The notes under the pieces are model-generated. The model saw only the letters and a list, made by a program, of their open reading frames with translations. It made no database searches and was not told the DNA's origin. Below are positions 1 through 64,000 of a stretch of 64,000 nucleotides of DNA, piece by piece. Numbering within the stretch: the first letter of the stretch is position 1; the number at the start of each line of letters is the position of its first letter. Made by a program: the position numbers and the translations under genes. Origin of the DNA: Bacteroidetes bacterium HGW-Bacteroidetes-4 (GTDB taxonomy: Bacteria; Bacteroidota; Bacteroidia; Bacteroidales; SZUA-534); contig PHDD01000001.1 in NCBI GenBank assembly GCA_002840905.1, positions 278,606-342,605 on the forward strand, in the 5' to 3' direction.

Positions 1-1
1 C

Positions 2-601
2 AATGGCAAAGCCGGAGTCGATGGTATCCTGTCGGTGGCGCCTTATTATAACAAACCCAATCAGATCGGTTTATATGAGCATTATAAAGCGTTGGCCAAT
101 GCCTGTCAATTGCCCTTAATCCTTTACAATGTACCGGGCCGAACCGGTTCAAATATTGCCGCTTCAACGGCCATTAAACTGGCAAAGAATCATAAAAACA
201 TTGTAGCCATTAAAGAAGCTTCGGGCGATTTTAAACAAGCCATGGAATTGGTACAAAACAAACCAACAGATTTTCTGGTGCTTTCAGGCGACGATGCTTT
301 GGCATTGCCACTAATTTCGCTGGGTTTTGATGGCATAATTTCTGTAGTTGCCAATGCTTTTCCCGGTGAATTTTCGTCCATGGTTAATAGTGCACTTAAA
401 GGGGACTTTAATCAGGCCCGGACTCAGCATTACCGCTTAATTGAAATCATTCATTCACTTTTTGAAGAAGGAAATCCGGCAGGGGTTAAAGCTTATATGG
501 TGCTGAACGATGCCATTGAAAACAGCTTGCGTCTTCCCCTGGTTCCGGTAAGTAAAAACCTGATGGAACGCATAAAGCATTTGAATAATAATCTGACTTA
601 A
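2..601 (+). CDS. dapA: 4-hydroxy-tetrahydrodipicolinate synthase, 3' part
   Basis: C-terminal two thirds of DapA, which condenses pyruvate with aspartate semialdehyde in lysine and diaminopimelate synthesis. The frame is open from base 2 and the gene begins before the window. The family motif YNVPGRTG carries the catalytic tyrosine, and VAIKEASGD carries the Schiff-base lysine. The GTG at 35 opens the same frame but lies inside the TIM barrel (next to APYYNKP), so it is not the true start. The C-terminal helices that follow, including EGNPAGVK, are normal. The next gene starts 3 bases after the stop, so the two are probably co-transcribed. The identity is clear from the motifs; only the 5' end is missing. 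Confidence 0.95.
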   Translation, partial: NGKAGVDGILSVAPYYNKPNQIGLYEHYKALANACQLPLILYNVPGRTGSNIAASTAIKLAKNHKNIVAIKEASGDFKQAMELVQNKPTDFLVLSGDDALALPLISLGFDGIISVVANAFPGEFSSMVNSALKGDFNQARTQHYRLIEIIHSLFEEGNPAGVKAYMVLNDAIENSLRLPLVPVSKNLMERIKHLNNNLT

Positions 602-604
602 TCG

Positions 605-1534
605 ATGGCGCACTCAACTTTGTGCACCCAAGTAATTATGTCTTCACATAAAACAGTTTATACCAAAGCACAAATTGGCTGTATCTTTACTTTCACCTTA
701 AAAAAGGAACTGCAAGTTGAGAATGATGTCGCTACCTACTATGTTATTGAAGACCCGCAGCAAAGCCGTTTTCTAATTCCTAAATTAAATTACGAGCATT
801 TCGGTTTTAAACCGGGCGATATTCTGCATTGCACCTTGGACCAGATAAACTGTAAAGGTGAAATTTTTTTTGAACCGGTAAATCCTTATTACGAAAAAGG
901 AAAAAGTTATCGGTTCAAACACCAGGGACGACAGGTAATTTCGAATTACTTCGGGCTATCGGAACAAGTTATTAAGGTAACTGATGTGTTTGGTCAGGAA
1001 CAATGGGTTCGTTTTGCTGCAGGTATCGACCTTAAGGATGGAGAACTTTTGGCCGAGGTGGTTTACATTAAAAAAGGAAAACTATTTTTAATTCCCCGAG
1101 GACATTTTGAGTATAAAAGCGGACGTTTATGGGGGCGTTTTAAGGTGATTGCAGAATTTATTACCGAACGCTTTAACGAAAGCCTGCTGCTTAAAGATTC
1201 TGCCGGAAATGACCATGTAATGATTGCCAATGCCTATCAAAATTACAATCTGAAACCGGGTACAAATTTTTTGGGTTTAATTAGTGCATTTAGCTCCAAA
1301 GGTTTTGTGTATATCGAACCTGAACACCCACACTACAAATTGGACGAATTTTATAAATTTTTGGTAGTCGACACCTTGAACGATAAGACTGGGTGGTTTG
1401 CTTTTGTTGAAGATAACAGGGGCGAAGTTTTTAAAATAAATAGTTATAAAGAACCGCTGGTAAAAGGAAGTCGGGTAAACTTACGGGTTAAAGATTGGAA
1501 TAAAGGAAAACCGGTATTGGAAATTCTTAACTAA
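605..1534 (+). CDS. Uncharacterised protein with four tandem OB-like repeats
   Basis: I do not recognise a named family. The protein (309 residues, or 298 from the ATG at 638) appears to be four modules of about 70 residues, beginning near residues 22, 97, 167 and 243. Each has a hydrophobic strand, a central D/E-x-x-G region, a 'K-x-G' turn and, in three of the four, an ending of the type IEPEHPHY, FEPVNPYY or IPRGHFEY. Lysine- and aromatic-rich strand patterns suggest OB or S1-like beta barrels, hence possible nucleic-acid binding, but this is inference. There is no signal peptide or membrane segment. It follows dapA by 3 bases and ends at a strong hairpin. The start is uncertain, because the first conserved strand begins near residue 22 and either ATG would serve. 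Confidence 0.7.
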   Translation: MAHSTLCTQVIMSSHKTVYTKAQIGCIFTFTLKKELQVENDVATYYVIEDPQQSRFLIPKLNYEHFGFKPGDILHCTLDQINCKGEIFFEPVNPYYEKGKSYRFKHQGRQVISNYFGLSEQVIKVTDVFGQEQWVRFAAGIDLKDGELLAEVVYIKKGKLFLIPRGHFEYKSGRLWGRFKVIAEFITERFNESLLLKDSAGNDHVMIANAYQNYNLKPGTNFLGLISAFSSKGFVYIEPEHPHYKLDEFYKFLVVDTLNDKTGWFAFVEDNRGEVFKINSYKEPLVKGSRVNLRVKDWNKGKPVLEILN

Positions 1535-1570
1535 AAAAACCTGATTTCGTTGTTTAAATCAGGTTTTTTT
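1535..1570. terminator. Bidirectional intrinsic terminator
   Basis: An A-run, the stem AACCTGATTT / AAATCAGGTT with a 7-base loop, then seven T residues. It sits directly after the stop of the four-repeat protein and 17 bases from the 3' end of the HNH gene on the other strand, so it can serve both. Confidence 0.88.
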
Positions 1571-1586
1571 GCAGACAAGAGGTGGC

Positions 1587-2024
1587 TTATTTTACATCTA
1601 CCCATACTTCATTGTCTTTAATGCGCCTAACATGTGTACGATTGATGTTGAATTTTCGCGAAACTTCGCCCATGGAATAACCCTCTTCGAGCATTCGACG
1701 GATTTCAACAACATCTTCACGGTTAATACCATCCCATTCCAGGTTGGTAACGTAATTGTTCATTTCGTTGCCATCTTTATGACGAACCCGTCGGCGTCCT
1801 TTCGAGGGTTCCTGAATAAAGGCATCGGCAACTAAAATAGCCACTTTAACCGAACGGTACGAACCATCGGGTCGGCTAAGCCTGACACTATACTTGTCAG
1901 GATCCAAGGTTAAAAAACGCTCGGAAAACTTACCGCTTTTTAAGCGGCGAAGAAATTTAACAGTTCCCTTGTTTGAAACGTAGTAACCATCAAATCCTTC
2001 GATTTCTCTGAATACTTCTTTCAT
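1587..2024 (-). CDS. NUMOD4/HNH-type DNA-binding or endonuclease-like protein
   Basis: A 145-residue protein. The N-terminus (FREIEGFDGYYVSNKG) matches the NUMOD4 pattern of homing-endonuclease-associated modules. The middle (VRHKDGNEMNNYVTNLEW) matches the HNH_3 pattern with the H-x-D-G-x-x-x-N-N core. The C-terminus (MLEEGYSMGEVSRKFNINRTHVRRI) looks like a helix-turn-helix that would bind DNA. I chose the ATG at 2024 because the NUMOD4 domain begins just after it; an upstream in-frame start at 2087 would run into ligA and adds unrelated sequence. No intron or intein is visible in ligA next door, so it is either a free-standing nuclease or a domesticated DNA-binding protein. Nuclease activity is inferred from the motif only. 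Confidence 0.8.
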   Translation of the reverse strand: MKEVFREIEGFDGYYVSNKGTVKFLRRLKSGKFSERFLTLDPDKYSVRLSRPDGSYRSVKVAILVADAFIQEPSKGRRRVRHKDGNEMNNYVTNLEWDGINREDVVEIRRMLEEGYSMGEVSRKFNINRTHVRRIKDNEVWVDVK

Positions 2025-2076
2025 AATAATTTGCTTTGTATGTAGTCCAATTGTTAACAAATTTAAAAAAAATGCG

Positions 2077-4379
<2,303 letters not shown>

Positions 4380-5555
4380 TTATTGGTTTATTACTCCTGA
4401 ACCAATGAGTTCGTCGTTGTGGTACCAGGCAGCAAACTGTCCGGCGGTAAGTCCCCGTTGCGCTTCGGCAAAGGTAATGTACATTCCCTCGGGACGATAG
4501 TGCAACGTTGCATTCTGTAAGGGTTGACGGTAACGAATGCGAACCAGCAGGTCGAGGTTTTCGCCCGGATTCATTTTTTTATCCGGTCGTACCCAGTGTA
4601 CTTCGTCGGCTTTTATAAAGAGGGCATTGCGGTACAGGCCGGGATGTTGCTGCCCCATGCCAGCATACACCACATTTTTTTCAATGTCGGTAGCAATTAC
4701 AAACATGGGTTCGGCTTTTCCGCCAATATTCAATCCTTTACGCTGGCCAATGGTAAAAAACTGGGCTCCCTGATGGGGACCAATTACTTTTCCGTCGGCA
4801 GGATTGTAAAACCGGGGTTTGGACAGCGCTTCGAGTAGGTTTGTATCAATGGCTGGCCGGTTTTGGTAATAGGTTTCGGGAATTTCTACAATATCGCCCT
4901 GGCGTGCTTTAAGTTTTTGTTGCAGAAAAACCGGCAAATCGACTTTTCCCACGAAACAGATTCCCTGCGAGTCTTTTCGTTCGGCGCTGGCCAGGTTTAA
5001 TTCGGAAGCAATGCGGCGCACTTCGGGTTTTTGAAGATGCCCGATGGGGAAAAGCGCCTTTTCAAGTTGCTTTTGGCTCAACTGGCAAAGAAAATAGCTT
5101 TGGTCTTTATTGGGATCAAGTCCGGCCAGTAAACGGTAGTAGGTTTTTCCTTCGTTCACAATTTCATCTTTGCGGCAGTAATGTCCGGTGGCAACATAAT
5201 CGGCTCCTAAAGCCAGGGCAGCATTCATAAAAGCCTCGAATTTTATTTCACGGTTGCAAAGTACATCGGGGTTTGGCGTGCGTCCTTTTTCGTATTCATC
5301 GAACATATAATCGACCACCCGCTTGCGGTATTCATCGCTTAGGTCGACATATTCGAAAGGAATGTCGAGTTTGCGGGCTACCATTTCGGCAAAAAGCCGA
5401 TCGTCGTCGTAGGGGCAATCGCCCTGAAGAACACCAACCGTATCGTGCCAGTTTTTCATAAACATACCTATCACTTCGTAGCCCTGTTCTTTAAGCAGGT
5501 AAGCGGCAACGCTTGAATCAACTCCTCCCGATAAACCAACAACAACTCGTATCAT
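4380..5555 (-). CDS. mnmA: tRNA-specific 2-thiouridylase
   Basis: A 391-residue protein of the MnmA/TrmU family, which thiolates U34 at C2 in Lys, Glu and Gln tRNAs with sulfur relayed from a cysteine desulfurase. The N-terminus has the ATP-pyrophosphatase P-loop SGGVDSS (residues 9-15), followed by GMFMKNWHD. The catalytic cysteine pair is visible in [11 protein letters not shown] and [13 protein letters not shown] and DQSYFL motifs of the family are present, and the C-terminal beta-barrel domain is complete. The start at 5555 places the P-loop at the normal distance from the N-terminus. It stands alone, with no sulfur-relay partner beside it. Confidence 0.97.
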
Positions 5556-5572
5556 TTTATAAAATTTGCAGG

Positions 5573-5580
5573 CAAAGTTA
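5573..5580 (-). promoter_or_regulatory. Putative -7 box for mnmA
   Basis: On the minus strand TAACTTTG matches the Bacteroidota TAnnTTTG box exactly, 17 bases upstream of the mnmA start. I find no matching TTTG at the expected -33 position, so this is tentative. Confidence 0.35.
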
Positions 5581-5797
5581 AAAATAAAGTTGATAAGTTT
5601 AAAGAAGCTTAAGCAGCCCCTTTCCCGATTTTGGATAAAAGGGTTAAGGTGCCGCTAAACCCTGACAGAAATATATGTTCTGTTTGAATTTAACAGGCAG
5701 GTTTCACTAAAAGCATTAGCGTAATGGCATTAAATAATCGCTCCAGCCTTTTGGTAACAGGGGGGCTTGAAAAAAAATAAAAAAAACGAAGGTGAAG

Positions 5798-5830
5798 TTT
5801 GTCCTTGAAAAAGATTTTGGTTTACCTTTG
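5798..5830 (+). promoter_or_regulatory. Promoter of the cobalamin-riboswitch transcript
   Basis: TTTG at 5798-5801 and TACCTTTG at 5823-5830 are 21 bases apart and fit the Bacteroidota primary sigma-factor pattern. Transcription would begin near 5837, just ahead of the riboswitch. Confidence 0.7.
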
Positions 5831-5840
5831 CCTTACAATG

Positions 5841-6010
5841 GTTTCCAACAGGAGTTTTCTCCTTAGGATGAAAAGGGAATGCCGTGAGAATCGGCAACAG
5901 TACCCGCTGCTGTATGCTCTAATAACTTTTTGCCAACACCTTTGCCACTGTCGGTTTAATACCTGCGGGAAGGCCTGGTAAAAAGGGAGTAAGTCAGAAG
6001 ACCTGCCATA
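5841..6010 (+). promoter_or_regulatory. Cobalamin (B12) riboswitch
   Basis: The conserved blocks of the cobalamin aptamer occur in order: AAAGGGAATGCCGTGAGAATC (5872-5892), CAACAGTACCCGCTGCTGTA (5895-5914), GCCACTG (5944-5950), GCGGGAAGGC (5965-5974) and the B12 box AGTCAGAAGACCTGCC (5992-6007). A promoter lies just upstream and the next gene starts 134 bases downstream. B12 riboswitches normally switch expression off when cobalamin is plentiful. I cannot tell from inspection whether the platform here acts on transcription or translation; there is no obvious U-tract terminator before 6144. Confidence 0.95.
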
Positions 6011-6143
6011 AGTATTAAGAACCTAAGCTTTCGGGAGTAAAAGCAAGTGGTGCTGTAAGTCGATTATTTTCTCCTTCAGTACTTCAAAAAAAATCCCATG
6101 AGTTAAGGTTGGTTTAATTATTAATCAATTTATCAACTTTAGT

Positions 6144-7337
6144 ATGAAAAAGAATTACATTTTAATGCTGGCTTTTAGCTGGCTGGTGAGTTTAAACGGA
6201 TTGCAGGCGCAACTGGTGGCGGGTTTCGACGATTTAAGTCTTGAAGCTGAGAGTTATTGGAACGGCAGCGATGGAACCGGATACTTTGTGAGTGGCCCTA
6301 TAACTTTTTTAAACAGTTATAACATTGATTGGAATGCCTGGAATGGTTTTTCGTATTCCAATATTACCGACAACAATACAGTTGGCTTCAGCAACCAGTA
6401 CAGTGCTATTGCCGGAAGTGGAGCGAAGGGTTCCGCTAATTATGCCATAAGTTATTTATTTGGTAACTCAAAAATCACTTTTGGCAAAACCACCAGCCTT
6501 TATGGATTGTATGTAACCAATGCCACCTACACGGCCGGAACCATAAAAGATGGCGATGACTATTCGAAAAAGTTTGGCGGCGAAACCGGCAATGACCCCG
6601 ACTGGTTTAAACTGACAGTTAAGGGATGGAGCAATGATGAAACGCTGAAGGGTAGTGTGGACTATTACCTGGCCGATTACCGTTTTAGCGACAATTCGGC
6701 TGATTACATTGTAAACGATTGGCAGTGGGTCGATTTGCGTGAGCTGCAAGAAGTAGATTACCTGACCTTTGAGCTCTCGTCGAGCGATAATGGCGATTGG
6801 GGAATGAATACCCCGGCTTTCTTTTGCATCGATAATGTTACCCTGAACGATTATACCGACATTACTTTTGTAGCTACTCATGGCGATGAAAAGCTGGCCG
6901 ATGTAAGCATTGAATTTGCCGGCAGCACCCTTACCACTGACATAAATGGCGAGGTGGTATTTGAGCAGGTCTCACCCTCGACCCAAATGGTTTTTACGGC
7001 ATCGAAACCCGGATTTGTGGATTATTCTGATGTAATAAATGGCTTTGAAACCACACGGGTTGAGCTCAGCCTGACCGTGGGAGTGGATGAACAACCGACT
7101 GAAAATGCAGTTATGGTTTATCCAACCCTGGTAAACAACATGTTGTATGTTAAAAGCAAGTCAGCGCTGAGTTCAGGGGTAATTTACAATTTGTCGGGAC
7201 AAGTGCAGCAAACTTTCGAAAGCAGGGGTTCCTTCGAAATGCAGGTACCGGTGCAGGCATTAACTCCCGGAATATACTTTATCAGTGTGTCTACTGAATC
7301 AGGTGAAATAGAAAAACAACGATTTATAAAATACTAA
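6144..7337 (+). CDS. Secreted DUF4465-like T9SS protein under B12 control
   Basis: A 397-residue protein. It has a signal peptide (residues 1-22, ending LQAQ). A DUF4465-like beta-sandwich follows (about 26-235), with motifs such as GFDDLSLE, ESYWNGSDGTGYF and the FCIDNVTL ending. Next is a carboxypeptidase-regulatory-like Ig domain (about 240-312), then a type A T9SS sorting domain (about 325-397, ending KQRFIKY). It should therefore be exported and bound to, or released from, the cell surface. The B12 riboswitch directly upstream and the absence of other genes in the unit suggest a role in capturing or handling corrinoids outside the cell. From memory, DUF4465 proteins occur near B12 uptake genes in other Bacteroidota, but binding here is inference. 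No BtuB or BtuFCD genes lie nearby. Confidence 0.85.
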   Translation: MKKNYILMLAFSWLVSLNGLQAQLVAGFDDLSLEAESYWNGSDGTGYFVSGPITFLNSYNIDWNAWNGFSYSNITDNNTVGFSNQYSAIAGSGAKGSANYAISYLFGNSKITFGKTTSLYGLYVTNATYTAGTIKDGDDYSKKFGGETGNDPDWFKLTVKGWSNDETLKGSVDYYLADYRFSDNSADYIVNDWQWVDLRELQEVDYLTFELSSSDNGDWGMNTPAFFCIDNVTLNDYTDITFVATHGDEKLADVSIEFAGSTLTTDINGEVVFEQVSPSTQMVFTASKPGFVDYSDVINGFETTRVELSLTVGVDEQPTENAVMVYPTLVNNMLYVKSKSALSSGVIYNLSGQVQQTFESRGSFEMQVPVQALTPGIYFISVSTESGEIEKQRFIKY

Positions 7338-7355
7338 AATATTCTGATGGTGACG

Positions 7356-7389
7356 AAAGGGGTTTTCCGGTATCGGAGGCCCCTTTTTT
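7356..7389 (+). terminator. Intrinsic terminator of the DUF4465-like gene
   Basis: The stem AAAGGGG / CCCCTTT has an internal loop containing a small TTCCGG/TCGGAG pairing and is followed by a T-run, 19 bases after the stop codon. Confidence 0.8.
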
Positions 7390-7505
7390 ATTTAATAAAA
7401 CTACAGTTCCTTGCTGGAATCCAAAGGTAAAGGAGAGTCGAAATTGCTTTAATTGCTTTGGCTTTTACCTTAGCTTTAAGTTTATAAGATATTAGGTTTG
7501 CGCCA

Positions 7506-7545
7506 TTTGATGCGCACCAAACTATATTTTGATGCGCATCAAAAT
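7506..7545. promoter_or_regulatory. Tandem palindromic operator-like site
   Basis: Two copies of the palindrome TTTGATGCGCAYCAAA lie 22 bases apart, about two helical turns. The copy at 7528-7543 is perfect and extends to 20 bases (7526-7545). The copy at 7506-7521 has one mismatch. They lie between two convergent genes, where no promoter for a neighbour is expected. The rest of 7390-7680 is AT-rich; a weak promoter-like TTG/AACCTTTG pair at 7591-7624 points to the plus strand, where there is no gene. Confidence 0.55.
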
Positions 7546-7680
7546 TTCAACAACACAGCAGTTAAGGGTTAAAAAGTAATTGGATTTAAGTTGTTATTTC
7601 ATTTGAACTAATGCAAAACCTTTGTACCAAAAAAATATAAATTTCTTTAATGATATCCTGTCTGTATGCATCGGGGTAAG

Positions 7681-10458
7681 TTATTTGTTTTGTTTCAGGT
7701 ATTTGTTACACATATAATAAAGTTCGCTGGGCTCAATGGGTTTGGCCAACACACCTTTCATGCCAATGCTAAGGTATTGGTCCTTATCTTCGGGCATGGC
7801 GTAGGCCGTTTGCGCAATAACAATAGCCTGTGGATTATCATTTAAAATACTTTTGGTGGCCTCAAAGCCGTTTAATTCGGGCATGCGGATATCCATCAGT
7901 ACCAGGTCGATGTTTTTATGATCGTGGTAGAATTGAATGGCTTCTTTTCCGGTTTCAGCCCTTAAAATGGTGGCTTTTGTTTTCGACAGGATGCCCTGCA
8001 TCAAAATATAGTTGGTTTCTTCGTCTTCGGCTACCAGAATGGTTTTGCCTTTCCAGTCGGGAATATCGTAAATGTCGGCCGGAGCAACCGGAGTTGGTTT
8101 GCTGGTTACTGTTTTTAGCGGAATGGTAAAATAGTAATCGGGACGTCCGGGAATTATTTCCTCCGACCAAAGGTTACCACCAATCATTTCAATTACGTTT
8201 TTGGCAATGATTAACGAAATACCCACCGATTCTTCAATTTCCGAAAAATTTATCTGCAAACTGGAACTGCTGCTGTTAATTTTACGAATAAGCTCATCGG
8301 ACAGTATATTGGTGTCGTTTTTCAGGTAAAACAGGATGGATTCCTCTTGAATGATGTAACCCAGGAACAGGCTTTCGGATGTGGAGTAACGAATAACACT
8401 GTTCATGAGGTTTTTGAGCACTTGCCGCATGCGGTAAGGATCGGAATGAATGTAGAATTCATCCTCAATGGAACCAATGTGGTAGGTTACATTGAGTTCT
8501 TCTTTATTCAGTTGGTTCTTTTTGCTGTTGCTGTACAAATAGGCATCTTTAACGATGGCATTCAGGTTAAAGTCGGTAAACTTCAGGTGGATTTGCCCGG
8601 CTTCAATCTTTGAGAAATCAATAATATCGTCGATAATGTCAATCAGAGTGTAGCCGTTCGATTGAATCATGTCAATAATCTCTATTCGTTGGTCGAGGGT
8701 CAGGTCGGCATCGGCCAGTAAATCGCTAAACCCGATAATGGAATTCATGGGAGTGCGTATTTCGTGGCTCATGTTGGCCAGAAACGACGATTTGATGCGA
8801 TCCGATTCCTCGGCACGCTCTTTTGCCTGGGACAGTTCCTGTTCGTACCGGTGATGTCGGGTAATGTCGTGAGAGATGCCCACCAGCCCAAAAATTTGAT
8901 TCTTGTGATCGCGCATGGGCATTTTAATAATTTCGAATTTAACTTCTTCGCCGTTGGGCATTATTTCCCAGGAACTGCCTTCCCATAAAACACCGGCTTT
9001 AAAAACAAATTCATCGCTTTTTACATAATTATTGGCGCGTTCTTCGTCGTACAATTCAAAATCGCCTTTACCAATTACTTCGTTGCTGTTTTTACCCATA
9101 AACCGGAAAAATGCCTGGTTTCCGCCCAGGTATTGCCCGTTTATATTTTTATAGAAAATAATATCGGGTAGTGCATTAACTACCGCTTTAAATAAATATT
9201 CCTGCGAAAGGGTTTTGAGTTCAGTGGTTCCTTCAATGGGAGGATCGATAATTACGTTGATAAATTGAAGTTTTCCGTTACCGGATATTTTTACCGGGTA
9301 CTTGTAAAGCCATTTATTGTATTGGGACTGGTTAAGGCTAAAACTTACATATTGCGAAACTACCTGCGATTGTTGGGTAGCAAGTTGTTTGTCGAATTCG
9401 GTTAGGATTTGAACAAATTCCTGATCAAACAGTGTATTCAGGTTATAATCGATGGCTGTATCGTCGGATGCAATTCCATATTCCCTGAAACTGTAGTTGG
9501 CAAAGGCTATTTTTCCGGTGCTGTCGTTGGTAAAAACCCAGGCATTGCTTTGATCGAGCAAACGACGGATAAATATGTTTTCCAAATCGATTACCAGAGG
9601 TGATACCTGATTTTGCATAATTTCGTTCACATACTCCCGCGTCGATTGCTTTATCTCTCCTAACAGGGTTCGGTTCCAAATAATCAATACCATAATTAAT
9701 ATCACAAGAACCAGAATAAACAGGATATAGTTCCGGTTTGAATGTTTATTTGTTTTCTCAGTCAAACTAAAATAAGTTTGTTCCAGACTAAGAAAGACGT
9801 CTTTTTTAATCAATTGATTGATTCCCTGAATGGTTCGACTTATTAAGCGGGTGTTTTGGGAATGAATAGCCAGTCCAACCGGAGACGAAATATAGGGTGT
9901 GGTTAAACGCTCAATGCCCGATAGCTGGTAGTTTTTAATTAAGAAATCCCCAACTGGCAAGGGAATAATTGCACAGTCGTTTACTCCCGAGGCAAGTAAT
10001 TGTATGGCTTTATGGTACGATTCAACTACCAGAATGTGTGAGGCTTTGCTCTGGTAGAGCGAATGGTAGGGTAAATCGTTTTTTAGTACAATGGTTTTGC
10101 TTTTTAGTACATCGGTCAACGTGTGAATATTTGCACCTTTGCGCGCAAATACATAATAATCGATGGTAAGTGGTGTAGGTATATAAGTAAAGCCCTCGGG
10201 TGATAAAGATTCGGGAATAAGAGCCATTACCGCTTTTAAAGGATCCGTGTCATTTAGGTTATTGTGAAAAACCAACGCTTGATTTTCGCCATATATTTTA
10301 TGCAGTAAATCAATGGTAAAGCCATGATAAACCAGTTGGTTATCCTGATGATGATAAGGCTCACCTGATTTTGTTAATACAATATCAATGGGTTGTGATT
10401 GGGCAAATCCCAAATTACACAAGAAAATTAAGGAACTGAAAAGTAACAAATGTTTCAT
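7681..10458 (-). CDS. Hybrid sensor histidine kinase with periplasmic binding domain
   Basis: A 925-residue protein. Domains in order: signal peptide (1-19), SBP_bac_3-type periplasmic solute-binding domain (about 22-235), a transmembrane helix (244-262), a PAS-like region (300-400), a second PAS domain (421-535), a HisKA dimerisation domain with phospho-acceptor H565 in [10 protein letters not shown], a HATPase-like domain (about 630-782), and a C-terminal receiver with phospho-acceptor D856 and conserved K906. It probably senses an amino-acid-like ligand. The ATP-binding domain is unusual. The N-box asparagines remain ([10 protein letters not shown]), but the usual D-x-G-x-G motif reads DTNILS, and the glycine-rich lid is EESVGISL. 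Kinase activity is therefore doubtful. The gene is transcribed alone. Confidence 0.9.
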
Positions 10459-10472
10459 AAATACTAACTGTA

Positions 10473-10494
10473 AAAGGCACGCTAAACTGCCTTT
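10473..10494 (-). other. Hairpin in the kinase 5' leader
   Basis: The arms AAAGGCA and TGCCTTT are separated by 8 bases, between the predicted start of transcription and the kinase start codon. It could affect translation or be a binding site; its role is unknown. Confidence 0.4.
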
Positions 10495-10496
10495 AA

Positions 10497-10526
10497 CAAA
10501 TTTAACAATTAAAGACCAGCAACAAA
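10497..10526 (-). promoter_or_regulatory. Promoter of the hybrid histidine kinase
   Basis: Read on the minus strand, TTTG (10526-10523), an 18-base spacer and TAAATTTG (10504-10497) match the Bacteroidota promoter pattern. The start codon lies about 40 bases further on. The remainder of the gap up to 10820 is AT-rich; I see no clear promoter there for the protease gene. Confidence 0.7.
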
Positions 10527-10820
10527 ATTTAGATACTACTAATTCAATTCCTTTTTAAATTCAGGTTACCGACTGTTCGGTTAGGGTGCTAAGAATTAAG
10601 CTTGCAGGAATGCTAAATTTTATTTTTATTTTGATGAATCGATGGTATAAGCAGGCAGGAAAGGAGTAAATACCAATTTTATTTTTCAATTTTGTAGGCT
10701 GAAACCTTTGAACTCATTTTGTTTAACAAATAAAATTTGATTAAAACCAAAGAATCAGCATATTTGTTTTGTTTCATCCTTTAAAAAAAGTTTGGAAAAC
10801 GACTAAAATAAACTTAAAAT

Positions 10821-12989
10821 ATGAAAACACACGCCCTGCTGCTCTTTGTTTTGCTGCTTTATTTACAACCTTCGGTTAACGGCCAAATCAGTAAAAAAGG
10901 AACACCTTATTCGTGGCTTAATCCTCAGCTTATTGAACAACCTGAGCTTATACGTTTGCCTGGGGTTCAGGCCATACCCGCTACAATAATTGGGGATAGC
11001 CGGTTAAAAAGCGGAAGCAATGTTTTTGCCTATCTTTTCCCAGTAAATAAAGGTCTTTTGAATGCCGGAGTGTGGACTGATTTACCCAATGGTGACCGGG
11101 TTTGGCAATTGAGTCTGGAGTCGGATGGTGCGCTGGGATTTACCGTGAATTTTAGCCGTTTCCTGCTACCCGATGGTGCCAGTGTATTTATTTATAATGC
11201 CGAAAAAACCCAGGTATTGGGAGCATTTACATCGGCAAATAATAAACCCTGGCAGGGGCTGGCTGTGCAACCTATTTCAGGGAATAGCATTACCATTGAA
11301 TATTATGAACCATCCGATGTTGATTTTGAAGGAGAACTGCATATTGCTCAGGTTGGGCACGATTTTGTGGGAGTTTCTCTTGAAAAAGACGGACGATTCA
11401 ATACTTCAGATACCTGCCAGGTAGATATTAATTGCGAGGCGGGAGCTGGATGGCAGCTATATAAACGGTCTGTATGCCGTATGGTAATCAATGGCAATGA
11501 ATTGTGCTCGGGCGCATTAATAAACAATAGCCTGAACGATCAAACACCGTACGTATTAAGTGCCAATCACTGTGTTGACAGTAAACTCAGGGCGCAGAAT
11601 ACGGTGTTTGTTTTTAATTATGAAAGTCCGGCTTGTAATGGATCTGACGGTTCTGTTTCTCAATCCATTTCTGGAGCCAGTTTAATGGCCACCAAAAATC
11701 AGGATAAAGGCTATCTCGATTTTTCCTTATTGCGACTTTCGCAAGCAGTTCCATTATCGTACCAACCCTATTTTGCCGGTTGGGACAGCCGAAATCTGAC
11801 ACCACAAAATGTAGCCTGTATTCATCATCCCTGGGGCGATGTAAAGAAAATAGCTGTTGATTTCGATGCTTCGGTAACAGGTTCTTTTGATGCCTGGTAC
11901 GATCCAGATACCTTTTGGAAAGTACTTGAATGGGATTTGGGAACAACGGAAGGCGGCTCGTCAGGAAGTCCTTTATTTGATCAACACCAGCGCATAGTGG
12001 GTTCGCTCACGGGCGGAGAAGCCACTTGCGCCAACCCGGTGAATGATTATTACCAAATGCTTGCTGTGGCTTTTGATAAATACCCTGCCGATACCAATCA
12101 ACTAAAAAAGTGGCTGGTTCCCAATAATTCCGGTGTAACTTTTCTCGATGGATTTGATCCCCTGCAAGCAGTTAGCACGGTTACCGACAAAATTTCGGTG
12201 GTGCATTGGGAACAGGGACAGAATCTGGCTTTTTATTTGGCCAACGATGGTGGTTACCTGGCTGGAAATAATGTTTATGGAGATAAAGAGAAGGCCGAGT
12301 TTTTTAATAAACAGGAATTTTTGCCGTTGAATGTCATTAGTGGAGCCCGGATTGCCTTTGCATATGCATCGGGTAACGATAATGAATTGATAGAACTAAA
12401 AGTAATCAGCGAAAGTTTTGGTTTTCCGGGTAATTATTTGGGTTCGACTTATGCATCGCTTGGCGAGATAAAAAATAAAGCTGATAAAGAATGGGTGTAT
12501 TTCGGTTTCGAACCACCCATTGAGGTTATTGGCTCTGTTTTTCTTTCGGTAGTTCTCCCGCAAAATCCCGGCGATACGGTTGCCCTGATGACTGTGGAAA
12601 AAGCAAGTGTGAATACCGCCTGGGAATACAATGCCGATAACAAATGGTATCCGTATTCCAATCCAGATTTTTCGTGGGACATTAGTCTTGCGCATCTCAT
12701 TGCTATGGAAATTGGTCGTTTTACTTCAATTGACCATAACGTTAAATTCAAAAACGAACTGGTGGTATATCCCAATCCGGCTAATGAACAGGTAACCATT
12801 GAAACACAACAGAAAGAAATAAAAAGTGTGGTTTTAATTGATGGCCTGGGACGTATAGTAAGTATTGGAAATTTCAGCCTTTATCATAACAGGGCTCAAT
12901 TCGATGTTTCGCGTTTAAACAAAGGAATTTACATAGTGCTTGTTGGACTTGAAAATGAAAGGCTTTCTGCAAAGATTCTGGTAGAATAA
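10821..12989 (+). CDS. Secreted trypsin-like (lysyl-endopeptidase type) protease with T9SS domain
   Basis: A 722-residue protein that begins with a signal peptide (1-21, ending VNGQ). A prodomain of about 175 residues follows. The chymotrypsin-fold peptidase has catalytic histidine in LSANHCVD, aspartate in YLDFSLLRL and serine in GGSSGSPLF. Cysteine placement (DTCQVDINC, CRMV, ELCSGAL) resembles lysyl endopeptidases and the Porphyromonas gingipain-associated S1 enzymes. A beta-rich domain (about 455-625) follows, then a T9SS type A sorting domain (about 645-722, starting VVYPNPANEQV). It should be an extracellular or surface-attached protease for nutrient acquisition. Lys specificity is suggested by family resemblance only. 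It ends one base before the convergent GtrA gene, with no terminator between them. Confidence 0.9.
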   Translation: MKTHALLLFVLLLYLQPSVNGQISKKGTPYSWLNPQLIEQPELIRLPGVQAIPATIIGDSRLKSGSNVFAYLFPVNKGLLNAGVWTDLPNGDRVWQLSLESDGALGFTVNFSRFLLPDGASVFIYNAEKTQVLGAFTSANNKPWQGLAVQPISGNSITIEYYEPSDVDFEGELHIAQVGHDFVGVSLEKDGRFNTSDTCQVDINCEAGAGWQLYKRSVCRMVINGNELCSGALINNSLNDQTPYVLSANHCVDSKLRAQNTVFVFNYESPACNGSDGSVSQSISGASLMATKNQDKGYLDFSLLRLSQAVPLSYQPYFAGWDSRNLTPQNVACIHHPWGDVKKIAVDFDASVTGSFDAWYDPDTFWKVLEWDLGTTEGGSSGSPLFDQHQRIVGSLTGGEATCANPVNDYYQMLAVAFDKYPADTNQLKKWLVPNNSGVTFLDGFDPLQAVSTVTDKISVVHWEQGQNLAFYLANDGGYLAGNNVYGDKEKAEFFNKQEFLPLNVISGARIAFAYASGNDNELIELKVISESFGFPGNYLGSTYASLGEIKNKADKEWVYFGFEPPIEVIGSVFLSVVLPQNPGDTVALMTVEKASVNTAWEYNADNKWYPYSNPDFSWDISLAHLIAMEIGRFTSIDHNVKFKNELVVYPNPANEQVTIETQQKEIKSVVLIDGLGRIVSIGNFSLYHNRAQFDVSRLNKGIYIVLVGLENERLSAKILVE

Positions 12990-12990
12990 G

Positions 12991-13389
12991 TCAGGCAAAT
13001 GTATACAGGTAATTGGCAAAAAAATTCCAAACGGTAGTTACTGCAATGGCTCCAAGTTTCGACAGATAAAAATTAAATTTGAGTTTGTCGGTTAAAAACC
13101 ACAGTACCAAACTATTAATTCCGAGGCCAATCAACGATACAAAAATAAACTGAGTGTATTCGAGCAAAAGTTCCGGGTTTTGGCTATTAAATGTCCAAAT
13201 ACGGTTTAAAAACCAATTGGTGCTGGCTGCAATGGAAAACCCCAATGCATTCGCCACATATTTTTGAACTTTAAACTTTTCTTTAAAAAGCCAGGTAAAA
13301 AAGAAATCGACAACCACACCGGAGCCTCCAACAATTCCAAATTTGATAAATTTTATCAGAAAAACTTTGTCAAAAACGAGGTTAAACAT
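12991..13389 (-). CDS. GtrA family membrane protein
   Basis: A 132-residue protein with four predicted membrane helices. The N-terminal KFGIVGGSGVVVDF and the ANALGFSIAASTNWFLNRIWTF segment are typical of GtrA/PF04138 proteins, which are thought to help move or present polyprenyl-linked sugars during cell-surface polysaccharide or O-antigen glucosylation. No GtrB-like glycosyltransferase is adjacent, so the partner must lie elsewhere or this is an orphan. The family is clear, while the substrate is unknown. Confidence 0.9.
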   Translation of the reverse strand: MFNLVFDKVFLIKFIKFGIVGGSGVVVDFFFTWLFKEKFKVQKYVANALGFSIAASTNWFLNRIWTFNSQNPELLLEYTQFIFVSLIGLGINSLVLWFLTDKLKFNFYLSKLGAIAVTTVWNFFANYLYTFA

Positions 13390-13563
13390 ACGTGTCGTGG
13401 TTGATATCTAAGTTAATTTAAAAGGTAAATGAGATGTAAAACCATAATCAGCCCTATTCACATCAGCTGACAAATGTAAAGGAAAATTTTTTTTATGCAA
13501 TAATTTGGATAATGACAGAATCTATTTGGCAAAATTTATTTTCTTTATGCAAAAAAAATACCT

Positions 13564-14124
13564 ATGCGACGTAGGATTAGTTACCTGTTGATGCGCCTTG
13601 GCGGTTGGAGATACATTGGAGAAGCGCCGAGCGACAAAAAGTTTGTGGTTATTGCCGTGCCTCATACCAGTATGTGGGATTTTGTATGGGGTAAGTTTGC
13701 CTTTAGCAGTAAAGGAGTTAATCCGGTAATCTTTATAAAAAGAGAATCTTTTTTCTTTCCGTTGGGCATTTTGCTTCGCTGGTTGGGAGCCCGACCCGTA
13801 AATAGGGGAAGAGGTGCCGTTGGCCTGGTCGATCAGGTAATTCATTATTTTAATACCAACGATACCTTTCAGGTTTGTATAACACCCGAAGGTACCCGCG
13901 ATTTGGTAAATAAGTGGAAAAAGGGATTCTATTTTATTGCCCAGAAAACCGGTGTTCCCATCTATTTGGGAATTATTGATTATAAAAACAAGATTTTAAC
14001 CATCGGTGATAAACTTATTCCCAGCGGAAATGTTGAAGAAGATATGGCATTGATTAGGGAGTATTACAAAAAACATAATCCACAAGCCAAATATCCTGAG
14101 AAGTTTACTTTCGATTTTTCATAA
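13564..14124 (+). CDS. Lysophospholipid acyltransferase (PlsC-like)
   Basis: A 186-residue protein. The acyltransferase H-x4-D motif appears as PHTSMWD, with the downstream substrate-site block FIKRES and the PEGTR motif. These are the signatures of the LPLAT/PlsC family that transfers an acyl chain to a lysophospholipid or related alcohol at the inner membrane. It is short and lacks a clear N-terminal anchor, which is common for the Bacteroidota subfamily often annotated as glycerol acyltransferase. The exact acceptor cannot be told. The omega-amidase-like gene starts 29 bases later on the same strand, possibly as a two-gene unit. Confidence 0.88.
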   Translation: MRRRISYLLMRLGGWRYIGEAPSDKKFVVIAVPHTSMWDFVWGKFAFSSKGVNPVIFIKRESFFFPLGILLRWLGARPVNRGRGAVGLVDQVIHYFNTNDTFQVCITPEGTRDLVNKWKKGFYFIAQKTGVPIYLGIIDYKNKILTIGDKLIPSGNVEEDMALIREYYKKHNPQAKYPEKFTFDFS

Positions 14125-14153
14125 AATAGAAACCAAGATTAAACCATAATAAC

Positions 14154-14939
14154 ATGAACGATTTAAGAGTAGCTTACATTCAAACCGAATTGGCCTGGGA
14201 AGATACGAAGGCGAATCTTAAAATGTTTGATGCCTATTTGGATAAGATTACTGATACCGATTTGGTAGTTTTTCCCGAGATGTTTAATACCGGTTTTTCG
14301 ATGAATGTTGAAAATCTGGCTCAAAGCGTTAACGGTAAAGTGGTAGGCTGGATGAAAAGTAAAGCGCTGGAAAATAATTTTGCCATTGCCGGAAGCATCA
14401 TGGCCAAAGATCACGGGCGTTATGTGAACCGCTTTATCATGGCTTATCCTTGTGGCGATGCGGTTTGGTACGATAAGCGACATTTATTCCGGATGGGCGA
14501 AGAGGATAAAGTATTTTCTCCCGGAAAATCAATCGAAATATTTAATTTTTATGGTTGGAAGGTTCGCCCTTTAATTTGTTACGATTTGCGATTCCCCGTA
14601 TGGAGCAGAAACCGCAACGATTACGATTTATTGATTTATGTAGCCAATTGGCCTGCACCCAGACGTCATGTATGGGAAACCTTACTAAAAGCACGAGCCA
14701 TTGAAAACCAATGTTATGTGGTTGGAGTTAACCGTATTGGAACCGATGGCATGGGCCTTTCGTACAGCGGTAACTCCGTGGTAATCGATCCTAAGGGATT
14801 TGTGATTAGTGAGTTGAACGAAGGAGAAGCCGGAATTGGAAAAGCGGTTCTTGATCTGGACAAACTAAACCAATTTCGTGAAAAGTTTCCGGTACACCTC
14901 GATGCCGATGACTTTATAATTAAAAGTCTTGATAATTAA
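14154..14939 (+). CDS. Nitrilase-family omega-amidase
   Basis: A 261-residue member of the carbon-nitrogen hydrolase family. The catalytic triad is visible: glutamate in FPEMFNTGFS, lysine in YDKRHLFRMG and cysteine in LICYDLRFPVW. The FNTGFS, HLFRMGEE and SGNSVV patterns fit the YafV/Nit2 omega-amidases that hydrolyse alpha-ketoglutaramate or alpha-keto-2-oxosuccinamate and repair products of glutamine transamination. It is cytoplasmic. The gene follows the acyltransferase by 29 bases and converges with the FAD/Fe-S dehydrogenase 12 bases later. Substrate assignment rests on motif resemblance. Confidence 0.9.
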   Translation: MNDLRVAYIQTELAWEDTKANLKMFDAYLDKITDTDLVVFPEMFNTGFSMNVENLAQSVNGKVVGWMKSKALENNFAIAGSIMAKDHGRYVNRFIMAYPCGDAVWYDKRHLFRMGEEDKVFSPGKSIEIFNFYGWKVRPLICYDLRFPVWSRNRNDYDLLIYVANWPAPRRHVWETLLKARAIENQCYVVGVNRIGTDGMGLSYSGNSVVIDPKGFVISELNEGEAGIGKAVLDLDKLNQFREKFPVHLDADDFIIKSLDN

Positions 14940-14951
14940 GTAAACAGATTC

Positions 14952-17882
14952 TTAGTTTTTTAAAGCCTGGTACAATATTTCAACCGGGTGCAAAGCCTGG
15001 CGCCCGGTTCCATCTTTTATCTGATGCCGGCAACTGGTTCCGGGAGCAGCAATCAGGGTTTCTTTTGTCGTATTGCGAACGCTTGGGAAAAGCACCAGTT
15101 CACCAATTTGCATCGATACCTGATAGTGTTCTTTTTCGTAACCAAAACTTCCGGCCATACCACAACATCCACTGGGTATTTCTTCAACTGTATAATTTTC
15201 AGGAAAAGCTAAAATGGTTTTGCTTGCCTGGGTTGATGCAATGGCTTTTTGCTGACAATGTCCGTGCAGCTTTATCTGCTTCGGTTCAATCGTAAACCGG
15301 GTTTTGTCGATGGTACCTTTTTCTATTTCACGGGCTAAAAACTCTTCGATGGTCAGCGTGTTTTTTGCCAGCGTTTTGGCTGTATCTTTAAGCTCAGCAC
15401 CAACCAAATCGGGATATTCGTCGCGGAAGGTTAAAATAGCCGAAGGTTCAATACCCACCAGCGGATTGGAATCACTAATTATGTCTTTAAGCAAAGAAAC
15501 ATTCAGCAAGGCTAATTTTTTTGCACTAATCAGCAATCCTTTCGATAAATAGGCGCGTCCGCTTTCAACATGGCGAAAAGTTTGAATGTGATATCCCAGT
15601 TCGGTCAATAATTTAATGGTGGTAATACCAAGCGCAGCGTCGTTGTAATTGGTAAACTCGTCGATAAACAGTACCAGCCGGCCACTACTTTTGATTGGTA
15701 GCGAAGTTTGTGGAATGTTTTTATTTGCCCAGTTACGTAGCGTGGTTTGCGAAAGTAAAGGGAGTGAACGTTCTGTAGCCATTCCCAGAGTTTTTTTCAG
15801 GAACTTTGACATTTGTTTATGCTGTAAAACAAAATTGGTAATACCTGGAATCCATGCTCCCAAACTGTTTATGCGGCTAATGTTGGCAATGGCCCGGGTA
15901 CGCAGCGGAATTCCATGTTGCTTGTACCAGTGTTGCAGGAATTCGGCTTTCATTTTGGCCACATCAACACTGCTGGGACATTCTGATTTACAGGCCTTAC
16001 ACGATAAACACAAATCCAAAGCATCATAAATTTCCTGATGATCGAAGGGGTTTTGTTTGGGTGAATTTACCAGAAACTCACGCAGAATGTTTGCCCGGCT
16101 ACGGGTAACATGAGCTTCGTCACGGGTTGCCATGTAACTTGGGCACATAGTTCCTCCGGCGGTGTGTAGTTTTCGGCAGTCGCCCGATCCGTTACAGCTT
16201 TCGGCTGCTCGAACCAAACCTTGTTTTTCTGAAAAATCGAAATAAGTTTTTATTTCTCGTGTAGCACCTTTTTTTGCCCGTAAATTACTACGCATGGGAG
16301 GTGTGTCGATAATTTTTCCCGGATTAAAAATATGGTTAGGGTCCCAGGTGTTTTTCAGTTCTTTCAGCAAATGATACACTTTATCGCCCAGCATAAAAGG
16401 AATAAATTCTCCACGCAATCGGCCATCGCCATGTTCACCACTGAGTGAACCTTTGTATTTTTTTACCAGGCGGGCAATATCCCAGGCCAGTTGTTCAAAT
16501 TTTTCAATGTCCTGTTCTTTTTTCAAATCGAGCCGCGGTCGCAAATGAATTTCGCCGGTTCCTGCATGGGCATGGTAAACACATTCCTCACCATAGCCAG
16601 CCATTATTTTTGAAAATTCTTCGATGTATTCCGGCAGCACGTCCGGATGAACAGCAGTGTCTTCAATAACAGTAACACTCTTGGTGTCGCCGGGAATATT
16701 TGCCATTATTCCCAAGCCTGCTTTTCGCAGATTCCAGGCTTTTTTAATTTCGGAGCCATATAAAATGGGATAGTGGTAGCCCAGCATGTTTTGTTTCATT
16801 TCGTCTATCATGGGCCGTGCCGCTTTTTCTATTTCGTCGTGCTTATGTTTAGCAAATTCAATAAGTAAAAGGGCCTTGGGATTTCCCTGAACAAAAAATC
16901 GGTTTTTTTGCTGCTCCAGATTATCTTTCGATGCATTCAGAATAATATCATCCATTAATTCTACTGCGGTTACCCCGTGTTTTAAGGCAATAATATTTGC
17001 TTTGAGTGCATCGTTTACCGAATTAAAATGTGCAGCCACCAATCCTTTTTCTTTGGGTGGTAAATCAACCAGCGCAAGTTTTATTTGAGTCATAAAAAGC
17101 AAGGTGCCTTCGGAGCCGGCAATAAGTTTGGCTAAATTAAATGGTTCATCGTTTTTACCAAATAAATCGGTAAAAAGCAATTGATCGATGGCATAACCAT
17201 GGTTACGCCTTGTAATACGTTGATCGGGATAATTTTCGATTATGGCATTTTGGTTCTCCTTATCGGAAAGTATTTGATTTAGTTGCCGGTAAATTTTTCC
17301 CTCGAGGTTTTGAATCTTACACTTCTCGTCGAATTCAGTTTTTGTTATTGGTTTGAAAGTTACTTTGGAGCCATCGCTTAAAAAGCCGGAAGTTTCCATA
17401 ATATGATCGCGTGTAGTGCCATATACCACTGCATGTAAACCACAAGCATTGTTTCCTGCCATTCCACCAATATTACAGCGATTAGCTGTTGAAGTTTCAG
17501 GTCCAAAAAACAGCGCATGGGGTTCAAGAAAACGGTTTAATTCATCGAGAATAACCCCGGGTTCTACCGTAATTGTTTTTTCGTTGGGATTGAAATCAAT
17601 AATCTGGGTTAAGTATTTCGAGATATCGACCACCACACCGTTTCCTACTACCTGCCCAGCCAATGATGTTCCTGCGGCTCGGGGAATCAATGGGATTTTA
17701 TGTTTTGCCGCATAGTTAACCAGTTTTTCAATATCGTGCTCGTTTTTTGGAACCACAACAGCGGCAGGTTTTTCAAAATATACCGATGCATCGGATGCGT
17801 AGCGGATTTTTGAAGCCTCGTCAGTTAATAGTTCACCTTCCAGTAAGCCGGATAAGGTGCTAAGGTGTTTTTTATACTCCAT
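14952..17882 (-). CDS. Fused FAD-binding and Fe-S dehydrogenase (D-2-hydroxyacid type)
   Basis: A 976-residue fusion. The N-terminal half is a VAO-type flavoprotein: the FAD-binding PP-loop PRAAGTSLAGQVVG is near residue 63, followed by CNIGGMAGNNACG and an FAD-oxidase C domain with HAHAGTGEIH. The second half has a [4Fe-4S] ferredoxin region (CNGSGDCRK, CLSCKACKSECPSSVD) and CCG cysteine-rich domains (HGHCQQKA; GCCGMAGSFGYE). This is the arrangement of GlcD plus GlcF, or of YdiJ-like D-2-hydroxyglutarate/D-lactate dehydrogenases, which oxidise a 2-hydroxyacid and pass electrons to the quinone pool. The substrate cannot be fixed from sequence. All key motifs are intact. Confidence 0.9.
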   Translation of the reverse strand: MEYKKHLSTLSGLLEGELLTDEASKIRYASDASVYFEKPAAVVVPKNEHDIEKLVNYAAKHKIPLIPRAAGTSLAGQVVGNGVVVDISKYLTQIIDFNPNEKTITVEPGVILDELNRFLEPHALFFGPETSTANRCNIGGMAGNNACGLHAVVYGTTRDHIMETSGFLSDGSKVTFKPITKTEFDEKCKIQNLEGKIYRQLNQILSDKENQNAIIENYPDQRITRRNHGYAIDQLLFTDLFGKNDEPFNLAKLIAGSEGTLLFMTQIKLALVDLPPKEKGLVAAHFNSVNDALKANIIALKHGVTAVELMDDIILNASKDNLEQQKNRFFVQGNPKALLLIEFAKHKHDEIEKAARPMIDEMKQNMLGYHYPILYGSEIKKAWNLRKAGLGIMANIPGDTKSVTVIEDTAVHPDVLPEYIEEFSKIMAGYGEECVYHAHAGTGEIHLRPRLDLKKEQDIEKFEQLAWDIARLVKKYKGSLSGEHGDGRLRGEFIPFMLGDKVYHLLKELKNTWDPNHIFNPGKIIDTPPMRSNLRAKKGATREIKTYFDFSEKQGLVRAAESCNGSGDCRKLHTAGGTMCPSYMATRDEAHVTRSRANILREFLVNSPKQNPFDHQEIYDALDLCLSCKACKSECPSSVDVAKMKAEFLQHWYKQHGIPLRTRAIANISRINSLGAWIPGITNFVLQHKQMSKFLKKTLGMATERSLPLLSQTTLRNWANKNIPQTSLPIKSSGRLVLFIDEFTNYNDAALGITTIKLLTELGYHIQTFRHVESGRAYLSKGLLISAKKLALLNVSLLKDIISDSNPLVGIEPSAILTFRDEYPDLVGAELKDTAKTLAKNTLTIEEFLAREIEKGTIDKTRFTIEPKQIKLHGHCQQKAIASTQASKTILAFPENYTVEEIPSGCCGMAGSFGYEKEHYQVSMQIGELVLFPSVRNTTKETLIAAPGTSCRHQIKDGTGRQALHPVEILYQALKN

Positions 17883-17968
17883 GAAATATTAATTGATTTC
17901 CAAAAGTAGCAAAAAGCTAAAGTTTGAAGCAGAAGTTAGTTCTTATTTATTTGAGAAATTCAAAATCC

Positions 17969-18021
17969 AAAAAAAGTCAGGACAACTCAAGCGAAGAATT
18001 ATTCGTTGAATTTGCCTGACT
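17969..18021 (-). terminator. Terminator of the DUF1338 gene
   Basis: Read on the minus strand, AGTCAGG ... CCTGACT is followed by a T-run (plus-strand A-run at 17969-17974). The 33-base interior contains a further pairing, CGAA / TTCG. It lies 84 bases beyond the stop codon. Confidence 0.65.
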
Positions 18022-18104
18022 GAAACCCGGACAGAGCAAGCTGATTTTTATTTACAAGCTGTGTAATTGATCAGTTTACTCGTTATATAACCGTATGAAT
18101 GCAT

Positions 18105-18914
18105 TTACTTTTTATCGTAAAAATTGGTGCTTTCAAAAATTTTATCGGCACTTTTTGCTATAAAACCATTGTATAATTGTCCGCTGGCATCGGGGTAGCG
18201 AATAGCAAATTCGTAATAACAAGCCGGAATGCTATGAATTCCATCGGAAAAGCGTACTTCAATTTTTTCGGCCATTATGCTCGATTGTTGCAGTAATTCC
18301 TGTGGAGTTCCTTTAATTTCGCCTCCTGAATCGTTTAATTTAAAACCTTTATCTTTTAAATGCTGATTTACTTTTTCGATGGTATTAAGCGTTTTAAGCG
18401 AATTGATGCTTACGGTAAAATGGTTGGCTCTGAATCCGTAAACATAAAGCCAGGCTGCATACTCCGATTCTTCGCGCAAGCGGTTGTATATTTTAAATGA
18501 AGGAGCACCCCAAATGTTTCCTTTTAAAATTAAATCGCTGGCTTTATAAACTTCATTTTCAACACTGTTGATGCGTTCGGCAATTAAATTTTGGAAGTCT
18601 TTACTAAAATCCTCCAGCACCAATTGACTTATAAAAACTTTGGGTTCGTTTGGCATGTTGGGAATTTCGTAATGTTTGGCAATTAGCTTTTTTGTTTCAA
18701 ATACATAGCTTCCTTTTTCAATGTAACCTACTTTGAGAAAAGGTTTCTCGAGTACCTTAATATCCATTCGCGGATCGTTAAAGGTTCTGAAAGCTATATG
18801 GTCGTTTAAAACGGTTTCGCCTAATGTAGTAAACGAATTGTAAACATCTAAGGCTGAAGGATTCTGTTTAGTGTATTGTTCCCATAATTGGGAAAATAAA
18901 TGTTCTCTTGTCAT
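18105..18914 (-). CDS. DUF1338 family non-haem iron protein (HglS-like)
   Basis: A 269-residue DUF1338 protein. The family includes HglS/YdcJ, a 2-oxoadipate dioxygenase/decarboxylase that makes D-2-hydroxyglutarate in lysine breakdown. The expected metal ligands are present: a histidine in LNDHIAFRTF, a histidine in RANHFTVSIN, and a glutamate in CYYEFAIRYP. At 269 residues this is the short form common in Bacteroidota, rather than the roughly 450-residue Pseudomonas enzyme, so the substrate may differ. It lies next to a 2-hydroxyacid dehydrogenase on the same strand, which would fit further oxidation of a D-2-hydroxyacid product, although 222 bases and a terminator separate them. Confidence 0.85.
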   Translation of the reverse strand: MTREHLFSQLWEQYTKQNPSALDVYNSFTTLGETVLNDHIAFRTFNDPRMDIKVLEKPFLKVGYIEKGSYVFETKKLIAKHYEIPNMPNEPKVFISQLVLEDFSKDFQNLIAERINSVENEVYKASDLILKGNIWGAPSFKIYNRLREESEYAAWLYVYGFRANHFTVSINSLKTLNTIEKVNQHLKDKGFKLNDSGGEIKGTPQELLQQSSIMAEKIEVRFSDGIHSIPACYYEFAIRYPDASGQLYNGFIAKSADKIFESTNFYDKK

Positions 18915-19115
18915 AGTTGTATAAAGTTTAGGTTTATGCTATTAACAGGGAAGTTTGCATTTTGTTAAGCTATTTAATAACATGACAATGCAAACTTTAT
19001 TTTAGCTGAAAGCCTGTGAGCACTATTTTACCTGAACACAATGGATTATTGCATATTGCGTAAATGATGCTTAGTGTTATTCCGTTACATGTCAATATTT
19101 TATGTGTAAAAAATA
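18915..19115. other. Divergent intergenic region
   Basis: AT-rich spacer between the DUF1338 start and the promoter of the large secreted protein. No exact promoter box is visible for DUF1338, and no hairpin stands out. Confidence 0.4.
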
Positions 19116-19148
19116 TTTGCTTTATATTATTTGATTTTCGTAACTTTG
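19116..19148 (+). promoter_or_regulatory. Promoter of the 2573-residue secreted protein
   Basis: TTTG (19116-19119), 21 bases, then TAACTTTG (19141-19148). Transcription would begin near 19155. This excludes the upstream in-frame ATG at 19131 and supports the start at 19248. Confidence 0.78.
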
Positions 19149-19247
19149 ATTTTGAAGAGTCCAAGACGAAAGTCTTATGTAACAAATTATGAAGTAACCC
19201 TGGTTTGCCTTAATTGCCCAATTAAGATAAACCCAAATAAGAGTATT

Positions 19248-22200
19248 ATGAAAAAGTCCTATCGAATGAAAAAATTCCAGGTTTTGATATACCTGGTTGT
19301 GGGTTTAGCACTAAACCTGAATGCACAATTGACAACCGGAATCTACACTGTGGGTGGCGTGTCGCCCAATTATGTCACTATTGCAGATGCAGTAAGCGAT
19401 TTGAATACCCTAGGAATTGCTGGCGATGGCCCGGTAGTTTTTAGTATTGCTGACGGAAACTACAACGGTCAGCTTTTAATTGGTGAAATAGCCAATTCCA
19501 GCGCAGTAAATACAGTTACTTTCGAGTCGGCCTCAGGCGATTCAAGTAAAGTAACTATTATGCATGCAACCACAGGCTCAACCAATAATTATGTGGTACA
19601 GCTTAATGGTTGCGATTATGTTAGTTTTAAAAAAGTTACCTTTTATAATTACGCTTCAATTTCATACACCCGAGTAGTCGAGTTAAATGGAACGGCTACC
19701 AACAACTCCTTTCAAAATTGTATGTTTATTGGCTATGCCGGGTCAAGCGCGTCAAATAATCAGGCGCTGCTTTTTAGCTATGATGATGTGGTTTCCGAAT
19801 TGGTGGTAGAAAAATGCCTGTTTCAAGATGGAGGTTATGGTATTTATTTGAATGCTTCAGGTAAGCTTACAGAAAATATTGGTTTAAAAAACAATACGAT
19901 AAATACCTTAAGAGGAATTTATTTAGCTTATGCCGATCGTTGTCTGGTTGAACAGAATACGATTAATGCCACCAATAGTGAGGCTCTTACCCTTCGCTAT
20001 TGCGATTTTGATATTCAGGTTCTGGGAAACACCATTAACCTCGATTATTCGGGAACAGCCTATGGTATTTGGTTCGGAAACAACAATGGAAACTTAGTTG
20101 AAAAAGGACTGATTGCCAATAATGCCATTTATGTAAATGGAACTTCCGGTTACAACGCTTATGGTATTTATATCGAAGCATCAGTTTCACATCGTTTATA
20201 TCACAATTCTATACACATTAGCAATTCGAAAAATACCGGGGCTCCGATATATGCTTATAGTGGTTCCAATATTGAATTACTAAATAATAATCTGGTAAAC
20301 TCCGTATTGGGATACGCACTATATGCAGCCTCATCAAGTACGTATTCTATAGCCGATAATAACAATTACTATACTGCAGGAAATTTTTTGGCTTATCTGG
20401 GAGTAGATATAGCCAATTTGACTGCACTTAAAGCAAAAGGTAAAGATGCTAATTCTACCGATTACTACCCAAGTTTTGTGTCTAACTCCGATTTAAGAGT
20501 GCTTACTCCCTGGTTAAACGGAACGGCAACATCAAGTATTTTAGCCACAGTACCTAACGATAAGGATGGTAATCCACGCGATGGTTCAAATCCCGATGTG
20601 GGTGCATTTGAGTTTACACCGGCAAATACTTTAGCTTACTCAGGAACGTTAAGTATAGGAGCCGGAGGCGATTTTGGAAGTTTTAATGAAGCGGTTGATT
20701 CTTTGGAACTATTGGGTGTATCAGCACCTGTTGAAATAAATGTGGCCGATGGAAATTACATTGAGCGGGTAATTATAAACCGGATACCCGGTTCTGGGGC
20801 AAGCAATCGCATTACTTTTCAATCGGCCAGTGCCGATTCCACTAAAGCAACGTTAAATTACAGTACGGTTGATGCCAATGATAACGGAACAATTGTTTTA
20901 AAAGGAGCCGGATACCTGACCTTTAAACAACTTAAAATGATAAATTCCTCCACTTTATCGTATGGTAGGGTTGTTGATATGAAAGGTAGAACTGAACAGG
21001 TTAATTTTGAGAACAATTTCTTTATTGGTGCGGGTACAAGCGCCGGTAACAGCGAAAGAGCAGTAATATTCAGTTCAGGATATCAGGCCAATGATTTGTT
21101 GATTACAAAAAACGTTTTTACCGGAGGTAGCCGTCACATAGCCATTAAGGGAATTGATGCTACGGTTGATGTCCCGGTAAATAATATTAGCATTTCAGCT
21201 AATGTTTTCAATGTATCGGAACGGAATATTTTGTTGGAGTTTTGTAAAGATATTACCATTTCCGGAAACCAAATAAATGATTTTACCTATAACGGAATTT
21301 CAATTTATAATTGCGAGAATCCATTGATAATTGAAAAGAATAGAATCAATTCAACGTCCAGTTATTATCAATCGGTTCGGGTGGAATCGACTGTGGGGCC
21401 TGCTGGTGGAATCATAAAAAATAATTTTATTAGTCATAAATACAACAGTTCAATACAAGGATTGTACCTGCGTTATAATCAGTATATTAATGTGTATCAC
21501 AATTCCATCAACCTGATAGCTAATAATACAGGAAGTAGTGCATTATATCTGGATGGAAACAGCAATCTGAATATTAAAAACAACATTTTGGCCAATAACG
21601 GGACCGGATATGCTATTTATGTATATGCGGCTCCAACCAATCTCGATTCAGACCATAATAATTTGTATACCACCGGTAATAACCTGGTTTATTGGACAGG
21701 TACAAACTACAGTTTATTAAGCGATTATCAAACGGCATTGTCGCAAGATGCAAACAGTTTGAGTTTAAATCCCAATTATACTTCCGAAACCGATTTGCAC
21801 ATAAATTCATACTGGCTACAAAGTGCCGGAGAAAGTCTTGTCTCAGTTACCGACGATATGGATGGTGATTTACGACAAGCTCCTCCTTGTATTGGAGCCG
21901 ACGAATACGTGTCGACGCTGAGTCCTTTGGCAGGAACCTTTGAAATTGGAGTTGGCGGCGATTACGAAACCATTAGCCAAGCTGTTACAGCCATCAGCGA
22001 AAATGGTATTTCGGGCAATGTAGTTTTCGAAGTATTATCGGGAATGTATAACGAACATTTTGTGATTCCCGAAATTTTTATTGTACACGAATCCGATTCG
22101 GTAATAATACGTTCAAAAACTGGCGTTGCCAGCGATGTAATAATTACTTACGAAGCAACCATTGCCGACAATAACTACATTGCCAAACTGGAAGGTACCG

Positions 22201-25200
22201 ACCGTTTTACATTTGAGAATTTAAGCTTTACAGCCGGTAACTCGGAGTATTCCCGCTGCATCAGCATGTACGGAAATTTAAACAATGTTAACATTAAGGG
22301 TTGTACCTTTAATGGACGTTCCAGTGCATCAACTTCGACCAACGATGCAATATTATTTGCTGCCGAAAACGATCCCTATTTTAATGGGTTATTGATTGAA
22401 AATAATACCTTTAATAGCGGTTCTTGGGCCATTGATTTGGATGGTTCGGGTAGTAAAAAAATAGAACAATTGATTATTCGTAACAATCAAATCAATTCAA
22501 ATTATCGGGGTATTTATATAAGCGATGCAGTAGCTCCTGTTATCGACGAAAATATAATAACCTGTAATGCTGAAAATTCCTATGGTATTAAATTAAATGC
22601 TTGTGCAAGTGGCACCAACAAGCCGCTTAAAGTAGTTAACAATCAAATATATTCGAACTTCAAAACCTCAGAAGGAGGAATTTACCTGTATGTTACTAAT
22701 GGAACCGTAACAGAACCTGGCATTATAGCCAATAATGTAATACAAAATAGTACCAAAGGCGCTAACAGCAGTTATGGTATTCATATTTATAGTTCTAACA
22801 AACTTAACATATATTACAATAGCATAAACATTACCGGAAACAATACTTCTGATAAAGCTTTTTATGCAGAGTATGCCAGCGATTTGAATATTTATAATAA
22901 TAGTTTTGCAATACGGGGCGAGTTAGGAACCAAAGAAACCGGTTATGGTTACGCCATTGATATATCAAGCGGTACAAATATTATTGGTGATTACAATAAT
23001 TTTTATACTCCCGGAAGATTTATTGGTCGCTGGCAGGGAACTTCCTATGTGAATCTTTCCGATTTGCAAACCGCCAGTGGGCAATTTGCCAATTCGCTGG
23101 ATGTATTTCCGGCCTATCAGGATACCAAAAACCTGAATACCTTATCGGCATTCTTAAATGCTTCAGCGCAACCATATTCAGGATTAAGTGCCGACATAAA
23201 AGGAATTGCGCGTGATGCAACCCATCCCGATATTGGAGCTTATGAGATACTTTCGCCGGCTACAGCTCTGGCTGCTGGAACCTATACGGTTGGAGCCGGA
23301 GGTGATATGCCAACCATTGATTCCATGTACCGGGCCTTGTTTGAACTGGGTATTGCCGGACCGGTTACTTTTGCACTAAAAAATGGTAGCTATACTGGTG
23401 TTAATCTGTTTTTTAAAGGAATTCCGGGAACTTCGGCAAGCGATACCGTAGTTATACAATCGGAAGCCATGGATTCCTCGAAGGTGTCTTTTGGTTTTGT
23501 ACAGACCACAGGTAATAATTACATTTTCTACCTGAATGGTACAAAATACCTTACCATTAAAAACCTTACTTTGAATTCTGGGGGTGTTGGTTATGGCTCA
23601 CTTTTAGTTATGGATGGAAATGTTCAACACATTAATTTATTGAATAATAGGTTTAATGGATTGAATACCAATTCATCGAATAACGAGTTGTCAAGTATTT
23701 ACATGCCCAGCGAAAACATAGTTGATTATTTGCTAATTAAGAACAACCTGTTCAATTACAATAGTTTTGGAATTAATCTGAATGGATATTCGAGCTATCA
23801 GAATGAACAAATAACGATAGAAGAAAATGAGTTTTTGAACCAATACAGTCAGATTTATTTATATCGTATTAATAATCCGGTTGTTCAGTATAACCTTCTT
23901 AAACAAGGACAAAGTAAAGCTATCAATTTGTATTATTGTACCAATGCGGTTAAAATTATAGGTAACCAGATTGCCACAAGTGCAACTAATATTAAAGGTA
24001 TCGAATTAAATTCAACCGATGGTTCCGGTGTAACTCCCGGTTTAATTGCCAATAACTTTGTGCAGTGTAAAGGAATTTATGGTATATATCTTTATTATTC
24101 CGATTATCATAATGTTTACCACAATTCTGTAAACCACACGGGTGATAATAATGGCTCGGCATTCTATGTATATTATGGTTCAAACATTAAACTAAAGAAC
24201 AATATTTTTAATGCCACAAGTAACGGATATGCCTATTATTCATCGGGTTCAAGCAGTATTTTAGAATCAGATTACAATAATATTAATGCTACAGGAACCC
24301 GCTATGCTTATTATGGAGCAACTGCGAATAATTTAACTGAGTTAAAAGCTTTAAGCAGTATGGATGCCAATTCGTTTGAATTAGAGCCTGTTTTTTTAAC
24401 TGAAAGCGATTTGCATTTAATCAGTTTCGATTTAATGGAAAAAGCAGTTTTGTTGCCTGAGATTAGCATGGATATTGATAAAGAACCTCGCGATGCTGTA
24501 AAACCCGATATTGGTGCCGATGAAATGTATGCCCGTCCGCCAGTTGCCGAGAGCAAAGTTATTTGCGAAGGGGAAGAAACTCCGGATTTAACGGCATCGG
24601 GAATTAACATAAAATGGTATTCCGACGAGGTGCTGGAAAATCTGATTTGGACTTCGGGAACTTATTCACCCAATATTACCGCTCCCGGGGAATATATATA
24701 TTATGTTACCCAAACCGTAGGTGACGACGAAAGTGAACCAACCCGGGTCAGCATAACCATTAATCCAACTCCCGATTTATCGGCAGTTGTAGTTAATATT
24801 GATTGCCAGGGCAATAATTATGGTTCCATTAATCTTACAGTGAGTAGCGAAAACGCTCCTTTTTTCTTCCGTTGGTCAAACGAATCGACTACTGAAGATG
24901 TGAGCAAACTACTGGCTGGTAATTATACAGTTACCGTAAGCGATATCTTAGGATGTTCTTCTATCCAAAGTTATGAAGTAACATCACCAACACCCATTCA
25001 ATTAACCATGATTGCGAACGATGCCGATTGCGGCGATAACAATGGTTCGGCAACCGTATTTGCTGAAGGTGGAAATGAACCGTTCACTTACATGTGGACT
25101 ACCGGAGATACAAAAACCACCATAGATAGTCTGGTTTCGGGAATTTATGTAGTTACTGTTACCGATCAGGATGGCTGTACAAAAACCGGTATTGCTACAG

Positions 25201-26969
25201 TAAACGATTTGGGTGGTTCAGTTATTACAGTCGATGCTATAAATAATGTTTCGTGTTATGGTGGTAACAATGGTTCCATTGCGATTAGTTTAGCTGGCGG
25301 AGTTACTCCATACAACATTTCATGGAGTAATGGCGCAACATCTGAAGATATTAACAAGCTGGAGGCCGGACCCTATGAAATAAATGTAACCGATGCCGAT
25401 GGTTGTAGCTCCGTTAAAAGTATTCAGGTAAACCAACCCAGTCCAATTTTAATTGGATTAGGCGAGTTCGATGCTAATTGTGGTCAGGCCAATGGTAGTG
25501 CAACAACCAATGTAAGCGGGGGTGTGGCTCCTTACAGTTATAACTGGAGTACCGGTTCAACAGCAAGCGAAATTAGTAGTTTGGGTCTTGGTGTTTACGG
25601 AGTTACGGTAATCGATGCCAATGCCTGTCAGGCAAATAAATCGTTTGCCATTAGTGAGTCAGGCGCTCCGGTTGTTTATGTCGATTCGGTTATTGAAGGA
25701 ACTTGCGGCAATTCCGATGGAGCCATCTACATAACTGCTTATGGAGGTTCCGGAACACAATTGGATTATTTATGGAATACCGGTTCAACTAGTGAAGATT
25801 TAGTTGGTGTAAATCCGGGTGCTTATTCTGTAACTGTAACAGATTCCGTAGGATGCTCCGGAGCAACTGTAGCTGAAATAGTTGCCGAAAAACCCGAAAC
25901 ACCTTCTATTTGTATTGTTACCGTTGATACAACCACCAACAATAACGAAATTATTTGGGAGAAACCTTTTGCAACCGATATCGATTATTATAATATTTAT
26001 CGCGAGAGCACCCAAAGTGGAGTTTATCAGAAAATTGGTGAGCGACAATACACTGAGGAAAGTTTGTTTGTCGATGTGAATTCCAACGCCAAACAACGTT
26101 CGTACCGGTATAAAATATCTACAGTAAATACTTGTGGGGTGGAATCGGAATTAAGTGAATTGCATAAAACCATGCACTTGACCATTAATCTGGGAACCAA
26201 CGGAAATATTAACCTTATTTGGGATCACTACGAAGGGTTTAAAATCAATACCTATTACATTTACCGTTATACGCCGGAAACCGGATGGGTAAAATACGAC
26301 AGTATTGCAAGCAATTTAACCTCGTATACCGATTTTGATGCACCGCTCGATAATTTACAATACATGATTGAAATTGTACATCCCTACGGCTGCTCAGCAA
26401 CCAAAGCTGTTAACCGGAATACTTCCCGTTCAAACGTAGGATCAATCACCAATACAGGTGGAACAGGAATTGCAGCCTTGTTTAAAGTTACTTCATCAGG
26501 TGTTGCTGTTGAAGGTGCTGAAGTTACCATTGCCGATGTAATGCAACAAACCAATGCCGACGGAGAAACCACTTTTAATAATTTAACCATGGATGCCGTT
26601 CTTGATTACAGCGTTACCAAAACCGGATTCGAGGATTTCTTTGGTTCGTTTACTGTGAATTCGACCTTTAGAACCGTTGATGTTGAATTAACTCCGGTGG
26701 GAATTATCGACGAAAAGGCAACTATGATTAAGCTTTATCCGAACCCGAATCATGGCTCGTTTAAGTTATCGCTTAAACTGGAACAAGCGAGGACTATTCG
26801 ATACCGGGTTTATGATGCCACATCAATGTTGTTGGTTAGCGAAGAATTCGAGAATCAATCGGGTGAAGTTTCGCATCAGATTCATTTGGAAACAGCAGAG
26901 AAAGGATTCTATATTGTGCAAATCAACATTGATCAAGAAGTTTACTATAAGCGAATTATAGTGAATTAA
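19248..26969 (+). CDS. Giant T9SS-secreted beta-helix / SprB-repeat surface protein
   Basis: A 2573-residue protein. The start at 19248 gives a signal peptide (MKKSYRMKKFQ ... LNLNAQ) and lies downstream of the promoter. Four successive parallel beta-helix modules of about 430 residues start near residues 30, 464, 894 and 1343. Each opens with a G-T-Y-x-V/I-G-x-G-G-D-like strand, and each closes with a variant of PDIGADE. About 380 residues of SprB-like repeats follow (residues about 1840-2215; G-x-N-G-S ... PY-x-x-x-W-S-x-G-x-x-x-x-x-I). Then come fibronectin III-like segments, a carboxypeptidase-regulatory-like domain and a T9SS sorting domain (KLYPNPNHGSF ... YYKRIIVN). The modules suggest adhesion to, or processing of, polysaccharide at the surface. 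SprB repeats are known from gliding adhesins. No catalytic residues can be assigned. Confidence 0.9.
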   Translation: MKKSYRMKKFQVLIYLVVGLALNLNAQLTTGIYTVGGVSPNYVTIADAVSDLNTLGIAGDGPVVFSIADGNYNGQLLIGEIANSSAVNTVTFESASGDSSKVTIMHATTGSTNNYVVQLNGCDYVSFKKVTFYNYASISYTRVVELNGTATNNSFQNCMFIGYAGSSASNNQALLFSYDDVVSELVVEKCLFQDGGYGIYLNASGKLTENIGLKNNTINTLRGIYLAYADRCLVEQNTINATNSEALTLRYCDFDIQVLGNTINLDYSGTAYGIWFGNNNGNLVEKGLIANNAIYVNGTSGYNAYGIYIEASVSHRLYHNSIHISNSKNTGAPIYAYSGSNIELLNNNLVNSVLGYALYAASSSTYSIADNNNYYTAGNFLAYLGVDIANLTALKAKGKDANSTDYYPSFVSNSDLRVLTPWLNGTATSSILATVPNDKDGNPRDGSNPDVGAFEFTPANTLAYSGTLSIGAGGDFGSFNEAVDSLELLGVSAPVEINVADGNYIERVIINRIPGSGASNRITFQSASADSTKATLNYSTVDANDNGTIVLKGAGYLTFKQLKMINSSTLSYGRVVDMKGRTEQVNFENNFFIGAGTSAGNSERAVIFSSGYQANDLLITKNVFTGGSRHIAIKGIDATVDVPVNNISISANVFNVSERNILLEFCKDITISGNQINDFTYNGISIYNCENPLIIEKNRINSTSSYYQSVRVESTVGPAGGIIKNNFISHKYNSSIQGLYLRYNQYINVYHNSINLIANNTGSSALYLDGNSNLNIKNNILANNGTGYAIYVYAAPTNLDSDHNNLYTTGNNLVYWTGTNYSLLSDYQTALSQDANSLSLNPNYTSETDLHINSYWLQSAGESLVSVTDDMDGDLRQAPPCIGADEYVSTLSPLAGTFEIGVGGDYETISQAVTAISENGISGNVVFEVLSGMYNEHFVIPEIFIVHESDSVIIRSKTGVASDVIITYEATIADNNYIAKLEGTDRFTFENLSFTAGNSEYSRCISMYGNLNNVNIKGCTFNGRSSASTSTNDAILFAAENDPYFNGLLIENNTFNSGSWAIDLDGSGSKKIEQLIIRNNQINSNYRGIYISDAVAPVIDENIITCNAENSYGIKLNACASGTNKPLKVVNNQIYSNFKTSEGGIYLYVTNGTVTEPGIIANNVIQNSTKGANSSYGIHIYSSNKLNIYYNSINITGNNTSDKAFYAEYASDLNIYNNSFAIRGELGTKETGYGYAIDISSGTNIIGDYNNFYTPGRFIGRWQGTSYVNLSDLQTASGQFANSLDVFPAYQDTKNLNTLSAFLNASAQPYSGLSADIKGIARDATHPDIGAYEILSPATALAAGTYTVGAGGDMPTIDSMYRALFELGIAGPVTFALKNGSYTGVNLFFKGIPGTSASDTVVIQSEAMDSSKVSFGFVQTTGNNYIFYLNGTKYLTIKNLTLNSGGVGYGSLLVMDGNVQHINLLNNRFNGLNTNSSNNELSSIYMPSENIVDYLLIKNNLFNYNSFGINLNGYSSYQNEQITIEENEFLNQYSQIYLYRINNPVVQYNLLKQGQSKAINLYYCTNAVKIIGNQIATSATNIKGIELNSTDGSGVTPGLIANNFVQCKGIYGIYLYYSDYHNVYHNSVNHTGDNNGSAFYVYYGSNIKLKNNIFNATSNGYAYYSSGSSSILESDYNNINATGTRYAYYGATANNLTELKALSSMDANSFELEPVFLTESDLHLISFDLMEKAVLLPEISMDIDKEPRDAVKPDIGADEMYARPPVAESKVICEGEETPDLTASGINIKWYSDEVLENLIWTSGTYSPNITAPGEYIYYVTQTVGDDESEPTRVSITINPTPDLSAVVVNIDCQGNNYGSINLTVSSENAPFFFRWSNESTTEDVSKLLAGNYTVTVSDILGCSSIQSYEVTSPTPIQLTMIANDADCGDNNGSATVFAEGGNEPFTYMWTTGDTKTTIDSLVSGIYVVTVTDQDGCTKTGIATVNDLGGSVITVDAINNVSCYGGNNGSIAISLAGGVTPYNISWSNGATSEDINKLEAGPYEINVTDADGCSSVKSIQVNQPSPILIGLGEFDANCGQANGSATTNVSGGVAPYSYNWSTGSTASEISSLGLGVYGVTVIDANACQANKSFAISESGAPVVYVDSVIEGTCGNSDGAIYITAYGGSGTQLDYLWNTGSTSEDLVGVNPGAYSVTVTDSVGCSGATVAEIVAEKPETPSICIVTVDTTTNNNEIIWEKPFATDIDYYNIYRESTQSGVYQKIGERQYTEESLFVDVNSNAKQRSYRYKISTVNTCGVESELSELHKTMHLTINLGTNGNINLIWDHYEGFKINTYYIYRYTPETGWVKYDSIASNLTSYTDFDAPLDNLQYMIEIVHPYGCSATKAVNRNTSRSNVGSITNTGGTGIAALFKVTSSGVAVEGAEVTIADVMQQTNADGETTFNNLTMDAVLDYSVTKTGFEDFFGSFTVNSTFRTVDVELTPVGIIDEKATMIKLYPNPNHGSFKLSLKLEQARTIRYRVYDATSMLLVSEEFENQSGEVSHQIHLETAEKGFYIVQINIDQEVYYKRIIVN

Positions 26970-26992
26970 TCAATTCCGGGTTGATATTATGA

Positions 26993-27025
26993 CCCTGTAA
27001 GTAATATCTTACAGGGTTTTTTTTT
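26993..27025 (+). terminator. Intrinsic terminator of the giant beta-helix gene
   Basis: A perfect 9-base stem, CCCTGTAAG / CTTACAGGG, with a 6-base loop and nine T residues, 23 bases after the stop codon. Confidence 0.93.
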
Positions 27026-27032
27026 ACATTTG
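27025..27032 (+). promoter_or_regulatory. -7 box of the propeller/SpoIIE sensor gene
   Basis: TACATTTG matches TAnnTTTG exactly and abuts the T-tract of the preceding terminator. No TTTG is seen at -33. It implies a leader of only about 18 bases before the ATG at 27057. Confidence 0.5.
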
Positions 27033-27056
27033 TTTGAACATGAAAAATTTGATCGA

Positions 27057-30000
27057 ATGACCCGCTTGTTCCGATTAATTGTTTTAGCTACTGTATTATT
27101 TGTTTCCCCATTTATTGTTTGTGGGCAAAGCAAAATCGATCCAATTTATGAATTGGGATTTTTTCCGGTAAAAAATTATTCGCCCGAAGATTATAAAGCC
27201 CTTCCGCAGAATTGGGCTATTGTTCAGGATTTTCGTGGAAATATTTACGTAGGAAATAATGAGGGCATACTTGAGTTTGATGGAACTACCTGGCGTAAAA
27301 TTTTAACCCATTCCAATTCTGAGGTTCGCTCTTTGGCTATCGATAAAAAAAGTAGGATTTATGTGGGAGCTATTGATGAGTTGGGTTATTTACAACCCAA
27401 TGCTACAGGTAAACTTGAATTTATTTCCCTTTTGTCAAAAATTTCAGAAGCTGATAGAAATTTTGGTGTAGTATGGAAAACTTTTTGCCTTGAGGAACGA
27501 GTTTGTTTTCAGACGGAAGAAAAAATATTTATCTATTCCAACGATTCAATTCAGGTTCTTCAGGCCAAAGGATATTTCAATAATTCGTTTTGTGTTAATA
27601 ATACGATTTTTGTTTCTGATACTAAGTACGGCCTTTATCGTTGTTTTGGTGATTCGTTATTATTGATTTCAGGAAGCGAGGAACTCATTGGTAAGCAGCT
27701 TTATGTGATGTTGCCTTATGGCGATAATACCCTATTGGCAGCAATTCACGAAGCAGGCATATTTCTGATTGAATTTTCTGATACTGAAAATAAATTAAAA
27801 TTGCAACCACTTAAAACTCCCATCAATTCCTTTCTTAAAACCAATCAGATATACAGTGGCGCAAAACTTTCCGATTCACTTTATTCCATCGGAACGTTTA
27901 ACGGGGCAGGAGTAATTAAAAGTAACGGAGCGTTTCAGTATTGGATAAATAAACAAACCGGATTAATTGATCAAAATATTAAGTATCAGGCACTCGACCA
28001 CCAAAATAATCTTTGGTTGGGTTTGCACAAAGGAATTGGGCAAATTCAAGTAAGCAGCCCGATTACTTTTTTTAATGAAAACCATAAACTCGAAGGTTAT
28101 GTAGAATCGATTACCCGTTTTGCCGGTAAAATTCATGTGGCTACTTCGCTGGGAGTTTATGCCCTGAATCCATCGCAAAATGGAGCCTTGCCCTATTTTA
28201 CTGCCATGGAAAACCTGAACCGCTCCGACACATGGATTGCAGCAAATTATAAAGTGGCTGATAGCGAAAGGCTTTTCATTGAAAAAAACCAGGATATTTT
28301 TATTGTCGATAAAATAAATGGAATTCCAAAATCGGTGTACAATGGAGTTCCCTGGTCTCTATATCAAAGTAAATTAAACCAAAAAAAATTTTACATTGGA
28401 GTTGAAGAGGGACTGGTAAAATTAGAGTATAACAATAACAATCAATGGACACAGCAACGGCTTTTTCCATCAATAACTGACCGAATAACAAATATTATTG
28501 AGGATATTGATGGAAATTTATGGCTATCGGCCGATAATACCGGAATTTATAAAATAGCAGGTTCCAATTCCAACGATATCACTTTCTACGGTTCAGAATC
28601 AGGCCTTACCGAAGGACCTTTTTTATTTATTAATTTCAATAACGAATTGTTGGTAGGTTCAGGCAAAGGAATTTTGGTGCTTGATGAAACGACAAATACC
28701 TTTGTTCCACACCAATTAATTAATCCACTTCTGGGCTCCAATTTGCGTTATATTCATCGCATGTCGGTCGATACTAAAAACAAACTATGGCTGGTAACTT
28801 ATATAGAAAAAGAAGAACGTGATGAACTGGGATTTTTTGAAACCCGGGGCGATACATCGATGTTTTGGAATCCGATGCCCTTTTTAGGAACAATAAAAGG
28901 GCAAATTAACGCACTTTATCACGATGCAGACGGAATAACCTGGTTGGGTGGCAGCGAAGGACTTTATCGCTTCGATGAAAAAATTGAAAAAAATTACCGA
29001 AACGATTTTTATTGCCAAATCCGAAAGGTTATGTTAGGTGAGGATTCCACAGTTTTTGATGGTGCATTTTATAATGAACACGGATGGGTAAGTATGGAAC
29101 AAGCCCCGGCTTTGCAACCCATTCTCGATTATCAATACAACTCGTTAATATTCAATTATTCAGCAATGAATATTGATGTGGAACAACCAACAAAATACAG
29201 TTATAAACTCGACGGGTACGACAAAAAATGGAGCGAATGGACTACCGAAACCAAAAAAGAATACACCAACCTGCCTGAAAAGGAATATGTTTTCAGGGTA
29301 AAGGCAAAAAATGTTTACAATCATCAAAGTTCTGAAGCTACCTATGTTTTTTCTGTTTTACCCCCATGGTATCGTACTGTCTGGGCTTTTTTGTTGTTTG
29401 GTTTGCTCGGTTTAAACCTGGTTTATTTCATTGTAATTTCATACACCCGATACTTACGAGCGGTTATTAAAGAGAAAACAGCCGAAATTCGTGAACAAAA
29501 AGACGAAATTGAAAAACAAAACGAAGAAATTACTGCAAGTATAAAATATGCCGAGCGTATTCAGAAAGCAGTGGTTCCATCGTATGAGCGTGCCAGCGAG
29601 TTATTACCTGAGCATTTTGTTTTGTGGCGTCCGCGCGATATTGTGAGTGGCGATTTTTGGTGGATGACCCAAAAAAACGGGAAAGTGGTAATTGTTGCAG
29701 CCGATTGCACCGGACATGGCGTTCCCGGGGCTTTTGTAAGCATGTTGGGCGTTTCGTTTTTAAACGAGATAGTAAATAAAATGGAACATATTAGAGCCAA
29801 CGAAATTTTAAATCAGTTGCGCTATCATGTAAAAACCACCATGAAACAAACCGGAAAAGAAGGCGAAGCCAAAGATGGAATGGATTTAGCTCTGGTGGTT
29901 CTCGATCTGTCTGAGCATAAAATTCAATATGCCGGTGCGTATAATCCGCTCTATTTAATCAGAAATGGCGAATTAATTGAGTTTAAAGCCGATAGAAATC

Positions 30001-30278
30001 CCATTGGAATTTATATCAAAGAATTGGATTCGTTTACCAATCATGAAATTGAGGTGCAAAAGGGTGATACAATTTATATATTTTCCGACGGCTATGTCGA
30101 TCAGTTTGGTGGAGGTGATGGACGCAAATTCAAATCGAAACAGTTCAAGGAATTGCTGCTGAGTATTCAAAAGCAATCGATGCTTGAACAGGAAATGTTT
30201 CTTGACCAGACCATCGACGAATGGCGTGGCAATTTTGAACAAGTTGACGATATTATTATTGTAGGAATTCGGATTTAA
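27057..30278 (+). CDS. Two-component-propeller sensor with SpoIIE phosphatase output
   Basis: A 1073-residue protein. An in-frame TTG lies at 27030, but it overlaps the -7 box, and the ATG at 27057 directly precedes the signal peptide (RLFRLIVLATVLFVSPFIVCGQ). A seven-bladed-type propeller of Reg_prop repeats follows (about 35-670; for example FRGNIYVGNNEGILEFDG, DGNLWLSADNTGIYK). Next are a Y_Y_Y domain (about 690-770, YSYKLDGYDKKWSEWT), one membrane helix (about 775-795), a coiled coil (KTAEIREQKDEIEKQNEEI), and a PP2C-like SpoIIE phosphatase with DIVSGDFWW, DCTGHGVPGAF and FSDGYVDQFGG. The phosphatase replaces the usual histidine kinase, so output probably acts on an anti-anti-sigma partner or a phosphoprotein elsewhere. 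The tail overlaps the convergent ureohydrolase by 4 bases. Confidence 0.92.
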   Translation: MTRLFRLIVLATVLFVSPFIVCGQSKIDPIYELGFFPVKNYSPEDYKALPQNWAIVQDFRGNIYVGNNEGILEFDGTTWRKILTHSNSEVRSLAIDKKSRIYVGAIDELGYLQPNATGKLEFISLLSKISEADRNFGVVWKTFCLEERVCFQTEEKIFIYSNDSIQVLQAKGYFNNSFCVNNTIFVSDTKYGLYRCFGDSLLLISGSEELIGKQLYVMLPYGDNTLLAAIHEAGIFLIEFSDTENKLKLQPLKTPINSFLKTNQIYSGAKLSDSLYSIGTFNGAGVIKSNGAFQYWINKQTGLIDQNIKYQALDHQNNLWLGLHKGIGQIQVSSPITFFNENHKLEGYVESITRFAGKIHVATSLGVYALNPSQNGALPYFTAMENLNRSDTWIAANYKVADSERLFIEKNQDIFIVDKINGIPKSVYNGVPWSLYQSKLNQKKFYIGVEEGLVKLEYNNNNQWTQQRLFPSITDRITNIIEDIDGNLWLSADNTGIYKIAGSNSNDITFYGSESGLTEGPFLFINFNNELLVGSGKGILVLDETTNTFVPHQLINPLLGSNLRYIHRMSVDTKNKLWLVTYIEKEERDELGFFETRGDTSMFWNPMPFLGTIKGQINALYHDADGITWLGGSEGLYRFDEKIEKNYRNDFYCQIRKVMLGEDSTVFDGAFYNEHGWVSMEQAPALQPILDYQYNSLIFNYSAMNIDVEQPTKYSYKLDGYDKKWSEWTTETKKEYTNLPEKEYVFRVKAKNVYNHQSSEATYVFSVLPPWYRTVWAFLLFGLLGLNLVYFIVISYTRYLRAVIKEKTAEIREQKDEIEKQNEEITASIKYAERIQKAVVPSYERASELLPEHFVLWRPRDIVSGDFWWMTQKNGKVVIVAADCTGHGVPGAFVSMLGVSFLNEIVNKMEHIRANEILNQLRYHVKTTMKQTGKEGEAKDGMDLALVVLDLSEHKIQYAGAYNPLYLIRNGELIEFKADRNPIGIYIKELDSFTNHEIEVQKGDTIYIFSDGYVDQFGGGDGRKFKSKQFKELLLSIQKQSMLEQEMFLDQTIDEWRGNFEQVDDIIIVGIRI

Positions 30279-31312
30279 ATCATTCCGTTCGATTTTCCGG
30301 TCCAGTTACAGAGTTTATACAAAACCCGTGCGCCAACATTTCCGTCCCACTCATTACCCAATCCGCCCACTTCGCATAAGTCAAAACCAATAATTTGGCG
30401 GCCACTTTCAACCAGGCGTTTTATCAGATAAAGTACTTCATTAAAATCCAATCCCCCGGCAACCGGAGTTCCTGTGTTGGGGCAAAGTTGCGGATCGAGC
30501 CCATCGATGTCGAAACTGATGTAAACCTTTTGTGGAAGCGTTTCAAGTATTTGCTCGCATTGTTCGTGCCAGTTCCTGTTTCTGTATTTGTTTTGCTGAA
30601 TCTGGTAATCGTAAAACACCTGTACCTTATGTTCTTTGGCAAACGCCACCTCTTGTTCACAAAAATCGCGTATACCCACCTGAACCAGGTTTTTTACATA
30701 GCCAAGCTTTACGGCATTATTAAAAATTGATGCATGTGAATAGGTAAAACCTTCAAAACTATCGCGTAAATCCATGTGAGCATCAATTTGTAAAACACCA
30801 AATTCGGTATGTTTTTCGCTTATTGCTTGCAGTAAGCCAAGTGGCACGCTATGTTCACCGCCTACAACTGCCGGTATCTTACCTTTTTCAAGTAAAACTT
30901 TTGTCGCCAAATATACTTCATGGTTCAATTCTTTGTGATGTTGGTTTATGTTTGCCAGTCGTTCGGCCATAGCTCGGTTATCTGAAATTTGTCCACCTTG
31001 TTCTAAAAAAGCAATGTATTTTTTTGCTTCTGTTCGCAGTGTAGCATTCAGTGTTTTTTGTCTTTCATCAGCCGGTCGAAAAAAAATCCCAAGTTTCCAG
31101 GCATTCTCAACCTCTGGATCAAAAAGATCGAGTTGTAATGAAGCCTGCAATATGTTATCAGGGCCCGATGAGGTTCCGTCGGCATACGAAACGGTAACAT
31201 CCCAGGGAACCGAAACCATCACAATTTTTGCTTCTTCTTCAGTATAAGGGAGGCCAATAAAATGACCATTATCCAGTCCAATTCCATTCGGGTCGAAAGA
31301 CATTTTACTCAT
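30275..31312 (-). CDS. Ureohydrolase, probably agmatinase
   Basis: A 345-residue arginase/agmatinase-family enzyme. The binuclear manganese ligands are in GGEHSVPLG, DAHMDLRD ... YSHAS and SFDIDGLDPQLCPNTGTP. The family hydrolyses a guanidino group to release urea. Divergent transcription from two carboxynorspermidine genes makes agmatinase (agmatine to putrescine) the likely activity rather than arginase, and puts the gene in polyamine synthesis. It is somewhat longer than typical SpeB (about 300 residues), with an insertion around residues 75-120. It shares 4 bases with the end of the convergent SpoIIE gene. Confidence 0.85.
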   Translation of the reverse strand: MSKMSFDPNGIGLDNGHFIGLPYTEEEAKIVMVSVPWDVTVSYADGTSSGPDNILQASLQLDLFDPEVENAWKLGIFFRPADERQKTLNATLRTEAKKYIAFLEQGGQISDNRAMAERLANINQHHKELNHEVYLATKVLLEKGKIPAVVGGEHSVPLGLLQAISEKHTEFGVLQIDAHMDLRDSFEGFTYSHASIFNNAVKLGYVKNLVQVGIRDFCEQEVAFAKEHKVQVFYDYQIQQNKYRNRNWHEQCEQILETLPQKVYISFDIDGLDPQLCPNTGTPVAGGLDFNEVLYLIKRLVESGRQIIGFDLCEVGGLGNEWDGNVGARVLYKLCNWTGKSNGMI

Positions 31313-31396
31313 AGTTTTGTGATTACGGTACGAAAATAAAACATAGTTTTTAAAGTTTATGTTTTTAAAGCATAAAAAAAATATTTGAACAGTAAA

Positions 31397-31429
31397 ATTG
31401 GCTTTCTGTTTCCGATTTCCTTATTTTTG
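31397..31429 (+). promoter_or_regulatory. Promoter of the carboxynorspermidine genes
   Basis: ATTG at 31397-31400, a 21-base spacer and TATTTTTG at 31422-31429. It lies in the divergent gap opposite the ureohydrolase gene, about 70 bases before the start of the synthase. Confidence 0.6.
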
Positions 31430-31507
31430 AAAGCTTATCTGTTTTTATGAGCAACTTAAAATCCCATGATAGGCGGGGACTTAACTTGATTTTAAAAATA
31501 AATTGAA

Positions 31508-32701
31508 ATGTCAAAAGTTTTAATTATTGGAGCAGGAGGTGTGGGGAGTGTAGTAACCCAAAAATGTGCCTCGTTACCTGAAGTGTTCAGCGATATTATG
31601 CTGGCCAGTCGAACCAAGTCAAAATGCGAGGCCATTGCCCGTCGGGTGGATGGTAATCGGGTAAAAACAGCACAGGTTGATGCCGACAATGTACCTGAAC
31701 TGCTAGCATTAATCAACACGTTTAAACCCGAGATGGTCATCAATGTGGCTTTGCCTTATCAGGATTTAACCATTATGGAAGCCTGTCTTGAAGCCGGTGT
31801 GCACTATCTCGATACCGCAAATTACGAACCCAAGGATGAAGCGCATTTTGAGTACAGTTGGCAATGGGCTTACCACGAAAGGTTCAAAGAAAAAGGATTG
31901 ACCGCCATTTTAGGTTGTGGATTCGATCCCGGAGTAACCAGTATTTATACCGCTTTTGCTGCCAAGCATCATTTCGATGAGATGCACTACCTCGATATTG
32001 TGGACTGCAATGCCGGTGATCATGGAAAAGCGTTTGCAACCAACTTTAATCCCGAAATTAACATCCGCGAAGTAACCCAAAAAGGGAAGTACTGGGAAAA
32101 TGGTAAATGGGTCGAAACCGATCCCCACGCCATCAAGAAGCCCTTGAATTATCCAAATATCGGTGCCCGTAATTCGTATGTTATTTATCACGAAGAGTTG
32201 GAATCGCTGGTAAAAAATTTCCCCAGTTTAAAACGTGCCCGTTTCTGGATGACTTTTGGCGATGAATATTTAACTCACTTACGGGTAATCCAAAATATTG
32301 GCATGGCCAGTATTGAACCCATTATATATAAAGGGGTTGAAATAGTTCCTTTACAATTTTTAAAAGAAACCTTACCAAATCCGGGCGACCTGGGTGAGAA
32401 TTATACCGGCGAAACCTCAATTGGTTGCCGTATTCGCGGTATTAAAGAGGGTAAAGAAAAAACCTACTACATCTGGAACAATTGCAAACACCAGGATGCC
32501 TACAACGAAACCGGGGCGCAGGGTGTTTCCTACACTACCGGAGTTCCGGCTATGTTGGGGGTTATGATGTTGCTTACCGGGAAATGGAAAAAACCGGGCG
32601 TTTTCAATGTCGAAGAATTCGATCCCGACCCCTTTATGGAACTGATTGGCACATACGGATTGCCGTGGAACGAAGAAATAAACGGCGATTTGGAATTGTA
32701 A
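31508..32701 (+). CDS. Carboxynorspermidine synthase (saccharopine-dehydrogenase family)
   Basis: A 397-residue protein with an N-terminal Rossmann motif, IIGAGGVGSVV, and typical saccharopine-reductase-family blocks (MLASRT, VINVALPYQD, LDTANYEP, LGCGFDPGVTSIY). In Bacteroidota and Vibrio this family member condenses aspartate semialdehyde with a diamine to give carboxy(nor)spermidine. The gene next to it, 57 bases downstream, is the matching decarboxylase, which makes this role much more likely than lysine metabolism. It is cytoplasmic and uses NAD(P)H. A promoter is visible upstream. No defects seen. Confidence 0.92.
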   Translation: MSKVLIIGAGGVGSVVTQKCASLPEVFSDIMLASRTKSKCEAIARRVDGNRVKTAQVDADNVPELLALINTFKPEMVINVALPYQDLTIMEACLEAGVHYLDTANYEPKDEAHFEYSWQWAYHERFKEKGLTAILGCGFDPGVTSIYTAFAAKHHFDEMHYLDIVDCNAGDHGKAFATNFNPEINIREVTQKGKYWENGKWVETDPHAIKKPLNYPNIGARNSYVIYHEELESLVKNFPSLKRARFWMTFGDEYLTHLRVIQNIGMASIEPIIYKGVEIVPLQFLKETLPNPGDLGENYTGETSIGCRIRGIKEGKEKTYYIWNNCKHQDAYNETGAQGVSYTTGVPAMLGVMMLLTGKWKKPGVFNVEEFDPDPFMELIGTYGLPWNEEINGDLEL

Positions 32702-32758
32702 GTTTTTCTAAATTTTTAAAGCCGTCAACCGGAATTTTTCTGTTGAACTTATCGTATT

Positions 32759-33895
32759 ATGGATTATTCAAAAATTTCTTCTCCCTGTTTTGTTCTGGGC
32801 GAAGCCAAACTCCGAAAAAATCTGGAATTAATTCGTTTTGTGCAGGATAAAGCAGGAGTGGAGATTATTCTGGCTTTTAAAGGGTTTGCTATGTGGAGCG
32901 CTTTCCCTGTGGTTCGTGAGTATATTCGGGGAGCAACAGCCAGCTCACTGTTCGAAGCTCAATTGTGTGTTGAGAAAATGGAAGCTAAGGCCCATGTTTA
33001 TGCACCGGCCTATATTCCGGATGAATTTCCCGAATTGATTTCCATGGCCAGTCATGTGGTTTTTAATTCACTGAATCAGTTCAATACTTTTTATCCACAA
33101 ATACCAAAAACCGGAAAATCTATTTCGTGTGGCATCAGGGTAAACCCTGAAAAAAGCGATGTAGGTACCGATTTATATAATCCCAGTTCGCCCAAATCGC
33201 GTCTGGGAGTTTTAAAAGAATTCTTTCCTGAAGAATTGCCAGCAGGTGTAGAAGGTTTGCATTTTCATGTGTTGTGTGAATCCGATTCATACAGTCTGGA
33301 GCATACCCTGGAATCTTTTGAACACTTATTTGGAGCCTATTTGCATCAGCTTAAATGGGTGAATATGGGAGGGGGGCATTTAATGACCCGTGTGGGTTAC
33401 GATGTGGAACATTTGATTCAGGTACTGAAACGGTTTAAAGAAAAATATAAAGTACATGTAATTTTAGAACCAGGTAGCGCTTTTGCCTGGGATACCGGTG
33501 TTTTGGTTTCAAAAGTTCTGGATGTGGTTGAAAGCCGGGGTGTTAAAACAGCCATTCTCGATGTTTCGTTTACTGCCCATATGCCCGATACGCTTGAAAT
33601 GCCTTACCGCCCTCGTATTATTGGAGCTAAAGAACCAACTGCCGACAGTAAATTTTTATACCGTTTGGGGGGATTAAGCTGCTTAGCTGGCGATTTTATG
33701 GAAGTGTACGATTTTGGTAAGGATTTGAAAATAGGCGATAAGGTGGTATTCGAAGATATGATGCATTATACTATGGTTAAAACCACGCTGTTTAATGGCG
33801 TGGGTCATCCGTCAATAGCCATTTGGAAACAGGATAACAACCTGCAAATGGTCCGTGAGTTTACCTTCAGCGATTATTTGAATCGATTGTCATAA
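32759..33895 (+). CDS. nspC: Carboxynorspermidine decarboxylase
   Basis: A 378-residue PLP-dependent alanine-racemase-fold decarboxylase. The PLP lysine lies in LAFKGFAMW. HFHVLCESD, the glycine-rich phosphate loop NMGGGHLM and EPGSAFAWDTG follow, and the second-subunit cysteine region GLSCLAGD is present. These patterns are those of NspC, which removes carbon dioxide from carboxynorspermidine or carboxyspermidine to give norspermidine or spermidine. It sits directly after the synthase and ends at a strong terminator, completing the pathway with the divergent ureohydrolase. Confidence 0.95.
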   Translation: MDYSKISSPCFVLGEAKLRKNLELIRFVQDKAGVEIILAFKGFAMWSAFPVVREYIRGATASSLFEAQLCVEKMEAKAHVYAPAYIPDEFPELISMASHVVFNSLNQFNTFYPQIPKTGKSISCGIRVNPEKSDVGTDLYNPSSPKSRLGVLKEFFPEELPAGVEGLHFHVLCESDSYSLEHTLESFEHLFGAYLHQLKWVNMGGGHLMTRVGYDVEHLIQVLKRFKEKYKVHVILEPGSAFAWDTGVLVSKVLDVVESRGVKTAILDVSFTAHMPDTLEMPYRPRIIGAKEPTADSKFLYRLGGLSCLAGDFMEVYDFGKDLKIGDKVVFEDMMHYTMVKTTLFNGVGHPSIAIWKQDNNLQMVREFTFSDYLNRLS

Positions 33896-33926
33896 AAAAA
33901 GGAGCTTCCTCAGAGCTCCTTTTTCT
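33894..33926. terminator. Bidirectional intrinsic terminator after nspC
   Basis: An A-run, the stem AAAGGAGCT / AGCTCCTTT, and a T-run. It lies between the convergent nspC and T9SS-protein genes and can serve both. Confidence 0.92.
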
Positions 33927-33945
33927 TAATAATGCACTATGCGGT

Positions 33946-35061
33946 TTATTGAATTATCAATGGTTTGCTTTGTGATGTGAAATTATTTTTTTCAACCAAA
34001 AAGTAGTAACCCTTAGGTAAATTACCAAGGTTGCTTTCGTTTAACTTGATTTGGGTACCATTTAGTGAGTGGTAAACCTGGTTGAAAACAACTTTACCTG
34101 ATACATCAACTACCGTAATAATTGTTGATGAATTTGAATTCCAATTTATCAATTTCAGTGTTAATTCACCAGATGTATAGGGATTTGGGTATAAGCTTAT
34201 TTCAGGTTCATTTGCAAATATGCCGTTGTTGGTATAGTTTACTGCAACCGGATCAAAAATTTCAAACAGGCCATTATAATCAAACTGCTTTAACCGATAG
34301 TAGGCAATTCCTTCCAATGGTTTTTTATCGGTAAAGGTGTAAGCTAGTTCCTGATGACTGTTCCCAGTTCCAGTTATTGAAACCAGGGTTTCAAATGTTT
34401 TGGCATCGGAGCTGCGTTGAATCTCAAAATAATGGTTATTTTCTTCAGTGGCAGTTACCCAGACAATAGTAACTCCCTCGTCAGTTTGTTTAGCATCGAA
34501 ACTCAGCAATTCAATGGGGAGCGGATTATTTCCCTCAATGGTTCCACTACCTGAAATTTCTCCATTCACATCCAATGTTCCATTGTTGTCGATGGTACCA
34601 TCGTTAATCAAGTTTCCTTCAACGGTAATTTTACCCCCTTCACTAATAGTAATTCCTGAAGATCCGCTATTTAAAAAATCACCTTTAATAATTAACTCCC
34701 CATCAACCTGAATACTACCAAAAAGTGAATTTTGTGCATTGCTGTTTATTACCAGAATGCCATCGGAACGAATAATTATATTTGAAAATAATGAGGAGCT
34801 AACTGAACCCGTAACCGATAGTGTGTTTTGTGGGCCCGATTCATTACCAATTATCAGATTTCCACCTGCCAATAAATCCAGGTTTCCATTCACGGTAACA
34901 TTGTGTTGAATATAATGGGTGGCCAGTGATACGGTTTGATTCGGCGAAACCCCTTCGTTCCAAATGGCCGGATTGGTCCAAACACCATCTACCTTAGTGG
35001 TGCTTGCCAAAGTTATTTGGCTAAGAAGCGAAAGCATCAGGGTGAATACAAACAGTTTCAT
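33946..35061 (-). CDS. Secreted T9SS protein with repetitive beta-helix region
   Basis: A 371-residue protein with a signal peptide (MKLFVFTLMLSLLSQITLAS). A short G8/adhesin-like beta-solenoid covers about residues 22-180, with repeated T-V-x-G-x-L and short G-x-I/L-x-V/I-N/E-G strands (GTIDNNGTLDVNGEISGSGTIEG). It is followed by a PLPIELLSFDAKQTD linker, a fibronectin-like domain (EENNHYFEIQRSSDAKTFE ... YYRLKQFDYNG) and a T9SS type A sorting domain (SLYPNPYTSGEL ... SKPLIIQ). The C-terminal 190 residues closely parallel the end of the giant protein downstream, so the two probably share ancestry. Function beyond surface location is unknown. Confidence 0.85.
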   Translation of the reverse strand: MKLFVFTLMLSLLSQITLASTTKVDGVWTNPAIWNEGVSPNQTVSLATHYIQHNVTVNGNLDLLAGGNLIIGNESGPQNTLSVTGSVSSSLFSNIIIRSDGILVINSNAQNSLFGSIQVDGELIIKGDFLNSGSSGITISEGGKITVEGNLINDGTIDNNGTLDVNGEISGSGTIEGNNPLPIELLSFDAKQTDEGVTIVWVTATEENNHYFEIQRSSDAKTFETLVSITGTGNSHQELAYTFTDKKPLEGIAYYRLKQFDYNGLFEIFDPVAVNYTNNGIFANEPEISLYPNPYTSGELTLKLINWNSNSSTIITVVDVSGKVVFNQVYHSLNGTQIKLNESNLGNLPKGYYFLVEKNNFTSQSKPLIIQ

Positions 35062-35209
35062 AATTTCAGCATTAATTAACTGTTTATACGGTACTTCCTT
35101 TCACATTGATGGTATTATCCTGGGCAAGTGGCACAGAAAAAATACTGCTATGCGTTGGTTTTTAATCTGACAGGATTTGGTTAAATATAATTCGGTAGCT
35201 TACAAACTA

Positions 35210-35244
35210 AAGATAGCTGAACCTAATAAAGTGTTCAGCTATCT
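35210..35244 (-). terminator. Terminator-like hairpin after the 2910-residue gene
   Basis: A perfect 13-base stem (AAGATAGCTGAAC / GTTCAGCTATCTT) with a 9-base loop, 22 bases beyond the stop. The U-tract on the minus strand is weak (TAGTTTG), so termination or 3'-end protection are both possible. Confidence 0.6.
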
Positions 35245-35265
35245 TAACAGTAGGATATTACGTTT

Positions 35266-38200
35266 TTAATGTACTACCAATCGTTTGGTTATCGTTTTCT
35301 TTTCGGTGCTGATATTAATAAAGTATATTCCTTGGGGAAGACGATCCATAGCCATGGGTATAAGATTTACCTTATGATGCTCTGGTGCATTTAATTTTAC
35401 CAAATAAACAGTGTGACCGGTTAAACTCGTTACTTTAATAGTTACTGGTGTATTACCTGGCACACTTTTTAATTCAAGAGTTAAGTCTCCGTCTTTGAAA
35501 GGATTTGGATAAATAGCAACTGAATTATCGTCAAAAACCTGAGAGCCTTCAAAATAAACAGCTATGGTTTTGGAGTAATCGTATTCGCCGTTAAAATCAA
35601 CCTGTTTTAATCGGTAATAAGCTGTTCCGGTTAATGGATAATCATCGGTAAAATTGTAGTTTTTTTGAACCATAGTATTTCCGGCACCATATACCCGACC
35701 AATAGCTGTGAACTCAATACCATCAAGTGAACGTTCCACCTCAAAATAATCGTTGTCTTTTTCTGAGGCCGTGGCCCAGGCCAAGGCTACATTGGTTAGG
35801 TTAGCTTTGGCATAAAAACTTAGCCAGATAACCGGAAGTGGATTGCTTAAATCAGACGAACCCAGTGTGGCTATTTTTTCACTGAATGAAACGGATGTTG
35901 TAGATACTAAATACCCGCTTGATGGCGTATGGCTTGTCGGAAAGCTTCCACCAATGTTATCCCAGGTAGTTCCATTCCAAACCATGGTTTCCAGTTTTTC
36001 ACGTTCGTCGGGGGTTTCAGAAACCCGACTAAAACTATTCCAGCTTAATCCCACTTTGGCGGTACGGCTTCCGGCAGGCAAATTGTCGGTTATTTTCCAG
36101 TATTCTTTTTCACTTACCGATACGATATCCGTAGAAGTAGGAACAAATCCGGTTACTCCGGCCTCGTTGGTTGCTGCACCAGTAAAATACTCCACCGACC
36201 AGGTGTCACCAGCGGCACTTACCTCACTTATAAGTGCGTACCCCAATCGGCCCGATTTTCCAACCGGAAAGGTGAACCCTGAACCCGCTGCAGCCAAAGT
36301 TTTCGATAACCTACCATTAATATGCGATGTTGTAGATCCTGTGGCAGGTGATACGGTGGCAGCCGATTCTAAAAGCAGTGTGTTTGCACCGGGAGTTACC
36401 ACACCATTGGTCAGGTTTAGCCGGTTGCCTATGGTAACGTTGCCATTCATAATAATACCTGCTGTATTGTTTATTCCCAGTGTAAACATTTTGGCTGTAC
36501 CGGTAAAATTTCCGGTTAAGTTTTGGGGGGTTGTGCCAATTAAATTTATTGCCGAAGAGCCTGAACCCCCATTGAAGCTTCCACCACTATAAATCAAGTT
36601 GCCCAAAATAGAGACAGAACCTCCTGAACCGGTTTTAAATGAGCCCGAATTAATGGTTAAAGAGCCAAAACGGTCAGCACCACTGGTTTCACCTTCGTAA
36701 GTGGCTCCGTTAAGAGCCACGCCACCATTAACTACTATGGCATTATTGGTTCCACTGTAAAAAGTTCCGCTTACCAGATTTAGGTTTCCATTTACTGTAA
36801 TATTTTCGTCAGCATTATCAAATACAGGTCCATTTAGAATAAAGTCTTCACAAACGTTTAAGTTGTTGTTTGCCAAGGTTTTTATGCCGGTTCCACTGAT
36901 TACTACATTACGAAGTGACGTGATATTTCCTAGTACGGTGTAGCTACCGGCTCCAGCGTATTCCAGGCCACCACCAGTGCAACCAAAGAAATCTATATAG
37001 TCACCGGCTGGGAAAGTTATGCTTTCGGTGTTGCTTACTATTTTTAAGTTACCTGTTCCGGTTACGGTACCTAATCGGTGGCGGCTGGTTTCATTAATGG
37101 TAAGTGTTGCATTTTCCTGTATAATGGTTTTGTATAGTTTTACTTCATCAACATTGAAGGTAATTTCATTTCCCGTTGACACAACAAGAACTACACCTGA
37201 TGGAGCAACGCCATCATTTGTTAATCCTTCCACATAGGTGGTACTTTGATTAACATTTCCACTGGTTTGTGTGGTATAGGTTGCCACATTATCAGGTATT
37301 GCCGGATCAATCCCTGCAAAATAGTCGCCTGATATTCCATCACTATTTTCTCCATTGAAGGTAAATATTACTTCGTGATTGATTTCGTCTACTGCTTCTG
37401 GGTCAGTGTATTTATTTATTGCTTCGCTGGTGTTATTAAAAGTCAGGATACGGGCACCAATATAATCGGTTTCTGCATATCCGGGTTCAGTAAGTAGCAT
37501 ATCGGACTCGTCAAATTTCATTTTGATTTTTGACTTTAATCCGCTTATATTCTCAGTTTTTAGAATCCAATAGTATTTTAGCACGTTGTTTATGTCGCCT
37601 GTTGTAAGGGTGTTTGTTCCATCGTTCACCGTTGGGTGTAGTTCGTTTACCGGACGAATGGTAACGCTACCGGGAGTAGTACCAGTGGTGTATAAGGCAT
37701 CGCTGTTTAGGTCGATAGTAACCGGTGTGTAAACCAGTTGTCCGACCGGGAAGATAAAATCACTGGTAAAGTTTGCCGGAAAATTTTTCTTAATTCCTTT
37801 ATCCTGAAACGAACTATTGGTTTGCACCATATTGTTTAAAGAATAAGGTGCCACAGGTTCAATCTGTGCATTAACGCCCAACTCGAGTAAGCTTCCCCGG
37901 ATATTAAATACGCCATTTTGTAAACGCAATTTGTTGCTAATTACATAATGTTGATCATCGGTGGTAATTTCAACATTATTGGCATTATTAATGGTTAAAG
38001 TGCTAATGTAACTGGTTCCCAAAGTTGACCGGCTAAGCAATTGCGTAGTGTTTCCCATAAATACCAGTCCGGCACCCGAAGTGTTGGTAATGGTGGCATC
38101 ATTCACCACATTACCCCAGGTGTTAATGGTGTTGTTTCCTGAATGCAATACTCCCTTACTTACCGTAAGCGTATTATTTACATTAATATTTTTTTCAAGC

Positions 38201-41200
38201 TGCAGGGTGTCGGTTCCCGATTTGTGTAATTTATAAATATTTTCCTGTCCGAAACCTGAAAATACCTGCTTGTTGTTTGCATAAAACCGAAGGGTATTGT
38301 TGTTGGCTATGTATGAACCATTATTGATATAATCACCTCCAAGGTTTAAATCAAATCCGTTTCCGTCAAATGTAGCTTTTTCACTAACGCTTAGGTTTCC
38401 AGCTACAGTAAGGCTGCCAACCATATTAATAATGTTTGGTCCATCGCTTAATGTTGCTGGTACTGCAATGGTTAAATTATTCAAAGGTATTGAAACATTC
38501 AACTGAAACTTGTTTTGAGCTTCCGGTGTATTGGCGTGGCCAATAAAAATTGTGGAACCACTTAAGTTGTATGTGGCCGGATTCAGTAATAAAGCAGCTT
38601 CTGTAGGATTAACTCCATTCTGGCGAACCAGGGTAAGGTTTCCTCCGGTAAAAGTAAAATTACTTCCACTATTTACTATTTCGAATACTCCACGGTTAGT
38701 TGCATATCCATTGTCGCCGGTGTTTAATCCTACAACAACATCGCCACCTGTTTGGTAATATTTTAAAACTCCGGCATCGTTTGCTGTCTGGCGTCGAATT
38801 TGGGTTCCCACATGTAGTACCCCATCGGTAATTTCCAAAATTGAATTGCCCGATGCACCATACTCAATGTAGTTTGCATCGTTTGCTGCCGATGTAACAT
38901 TCACGGTTCCACCGTTTATTGAAAGTTTACCGTCTAATTTTATACCTCCATTGGTTCCTGTGGCATTTACGGTTCCTGAATTTACAAACAATGCGCTTGT
39001 TGAAGGAATGGAAAATGGATTTCCGGTTGTCAAATTTATGTTCAAATCAGTAGCATTGAGTAGCAGGGATCCGTTTAACAATTCCAGCGCTTTTGAAGTT
39101 AAGGAATTGGTTGCTCCTCCGAGAGTAAACGACTGGTTAAAAGTAAATGAATTGGTTTGGGTGTTTCCTTTGTTTAAAACAATGCGGTAAAATTCGGGCA
39201 CCGAAGTGGATGTTCGGGTATATTCGTTGTCAGTATTTCCCTGGAGTTCCAGAACAACACGCTCGGTGTTGTTGGCGCGCCATAAATCGATGCTTTGGGT
39301 GCTTTCACTACCTTGAATTATATCGCCTTTAAGAATAAGTTTATGCTCAACATTTTGCAGGTTGTCGGGTTGCACTATCAGGCTCCGTGTACCAATGATT
39401 CCTATAGGATTGTAAGTGAAGTCAATATTACCTCCTACAGTAGTTGTAATAGCCGTTGCCTGACTGGGAAAGCGGTAAGTCCCCCCATTGTTTGCTCCAA
39501 TAATCAGGTTATGGTCAATATTCGTGTTTTGGAGCGGAGCAGCTATGGCACCTAATTGAATTATTAAACTACCATTGATATCCACATCCTGATTGATGCT
39601 ATAGGTTCCCGATTCAACCATTAAGTTGGGAATAGGCGTTGGAATAGCATTTAAGGTAGCATTACCGCCAAAATACAGGTAGTATGAATCGGTATTGCGG
39701 CCAAATTCTCCAAAGTCGCCCGTTACTACCGGATTGGCGGGTGCATCGAACGAAATCATTCCCGTACCGGTAACTGTACCTAATGCAAAGGTGCCAGCAG
39801 TTAAAAACTGCAAACGGGGTACGTTTTCTGAATCAGGATTGGGGTTTACCGTATAGTTGGATTCAAAAATAACAGCTCCGGGCGCTTCAAAAGCAGCAGC
39901 ATTATCTACATTTATTCTTACACTATCTCTAATTATAACAATTGAACCCGGTTGGGGAACCTTATTTGACGTGGTGCCAATTTCATTGAGGTACCAGTTG
40001 TCTTTATTGTTCCAATTGTAGCCCCCGGAGGTATAGCGGCTGTAATAAACATCGGGTTTTCCTTTAAACCTGTTGGGAGAACCTGCTGAAAAGCTGGCCT
40101 TAGCTAGAGTAAGAACGGGATCGTCGCTATCGTCAAATGTTATGGTTCTGGTATTTTTATTGTAAGAATCAGTTCCCTGTGAATAGGGTGTTTCATCCAA
40201 TACAAAACCGCCAACATAAGAACTCGTATTTTTTCCATCTTCATCAAAACTAGCATGGATAAATTCATAAGTGCTTACTGTGGGCAAGTTTTCGAAACCA
40301 TAGTGTCTAACTTTCCAGTAGTAAGAAATTATATCCCCACCATTTGCAATGGTCATGGGTATTTGGGCGTCTGCGATACTTATTTTTACATAACCTGAGT
40401 CAATTACATTGGTAAAAGTTAATTCAGCTGGTGTATAGCGTGGAGTAAGAGCTCCGCTGGCATTGGCATCGGTACCCAAAGGGAAAGTAAGTGTTTTGTT
40501 CCCATCAAGAAACAGTTCCAAACCGCCATCTGATGAATTTCCATTGGTTTGAATCATACGGCCGGCACCAAACGTACCTGTTATTTGAGCATCGCTACCC
40601 AGCATGGTTAATGCTGCTGTATTTATATCGAACACCCCGTTGGTTAAAGCTAATGTGCCAATTATATTTAAATCGCCAGTCAAACTTACTCCCTGGGCGT
40701 TATTCAGCTCGATATTTTTAATAACTCCGTTAATTGAGGTCATGTTTTGCATTAAGGTGCCATTACAAATTACCTTTCCGGAATTGGCCTTCTTTCCTAC
40801 ACTATCGGCAAGGTAGATATCGCCTTTAAGCGAAGCGTTAAAAACACCTATATCAAAGGCTCCTTTTTCAATGCGCAGGGTATTGTTTACCTGCATGGCT
40901 ACTGTGGGACCAGCCTGTATTTTAAAATCTTTTTTATCAGCAGATTTTGCTATGGTTACATTATAAAATTCCTGTAGTTTTTGAACATTCAGGTTACTGT
41001 TTTGAGGGCCAAAAAAAGTGGTAGTATTGGTTCCGGGAGTATAAGTACCCGCAAGGGCTATAATTAAGTCGCTTCCAATCTTCAGATCAAAACCGTTGGC
41101 ATTGAAGGTTTCGTTTTCGATGCTCAGATTATTGTTTATTTGCAGAGCCTGACTCAAACGAACTGCATTGTTTTGGTTATTGCGAAGAATAAAATTATGA

Positions 41201-43998
41201 AGGGGGGCTGTTGTCGAAATTCCGGCAACAGCTGAAGTTCCAATGGTGTTGTCAAGTATAAATGTACCTCCTGAAACATCAATATTGCCGGCATCGCATC
41301 CAATTTCAATGGCGTTTGGGCCACCGGTACGCGGGGTTAAATCGTGAATGCTGATGGTTCCTCCACTCATAGTAAAACTACCCAGTTCGGCACTTAAATC
41401 AAAAATGGCTACATCTTCGGCAGTTGTCGGAAAATTAAAATTATCGAGTAATTTTAATTCACCACCCGTTTGTATATAGCTTATCTTTGCATTGTTTTTA
41501 TCAGCATAGGCACTGATGCGGAATTGTCCGGTACGAACCAAACCGCCATGCATTTCAAATTTAACTGAAGGCGATTCTGCCCGGTAAACAATTCCCTGCG
41601 AGTTAGATGTTTCAAACGTTCCTGCATTAATTTTAAGCGTTCCATATAGGTATAAGGCCTCACGTCTTGAATCATCAATAGCGCTGGACGTATTAAAGGA
41701 GAGCCCTGTATAGTCAATGGCACTGTGTACTCCGCTATTAGTTGTTAAAGCGGTCAATCCAACATATACCTTATCGCCATTTAAAATCAAAGCTGCATTT
41801 TCTCCAATTGAGTATGTTCCCGTGTTTTGAAACCAGTTACTATCTTCGGTTAAAGTGGGAATGTAGACATGTCCTTCCAAAATCAATGTTCCTGCTTTAA
41901 TCCAAAGAGCTTTTCTATTTTCAGGATTATTTGGATCAGAATTATTCCAGTCGGCATTATTGTCCCCATATAAAGCAAAGTAAGCTTTGTTTGTGGCATT
42001 TATGGTTAGGCTGTAGGTTTGGTCGGTTCCTTTATCTATAACCAGGTAATACAAATCGGTGGTGCCTTCGCATAACAGGGTATTACTGGTGGCTCCGCTA
42101 AAAACCAAAGAAACAGCTCCGTTATTTGTTCGTGTATTAAAATCAGGGCGTGTTTGATTGGTAAATCTTACTGTTCCGTAATTTGAAAAATTTCCTTTCA
42201 CAGTAAATACATGGTAGTATTTATGGAAATTTCCGTATCCAATATCTGCAGCATTATCACTGGCATTGGCTGTACCCACTGAAATAGCAGCACCGGCATC
42301 AACCATTACATCGCCATTTACTGTTAATTTTAAGGGGGTAGTATTGGTATTGTTATTAATACGGAACGTACCTGAAGTGACTTTTAACTGACTGTTAATT
42401 GTGTAATTGGCTAAAAGCGTTGTGGTACCGCTGCTGGCAATGTCGAGCTTATTAAACGTGCGTGGGTTGTTTAATGTTATTCCGGCTCCATATACCTTAA
42501 CTGTACCTCCCAATGTGGCATCGTTAAAGAGGGTAGTAGTTCCAGCCGGAAAATTATCTACTGCTCCGATACCGGGATCATATCCGGCCATGGAAATGAT
42601 TCCATTACCTGCTATTACATTAAAATTATGTCCCCGCGACGAAGTTACATCCAACTCTCCGTTCACCACTATTTTTAATGCATTAAGGTTGTTTGTTGTT
42701 GCATCGATGGTTATTTTTTTACCTGAAGGAATAATTACATAATCATTAGTTCCGGGAACAACATTGCCCGGATTAACATATAGTGGATTGGTGGCTCCAT
42801 CCAGGGTCCAGGAATTCGAATTGGTCCAGTTTCCGTTCGTTGAATAGGCATACCAGGTTTTGGCTGGTGGTGGTATAACTGTAAAAAACTGGTTGATTTC
42901 AAAATTATCGAAGGCTACTCCGTCATCTGTGTTGTTTGCATCGGAACCAAACAAAAAACGGAATTTTACCTGAGCATTGTTTTCAAGTACAGCAGGCAAT
43001 TGAATGGATGCATTTTGCCACTGGCTATTGTTTCCCGTCCAACCATTGGCTCCATTAGCTATACCATCCACATCGGCATCGTTAAACCAGTTGGTTCCTT
43101 CGCCAACACTGCCCAGGGTGTTCCAGGTACTACCATTATCAGGAGAATACTGCAGGGTTAACCCATCATCGAGGTCGTTGCTTGTATCAAAACGTAAATC
43201 GAAAGACAGTTTTAAATTGGTTTTTCCACTTAAATCAATGGTACTGCTGGTAATAAAGGCCTGCATGTTATTGTTGTAATTATTGTAGGGATTTGTATGC
43301 CAATGGCTACTGGTATTTCCATCAAAAGAAGATGCATTCCAAATCCATCCACTTGAGGTGGTCCAGCCATCATCTCCTGTATTGAAATTATGTGATAGAA
43401 TAGTTGAGATTTGGTACCCTTCAAGTATAAAATTATCGAACGCCACTCCAACACCGGTTACATAATTATCACTTTTGAAAAGTAAACGGAACTTAACTGC
43501 GGAGGCATTGTTTAAGGCACTTGGAAAATCAATACGGGTTGTTTGCCAGCCGGCATTGTCACCCGACCAGCCATCGGCTCCATTGGCAATGGCATCTACA
43601 TCAGTGTCGTTGTACCAGTTGACTCCTTCGCCCACGCTACCCAAAACATTCCATGTTGCACCACCATCGATGGTATATTCAATTCTGAAACCATCCCAAT
43701 CGGCTTCGGTATTGTAGCGCACATCAACAGATAAGGATATATTGCCATAACCCGTAAAGTCGTAAGTGCTACTGGTTACAATCGCCGTCATATTATCAGT
43801 ATAATTGTTAAAAGGCGTTGTATGCCAATGTGCTCCGTCGTTTCCGGGGAATGATGCGGCATCTCTTACCCAGTTACTGGTCGCAGTCCAGCCATTGTCG
43901 CCAGCGTTAAAGTTTTCATTGGTAAGCGTTACCTGACCCGATGTAGTCAGATAACCAAATAAAATTAGCCCTAATCCAATTATGCGTATGTTTTTCAT
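35266..43998 (-). CDS. Giant T9SS-secreted adhesin-like beta-solenoid protein
   Basis: A 2910-residue protein. I place the start at 43998 (MKNIRIIGLGLILFGYLTTSGQ, a clear signal peptide); the frame extends 29 codons further but through a -7-like box at 44062. Two homologous jelly-roll domains of about 175 residues (residues about 25-375) share GTNWFNDADVDGIANGANGW-type cores and V-x-F-D-N-F endings. Then come over 2,000 residues of solenoid with recurring short strands (G-T-F/L ... N-I/V ... G-x-L), including ITFDDSDDPVLTLAKASF segments. The end has a fibronectin-like domain (EKDNDYFEVERSLDGIEF) and a T9SS sorting domain (AIYPNPFKDGDL ... TKRLVVH). It is probably a cell-surface or released adhesin. 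No enzyme motif seen. Confidence 0.88.
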   Translation of the reverse strand: MKNIRIIGLGLILFGYLTTSGQVTLTNENFNAGDNGWTATSNWVRDAASFPGNDGAHWHTTPFNNYTDNMTAIVTSSTYDFTGYGNISLSVDVRYNTEADWDGFRIEYTIDGGATWNVLGSVGEGVNWYNDTDVDAIANGADGWSGDNAGWQTTRIDFPSALNNASAVKFRLLFKSDNYVTGVGVAFDNFILEGYQISTILSHNFNTGDDGWTTSSGWIWNASSFDGNTSSHWHTNPYNNYNNNMQAFITSSTIDLSGKTNLKLSFDLRFDTSNDLDDGLTLQYSPDNGSTWNTLGSVGEGTNWFNDADVDGIANGANGWTGNNSQWQNASIQLPAVLENNAQVKFRFLFGSDANNTDDGVAFDNFEINQFFTVIPPPAKTWYAYSTNGNWTNSNSWTLDGATNPLYVNPGNVVPGTNDYVIIPSGKKITIDATTNNLNALKIVVNGELDVTSSRGHNFNVIAGNGIISMAGYDPGIGAVDNFPAGTTTLFNDATLGGTVKVYGAGITLNNPRTFNKLDIASSGTTTLLANYTINSQLKVTSGTFRINNNTNTTPLKLTVNGDVMVDAGAAISVGTANASDNAADIGYGNFHKYYHVFTVKGNFSNYGTVRFTNQTRPDFNTRTNNGAVSLVFSGATSNTLLCEGTTDLYYLVIDKGTDQTYSLTINATNKAYFALYGDNNADWNNSDPNNPENRKALWIKAGTLILEGHVYIPTLTEDSNWFQNTGTYSIGENAALILNGDKVYVGLTALTTNSGVHSAIDYTGLSFNTSSAIDDSRREALYLYGTLKINAGTFETSNSQGIVYRAESPSVKFEMHGGLVRTGQFRISAYADKNNAKISYIQTGGELKLLDNFNFPTTAEDVAIFDLSAELGSFTMSGGTISIHDLTPRTGGPNAIEIGCDAGNIDVSGGTFILDNTIGTSAVAGISTTAPLHNFILRNNQNNAVRLSQALQINNNLSIENETFNANGFDLKIGSDLIIALAGTYTPGTNTTTFFGPQNSNLNVQKLQEFYNVTIAKSADKKDFKIQAGPTVAMQVNNTLRIEKGAFDIGVFNASLKGDIYLADSVGKKANSGKVICNGTLMQNMTSINGVIKNIELNNAQGVSLTGDLNIIGTLALTNGVFDINTAALTMLGSDAQITGTFGAGRMIQTNGNSSDGGLELFLDGNKTLTFPLGTDANASGALTPRYTPAELTFTNVIDSGYVKISIADAQIPMTIANGGDIISYYWKVRHYGFENLPTVSTYEFIHASFDEDGKNTSSYVGGFVLDETPYSQGTDSYNKNTRTITFDDSDDPVLTLAKASFSAGSPNRFKGKPDVYYSRYTSGGYNWNNKDNWYLNEIGTTSNKVPQPGSIVIIRDSVRINVDNAAAFEAPGAVIFESNYTVNPNPDSENVPRLQFLTAGTFALGTVTGTGMISFDAPANPVVTGDFGEFGRNTDSYYLYFGGNATLNAIPTPIPNLMVESGTYSINQDVDINGSLIIQLGAIAAPLQNTNIDHNLIIGANNGGTYRFPSQATAITTTVGGNIDFTYNPIGIIGTRSLIVQPDNLQNVEHKLILKGDIIQGSESTQSIDLWRANNTERVVLELQGNTDNEYTRTSTSVPEFYRIVLNKGNTQTNSFTFNQSFTLGGATNSLTSKALELLNGSLLLNATDLNINLTTGNPFSIPSTSALFVNSGTVNATGTNGGIKLDGKLSINGGTVNVTSAANDANYIEYGASGNSILEITDGVLHVGTQIRRQTANDAGVLKYYQTGGDVVVGLNTGDNGYATNRGVFEIVNSGSNFTFTGGNLTLVRQNGVNPTEAALLLNPATYNLSGSTIFIGHANTPEAQNKFQLNVSIPLNNLTIAVPATLSDGPNIINMVGSLTVAGNLSVSEKATFDGNGFDLNLGGDYINNGSYIANNNTLRFYANNKQVFSGFGQENIYKLHKSGTDTLQLEKNINVNNTLTVSKGVLHSGNNTINTWGNVVNDATITNTSGAGLVFMGNTTQLLSRSTLGTSYISTLTINNANNVEITTDDQHYVISNKLRLQNGVFNIRGSLLELGVNAQIEPVAPYSLNNMVQTNSSFQDKGIKKNFPANFTSDFIFPVGQLVYTPVTIDLNSDALYTTGTTPGSVTIRPVNELHPTVNDGTNTLTTGDINNVLKYYWILKTENISGLKSKIKMKFDESDMLLTEPGYAETDYIGARILTFNNTSEAINKYTDPEAVDEINHEVIFTFNGENSDGISGDYFAGIDPAIPDNVATYTTQTSGNVNQSTTYVEGLTNDGVAPSGVVLVVSTGNEITFNVDEVKLYKTIIQENATLTINETSRHRLGTVTGTGNLKIVSNTESITFPAGDYIDFFGCTGGGLEYAGAGSYTVLGNITSLRNVVISGTGIKTLANNNLNVCEDFILNGPVFDNADENITVNGNLNLVSGTFYSGTNNAIVVNGGVALNGATYEGETSGADRFGSLTINSGSFKTGSGGSVSILGNLIYSGGSFNGGSGSSAINLIGTTPQNLTGNFTGTAKMFTLGINNTAGIIMNGNVTIGNRLNLTNGVVTPGANTLLLESAATVSPATGSTTSHINGRLSKTLAAAGSGFTFPVGKSGRLGYALISEVSAAGDTWSVEYFTGAATNEAGVTGFVPTSTDIVSVSEKEYWKITDNLPAGSRTAKVGLSWNSFSRVSETPDEREKLETMVWNGTTWDNIGGSFPTSHTPSSGYLVSTTSVSFSEKIATLGSSDLSNPLPVIWLSFYAKANLTNVALAWATASEKDNDYFEVERSLDGIEFTAIGRVYGAGNTMVQKNYNFTDDYPLTGTAYYRLKQVDFNGEYDYSKTIAVYFEGSQVFDDNSVAIYPNPFKDGDLTLELKSVPGNTPVTIKVTSLTGHTVYLVKLNAPEHHKVNLIPMAMDRLPQGIYFINISTEKKTITKRLVVH

Positions 43999-44425
43999 AA
44001 TAACGTTTGTGTGATTTCTACTTGTAAACGTAATAATGGTTAAATCGATAGTATATTTTGACAAAAATAATAAAACCTGTGACAAAGAAGCACTTTACTA
44101 TATAAGACTATAGATTTTTATTCCGATATTTTGATAAACTAAGGTTTTTATAAGGTTTGAATGCTGTTTTCTATCGTGAAAAACCTGCTTAAAAATACTT
44201 TTTTTGTATATAAATATTAACGGCTTAGTAAATAAGGAGTTCTGTATTTTTAAACGTTTCCTGTATTTAGAATCAAAATAAATTAGCTTTTGCCTTAATA
44301 GTTTATTGATAATTCCTGTAATGGCTCATTATATTTGCAATTGGTTAACGGGGTTAATTAATAGAAGGGGTTTAATTTTAATAAGTCTTAATATATAATG
44401 CTTTACAAAGTCATAATTATGAAAC
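43999..44425. other. Divergent intergenic region, part 1
   Basis: Very AT-rich. On the minus strand TATTTTTG (44069-44062) is a possible -7 box for the giant adhesin gene, with TTTG only 13 bases upstream. On the plus strand TATATTTG (44330-44337) with a TTG 21 bases upstream is a second, more distal promoter candidate for the respiratory operon. No gene is evident. Confidence 0.4.
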
Positions 44426-44476
44426 ACCCATGTTTTTCAAAACACAAACATATAAATTAAAATTTGCAACATGGGT
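44426..44476. promoter_or_regulatory. Inverted repeat flanking the respiratory-operon promoter
   Basis: ACCCATGTT at 44426-44434 and AACATGGGT at 44468-44476 are perfect inverted copies. Their centres lie 42 bases apart, about four helical turns, and the second copy lies between the -33 and -7 boxes. This geometry suits a repressor or looping regulator, or a leader hairpin of a transcript from the distal promoter. Confidence 0.45.
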
Positions 44477-44493
44477 ATTCCATTATACCTTTA
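44463..44493 (+). promoter_or_regulatory. Promoter of the molybdopterin oxidoreductase operon
   Basis: TTTG (44463-44466), exactly 19 bases, then TACCTTTA (44486-44493; one mismatch to TAnnTTTG). The start of transcription would be near 44500. Confidence 0.6.
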
Positions 44494-44508
44494 AAAATAA
44501 ATTTTATT

Positions 44509-44592
44509 ATGATGAAACTATTCTTTTTGTTAAAATGCGGAGACCATATAATAAAGGCAGATATGGAGTTTTATTTGACTATTAAAAAATAA
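44509..44592 (+). CDS. Possible 27-codon leader peptide
   Basis: An ATG-ATG start just downstream of the predicted transcription start opens a 27-codon frame (MMKLFFLLKCGDHIIK then 11 more residues), ending about 100 bases before the TAT-exported oxidoreductase. It is the first open frame on the message. There is no homologue I recognise and no attenuator hairpin between it and the next gene, so it may be chance. Confidence 0.25.
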   Translation: MMKLFFLLKCGDHIIKADMEFYLTIKK

Positions 44593-44688
44593 TAATTTTT
44601 ACATGAACTGCTCATGCTTGTTAAGCAACAACAGCAATGTTAAGATAATATGGGCATTCCATCTGACAAAAAAATAAATTATATACAC

Positions 44689-46932
44689 ATGAAAACAACC
44701 CGAAGAGATTTTATTAAAATTTCAGCACTGGGATTGGGAGCTGCAACCATTGGGGGGTCAGTAGCAACTGCCGCTACCAAATCGTTTTTTGGTGCCGACA
44801 AGCTAAACAAGCTTATGACCAAGCGTACGGCTACCTATTGCGAGGTTTGTTTCTGGCAGTGTGCTGCCTGGGCTTACACCGACGGGGCTGACAACATTAA
44901 AAAAGTAATTGGGCATCCTGACGATCCCCATTGTAACGGACGATTGTGCCCCAGGGGAACCGGAGGTGTAGGAATGTACAACGATAAGGACCGGCTAAAA
45001 ACACCGCTTATCCGGGTTACCGACAAAAACGGAAAACAAACCTTTCGCGAAGCTTCGTGGGACGAAGCGTTTGACGTAATTGCCCAGGGAATGAAAAAGA
45101 TTGCACAGGAGCACGGACCCGAATGCGTAGCTTTATTTACGCATGGTTCCGGAGGTAAATTCTGGGGGCATCTGTTAAAAGCTTATGGCTCGAACAACAT
45201 CAGTGCTCCTTCGTATGCTCAATGCCGCGGTCCGCGCGAGGTGGCATGGCAGGGAACTTTTGGCGAAGGCCTGGGTTCACCCGAGCCCATTGATATTCGA
45301 GACACCAAATGCCTGGTGTTGATTGGTTCGCACCTGGGCGAGAACATGCACAACGGCCAGATTCAGGAAATGAGCGATGCCATTGACAAAGATGCCACCA
45401 TTATTACGGTCGATCCGCGCTTTTCAACCGCAGCGAGCCATTCAAAATACTGGTTACCCATAAAACCGGCTACCGACATTGCTTTGCTCTTATCGTGGAT
45501 TCATGTGTTGATAAACCAAGGCTGGTACGATAAAGCTTACGTTGAAAAACACACCTATGGTTTTGAGCTATTAAAAACGCATGTTAAAGATTTTACTCCC
45601 GAATGGGCTTATGGAATTACTACCATTAAACCCGATGTGATTCGGAAAACAGCACGCGAAATGTTTAATGCAGCGCCTTCGGTAATTGTTCATCCGGGCC
45701 GGCACGTTACCTGGTATGGCGACGATACCCAACGCTTACGTGCTGTGGCTATTCTCAATGCCTTATTGGGTAGTTGGGGACGCCGGGGCGGATTTTATTT
45801 AAGCGACGGTATTTCACTTCCGCAATTTCCCCATCCGCCGTATCCCAAACCCAAACGCAATTGGAAAGATGCTTTTCCGGGTCAATACAATCTGGCCGAT
45901 TCAGCATTGGCCAATGGAATTTGCGATGCTACCCTTCCGGCAGCTTCGCGCGATTGCACTATTAAAGGATGGATTGTTAACGGAACCAACCTTATTTTTA
46001 CTTTACCTAACATCGAAAATACCAAAAAAGCCATCGAGAATCTTGATTTGCTGGTGGTAATTGATACCATGCCCATGGAAATTACCGGTTATGCCGATGT
46101 AATTTTGCCCGAATGTACTTATCTGGAGCGTTATGACGAGTTGCGTACTTCACGTCATCGTTATCCAACTATTGCTTTGCGCGAACCAGCCGTTGAGCCA
46201 CAGTATAATTCGAAACCGGGATGGTGGATGGCCAAGCAACTGGGACATAAATTGGGATTGGACGAATATTTTAAATACAACGATATTGAAGAAGTACTCG
46301 ACTGGCAATTGAAGCAAGTGGGTTCGTCGTTGGATGAAATGAAACGTTTGGGTGTAAAAAAACTCGATCGCGATGCTTTTGCACCATTATATTTTAATGA
46401 AAACGAAGCGGTAGAATTCTTTACCAATACCGGAAAAATTGAATTGTATGCTACTTCGTTTATTAACGAAGGATTCGACCCGATGCCAAAATACACGCCA
46501 CATCCCGAACCACCCGAAGGCTATTATCGCCTCAATTATGGACGTGCTCCCATGCATACCTTCAGTCGCACGGCAAATAATCCAAACCTTACCGATTTAA
46601 TGGATGAAAACACGGTTTGGGTAAATCCCAAAGTGGCTAAAGTATGGAGTCTGGAGAACGACCAGTATGTTTGGCTCGAAAACCAGGACGGCGTAGTAAC
46701 ATCGTTCCCTATTAAAGTTCGGGTAACGGAACGCATTCGCTGGGATTCGGTTTATATGGTTCACGGATTTGGACACAAAAACGAAAAATTAAGCCGGGCT
46801 AACGGACGCGGAGCCAGCGATTCAGAATTAATTACAAATGTTATGGTCGATCCCATTATGGGAGGGACCGGTATGCGGGGTAATTTTGTAACCTTCCATA
46901 CGAAAAAACCAGCGAAAGGAGGATTGTTATGA
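44689..46932 (+). CDS. TAT-exported molybdopterin oxidoreductase (PsrA/PhsA-type)
   Basis: A 747-residue member of the DMSO-reductase superfamily. The start at 44689 puts the twin-arginine signal (TTRRDFIKIS) at the N-terminus, so the folded enzyme is exported to the periplasm. A [4Fe-4S] site follows (C51, C54, C58, C87; ending GRLCPRG), then molybdopterin-binding domains. SYAQCRGPRE places C179 at the position of the molybdenum ligand in the thiosulfate and polysulfide reductase group. The ferredoxin subunit overlaps it by 4 bases and the NrfD anchor follows, giving a quinone-linked three-subunit complex. Neighbouring YeeE/YedE and rhodanese-like genes point to a sulfur substrate (thiosulfate, polysulfide or sulfite), but direction and substrate cannot be read from sequence. 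Confidence 0.9.
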   Translation: MKTTRRDFIKISALGLGAATIGGSVATAATKSFFGADKLNKLMTKRTATYCEVCFWQCAAWAYTDGADNIKKVIGHPDDPHCNGRLCPRGTGGVGMYNDKDRLKTPLIRVTDKNGKQTFREASWDEAFDVIAQGMKKIAQEHGPECVALFTHGSGGKFWGHLLKAYGSNNISAPSYAQCRGPREVAWQGTFGEGLGSPEPIDIRDTKCLVLIGSHLGENMHNGQIQEMSDAIDKDATIITVDPRFSTAASHSKYWLPIKPATDIALLLSWIHVLINQGWYDKAYVEKHTYGFELLKTHVKDFTPEWAYGITTIKPDVIRKTAREMFNAAPSVIVHPGRHVTWYGDDTQRLRAVAILNALLGSWGRRGGFYLSDGISLPQFPHPPYPKPKRNWKDAFPGQYNLADSALANGICDATLPAASRDCTIKGWIVNGTNLIFTLPNIENTKKAIENLDLLVVIDTMPMEITGYADVILPECTYLERYDELRTSRHRYPTIALREPAVEPQYNSKPGWWMAKQLGHKLGLDEYFKYNDIEEVLDWQLKQVGSSLDEMKRLGVKKLDRDAFAPLYFNENEAVEFFTNTGKIELYATSFINEGFDPMPKYTPHPEPPEGYYRLNYGRAPMHTFSRTANNPNLTDLMDENTVWVNPKVAKVWSLENDQYVWLENQDGVVTSFPIKVRVTERIRWDSVYMVHGFGHKNEKLSRANGRGASDSELITNVMVDPIMGGTGMRGNFVTFHTKKPAKGGLL

Positions 46933-47462
46933 GATATGCAATGGCCATTGACACCAAAAAATGTGTAGGTTGCAGCGACTGTGTGGTAGCATGTCAGACT
47001 GAAAATGATGTACCCATAGGTTATTGCCGTGATTGGGTGGTTGAAGTTACTGATGGAACCTATCCACAATTGGAAACTGAAATACGCTCAGAGCGTTGCA
47101 ATCATTGCGACAATTCGCCTTGTGTACGTTGTTGTCCAACAGGTGCGAGTCATTACGCCGAAGGCGGTATTGTGTTGGTAACCAAAAACGAGTGTATTGG
47201 TTGTGGTGCCTGTATTCAGTCGTGTCCTTACGATGCACGCTACACGCACCCCGATGGATATGTGGATAAGTGTACTTTTTGTATGCATCGGGTTAAAAAA
47301 GGGATGGAGCCCGCATGTGTGGCTGTTTGTCCTACCAAATGTATGTATTTTGGCGATTTGGATGACCCCAACAGCCCGGTTTCAAAAATACTGAAAACGC
47401 GTAAATTCAAAGTGTTGGCTCCCGAAGCAGGTACCAAACCCAATGTTTATTATTTAATCTAA
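46929..47462 (+). CDS. Four-cluster ferredoxin subunit (PsrB/PhsB-type)
   Basis: A 177-residue protein with four groups of cysteines: CVGCSDCVVAC, CNHCDNSPCVRCC, CIGCGACIQSC and CTFCMHRVKKGMEPACVAVC, each closing with a C-P pairing that ligates [4Fe-4S] clusters. This is the electron-transfer subunit between the molybdopterin protein and the membrane anchor. It has no signal peptide of its own, as expected for a subunit carried across by the TAT signal of its partner. ATGA overlap with the preceding gene suggests translational coupling. The DPNSPVSKILK tail is normal for the family. Confidence 0.93.
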   Translation: MRYAMAIDTKKCVGCSDCVVACQTENDVPIGYCRDWVVEVTDGTYPQLETEIRSERCNHCDNSPCVRCCPTGASHYAEGGIVLVTKNECIGCGACIQSCPYDARYTHPDGYVDKCTFCMHRVKKGMEPACVAVCPTKCMYFGDLDDPNSPVSKILKTRKFKVLAPEAGTKPNVYYLI

Positions 47463-47486
47463 AATATTCTTCAAAAACCATATTTT

Positions 47487-48428
47487 ATGAGAGAAGAAAT
47501 TATTATAAGTGGACGAATGAACCCTGGTATTGATCCGGTTTTAACTGCCTGGGGATGGGAAATACCAGTGTATTTATTTCTTGGTGGTTTAGCCGCAGGT
47601 TTGCTTTTCTTTGCCGGATTATATTACCTGCTCGGAAAAGCTAAAAAGTACCCGGCAGCGGTTCGCAAAGCACCTGTTTTAGTTCCTGTTTTACTGGCTT
47701 TAGGATTGTTTGCTTTGTTTTTAGACCTGCATCACAAACCTTATTTTTGGCGTTTATACACCACCATAAAGTTGCAGTCGCCCATGAGCTGGGGCGCATG
47801 GACTTTAATGTTAATCACTCCCTTATCGATGATTTGGGCAGCCTTGCACATTCGGGAATGGTTTCCCAATTGGGACTGGAAATTTCAGTGGCTGCGCGAT
47901 TTGGAAAAATTTTTTTCAGCCTACAAAAAGCAAATGGCGTGGGCAATGACTATTTTGGGATTAATCCTGGGCATCTATACCGGAATCCTTTTTTCGGCGT
48001 TCAATGCCCGCCCTTTATGGAATACATCGATTCTTGGGCCATTGTTTCTGGCTTCAGGTTTGTCGGCAGGCTCGGCTTTAATTATGCTTATATCGAACAA
48101 GCATAAAGAACGCAGGGTATTTGCGCAAATCGACCTGATTGTGATTGCGGTTGAATTCTTTTTTATTATTCACATGCTTATGGGCTTTCAGGCCAGTACA
48201 CAGGTTCAGATTGATGCTGCACAAATTTTTCTTGGCGGACCTTTAACAGCCCCTTTCTGGATTTTTGTGGTAATTCTTGGAATGATTGTTCCGGCCGTTC
48301 TTGAAATTATGGAGCTTCGTCATTTTAAAATTCCGGTGGTAATTCCGGTAAGCCTGATTTTATTTGGTAGCTTTATGTTACGTTGGTTAATTTCAAATGC
48401 CGGACAGTTGAGCAGGTATTTGTATTGA
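47487..48428 (+). CDS. nrfD: NrfD-family quinol-interacting membrane subunit (PsrC-type)
   Basis: A 313-residue integral membrane protein with about eight helices. The opening (WGWEIPVYLFLGGLAAGLLFFAG) and the SPMSWGAW and DLHHKPYFWRLY blocks are typical of NrfD/PsrC anchors that exchange electrons with the quinone pool. It lies 24 bases after the ferredoxin gene, completing a CISM (complex iron-sulfur molybdoenzyme) operon. The symbol names the family and does not imply membership of the nitrite reductase system further downstream, which has its own NrfH. Confidence 0.9.
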   Translation: MREEIIISGRMNPGIDPVLTAWGWEIPVYLFLGGLAAGLLFFAGLYYLLGKAKKYPAAVRKAPVLVPVLLALGLFALFLDLHHKPYFWRLYTTIKLQSPMSWGAWTLMLITPLSMIWAALHIREWFPNWDWKFQWLRDLEKFFSAYKKQMAWAMTILGLILGIYTGILFSAFNARPLWNTSILGPLFLASGLSAGSALIMLISNKHKERRVFAQIDLIVIAVEFFFIIHMLMGFQASTQVQIDAAQIFLGGPLTAPFWIFVVILGMIVPAVLEIMELRHFKIPVVIPVSLILFGSFMLRWLISNAGQLSRYLY

Positions 48429-48465
48429 TATTAATTTCTTAACTTGAAAATATTAAAATTTAACT

Positions 48466-48981
48466 ATGATGAATACAAAATATTTGAATCCCTATTTGGG
48501 AGGTGTTTTATTAGGATTGGTTTTATTAGCCGCTAACTTCATTTCTGGCCGTGGTCTGGGAGCCAGTGGTGCACTTAAAAGCGTGGTGGTTCAGGCTGCC
48601 AACGTAATTACGCCTGAACATGCCGAAAATGCTGTTTTTTATAAAGAGTACAATCACGAACATCCGAAAGGACCCATGCGCTCTTGGTTGGTTTTCCAGG
48701 TTTTGGGTGTAGTTGTTGGTGCCTTTATTTCAGGCGCTTTAGCCGGTCGTTTAAAAGTAAAAGTGGAGCATTCACCAAAAATTACTTCAAAGCGTCGCTT
48801 AATTTTTGCGTTAGCCGGCGGTGTTTTTTTTGGATTTGGTTCGCAGCTTGGTCGCGGATGTACCAGTGGCTCGGCCTTAAGTGGAATGGCAGTGCTTTCG
48901 GTAGGTGGTTTTGTTACCATGGCCGCAATTTTCGGAACAGCTTTTGCCCTGGCATATTTTGTCCGCAAAAACTGGATATAA
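48466..48981 (+). CDS. YeeE/YedE family membrane protein, half 1
   Basis: A 171-residue protein with four or five predicted membrane helices. The GFGSQLGRGCTSGSALSGMA segment is the hallmark of YeeE/YedE proteins, where the conserved cysteine contacts thiosulfate in TsuA. Full-length TsuA is about 330-350 residues; here the function is split between this gene and the next, a known arrangement in Bacteroidota. It probably imports or exports thiosulfate or a similar sulfur species for the oxidoreductase. The segment at residues 45-60 (ITPEHAENAVFYKEYN) looks like an extracytoplasmic loop. Confidence 0.88.
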   Translation: MMNTKYLNPYLGGVLLGLVLLAANFISGRGLGASGALKSVVVQAANVITPEHAENAVFYKEYNHEHPKGPMRSWLVFQVLGVVVGAFISGALAGRLKVKVEHSPKITSKRRLIFALAGGVFFGFGSQLGRGCTSGSALSGMAVLSVGGFVTMAAIFGTAFALAYFVRKNWI

Positions 48982-49035
48982 ATCGCATCAATGTAATTTA
49001 TTAATTAAGCAATAAAATAATTTAAAATTAAAGAT

Positions 49036-49626
49036 ATGGGACCATTAGTGGTAAACGAAATTATATCATCGAGCACCAATTTTCTGTTTGCATTCCTTAT
49101 TGGAATCGGATTTGGTTTTGTGCTTGAATCGAGCGGTTTCTCATCGAGCCGCAAATTAGCGGGTGTATTTTACGGATACGATACCGTGGTATTAAAAGTA
49201 TTCTTTACAGCAGCTATAACAGCCATGTTGGGCTTATTGTTTTTTAGCCTTTTCGGATGGGTCGATTTAAGTTTGGTTTATGTAAACCCAACCTTTCTGC
49301 CATCGGCCATTGCTGGAGGTGTTATTATGGGCGTAGGTTTTATTTTGGGTGGTTTTTGCCCGGGAACCAGTGTTTGTGCTGCAGCCATTGGTAAAATTGA
49401 TGCTTTGGTTTTTGTAGGAGGTTTAATTTTGGGTATTGTTATTTTTGCCGAAGGTTATCCCTTATGGGAATCGTTTTATAAAGCCGGATTCCAGGGATTC
49501 CCCAGAATTAACGAGTTAATTGGCGTGTCGCAGGGGGTTCTGGCCTTGTTAATGGTGTTGGTTGCGCTGAGTATGTTTTGGGTTGGCGAATGGGCCGAGA
49601 AAAAATTTCCTAGAGAAGAATATTAA
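49036..49626 (+). CDS. YeeE/YedE family membrane protein, half 2
   Basis: A 196-residue protein with about six membrane helices. The family pattern occurs twice: GFGFVLESSGFSSSRKLAG near the N-terminus and GVGFILGGFCPGTSVCAAAIGKIDAL in the middle, with the cysteine of FCPGTSVC at the substrate-contact position. It follows half 1 by 54 bases and presumably forms one sulfur transporter with it. Downstream, the operon is interrupted by a four-helix-bundle gene before the rhodanese-like gene. Confidence 0.88.
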   Translation: MGPLVVNEIISSSTNFLFAFLIGIGFGFVLESSGFSSSRKLAGVFYGYDTVVLKVFFTAAITAMLGLLFFSLFGWVDLSLVYVNPTFLPSAIAGGVIMGVGFILGGFCPGTSVCAAAIGKIDALVFVGGLILGIVIFAEGYPLWESFYKAGFQGFPRINELIGVSQGVLALLMVLVALSMFWVGEWAEKKFPREEY

Positions 49627-49630
49627 TACA

Positions 49631-50120
49631 TAAGTTAAAATTCAAAACCCAATAAACTAAATCACAAAAAGTTTATGAGCGAAAGATACTTTTATGATTT
49701 AGAAGAAAGAACTTTGAAATTTGCAATTGATATTCGTCAGTTTATTAAAAAACTCCCGAAGACTATAGCAAATAATGAAGACAGTAAACAACTTGTTCGG
49801 TCTTCGGGTTCAATTGGAGCAAATTATGTTGAAGCAAATGAATCACTTGGTACAAAGGACAAATTGATGCGAAAGAAAATTAGCAGAAAAGAATGTAAAG
49901 AATCTGTCTTTTGGCTGAAATGCATTAATGAATCCAATGAATTAAATAATTCAGTTGAAGCTAACCTGTTGATTAATGAGGATACAGAATTATTAAAAAT
50001 ATTTTCTTCGATTATTGAGAAGCTTAAAGATTAAACAATGTTTTTGTCATTTTTTTTGACCTTTGTGATTTGTTATTTTTTGATTTTTTTATTTGGACTT
50101 TGATTTTTGATATTTAACTA
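49631..50120. mobile_element. Four-helix-bundle insertion with imperfect inverted flanks
   Basis: The left flank (49631-49670) and the reverse complement of the right flank (50059-50120) share AGTTAAAxTxTCAAAA-like and ATCACAAA blocks in the same order, with extra bases on the right side. They enclose a four-helix-bundle gene in the middle of a sulfur operon. The flanks are low in complexity, so the match needs a proper alignment. If real, the unit is a small insertion of the type carrying these proteins elsewhere in bacterial genomes. Confidence 0.45.
49675..50034 (+). CDS. Four-helix bundle protein (23S rRNA IVP family)
   Basis: A 119-residue helical protein. DLEERTLKFAIDIRQFIKKLP, QLVRSSGSIGANYVEAN and KECKESVFWLKCI are characteristic of the S23/IVP (intervening sequence) family. 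These proteins are found inside 23S rRNA intervening sequences and scattered singly in Bacteroidota and Spirochaete genomes; their biochemical role is not settled. Here the gene sits between the sulfur transporter and the rhodanese-like gene, with which it has no obvious functional link. It is more AT-rich than its neighbours and has inverted, AT-rich flanks, which suggests arrival by insertion. Confidence 0.88.
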   Translation: MSERYFYDLEERTLKFAIDIRQFIKKLPKTIANNEDSKQLVRSSGSIGANYVEANESLGTKDKLMRKKISRKECKESVFWLKCINESNELNNSVEANLLINEDTELLKIFSSIIEKLKD

Positions 50121-50130
50121 TTTATAAATT

Positions 50131-50772
50131 ATGAAAAAGATACAAGATTTGAAACCACGAATTTTACTGGCCATGGCATTAATTCCTCTGGCGCTGGTAA
50201 TAGCTGCAGTTCCCGAGAATACAACCAAACCCTTCAAACTTACCATTGAGGAATTACTTAATGAGGTAACCGAAGGGGCACAGTATTTTACAACCGATCA
50301 GATTGCTGATTTCATTGTTCAAAAAGATCCATCGATTCAGTTAATCGACGTGCGTTCGACCGATGAATACGAAACCTATCATTTACCCGGAGCCATCAAC
50401 ATTCCTTTGGCCGATATCGGCTCTGAGGAATGGTTGGGCTACCTTGATCAGGATTTACGCACCAACGTATTTTACTCGAATGGAACGGTGAGTGCCAATC
50501 AGGCATGGATTATTTGCACCCAGCGCGGTTTTAAAAACAATTACGTTTTGCAGGGTGGTTTAAACTATTGGGCCGAAACCATTTTGAATCCGCAAAAACC
50601 GGCCGAAACTGCTCCAAGCGATGAATTTGCCAAATACGATTTCCGCAAAGCCATGAATGCGGCTTTGGGTGGTGGAACATTGGAAGCCAAAACAGCACCG
50701 GTAGAATCGGCTCCGGCTTTGCCTCCAATTCAAAAGAAACCGCTTAAAAAAAGAGCTGCCGGTGGTTGCTAA
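50131..50772 (+). CDS. Rhodanese-like protein without catalytic cysteine
   Basis: A 213-residue protein with an N-terminal signal or membrane anchor (residues about 9-27, ILLAMALIPLALVIAAVP). The rhodanese fold covers about residues 52-150: IQLIDVRSTDEYETYHLPGAIN and VLQGGLNYW are clear. The active-site loop, normally Y-C-x-x-G-x-R-S, reads YSNGTVS, so the nucleophilic cysteine is serine (S116) and the arginine is valine. The only cysteines are C129 in a helix and C213, the very last residue in a flexible lysine-rich tail ending AAGGC. It probably acts outside the cytoplasm with the sulfur oxidoreductase, perhaps as a sulfur-binding or scaffold protein. A terminator follows, closing the operon. 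Confidence 0.85.
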   Translation: MKKIQDLKPRILLAMALIPLALVIAAVPENTTKPFKLTIEELLNEVTEGAQYFTTDQIADFIVQKDPSIQLIDVRSTDEYETYHLPGAINIPLADIGSEEWLGYLDQDLRTNVFYSNGTVSANQAWIICTQRGFKNNYVLQGGLNYWAETILNPQKPAETAPSDEFAKYDFRKAMNAALGGGTLEAKTAPVESAPALPPIQKKPLKKRAAGGC

Positions 50773-50790
50773 CCATTAAATAAGTTATTG

Positions 50791-50828
50791 AATGACCTGT
50801 ATTTTAGTATATTTACAGGTCATTTTTT
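50791..50828 (+). terminator. Intrinsic terminator after the rhodanese-like gene
   Basis: A perfect 11-base stem (AATGACCTGTA / TACAGGTCATT), a 12-base loop and a T-run. It separates the sulfur genes from mobA, which starts 13 bases later and needs its own promoter or read-through. Confidence 0.92.
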
Positions 50829-50840
50829 ATAAATAAAACC

Positions 50841-51383
50841 ATGTCGACTCTAACTGGAATTGTGATGGCGGGAGGTAAAAGTTCTCGTATGGGAACCAAC
50901 AAAGCCTTATTGCATTTCAAAGGGAAAAGGCTAATCGACAGGGCCGTGGAGATTATTTTGCCTTTGGTTGATAAAATTATCATAAGCTCAAACCAACCGC
51001 TTCCTGATATTCCTTATCCGTTTATAACCGATGCTGTTGAATCCATAGGCCCCTTGGGCGGTTTACAGGCTTGTCTAAACTCATCAACCACAGAGTGGAA
51101 TATACTTATTCCCTGCGATACGCCTTTTCTTTCGGTTTCATTGTATCAGCAAATGCTGCAACATACCACAGCGGTCGATGCCGTTATAGCCAAACATGTT
51201 GATGGAAAAATTGAGCCATTAATTGGTTTGTATAACCGGTGCTTAATTCCCCTTATGGAAGAACAAATTGCCCGGGGCGATTACAAGCTTATAAACCTTT
51301 TGCATCGGGCCCGTATTTATTATTTTGAAACCGAAGAGCTGCATCAGTTTAGAAATATGAATTATCCGGGCGATTTGTTATGA
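50841..51383 (+). CDS. mobA: Molybdenum cofactor guanylyltransferase
   Basis: A 180-residue MobA. The nucleotide-binding start GIVMAGGKSSRMGTNKALL, the LGGLQACL segment and PCDTPF are the standard family motifs. The enzyme joins GMP to molybdopterin to give the bis-guanylyl cofactor used by DMSO-reductase-family enzymes such as the oxidoreductase encoded 4 kb upstream. It overlaps the next gene by 4 bases. Co-location suggests that the cofactor-finishing step is supplied together with its client. Confidence 0.94.
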   Translation: MSTLTGIVMAGGKSSRMGTNKALLHFKGKRLIDRAVEIILPLVDKIIISSNQPLPDIPYPFITDAVESIGPLGGLQACLNSSTTEWNILIPCDTPFLSVSLYQQMLQHTTAVDAVIAKHVDGKIEPLIGLYNRCLIPLMEEQIARGDYKLINLLHRARIYYFETEELHQFRNMNYPGDLL

Positions 51384-51907
51384 TGGAGTGGAAAAATATG
51401 CTGGTTATAGCAGGAACCAACCGCAATGTCGGTAAAACTAACCTGGCATGTAAAATAATCCGTCAAATTTCGCAAACTCAGCCGGTTGTGGCTGTAAAAA
51501 TCACACCGCATTTTCATGCCGACTGTTCATCGTGCCAGATGTTATATGCTGCCGAAGGTTTGCAAATTACCAAAGAACTAAGTACCCAAAGCAGTAAAGA
51601 CAGTTCTCTGATGCTGGCAGCAGGAGCCAGCGAGGTTTACTACGTTCAGGCAAAAGACGATAAACTGTCTGTTGTTATCGGTTTTTTAAAGAAGCATATT
51701 CCCCAATTCCTGCCAGTGGTTTGCGAATCGGCTGCCATCCGCAATTTTATAAATCCTGGAGAGTTTATCCTGCTTTCGGGCGATAAAATACCCTTAAAGA
51801 ATCTCGATAAAATTCCTTTAGCCGATGCACACCTGCAGAATTTTGATTTTAATGCCATTCAATTTGCCTTTTCTTCAGCAGGCTGGCAATTAAAACACCA
51901 GGAGTAA
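51380..51907 (+). CDS. MobB-like P-loop protein
   Basis: A 175-residue protein with a Walker A motif, GTNRNVGKTNL, near the N-terminus and a histidine/cysteine cluster (ITPHFHADCSSC) at about residues 43-54. The pairing with mobA by ATGA overlap, the length and the P-loop suggest a role like MobB, a GTP-binding helper of cofactor guanylylation, but the middle and end of the sequence do not closely match MobB as I know it. The His/Cys cluster could bind metal. I therefore call it MobB-like. It ends 46 bases before a convergent small membrane protein gene. Confidence 0.75.
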   Translation: MMEWKNMLVIAGTNRNVGKTNLACKIIRQISQTQPVVAVKITPHFHADCSSCQMLYAAEGLQITKELSTQSSKDSSLMLAAGASEVYYVQAKDDKLSVVIGFLKKHIPQFLPVVCESAAIRNFINPGEFILLSGDKIPLKNLDKIPLADAHLQNFDFNAIQFAFSSAGWQLKHQE

Positions 51908-51953
51908 ATAAGCAGTAAAAATTTTGGCAGTACTGATAAGAAGTGTAAGGTAA

Positions 51954-52205
51954 CTAATCGAGTTTAAGCTTTTCAGTTTTTATTCGGGGTTCCTCATTGT
52001 CATTAGTTCCTGTGCTGCAGGTTCCAAAACCCAATAAAGCATACAAAGGACAGCAACGTTTTAGCGATGTTACTCCCAGAATTCCTGCACCAATTAATAA
52101 GCCATCGCTCCACGATTCGGGAAGCAATTTGGCAAAATATAAAAGCACCAAAATACCAGCCACTGAAAGCCTGATTATCCGATCGTTTTTTCCAACATTA
52201 TGCAT
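51954..52205 (-). CDS. DUF2892 (YgaP-like) inner membrane protein
   Basis: An 83-residue protein when started at the ATG at 52205 (MHNVGKNDRIIRLSV), which begins the conserved domain. An upstream in-frame ATG at 52286 adds 27 residues without family resemblance. Two membrane helices (about 12-30 and 33-50) are followed by the cysteine motif CCPLYALLGFGTCST, typical of DUF2892. In other proteins the domain is fused to rhodanese, so sulfur-related membrane function is plausible. Its position near sulfur genes agrees, although it lies on the opposite strand. Confidence 0.85.
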   Translation of the reverse strand: MHNVGKNDRIIRLSVAGILVLLYFAKLLPESWSDGLLIGAGILGVTSLKRCCPLYALLGFGTCSTGTNDNEEPRIKTEKLKLD

Positions 52206-52354
52206 AATCCAAAATTTTAGACCACAAAAATACGCAAAATAGTTGAGCGTTCTTATAAATGTCTTACTTATTGCTATGTGTTTCATTGGCAGGTATCGGC
52301 GGTTTTATTTCATTGGGTTATGATTAATTCTTAATTTAATTTTTTTAAACATAA

Positions 52355-52380
52355 TTACACCTCGTGTAACATTGGTTACA
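52355..52380. promoter_or_regulatory. Palindromic operator upstream of nrfHA
   Basis: TGTAAC-N4-GTTACA (52365-52380) is a perfect palindrome centred about 43 bases before the predicted transcription start. TTACAC-N3-GTGTAA (52355-52369) is a second perfect palindrome sharing one half-site with it. The arrangement suits a dimeric CRP/FNR-family activator in the class II position. The regulator itself is not in this window. Confidence 0.6.
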
Positions 52381-52401
52381 TTTTTATATATTTATATGCG
52401 C

Positions 52402-52409
52402 TATTTTTG
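52402..52409 (+). promoter_or_regulatory. -7 box of nrfHA
   Basis: TATTTTTG matches TAnnTTTG. There is no clear TTTG at -33, which fits a promoter depending on an activator. The TTG at 52407 that opens the reading frame lies inside this box and so cannot be the start codon. Confidence 0.6.
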
Positions 52410-52424
52410 AACAAAATAAAACAA

Positions 52425-53012
52425 ATGCCTATGAATAGTATGAATTGGTATAAAAAACTGATTCCCCCCGACCGTTGGAAATTGCCTGTGATTATCGTAT
52501 TGGGCATTGCTGTGGGTATGGGTTTTTATTTGTTAAAAATAAGTAAAGCCGCCTCTTATTTGTCCGATGAACCGCAAACCTGTGTCAATTGTCACCTTAT
52601 GGCACCACAGTTTGCCACATGGAATCATTCATCGCACCGGCAGTGGGCAACCTGTAACGATTGTCACGTGCCACAGGATAATTTTTTCAACAAATACTAC
52701 TTTAAAGCCAAAGATGGACTCCGGCATGCAACCATTTTCACTTTGCGAAAAGAGCCTCAGGTAATTTTTATTCTTGAGGCTGGACAAGAGGTAGTACATA
52801 ATAATTGTGTGCGTTGTCACTCAAAATTGTTGGAAGTCGATCAAAAACTGGTGAATAACAATTTTCACCACCAACGCACTGATCGCCGTTGCTGGGACTG
52901 TCACCGCGAAGTACCCCACGGAAGGGTTAACAGCCTTTCGAGCACACCCGATGCACGTGTTCCACTGCCCGAAAGCCCGGTTCCCGATTGGATTAAAAAA
53001 TTAACAAAATAA
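52425..53012 (+). CDS. nrfH: Cytochrome c nitrite reductase small subunit, tetrahaem
   Basis: About 195 residues, counted from the ATG at 52425 (52431 and 52440 are alternatives). One N-terminal membrane helix (LPVIIVLGIAVGMGFYLL) anchors a periplasmic domain with four haem-binding C-x-x-C-H motifs: CVNCH, CNDCH, CVRCH and CWDCH. This is the NapC/NirT-family quinol dehydrogenase NrfH, which takes electrons from menaquinol and passes them to NrfA. nrfA starts 32 bases later. The operator and promoter upstream indicate control by anaerobiosis or nitrogen oxides. Confidence 0.95.
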   Translation: MPMNSMNWYKKLIPPDRWKLPVIIVLGIAVGMGFYLLKISKAASYLSDEPQTCVNCHLMAPQFATWNHSSHRQWATCNDCHVPQDNFFNKYYFKAKDGLRHATIFTLRKEPQVIFILEAGQEVVHNNCVRCHSKLLEVDQKLVNNNFHHQRTDRRCWDCHREVPHGRVNSLSSTPDARVPLPESPVPDWIKKLTK

Positions 53013-53044
53013 TTATTGGTAAACACTATTTAAATTAAATACAG

Positions 53045-54562
53045 ATGAAACCTATTACAGAGCAAATAAAAAACAAACCTATTTTAGGTTGGGTTCTCTT
53101 TTTGGGAACGGTTGTGGTGGTATTTTTATTGGGAATGCTGGCATCGGCCGTGATGGAAAGGCGTGCTGAAGCTGTTTTTGCTTATACACCACAGGTTAAA
53201 CATTCACAGTTTGAACCACGTAACGAAGTTTGGGGAAAAAACTTTCCCCGTCAATACCAGTCGTACAAAAATACTTCCGATACCTCGTTCCGGAGCATGT
53301 ACAACGGAGGGGCTATGATTGATATGCTTGAAGTCGATCCCCGCCTGGTTATCCTTTGGGCAGGTTATGGTTTTTCAAAAGAATACAATCAGGGACGTGG
53401 CCATGCCTATGCCATCGACGATGTCCGCAATATTCTCAGAACCGGGGCTCCTGTGGGTCAGGAAAAAAGTCCCATGCCAAATACCTGCTGGACCTGTAAA
53501 AGTCCCGATGTACCCCGGGTGATGAATGAAATTGGTGTGGCTGAATTTTACAAAGGAAGCTGGGAAGAGAAAGGTCATGAAGTAGTAAACCATATTGGTT
53601 GTGCCGATTGTCACGATGCCGAAAATATGAACCTGCGTATTTCGCGCCCGGCTTTGCTCGAAACTTTTACCCGTATTGGTAAAGACATTAATAAGGTGTC
53701 TCATCAGGAAATGCGTTCCCTGGTTTGTGCCCAGTGTCATGTGGAATACTATTTTAATAAAGAAACACCGGTAAAAGGAGTTCCTTATTTAACCTTCCCC
53801 TGGGATAACGGTTTTTCGGCCGAAGCTATGGAATCCTATTACGACCAAATGGAATTCTCTGACTGGACCCATCAACTGAGCAAGGCACCCATGCTGAAAG
53901 CGCAGCATCCGGGATACGAGGTTTACATGACCGGAGTACACGCCAAAAGGGGCGTATCGTGTGCCGATTGTCACATGCCTTACAAAAATGAAGGTGGACA
54001 AAAATTTACCGATCATCACATTCAAAGTCCATTGAACAATGTGGCCAATTCGTGTCAGGTTTGTCACCGCGAAGAAACAGAGCGACTGATTCAGGATGTT
54101 TATGAGCGCCAAACCAAAATTATTGAAAACCGCGATGAACTGGAAAAACTGCTGGTGCATGCACATGTCGAAGCTGAATTTGCCTGGAAAAAGGGTGCCA
54201 CCGAAGCACAAATGAAAGATATTCTGATGGATATCCGCCATGCCCAATGGCGTTGGGATTATGCTGCAGCCAGTCATGGAGGTTCGTTCCATTCGCCGGT
54301 TGAAATTGGCCGGGTAATCAGTACCGGAATCACCATTGCGCAGGAAGGACGCATTAAACTGGCCCGCCTGTTGGCCGCTTTGGGGCATAACGAGGCCATT
54401 CCTTATCCCGATATTTCAACCAAAGCCAAAGCGCAAAAATACATTGGCCTGCCCATGGATGAACTGAATGCATCGAAAAAAATATTTTTGGAGCAGGTTA
54501 TTCCACAATGGGATGCCAAAGCGGCTGAACGCGAAAAGACTTATGAGATTACCAATTTTTAA
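53045..54562 (+). CDS. nrfA: Ammonia-forming cytochrome c nitrite reductase
   Basis: A 505-residue pentahaem cytochrome. A signal anchor covers residues about 14-36. The catalytic haem site has the unusual lysine ligand motif CWTCK (C148-K152), and four C-x-x-C-H sites follow: CADCHD, CAQCH, CADCHM and CQVCH. The histidines and the helical C-terminal domain are of normal length. NrfA reduces nitrite by six electrons to ammonium in the periplasm, and also reduces nitric oxide and hydroxylamine. It forms a membrane complex with NrfH. No NrfBCD or maturation genes accompany it, which is usual for the NrfHA type. Confidence 0.97.
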   Translation: MKPITEQIKNKPILGWVLFLGTVVVVFLLGMLASAVMERRAEAVFAYTPQVKHSQFEPRNEVWGKNFPRQYQSYKNTSDTSFRSMYNGGAMIDMLEVDPRLVILWAGYGFSKEYNQGRGHAYAIDDVRNILRTGAPVGQEKSPMPNTCWTCKSPDVPRVMNEIGVAEFYKGSWEEKGHEVVNHIGCADCHDAENMNLRISRPALLETFTRIGKDINKVSHQEMRSLVCAQCHVEYYFNKETPVKGVPYLTFPWDNGFSAEAMESYYDQMEFSDWTHQLSKAPMLKAQHPGYEVYMTGVHAKRGVSCADCHMPYKNEGGQKFTDHHIQSPLNNVANSCQVCHREETERLIQDVYERQTKIIENRDELEKLLVHAHVEAEFAWKKGATEAQMKDILMDIRHAQWRWDYAAASHGGSFHSPVEIGRVISTGITIAQEGRIKLARLLAALGHNEAIPYPDISTKAKAQKYIGLPMDELNASKKIFLEQVIPQWDAKAAEREKTYEITNF

Positions 54563-54581
54563 TAGTATGTTTAGTTAGAAT

Positions 54582-54618
54582 CATTCCCGGGTTAATATCA
54601 GCCCGGGAATGTTTTTTT
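54582..54618 (+). terminator. Intrinsic terminator of nrfHA
   Basis: A 10-base stem (CATTCCCGGG / CCCGGGAATG) and seven T residues, 20 bases after the nrfA stop. It isolates nrfHA from the following genes. Confidence 0.94.
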
Positions 54619-54709
54619 GAAAAAATGCGGTGTTTTTTATAGGGTATGCTAAAAGGTTCCGGTCATAGTAGTAAGAATGAAAATTGTTTAACCTTTAAAA
54701 CATACGATT

Positions 54710-56005
54710 ATGAAAACAACAAAAAAAATAAAAGCAGGATTGGTTCTGATATTAATTGCCGCTTTTTCGATGAGCACCGTGAGTGCATCGGATTTGTTTT
54801 TAGGAAAGAAACAAAAACAAACCGATGAATCGTTTAAAACTTTTCAGGGTAAAATTATTGATGCAGAATCGTCGCAGCCTCTAATTTTTGCCGCAGTGGC
54901 TATTGAAGGAACCAATATTGCCACGGTTTCGAATACCGAAGGTAATTTCACATTAAAGGTTCCCAATCAGTATTTAACAGCTAAAATTAAGATTTCGTAC
55001 ATTGGCTATGAAAACCTTACCTTTCCGGTTTCCGATTTAAAAGAGGGTAAAAGCAATGTGCTGAAAATGCAAATGATTTCGGTTAATCTTACCGAGGTAA
55101 AAGTATTTCCGAACAATCCGCGCCTTTTAATTGAGAAAGTGCTGGCCATGCGCAGTAAAAACTATGCCAGCGACCCGGTAATAATGACTGCTTTTTACCG
55201 CGAAACCATTAAAAAACGCTGGAGTTACATAGCCTTATCCGAAGCGGTAGTCGAAGTTTACAAGCAGTCTTATAACAACGAGCGGCAGGATTTGGTAAAA
55301 CTTTACAAAGGCCGCAAAAGTACCGATGTGGAGAAAATGGATACCTTACTCTTCAAGTTACAGGGAGGTCCGTATTCAACCCTGATGCTCGACGTGGTTA
55401 AAGATCCGTATTTGGTGCTCTCCGAAGATGTGCTTGACCATTACACCTATACTTATATCAACATTACCCGTATCGACGGCCGCCTGAACTATGTTATTGA
55501 ATTTAAACAACGCCCGTATGTTTCCACACCCTTATTTTATGGCCGCTTTTACATCGATGTTGATAATTTTGCCATCACCAGTGCTTCGTTCAGCCTGAAT
55601 ACTGAAAACGAACAAGAGGCCAGCGCCATGTTTATCAAGCGCAAACCCATAGGAGTAAATGTGGTACCCACATCGGCAACCTACCTGGTAAATTATACCG
55701 AAAAAGACGGAAAATGGTACTACAGTTATTCACGCGGCGAGGTATCGTTTAAAGTAAACTGGAAAAAGCGTTTGTTCAAAAACACCTTTAATACCATGGT
55801 TGAGATGGCAGTAACCGACTGGAAACCTGCCGATGAAAAACCCTTTAAAGCATCAGACCGGATGCGTATGAATGTGGTTATGACCGAAACTGTAAATGGT
55901 TTTGCCGATGCCGACTTCTGGGGCGAATACAACACCATTGAACCGGAACAATCCATTGAATCGGCCATTAAAAAGATTAAAAAGAATCTTGAAAAAACTA
56001 AATAG
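54710..56005 (+). CDS. Carboxypeptidase-regulatory-domain protein, paralogue without STN
   Basis: A 431-residue protein with a signal peptide (residues 1-27). A carboxypeptidase-regulatory-like (CarboxypepD_reg/DUF4480-type) domain follows at about 44-120 (FQGKIIDAESSQPLIFAAVAIEG ... ISYIGYENLTF). After it come about 300 residues I cannot name, with FYRETIKKRWSYIALSEAVVEVY and LNYVIEFKQRP. The region resembles the part before the barrel in DUF5686-type proteins, but no outer-membrane barrel follows. The whole downstream part aligns by eye with the protein at 57693 (FYRE, SEA, R-K-x-T-D, KL-x-GG, EFKQR, YS/Y-x-x-x-V/GE). It is therefore a paralogue that lacks the STN signalling domain. It is probably a periplasmic or outer-membrane-associated protein; function unknown. 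Confidence 0.8.
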   Translation: MKTTKKIKAGLVLILIAAFSMSTVSASDLFLGKKQKQTDESFKTFQGKIIDAESSQPLIFAAVAIEGTNIATVSNTEGNFTLKVPNQYLTAKIKISYIGYENLTFPVSDLKEGKSNVLKMQMISVNLTEVKVFPNNPRLLIEKVLAMRSKNYASDPVIMTAFYRETIKKRWSYIALSEAVVEVYKQSYNNERQDLVKLYKGRKSTDVEKMDTLLFKLQGGPYSTLMLDVVKDPYLVLSEDVLDHYTYTYINITRIDGRLNYVIEFKQRPYVSTPLFYGRFYIDVDNFAITSASFSLNTENEQEASAMFIKRKPIGVNVVPTSATYLVNYTEKDGKWYYSYSRGEVSFKVNWKKRLFKNTFNTMVEMAVTDWKPADEKPFKASDRMRMNVVMTETVNGFADADFWGEYNTIEPEQSIESAIKKIKKNLEKTK

Positions 56006-56015
56006 TTTGTACTTT

Positions 56016-56041
56016 AGAACCGGTCTTTAAAGGCCGGTTCT
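56016..56041 (+). terminator. Hairpin between paralogue and sigma-factor gene
   Basis: AGAACCGG / CCGGTTCT with an inner CTTTAAAG makes a near-perfect 26-base palindrome 10 bases after the stop. The tail (ATTTAT) is a poor U-tract, so partial termination, mRNA stabilisation or an operator for the next gene are all possible. Confidence 0.5.
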
Positions 56042-56064
56042 ATTTATAAACCCAACAGTTTAAA

Positions 56065-56607
56065 ATGAGCGTAGCTATTCAGTTTGCATCCATAAAAAAC
56101 GGTGACATAAAAGCTTATGAAACCCTTTTTCGTTCTTTATACCCGGCACTCTGCGCTTATGCAAATAAACTACTGAACGATGCCGACTGGGCTGAAGAAA
56201 TGGTGCAGGAAGTTTTTTACCTGCTTTGGAAAAACAAAACCCAACTAACAATTACAGGTTCTTTGAATGCTTATCTGTATAAAGCGGTACACAACAAATG
56301 CCTGCACCTGATTGCGCACCGGCAGGTAAAGGAAAAATACTCGCAGCATCAGCAATACCAAAACAATGAGGTTTTTAATGCTGATGAAGCCATGCACACC
56401 GGGGAACTGTACACGGTTTATAAAAATACCTTACGAACCTTGCCTCAACGCTGCCGGCAGATTTTTCAGATGAACCGCAATTATGGATACAAGTATCACG
56501 AAATTGCCGAAAAGCTTTCCATATCGGTTAAAACCGTTGAAGCCGATATGGGTAAAGCACTGAAGGCATTCAGGCAAAGTTTGGCCGCCTATAATGCAAA
56601 CGACTAA
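56065..56607 (+). CDS. ECF-type RNA polymerase sigma factor (FecI-like)
   Basis: A 180-residue sigma-70 family protein. Region 2 (YETLFRSLYPALCAYANKLLNDADWAEEMVQEVFYLLWKN) covers about residues 19-60 and region 4 (LPQRCRQIFQMNRNYGYKYHEIAEKLSISVKTVEADMGKAL) about 124-165. It is a typical Bacteroidota extracytoplasmic-function sigma factor. The FecR anti-sigma gene follows 96 bases later and the STN-domain protein after that, so it is expected to be released by a surface signal and to drive these genes and perhaps the upstream paralogue. Confidence 0.93.
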   Translation: MSVAIQFASIKNGDIKAYETLFRSLYPALCAYANKLLNDADWAEEMVQEVFYLLWKNKTQLTITGSLNAYLYKAVHNKCLHLIAHRQVKEKYSQHQQYQNNEVFNADEAMHTGELYTVYKNTLRTLPQRCRQIFQMNRNYGYKYHEIAEKLSISVKTVEADMGKALKAFRQSLAAYNAND

Positions 56608-56703
56608 AACAAAACAGACCATGTCTGACATTATTAATTGAAACACAAACAAAACAGTTTATACGCAATGCCAAATTGAGGCACGATTACAAGGATTAAA
56701 ACC

Positions 56704-57678
56704 ATGAAAGAAAATAAACATATAGCCTGGCACACCCTGGCAAAGTACCTGTCAGGAAATGCACCGGATAAGAACGATGCATTGCTCGCTGATGAAGCCG
56801 GAGCCGAAGAACTGGCTGCATGTAAAGAAACCTGGAAAATTTTAAACAAAATGCAAGAAATGGAACAATATGATACCGATAAAGCCTGGAATTCCTTGTT
56901 TGGACGATTGAATGAGGAGGAGTTGGTAAGTGGGGAAGCAAAACCAATTAAGAGAGTGAATTTCCGATGGTCATATGCCGTTGCCGCTTCGCTGGTTTTA
57001 CTTATGGGTTTGGCTGGTTTCCTGTTTCTGCAAAACCTACAATCGGGCATCAGTTATATAAATAATAATGTAGCTGCTCTTACCATTTTTTTACCCGATG
57101 GAAGCGAAGTAAGTTTGAACCAGGGGGCTGAGGTGAAATATTATAAGAGCTTTGGCCTTAACGACCGCAGTATTTCATTAGCGGGCGAAGCTTTTTTTAG
57201 GGTAAAGCCCGATAAAAATCTTCCTTTTATTATCACCACACAGCAAACGGCAGTAAAAGTGCTGGGAACGTCGTTTAATGTTAAGTCAGATGCCTATGGT
57301 GTTGAAGTTGTGGTAAAAACAGGCAGGGTAGAGGTTTATCGCGATAAAAACATCCGCGAAGCCCTGGTGTTGAATCCCGGAGAGGGAGCCTTATCGTCTG
57401 GTGTTGGTTTGGTTAGGTACCAGAACGAAAGGGAAAACTACCTGGCCTGGCTCGATAAAAAACTGGTGTTTAAAGCCATGCCGCTGCCCCAGGTTATCAA
57501 CGACATCAATCAGGCCTACCATACCCAAATTGAACTGGGCAACAGCAGTATTCAAAACCTGGTGATTACCACTACTTTTGAAAACAACAGCATCGACGAG
57601 GTGCTGGAATCCATTGCTTTGGCTTTAAATCTCGAGGTTGAAAAACAAAACAAAAAGTACCTTTTGATATCCAAATAA
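56704..57678 (+). CDS. FecR-family anti-sigma factor
   Basis: A 324-residue protein with a short cytoplasmic part (about 1-82), one membrane helix (YAVAASLVLLMGLAGFLFL), a periplasmic FecR domain (about 120-225; LPDGSEVSLNQGAEVKY, GEAFFRV, VLGTSFNV) and a C-terminal DUF4974 domain (LVFKAMPLPQVINDI ... DEVLESIALALNLEVEKQNKKYLLI). It would hold the preceding sigma factor at the membrane and release it when its periplasmic part contacts an STN domain. The STN protein begins 15 bases after its stop, a normal FecI-FecR-partner order except for the nature of the partner. Confidence 0.95.
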   Translation: MKENKHIAWHTLAKYLSGNAPDKNDALLADEAGAEELAACKETWKILNKMQEMEQYDTDKAWNSLFGRLNEEELVSGEAKPIKRVNFRWSYAVAASLVLLMGLAGFLFLQNLQSGISYINNNVAALTIFLPDGSEVSLNQGAEVKYYKSFGLNDRSISLAGEAFFRVKPDKNLPFIITTQQTAVKVLGTSFNVKSDAYGVEVVVKTGRVEVYRDKNIREALVLNPGEGALSSGVGLVRYQNERENYLAWLDKKLVFKAMPLPQVINDINQAYHTQIELGNSSIQNLVITTTFENNSIDEVLESIALALNLEVEKQNKKYLLISK

Positions 57679-57692
57679 ACAAACCATCTAGC

Positions 57693-59237
57693 TTGCAAAA
57701 AAAGCTTCATATAGCTGTACTCCTGTTGCTTTGGGTTTTAGTTACCATTCAGGGCAGGGCACAGTCTGTTTCAAAAACAGGCTCTTATTTGTCGATGCCC
57801 GTATCGCTCAATGTTTCAGATCAGGCGCTCGATAAGGTACTCGATAAGCTATCGGCTCAGTGCAACTGCTATTTTACTTACGATGCCCGACAAATCGACG
57901 GCGACCAAAAAGTATCACTGGCTTGCAATGCCTGGCCGCTTAAAATGGTTTTAGATTCACTGCTCAATAACCCCATGTTTCGTTACGAGATAATAAACAA
58001 TCAGGTAGTGATTCACCCCATTGCAATTGCGCGCAGCAAAATAGTCGACTCAAGTGAAACTTTTCTAATTTTAAAAGGAAAAATTATACACCAAGGTACA
58101 TCCCAACCCCTGCCGTTTGCTTCCATTGCTTTAAAAAGCACCTATCTTGGGGGTATAAGCAACGAGAATGGCTCCTTTAATCTGAAGATTCCGGAAAAAT
58201 ATAAAAACGATACCCTGGTATTTAGTTATCTGGGGTTCACCAACCGGCAAATTGCCCTGACTAACTTTCCCGATTCTGGTTTAATTGCTTTACACGAAGC
58301 GGTGGTACCTTTACAAGAAGTTATGGTACGCAGTAAAGACCCGCTTTTCTTAATCAAAAAAGCCCGGAGTGTACTCGACCAAACGCATCAGCAAAAGGCT
58401 TATGCTTTTGAAGCTTTTTACCGCGAATCCATTCAAACCAATAAACGGTATGTGGTGTATTCCGAGGCGTTAATTAATGGCTATGTGCCAGAGATAAGCC
58501 AATCGTTTTCGAATCAGCGGGTTGAGTTGATTAAAACGCGTAAGTTTACCGACATCAGGCTCGAAGATACCATTATGGTAAAACTTAGGGGAGGTATGGA
58601 TGCCTGTTTTCAGTTGGATATTGTTCGACAATTCCCCGATTTTTTAAGCGACGAGGGCCTTTGGCTTTACCATTATCAATTGATTGATATGGTAGCCTGG
58701 CAAGACCAACTGGTTTATGTTATCGGGTTTAAACAGCGAAAAGAAACTTCCGAAGCCCAGTTCGAAGGTTCACTCTACATCAGCAGCAGCGATTACGCCA
58801 TTTTAGGTGCTGAGTTTTATTTTGAACCTATCAAGCTCAACCGGTCGATGAATTTGTTTGTAGTACGTAAAAGCAACGCCATAAAAGTAAAACCCACCAA
58901 AACCCATTATCGGGTAAGTTATGTACAGGTAAACGGAAAATACTATCCACAGCATGTTCAGGGCGAACTGCAAGTGAAAGTGCGCAAGCGGCGCGAAATT
59001 TTTACCAAAAGTTTTACCACGGCTATGGAATTATTTTATTTAAATTATGCCGATAGGGAACGTTACAAAGTGCCACGACGCGAACTGTTTCAAACCACTT
59101 CGGTTTTTTCCGATGCCATGGAACGATATGATAACGGATTCTGGCAAAATCAAACCATTATTCTTCCGGAAGAAGATATTCTGGAAGCATTTAAAAAGTC
59201 GGGTTTTAAAATTCAGGAACAGGGACAAAATCCTTAA
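57693..59237 (+). CDS. STN plus carboxypeptidase-regulatory domain protein without TonB barrel
   Basis: A 514-residue protein starting at TTG (57693); the first ATG lies after the signal peptide, so TTG is required. The signal peptide ends near residue 24 (IQGRAQ). An STN domain (residues about 33-108; PVSLNVSDQALDKVLDKL ... FRYEIINNQVVIHP) normally found at the N-terminus of TonB receptors or secretins comes next. A carboxypeptidase-regulatory domain (about 125-200) and about 310 residues homologous to the upstream paralogue follow. There is no plug, no barrel, and no second-domain TonB box. The position after FecR, with STN, suggests the signal-input partner of the sigma system. How a signal is sensed is unknown. 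Confidence 0.85.
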   Translation: MQKKLHIAVLLLLWVLVTIQGRAQSVSKTGSYLSMPVSLNVSDQALDKVLDKLSAQCNCYFTYDARQIDGDQKVSLACNAWPLKMVLDSLLNNPMFRYEIINNQVVIHPIAIARSKIVDSSETFLILKGKIIHQGTSQPLPFASIALKSTYLGGISNENGSFNLKIPEKYKNDTLVFSYLGFTNRQIALTNFPDSGLIALHEAVVPLQEVMVRSKDPLFLIKKARSVLDQTHQQKAYAFEAFYRESIQTNKRYVVYSEALINGYVPEISQSFSNQRVELIKTRKFTDIRLEDTIMVKLRGGMDACFQLDIVRQFPDFLSDEGLWLYHYQLIDMVAWQDQLVYVIGFKQRKETSEAQFEGSLYISSSDYAILGAEFYFEPIKLNRSMNLFVVRKSNAIKVKPTKTHYRVSYVQVNGKYYPQHVQGELQVKVRKRREIFTKSFTTAMELFYLNYADRERYKVPRRELFQTTSVFSDAMERYDNGFWQNQTIILPEEDILEAFKKSGFKIQEQGQNP

Positions 59238-59521
59238 AAAAACAAGCACCTTTTTAAAACATTTTTTCTGAACCCTTGTTATACAAAAGCAATTAAGACT
59301 AAACGTATTAATTGTTGTGTAAGTTTACTATAGGTTAATTTTGTGGGGAGGAAGGCATTGTCGCTGAGCAGTTGATTAAGTGGAGTTGAAAGCGTGCAGT
59401 GCCTTTCTTTTGTTTTATAGCAAAGTGTCGGTGATTTCGGAAATACTAATAAACCTTAATTACTTTAGTCACTTAAAATACTTTCTTTTGCATTTTTGCG
59501 ATTTTTTTCTGAAAGAGATAA
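59238..59521. other. Intergenic region after the STN protein
   Basis: AT-rich. A short A-run follows the stop, but there is no clear terminator hairpin. No gene, promoter or RNA is recognised. Confidence 0.4.
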
Positions 59522-59707
59522 GCCCTAATTAAACCCGATTTTTTTGACAATAAGATAAAACCTAAACTAATTGAAGCGTTTGCTGAATTTAGGGATGAGA
59601 TTAGTAAGTTTAATGCTTCTGCATGGTCAATATATATTTCTAAAATTGGAAATTTGAATAGAAGAAATAATAAAGAGACTAACACACGTTCAAACGCAAT
59701 TGCATAA
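59522..59707 (+). pseudogene. Possible gene remnant
   Basis: A 61-codon open frame without a start codon, preceded by an in-frame stop. Its product reads like real protein (for example KLIEAFAEFRDEISKFNASAW), with a charged amphipathic helix, and the codon use looks normal. It may be the tail of a lost gene. It may equally be chance. Confidence 0.25.
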
Positions 59708-59812
59708 AGGCTTACGAGGTTTTTGCAATATAATTACTTTCATACGAATTGAAACTAAAACTATTAAATTAACTTTCAACTGCGTCTATCCTCAACGTTA
59801 AAAATTTTCCCC

Positions 59813-59839
59813 AAAAAAACCTCCGGCTTGCGCCAGAGG
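59813..59839 (-). terminator. Terminator of the DUF6261-like gene
   Basis: Read on the minus strand, CCTCTGGC-GCAA-GCCGGAGG, an 8-base stem with one G-U pair, is followed by seven T residues, 40 bases after the stop codon. Confidence 0.85.
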
Positions 59840-59878
59840 CACAAAAAAAACCATCCCTAAAATCTGTTGGGTTAATTG

Positions 59879-60634
59879 TTATATTATCTCCGTAGTTTCA
59901 GATGTTTCGTCGCCCGTGTCGTTCGTAGCCCGATGACTCAGACGCATCTGAATTTTAGTGTTCAGGGTATGGGTCAGTTCGCTTACTTCGGCCTGTAAGG
60001 CTCCGTAAACGGCCGCATTTACCCGGCTCATTACATTAAGGTATTCAATCAGCCCTTTCAGTTGTTCGTACAACGCACCACGCAGGCTTGTTGCCGAAGC
60101 AATGGCTCCTTTTGCCGCTTCGAGGGAGGCCGATTCGCGGTACATACTTGTAAAATTATCATGAGCTGCCATTGTTTCGTCCCAAAGGCCGGTGAGTTCG
60201 GCATCGGCAAAAGCCTGAACCATCTCAGGAGCCTGCATGGCCTGTTTTAAGGCATCCATATGGGCATTTTGCTTCTCGTAGCTCATGCGTGTCAGTGAGG
60301 TGCCGTGTACCTTAATTTGATGATACAGTTTTATGGCCGCCTCGTTTCGGGGATTTTTATCCCAGTAAATAAGGCCCCTCAGTATAAATACCAGGGCTTT
60401 GAATAAGCGGTCGCGCGAGCCATCAGCCTGTTCCAGCTGCTGTGTCAGCGCTTTGCTCCTGGGTTTGTTCATCCCGCTCATCATCTGAGAAACCGTAGTT
60501 TCGATAGCCTGAGTCTCAGCACTCAGGTAATCGTCGGCCAAAGCCGCTTTTACTATGGCCTGTCGAACCTGGTTCGACAAGTCGGTAAGTTCGGCAATGG
60601 TTGCCGAAGCAAACAAAAACGAATTTTGTTCCAT
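59879..60634 (-). CDS. DUF6261-like helical protein
   Basis: A 251-residue, almost wholly alpha-helical protein without signal peptide. The layout (N-terminal LFASATIAELTDLSNQVRQAI, then evenly spaced helices and an acidic tail DETSETTEI) resembles the Bacteroidota-restricted DUF6261 family, whose function is not known to me. In other genomes such genes tend to lie in variable regions, and here it borders a minisatellite. It has its own terminator, and a perfect 9-base hairpin lies in its leader. The family label is from overall resemblance, so moderate confidence. Confidence 0.65.
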   Translation of the reverse strand: MEQNSFLFASATIAELTDLSNQVRQAIVKAALADDYLSAETQAIETTVSQMMSGMNKPRSKALTQQLEQADGSRDRLFKALVFILRGLIYWDKNPRNEAAIKLYHQIKVHGTSLTRMSYEKQNAHMDALKQAMQAPEMVQAFADAELTGLWDETMAAHDNFTSMYRESASLEAAKGAIASATSLRGALYEQLKGLIEYLNVMSRVNAAVYGALQAEVSELTHTLNTKIQMRLSHRATNDTGDETSETTEII

Positions 60635-60962
60635 AGTCTTAACATTTTAAACAGACGGGTAAGGATCAAAACAGTTCCTTACCCTATATAAGGATGATTT
60701 TTTTACGCCTCCGGTGTGGATTGTTCGTACACATAAGCCGGTAAGTTATTTTTGGGTTTTAATTTCGTAGGTCTAAGCTAAGTAATATTTTCGAAAAAAA
60801 CAAGACAATCCACTGTTTTTTAAAGGCTTGGATGCATTTTTTTCAAGAGCCAGCCGGTGGTGTGGTTTTCCGTTTGACCGGTTGACCGATAGAAAAGTGT
60901 ACTTTTACGCTAAATATTTTTACCGGGTAAGCCTGACGCAGTACAGTGTACACTCCCTTCCG
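60635..60962. other. Leader and spacer between DUF6261-like gene and minisatellite
   Basis: It contains the hairpin at 60658-60684 and an inverted pair, GTGGATTGT (60716-60724) and ACAATCCAC (60805-60813), 80 bases apart. No gene is convincing. The plus-strand frame that runs from 60828 through the repeats is probably an artefact of a repeat unit divisible by three. Confidence 0.45.
60658..60684. other. Hairpin in the DUF6261-like gene leader
   Basis: The arms GGGTAAGGA and TCCTTACCC form a perfect 9-base pairing with a 9-base loop, starting 24 bases upstream of the gene's start codon. No U-tract follows on the minus strand, so it is more likely an operator or translational control element than a terminator. 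Confidence 0.45.
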
Positions 60963-61306
60963 CACCAATGCAAGAGCTCACTCAGCGTCCCGGTTAAGCC
61001 CCAACACCAATGCAGGAGCTCACTCAGCAGCTTGGTTAAGCTCCCGCACCAATGCAAGAGTTCACTCAGCGTCCCGGTTAAGCTCCAACACCAATGCAGG
61101 AGCTCACTCAGTAGTTTGGTTAAGCTCCAACACCCATGCAGGAGCTCACTCAGTAGTTTGGTTAAGCTCCAACACCCATGCAGGAGCTCACTCAGTAGTT
61201 TGGTCAAGCTCCCGCACCCATGCAGGAGCTCACTCAGTAGTTTGGTTAAGCTCCCGCACCAATGCAGGAGTTCACTCAGATACTCGGTTAAGCTCCCGCA
61301 CAAGTG
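60963..61306. repeat. 42-bp minisatellite, eight units and a partial ninth
   Basis: Eight head-to-tail units of exactly 42 bases begin at 60963 and every 42 bases to 61257, with the ninth broken off near 61306. A unit reads CACCAATGCAGGAGCTCACT, then CAGTAGTTTGG, then TTAAGCTCCAA. Differences are confined to a few positions: CACCA/CACCC, the CGTCCCGG/AGTTTGG core and the CCAA/CCCG joint. Most units carry GGAGCT and AGCTCC, so each can fold on itself. As 42 is divisible by three, both strands show long open frames; on the minus strand the 14-residue repeat is SLTKLLSELLHWCW-like. Confidence 0.95.
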
Positions 61307-61564
61307 TAAAGGAAAACGGTAAATGACACACTGATTATTTGTGGTGAAAATAAACCGCAATCCCGATAGCGATCCAGGTCCGCGGCGCAAAGGAAATGTT
61401 TCGCATTTTAATACAGCAGTAGTCTAGCAGCCGGTAAGGCCATTTCTTTCATAAAAAACCACACCCAAAGTACCCGGACTTTTAAATTATTTTATAGCTT
61501 TGGTTAATTGAAACCAAAATAAATGAACCAAACGACCGTGACCCAAACTGCCTATTTAATAAAA
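61307..61564. other. Intergenic region downstream of the minisatellite
   Basis: About 260 bases without a recognisable gene. A GC-richer stretch (61360-61440) separates the repeats from AT-rich sequence. No promoter or RNA identified. Confidence 0.4.
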
Positions 61565-61588
61565 ATAAACGCACCTGGGTGCGTTTAT
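61565..61588. repeat. Near-perfect 24-bp palindrome
   Basis: The arms ATAAACGCACC and GGTGCGTTTAT flank a TG centre. It could be an operator, or a hairpin with a 4-base loop. No T-run follows, so it is not a typical terminator. It lies 50 bases left of the boundary of the AT-rich gene block. Confidence 0.6.
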
Positions 61589-61637
61589 CATACCAATTTT
61601 GGGTGGATAAAGGGAAGTGGGCTGCGGATATCTTGTA

Positions 61638-61652
61638 GTTGGCAAACATTAT
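61638..61652. repeat. Left boundary repeat of the AT-rich block
   Basis: GTTGGCAAACATTAT. The same sequence with one change, inverted, lies at 63814-63828 just after the last gene of the block. The pair encloses four genes. Confidence 0.5.
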
Positions 61653-61692
61653 AAGAGAAATTAGTAGCATACCGAAATAAATACAATAAAAT

Positions 61693-62103
61693 ATGGACAA
61701 AGGAAAAATTAGTGCAAAATCGTTAGAACTTGAGGACAATGAAATTGTTTGCCCAAGCTGTAATTCGATTTTGACATTACCAGAAGATATGATAAATGAT
61801 GAAATTATACAATGTCCCGAATGTTATGCAGATTTTATCAATCCTTTTGTGGATAATCCAAAGATTCTTATTTGTGAATATTGTGGAGTTGCAGGTTTAT
61901 TACCTATTGGAGATGAAAATGCTTTAACGGTAGAATGTGGAGAATGTGGGCAAACAATAAATAATACTTACTCTGACAGATATATTCCGATTGTTTGCCC
62001 TTTTTGCAAGATTCAATCATATGTATTAGACGAACATAAACAAGAACGTTATTTAAACTGTACATCTTGCGGAGAAAGATTTAAAAATCCATTGCGCAAT
62101 TAG
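61693..62103 (+). CDS. Multi-zinc-ribbon protein of unknown function
   Basis: A 136-residue protein made of successive C-x-x-C knuckles: CPSC (near residue 20), CPEC, CEYC, CGEC, CPFC and CTSC, forming about three four-cysteine zinc ribbons. Each ribbon ends in an F/I-N-P/N type turn (DFINPFVDNPK, FKNPLRN), so the protein looks like a three-fold repeat. Such ribbons bind nucleic acid or protein. There is no signal peptide. It opens the AT-rich block of four same-strand genes with no recognised pathway. Confidence 0.75.
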   Translation: MDKGKISAKSLELEDNEIVCPSCNSILTLPEDMINDEIIQCPECYADFINPFVDNPKILICEYCGVAGLLPIGDENALTVECGECGQTINNTYSDRYIPIVCPFCKIQSYVLDEHKQERYLNCTSCGERFKNPLRN

Positions 62104-62166
62104 TAATGACAAAAAACACATTTAAAATTAGTTTTTGCAATTATTAACAATTAAACGAAAATATTT

Positions 62167-62373
62167 ATGAATAAAGGTGGTTTTTCATGGAAAAGAGCAT
62201 CTGGAATATCAGGTGCTAAATCAAATTTATCAAAAAAGATTGGAGTTCCATTGACTAAAAGTGGCAGAAATCAAAAGATTGGAAGAACTGTTACTAAAGG
62301 AGGTTGTTTAGTAACCCTTTTGGCTCTAATAGTTCCAATTGTTTTTATTTTCTTAATAGTAATAATATTCTAA
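62167..62373 (+). CDS. Small membrane protein of unknown function
   Basis: A 68-residue protein: a basic N-terminal half (MNKGGFSWKRASGISGAKSNLSKKIG) and one C-terminal membrane helix (LVTLLALIVPIVFIFLIVIIF). It is 63 bases after the zinc-ribbon gene and 33 before the next, in the same AT-rich style. A tail-anchored single-helix protein with a positively charged cytoplasmic part is also the look of some small toxins, but there is no specific resemblance to a known one. Confidence 0.6.
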   Translation: MNKGGFSWKRASGISGAKSNLSKKIGVPLTKSGRNQKIGRTVTKGGCLVTLLALIVPIVFIFLIVIIF

Positions 62374-62406
62374 TTCACGAAAAGTCAAACTGTAAAAAAT
62401 AAAAAA

Positions 62407-63192
62407 ATGAGAAAATTATTAATTGTAGCAATTTCTTTATTTATAAGTTTTTCGGCAATCGGACAGATTACCTTAGAAAAGACATATTCAACAACTTCAA
62501 CTGATGTAATCACTTATAGTTTGTATCCAATTGATAAGTATATGTATTATTCTGAAGTAGTGGGATATGCTTTATACGATTCGAGAGACAATAGTCTTAA
62601 AATATATGGTTTGGACCACAGTCTAAAATCCACAAATACAATTTCAGTCCCAACTGGTTATCAAATGTATTATTTTATGCAACCATCAAAATATTTATAC
62701 AATGACAATGATAAAGTCGAATTTACTGCAATATTCAAAAAAACCGATGAATATAAATATATCACTCAGGTTCAAGACCAAGATGGTAATTCTTTAATTC
62801 AATTAAATGGTTATGTGAGCCTAACTAATTATATCGCAGATAATAAATTTATGATGCGAGCAACTTATATGGAATCAGTTAATAAAGATGACGTATATAA
62901 AGAAGAAATTTATTTATTAGGAGGTACTGTACCAACAGGAATATCTTTATTAAAATCATCTTCAACAGAAAATCCATATCCAAATCCTTCAAGTTCAACT
63001 ATCAATATTCCTTATGAATTATCCGGTGGTAATGTTGCCATATTGAATATCTATAATTCAAATGGACAAATTATTGAAACTAAAAAGATTGACAGTTATT
63101 TTAACGAAATCCAATTAGATGTTTCCAATTATAAATCAGGTATTTATATGTATGAATATAATGGCATAACAAATAGATTTATAGTAAAATAG
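62407..63192 (+). CDS. Small T9SS-secreted protein
   Basis: A 261-residue protein with a signal peptide (1-20, ending SAIGQ). The central part (about 25-175) is beta-rich and unrecognised. The end is a T9SS type A sorting domain (NPYPNPSSSTINIPY ... YEYNGITNRFIVK). It should be exported across the outer membrane. The next gene starts one base after its stop, so the two are probably translated together even though the partner looks cytoplasmic. Confidence 0.8.
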   Translation: MRKLLIVAISLFISFSAIGQITLEKTYSTTSTDVITYSLYPIDKYMYYSEVVGYALYDSRDNSLKIYGLDHSLKSTNTISVPTGYQMYYFMQPSKYLYNDNDKVEFTAIFKKTDEYKYITQVQDQDGNSLIQLNGYVSLTNYIADNKFMMRATYMESVNKDDVYKEEIYLLGGTVPTGISLLKSSSTENPYPNPSSSTINIPYELSGGNVAILNIYNSNGQIIETKKIDSYFNEIQLDVSNYKSGIYMYEYNGITNRFIVK

Positions 63193-63193
63193 A

Positions 63194-63808
63194 ATGGACA
63201 TAAAACAAAAAAAAGAAGCTCGATTTAATTTTCTAAATAAACTTTATGAAATTACGAATGGTGATTCTTCATATATGATAAATATGTGGGAATTAGGAAA
63301 TGAGTTGTGTTTAGATAGAGAATTAACCTCGAATATTGTTGATTATTTAATTGGAGAATCTCTTATTGAAGAAAGAGCTTTAGGTGGAGGAATTTCTATT
63401 ACTCATGAAGGGATTGTAGAAATTGAAGAATTGCATGATAATCCAGATGTATCAAGCGAACATTTTCCAGCAATAAATATGATTCACATTGAAAACATGA
63501 CAAATTCTGCAATTCAACAAGGTGTTTCGAATACAACCCAATCAGTTGTTTTTACGGATAATAATAAAAATGATTTAAAAATATTAATTGAAGAACTTTC
63601 AAAAATTAAAGACAGGTTATTTTCCGATATAAATCAGACAGAAGAATTTAATGCAGAATTAAATACATTACAATCTCAAGTTCAATCTCCAAAACCCAAA
63701 AAATTAATTATTTCAGAATCATTAAAAACGATTAGAAATTTAATTGAAGGAGTTGCAGGAAATATGATTGCTCCTACAATAATTGAGTTGATTAACAGAT
63801 TGATTTAG
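63194..63808 (+). CDS. Winged-helix-like protein of unknown function
   Basis: A 204-residue protein. The first 85 residues resemble a winged helix-turn-helix (MINMWELGNELCLDRELTSNIVDYLIGESLIEERALGGGISITHEGIVEIEEL). A polar linker with IQQGVSNTTQSV follows, which resembles the N-S-x-I-Q-Q-G-T-type linker of AbiTii-like and other defence-associated proteins. The last 70 residues are helical (SLKTIRNLIEGVAGNMIAPTIIELINRLI), hydrophobic at the end and possibly membrane-active. It is the last gene of the AT-rich block. A role in defence or stress is only suggested by the linker. Confidence 0.65.
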   Translation: MDIKQKKEARFNFLNKLYEITNGDSSYMINMWELGNELCLDRELTSNIVDYLIGESLIEERALGGGISITHEGIVEIEELHDNPDVSSEHFPAINMIHIENMTNSAIQQGVSNTTQSVVFTDNNKNDLKILIEELSKIKDRLFSDINQTEEFNAELNTLQSQVQSPKPKKLIISESLKTIRNLIEGVAGNMIAPTIIELINRLI

Positions 63809-63813
63809 AATAA

Positions 63814-63950
63814 ATAACGTTTGCCAACAATGTATAAAAATAATAGCCGGTTTAGTAGTAAATTCAAGGGTTGTAGCCCGCTCCAACTTTTGTGTAACTT
63901 GACAAGGATGATGCCCGCGAACGGCTACTATTCTTATGTGTGCCAAGAAG
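63814..63950. repeat. Long imperfect hairpin element closing the AT-rich block
   Basis: It begins with the right boundary repeat (ATAACGTTTGCCAAC, 63814-63828). ATAAAAATAATAGCCG (63834-63849) and CGGCTACTATTCTTAT (63922-63937) pair at 14 of 16 positions. TGCC occurs near both outer ends, and the interior is GC-richer than the genes. The layout is like an integron attC site, although the standard GTTRRRY core is not met. The last 50 bases of the window show nothing else. Confidence 0.5.
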
Positions 63951-64000
63951 CAGTATTTCGGCAATAAATAGTATTGCATGCTTTAATTGAGATGGTGGAA

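Follow-up and report, generated by a model that had tools for sequence, protein, structure and literature searches.

Genes and features of the locus

The window, a 64,000-nucleotide stretch of DNA, carries four genes on the forward strand: PAR, an ECF sigma factor gene (SIG), the gene for a FecR-type anti-sigma factor, and STNP, a candidate sensor paralogous to PAR.

54640..54667, + strand: predicted ECF-type promoter, TAGGGTA-N14-GGTCATA, upstream of PAR (from G000:C7:333245-333272)
54710..56005, + strand: PAR, likely exported; CarboxypepD_reg (residues 42-127), then a LolA-like half-barrel (133-384); likely sigma target
56016..56041, + strand: perfect 8-bp inverted repeat with a 10-base loop between PAR and the sigma factor gene, read from the sequence
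56065..56607, + strand: ECF sigma factor (SIG); TIGR02985, 162.6 bits against a cut-off of 126.4
56704..57678, + strand: FecR-type anti-sigma factor; Pfam PF04773 (FecR) and PF16344 (FecR_C)
57693..59237, + strand: STNP, sensor candidate; STN, CarboxypepD_reg, and LolA/RseB/MucB-like half-barrel, without plug or barrel
57798..58019, + strand: STN domain of STNP (residues 36-109), the predicted FecR-docking domain
58059..58328, + strand: CarboxypepD_reg/SusC-NTE-like domain of STNP (residues 123-212)
58329..59090, + strand: predicted LolA/RseB/MucB-like half-barrel of STNP (residues 213-466)

An earlier note on this DNA had described a sigma factor, a FecR protein, and an STN protein here, and the matches to TIGR02985, PF04773, and PF16344, together with the STN and CarboxypepD_reg features, confirm that observation; the STN match of the window's STNP is sub-threshold. 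FecR has a single hydrophobic, transmembrane-like segment (residues 91-109, by hydropathy) and is predicted to sit in the membrane. The inverted repeat is possibly a partial terminator or attenuator. The ECF sigma factor, the adjoining FecR with its FecR_C domain, and an STN domain similar to those of FecA and PupA are all shared with FecA/FpvA-type transducers, and the anti-sigma partner, which matches FecR and FecR_C, is not of the RseA type. STNP differs from FecA/FpvA-type transducers, however, in having no plug and barrel, and the cassette has no TonB-receptor gene, in agreement with the earlier proposal of a route not tied to a TonB receptor.

Recurrence of the gene set and the motif upstream of PAR

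The four-gene set is conserved among Bacteroidota, some of them human gut species. Typing covered 45 loci that had an STN+CTD ORF, and removal of 5 duplicate contigs left 40 distinct loci outside the window. The earlier note had proposed to check for recurrence in other genomes, and the set does recur as a unit. The order PAR-SIG-FECR-STNP was found at 26 of the 40, a Prolixibacteraceae type with the order SIG-FECR-[STN-aspartyl protease-PDZ]-STNP at 11, and other or cut arrangements at three. NCBI annotation places the same four genes in the same order in Parabacteroides distasonis.

TAGGGT was found upstream of PAR in all 27 cassettes (27/27) when positions -300 to +150 relative to the called PAR start were scanned, and at 5 of 59 solo PAR genes, each of which had 100 or more upstream bases (3 of the 62 solo loci lacked upstream sequence). 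The two-part motif was present in 23/27 cassettes compared with 0/59 solo genes and 0/11 Prolixibacteraceae-type operons; one solo locus, L073, had TAGGGT under a wider scan, without the two-part motif. When the 27 upstream stretches were shuffled 200 times, the two-part motif occurred with a mean of 0.015 and a maximum of 1. The exact form ATAGGGTA-N14-18-GGTCAT has a single occurrence in the genome, at PAR, and none in the control. Both the P. distasonis and the P. massiliensis cassettes (2/2), neither of which was used in deriving the motif, carry it. Because of this distribution among cassettes, solo genes, and Prolixibacteraceae-type operons, the sigma factor likely drives PAR plus its own operon, as judged from sequence. 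The earlier suggestion that the STN-less paralogue is the effector fits this conserved motif, and PAR looks like the regulated partner.

A search for a wider regulon gave 3 matches to a loose motif in the same genome (5 in the control) and 35 matches to a tighter motif in 12 genomes (26 in the control). Of these 35, six were the promoters of the cassettes themselves, and a near-identical repeat accounted for several in a single genome; by eye, no common function linked the first ORFs that follow the additional sites downstream. The neighbors of solo PAR genes gave no functional clue, since the best family besides PAR occurred at 11 of 62 loci. A PAR search scored 7999 proteins, of which 6294 were matches at E 0.001; some of these may share the CarboxypepD domain alone. 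In the second tree, L135, whose row is cut at a contig edge and for that reason wrongly carried the label solo, was left out, and 26 of the 63 rows labeled solo were drawn.

Predicted fold and location of STNP

STNP had no profile match to Plug or TonB_dep_Rec and no 22-strand barrel of the FecA type, and the absence of plug and barrel reported earlier is also consistent with its AF2 model, in which the last 300 residues form about 10 strands resembling a half-barrel. Among 50 VIA-align rows, 19 lay wholly at or after residue 210: seven were MucB/RseB, five were titled LolA, LolB, or lipoprotein carrier/sorting, five were apoB/vitellogenin/lipovitellin, one was LprG, and one was DUF1329. By predicted structure, STNP has the LolA-like N-terminal half-barrel of RseB/MucB and the LolA/LolB fold; no sequence-level link between the half-barrel and LolA/RseB was found. 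The 310 residues that the earlier note called unrecognised thus resemble LolA/RseB/MucB in predicted fold, though not in sequence.

The C-terminal domain of RseB binds the anti-sigma factor. Neither this domain nor a TolA/TonB-like domain was among the 50 structure rows listed for STNP, and the best MucB alignment ends at MucB residue 201; even with no match, an RseB C-terminal domain may be present. The possibility that the C-terminal region conceals an outer-membrane barrel was rejected, as the model resembles a half-barrel that is open, and the rmsd values of the FpvA/FoxA rows were 17-21 Å. Membership in the BamP family was also rejected (17.1 bits, cut-off 230, mostly in the CarboxypepD domain common to many proteins). 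By term search, a Nature 2025 paper on BAM contains none of the terms carboxypeptidase, CarboxypepD, STN, anti-sigma, sigma factor, ECF, sigE, envelope stress, or stress response.

STNP is predicted to be a soluble periplasmic protein, because its hydrophobic signal segment at the N terminus contains no cysteine and it has neither a second strongly hydrophobic segment (top 19-residue mean hydropathy, 1.04) nor a barrel. The earlier term "surface partner" therefore finds no support. The periplasm is also where the C-terminal half of FecR should sit. In the window's family (six relatives), conservation was 51% for STN compared with 45% for whole STNP and 56% for FecR_C compared with 43% for whole FecR; a mirror-tree proxy for STN-FecR_C co-divergence was null.

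The predicted half-barrel of PAR and STNP is common to LolA/LolB-type proteins of Bacteroidota (9tp6 and 9tpm), but PAR and STNP have an extra N-terminal CarboxypepD domain, and STNP also an STN domain; a carrier role is putative, and no sequence-level match was found. In DUF5686 proteins (PF18939; ~800 aa), the part after the CarboxypepD domain can be aligned with STNP as far as about residue 374. A checked pair, L103 and L104 (815 and 798 aa), has no STN domain, and no sigma or FecR match was found in ~14 kb around it. A literature search for DUF5686 found nothing.

A signaling model and its alternatives

A barrel-less STN sensor has been described before, in VreA of Pseudomonas aeruginosa (PMC2729926), and the cassette appears to be a variant of this published type of signaling. 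PUMA3 (VreA-VreR-VreI) likewise combines an ECF sigma factor, a sigma regulator, and a mostly soluble barrel-less STN protein, the composition seen here with a signal segment, a FecR-type regulator, and a predicted soluble location. The second domain of VreA is, however, ~105 residues long and modeled as TolA/TonB-like, whereas STNP has CarboxypepD and the predicted LolA/RseB-like half-barrel, and the available part of that source describes neither a paralogous target gene nor this gene order. The broad idea in the earlier note has this precedent; the STNP domain order is named in NCBI annotation as "STN and carboxypeptidase regulatory-like domain-containing protein," a name to which no function or mechanism was found attached. 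No published account of the PAR-sigma-FecR-STNP cassette was found among the papers listed, one of which gave a gene table only. RseB/MucB, which acts on RseA/MucA, is periplasmic and has a fold among the closest to the STNP sensor head; like it, STNP would control an anti-sigma factor by ligand. In STNP, by contrast, no alignment covered an RseB C-terminal domain, the partner is a FecR-type anti-sigma factor, and STN would do the docking. The MucB half-barrel is reported as a lipid-binding sensor controlling an anti-sigma factor (PMC7400510).

The locus likely encodes barrel-less cell-surface signaling with an RseB/MucB-like sensor head that reads lipid or lipoprotein state and with PAR, the sensor's paralogue, as target. 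Because the remainder of STNP has a predicted fold similar to those of lipid carriers and envelope-stress sensors, STNP likely reports envelope state rather than nutrient uptake. We infer the STN-FecR contact, the ligand, the sign of the signal, the proteolysis, and the activity of PAR. STNP would dock FecR through its STN domain, its predicted half-barrel would read a lipid or lipoprotein-like ligand, and a changed state of the outer-membrane ligand would make STNP alter the proteolytic exposure of FecR. FecR proteolysis would free the sigma factor to transcribe from the TAGGGTA-N14-GGTCATA promoter, raising PAR and, by read-through, SIG, FecR, and STNP. PAR, a likely carrier or chaperone for the sensor's own ligand, would thus complete an autoregulatory loop in which carrier supply follows load. 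One protein in the genome exceeds the RseP family cut-off, which supports this explanation since regulated proteolysis needs RseP. No MucB_RseB match was found in the same genome; at E 0.001, such matches occur in 12 of 198 sampled genomes of the phylum, 10 of them over the family cut-off. We give the whole explanation, from a set without a TonB receptor through a periplasmic sensor to the PAR loop, an even chance of being correct.

STNP might instead be one half of a receptor split in two, the half that signals; its NTE-like CarboxypepD domain and half-barrel would then dock a SusC-type TonB receptor or other outer-membrane protein encoded elsewhere, with nutrient uptake still the signal. This is unlikely: no TonB-receptor-like ORF was found in the stretch covered at 36 of 39 typed loci (a search of limited sensitivity, made with receptor-part queries and on some short contigs), the ORFs at the other three are on the opposite strand and in two cases adjoin a sigma/FecR set of their own, and PAR has the same CarboxypepD domain without STN. 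A sensor head that monitors BAM-linked stress by reading peptide ends of outer-membrane proteins, either misfolded or waiting, rather than lipids seems rather unlikely, as the BamP match is far below cut-off and largely in a widely shared domain, and the half-barrel itself resembles lipid-handling folds.

It is improbable that STNP mainly protects FecR while PAR or the Prolixibacteraceae-type STN-protease acts and sensor input comes from elsewhere. The FoxA/FoxR transducer does protect its anti-sigma factor without signal (PMC11637429), and the STN-aspartyl protease-PDZ gene is in the operon at 11 loci, but 0/26 PAR-type loci have such a gene upstream of STNP, and a conserved extra half-barrel of 290 residues is hard to explain in a plain shield. 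Decay of a receptor into a fragment with no signaling function would account for the sub-threshold STN match, for the faster divergence of STNP than PAR in 253/253 pairs, and for the P. massiliensis record, in which the STNP frame is split in two. We nevertheless consider it highly improbable, given the retained length (495-563 aa across 45 typed loci), 22 invariant columns over 70 sequences, the recurring gene order, and a C-terminal part that is not receptor-like.

In a more speculative reading, which we consider less likely than not, a single lipid-carrier-like module was duplicated to give both sensor and effector, PAR having kept the carrier job and the STN-gaining copy having become a load gauge for FecR/sigma in a closed-loop envelope homeostat. 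Such a homeostat would join RseB/MucB sensor logic with the docking logic of iron-uptake signaling. STN would then act as a portable adaptor, as Prolixibacteraceae have an aspartyl protease-PDZ protein in the same operon that also bears it. The preferred explanation, if right, would identify a sensor of envelope state for which the PAR promoter is a ready reporter, would show that FecR/STN signaling can be plugged into processes other than TonB uptake, and would suggest a role for the very large "carboxypeptidase-like regulatory domain" protein family. The idea is testable in P. distasonis, a commensal that carries the full cassette. Two genes of P. merdae, NQ542_RS07340 (carboxypeptidase-like) and RS07355 (with STN and carboxypeptidase), are both reported to be down four- to five-fold with Neu5Ac (PMC12893687), and the spacing of their locus tags would fit a PAR-sigma-FecR-STNP cassette.

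The cassette and its surroundings

Four genes, all on the same strand, lie at 54710-59237 of the window. They encode an ECF sigma factor (SIG), a FecR-type anti-sigma protein (FECR), and two paralogues, PAR and STNP. STNP is a candidate sensor whose C-terminal region (CTD, or sensor head) is predicted to form a LolA/RseB/MucB-like half-barrel.

Genes of the cassette (all within window 54710-59237, same strand)
PAR, 431 aa: CarboxypepD and a C-terminal region as in STNP
SIG, 180 aa: ECF sigma factor, TIGR02985
FECR, 324 aa: anti-sigma protein, FecR and FecR_C, one hydrophobic segment (91-109)
STNP, 514 aa: N-terminal signal segment, STN, CarboxypepD_reg, then ~290 residues

The STN domain of the window STNP scored below threshold; at a permissive limit, 65 of 70 aligned STNP sequences matched STN. 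It was the sole PF07660 match in the window's own genome at E 0.01, and an 850-aa ORF on contig C13 has a weakly STN-like N-terminus. PAR and STNP share CarboxypepD and the C-terminal region (33% identity), and a domain search of the window proteins found no STN match in PAR, bearing out the earlier note's description of an STN-less upstream paralogue. STNP is the longest of the ORFs overlapping 48-64 kb of the window; therefore, no intact TonB receptor is present in that range. Just two FecR genes were found in this genome, the other (G000:C24:815-1093, L186) adjoining a sigma-sized ORF near the end of the available stretch. NrfH/NrfA-like cytochrome c nitrite reductase genes (window 52407-54562) lie directly 5' of the cassette, and window 60963-61296 holds a 42-bp tandem repeat (eight copies, 87% matches); both of its strands carry open frames, and no gene was recognised there.

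Distribution and gene order

Of 60 relatives, 12 encode a full-length STN+CTD protein, defined by a match that begins before residue 60 and extends beyond 490 (17 have any match at 1e-15). Among 392 genomes drawn across the phylum, 55 had any match and at least 3 a full-length protein, a lower bound given that three candidates per genome were scored. From the named genomes, 558 relatives were confirmed, of which the best 80 were retained. An STN+CTD ORF was present in 45 of 120 examined loci, and these 45, five of them second copies of the same contig, were typed by gene order. The order PAR-SIG-FECR-STNP occurred in 31, so that the barrel-less FecR-STN-CarboxypepD set, whose recurrence the earlier note had left to be surveyed, does recur in other genomes. 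Eleven had SIG-FECR-STN protease-STNP, and one each had SIG-FECR-STNP (L078), a set interrupted by a contig end (L111), and an STN+CTD ORF without any of the other genes (L077). Beyond the 45, L083 carries PAR-SIG-FECR with no STNP behind. In Parabacteroides distasonis, the NCBI annotation places all four genes of the PAR-type cassette side by side (tags 16170-16185), and a Phocaeicola massiliensis record has these four genes with the STNP frame split into two ORFs of 264 and 245 aa (L223:5932-7485).

The 11 STN-protease loci (the Prolixibacteraceae type) belong to Draconibacterium, Maribellus, and their relatives. The additional gene, between FECR and STNP (L122:6421-7986, L132:6354-7916, and nine other loci), encodes an STN-like domain, an aspartyl protease, and a PDZ domain, with two DTG motifs in nine of the 11. 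The N-terminal part matches our custom-built STN profile; in the two of 11 scanned, Pfam calls it FecR_C (3.5e-5, 9.2e-5), not STN, followed by Asp_protease_2 and PDZ. FecR_C also matches 43 of 70 STNP sequences. Sequences related to the protease part are widespread in the class, occurring in 44 of 296 genomes; of the 45 matches, all except 2 start at residue 125 or later, beyond STN. The product of the additional gene is possibly a dedicated anti-sigma protease.

Searching 39 loci with parts of receptor ORFs revealed a TonB-receptor-like ORF, on the opposite strand, at three; two more matches were PAR itself. Beside the barrel-less cassette, a separate sigma/FecR set in divergent orientation occupies L076:3-4053 and L120:2-2051; its receptor-like STN ORF has 849 aa in L076 and is truncated at 373 aa in L120.

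Precedent and proposed mechanism

The earlier note inferred a cell-surface signalling route not linked to TonB uptake. VreA is a known example of an STN sensor that lacks a barrel and is partnered by a sigma factor and a regulator; for its second domain, a TolA/TonB-like model has been given (PMC2729926). NCBI only names the STNP architecture, and our literature search found no account of its sensor head, of a target paralogous to it, or of the link to the promoter.

In signalling of this kind, STN domains are established to dock onto the periplasmic part of FecR-type anti-sigma proteins and to affect the proteolysis of these (PMC11637429), and MucB binds lipid, whereupon the anti-sigma factor is released (accessible portion of PMC7400510). 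MucB is among the closest folds to the predicted STNP sensor head. Joining the STN-FecR knowledge with MucB behaviour, STNP would sense a lipid or lipoprotein state and then act on FECR, and SIG would raise expression of PAR and its own operon.

Predicted promoter and evolution of PAR

In a scan of positions -300 to +150 relative to the called PAR start, TAGGGT occurred in all 27 cassettes and the two-part TAGGGT-N14-17-[AG]TC[AT]T, a predicted ECF-type promoter, in 23, although the cassettes are related and not 27 independent events. Shuffled upstream sequences gave a mean of 0.015 two-part motifs (maximum 1). The window copy (54640-54667) is the only exact form in its genome, and the motif also precedes the P. 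distasonis and P. massiliensis cassettes, both outside the derivation set. Solo PAR genes, outside cassettes (n = 59, at least 100 upstream bases), had TAGGGT in five and the two-part motif in none; it was likewise absent before the sigma or protease gene in 11 Prolixibacteraceae-type operons. Because the motif marks cassettes and not solo PARs, PAR and the genes behind it are likely the main target of the cassette sigma. In P. merdae, the carboxypeptidase-like RS07340 and the STN gene RS07355 both drop four- to five-fold with Neu5Ac; from gene names and tag spacing, we infer that they are the two ends of a cassette, the two genes between being absent from the expression table (PMC12893687, as available).

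A quick tree built from 41 STNP and 55 PAR rows (96 in all) separated STNP by a single branch with SH-aLRT 92, which is not strong. A first tree, of 97 rows with several long branches flagged, put 21 of the 25 true solo PARs drawn into one group among the cassette PARs, so solo PARs may derive by loss of the signalling genes. Across all 253 pairs from 23 of the 27 cassettes, PAR was the better conserved of the two paralogues, a pattern that would fit PAR as the working component and STNP as a sensor that evolves faster. STN and FecR_C were better conserved than the rest of their proteins in the window's family but not over all pairs, and a mirror-tree comparison of these two domains detected no co-divergence. 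PAR is duplicated at L075:10384-13176, where a tandem pair precedes a single sigma-FecR-STNP set.
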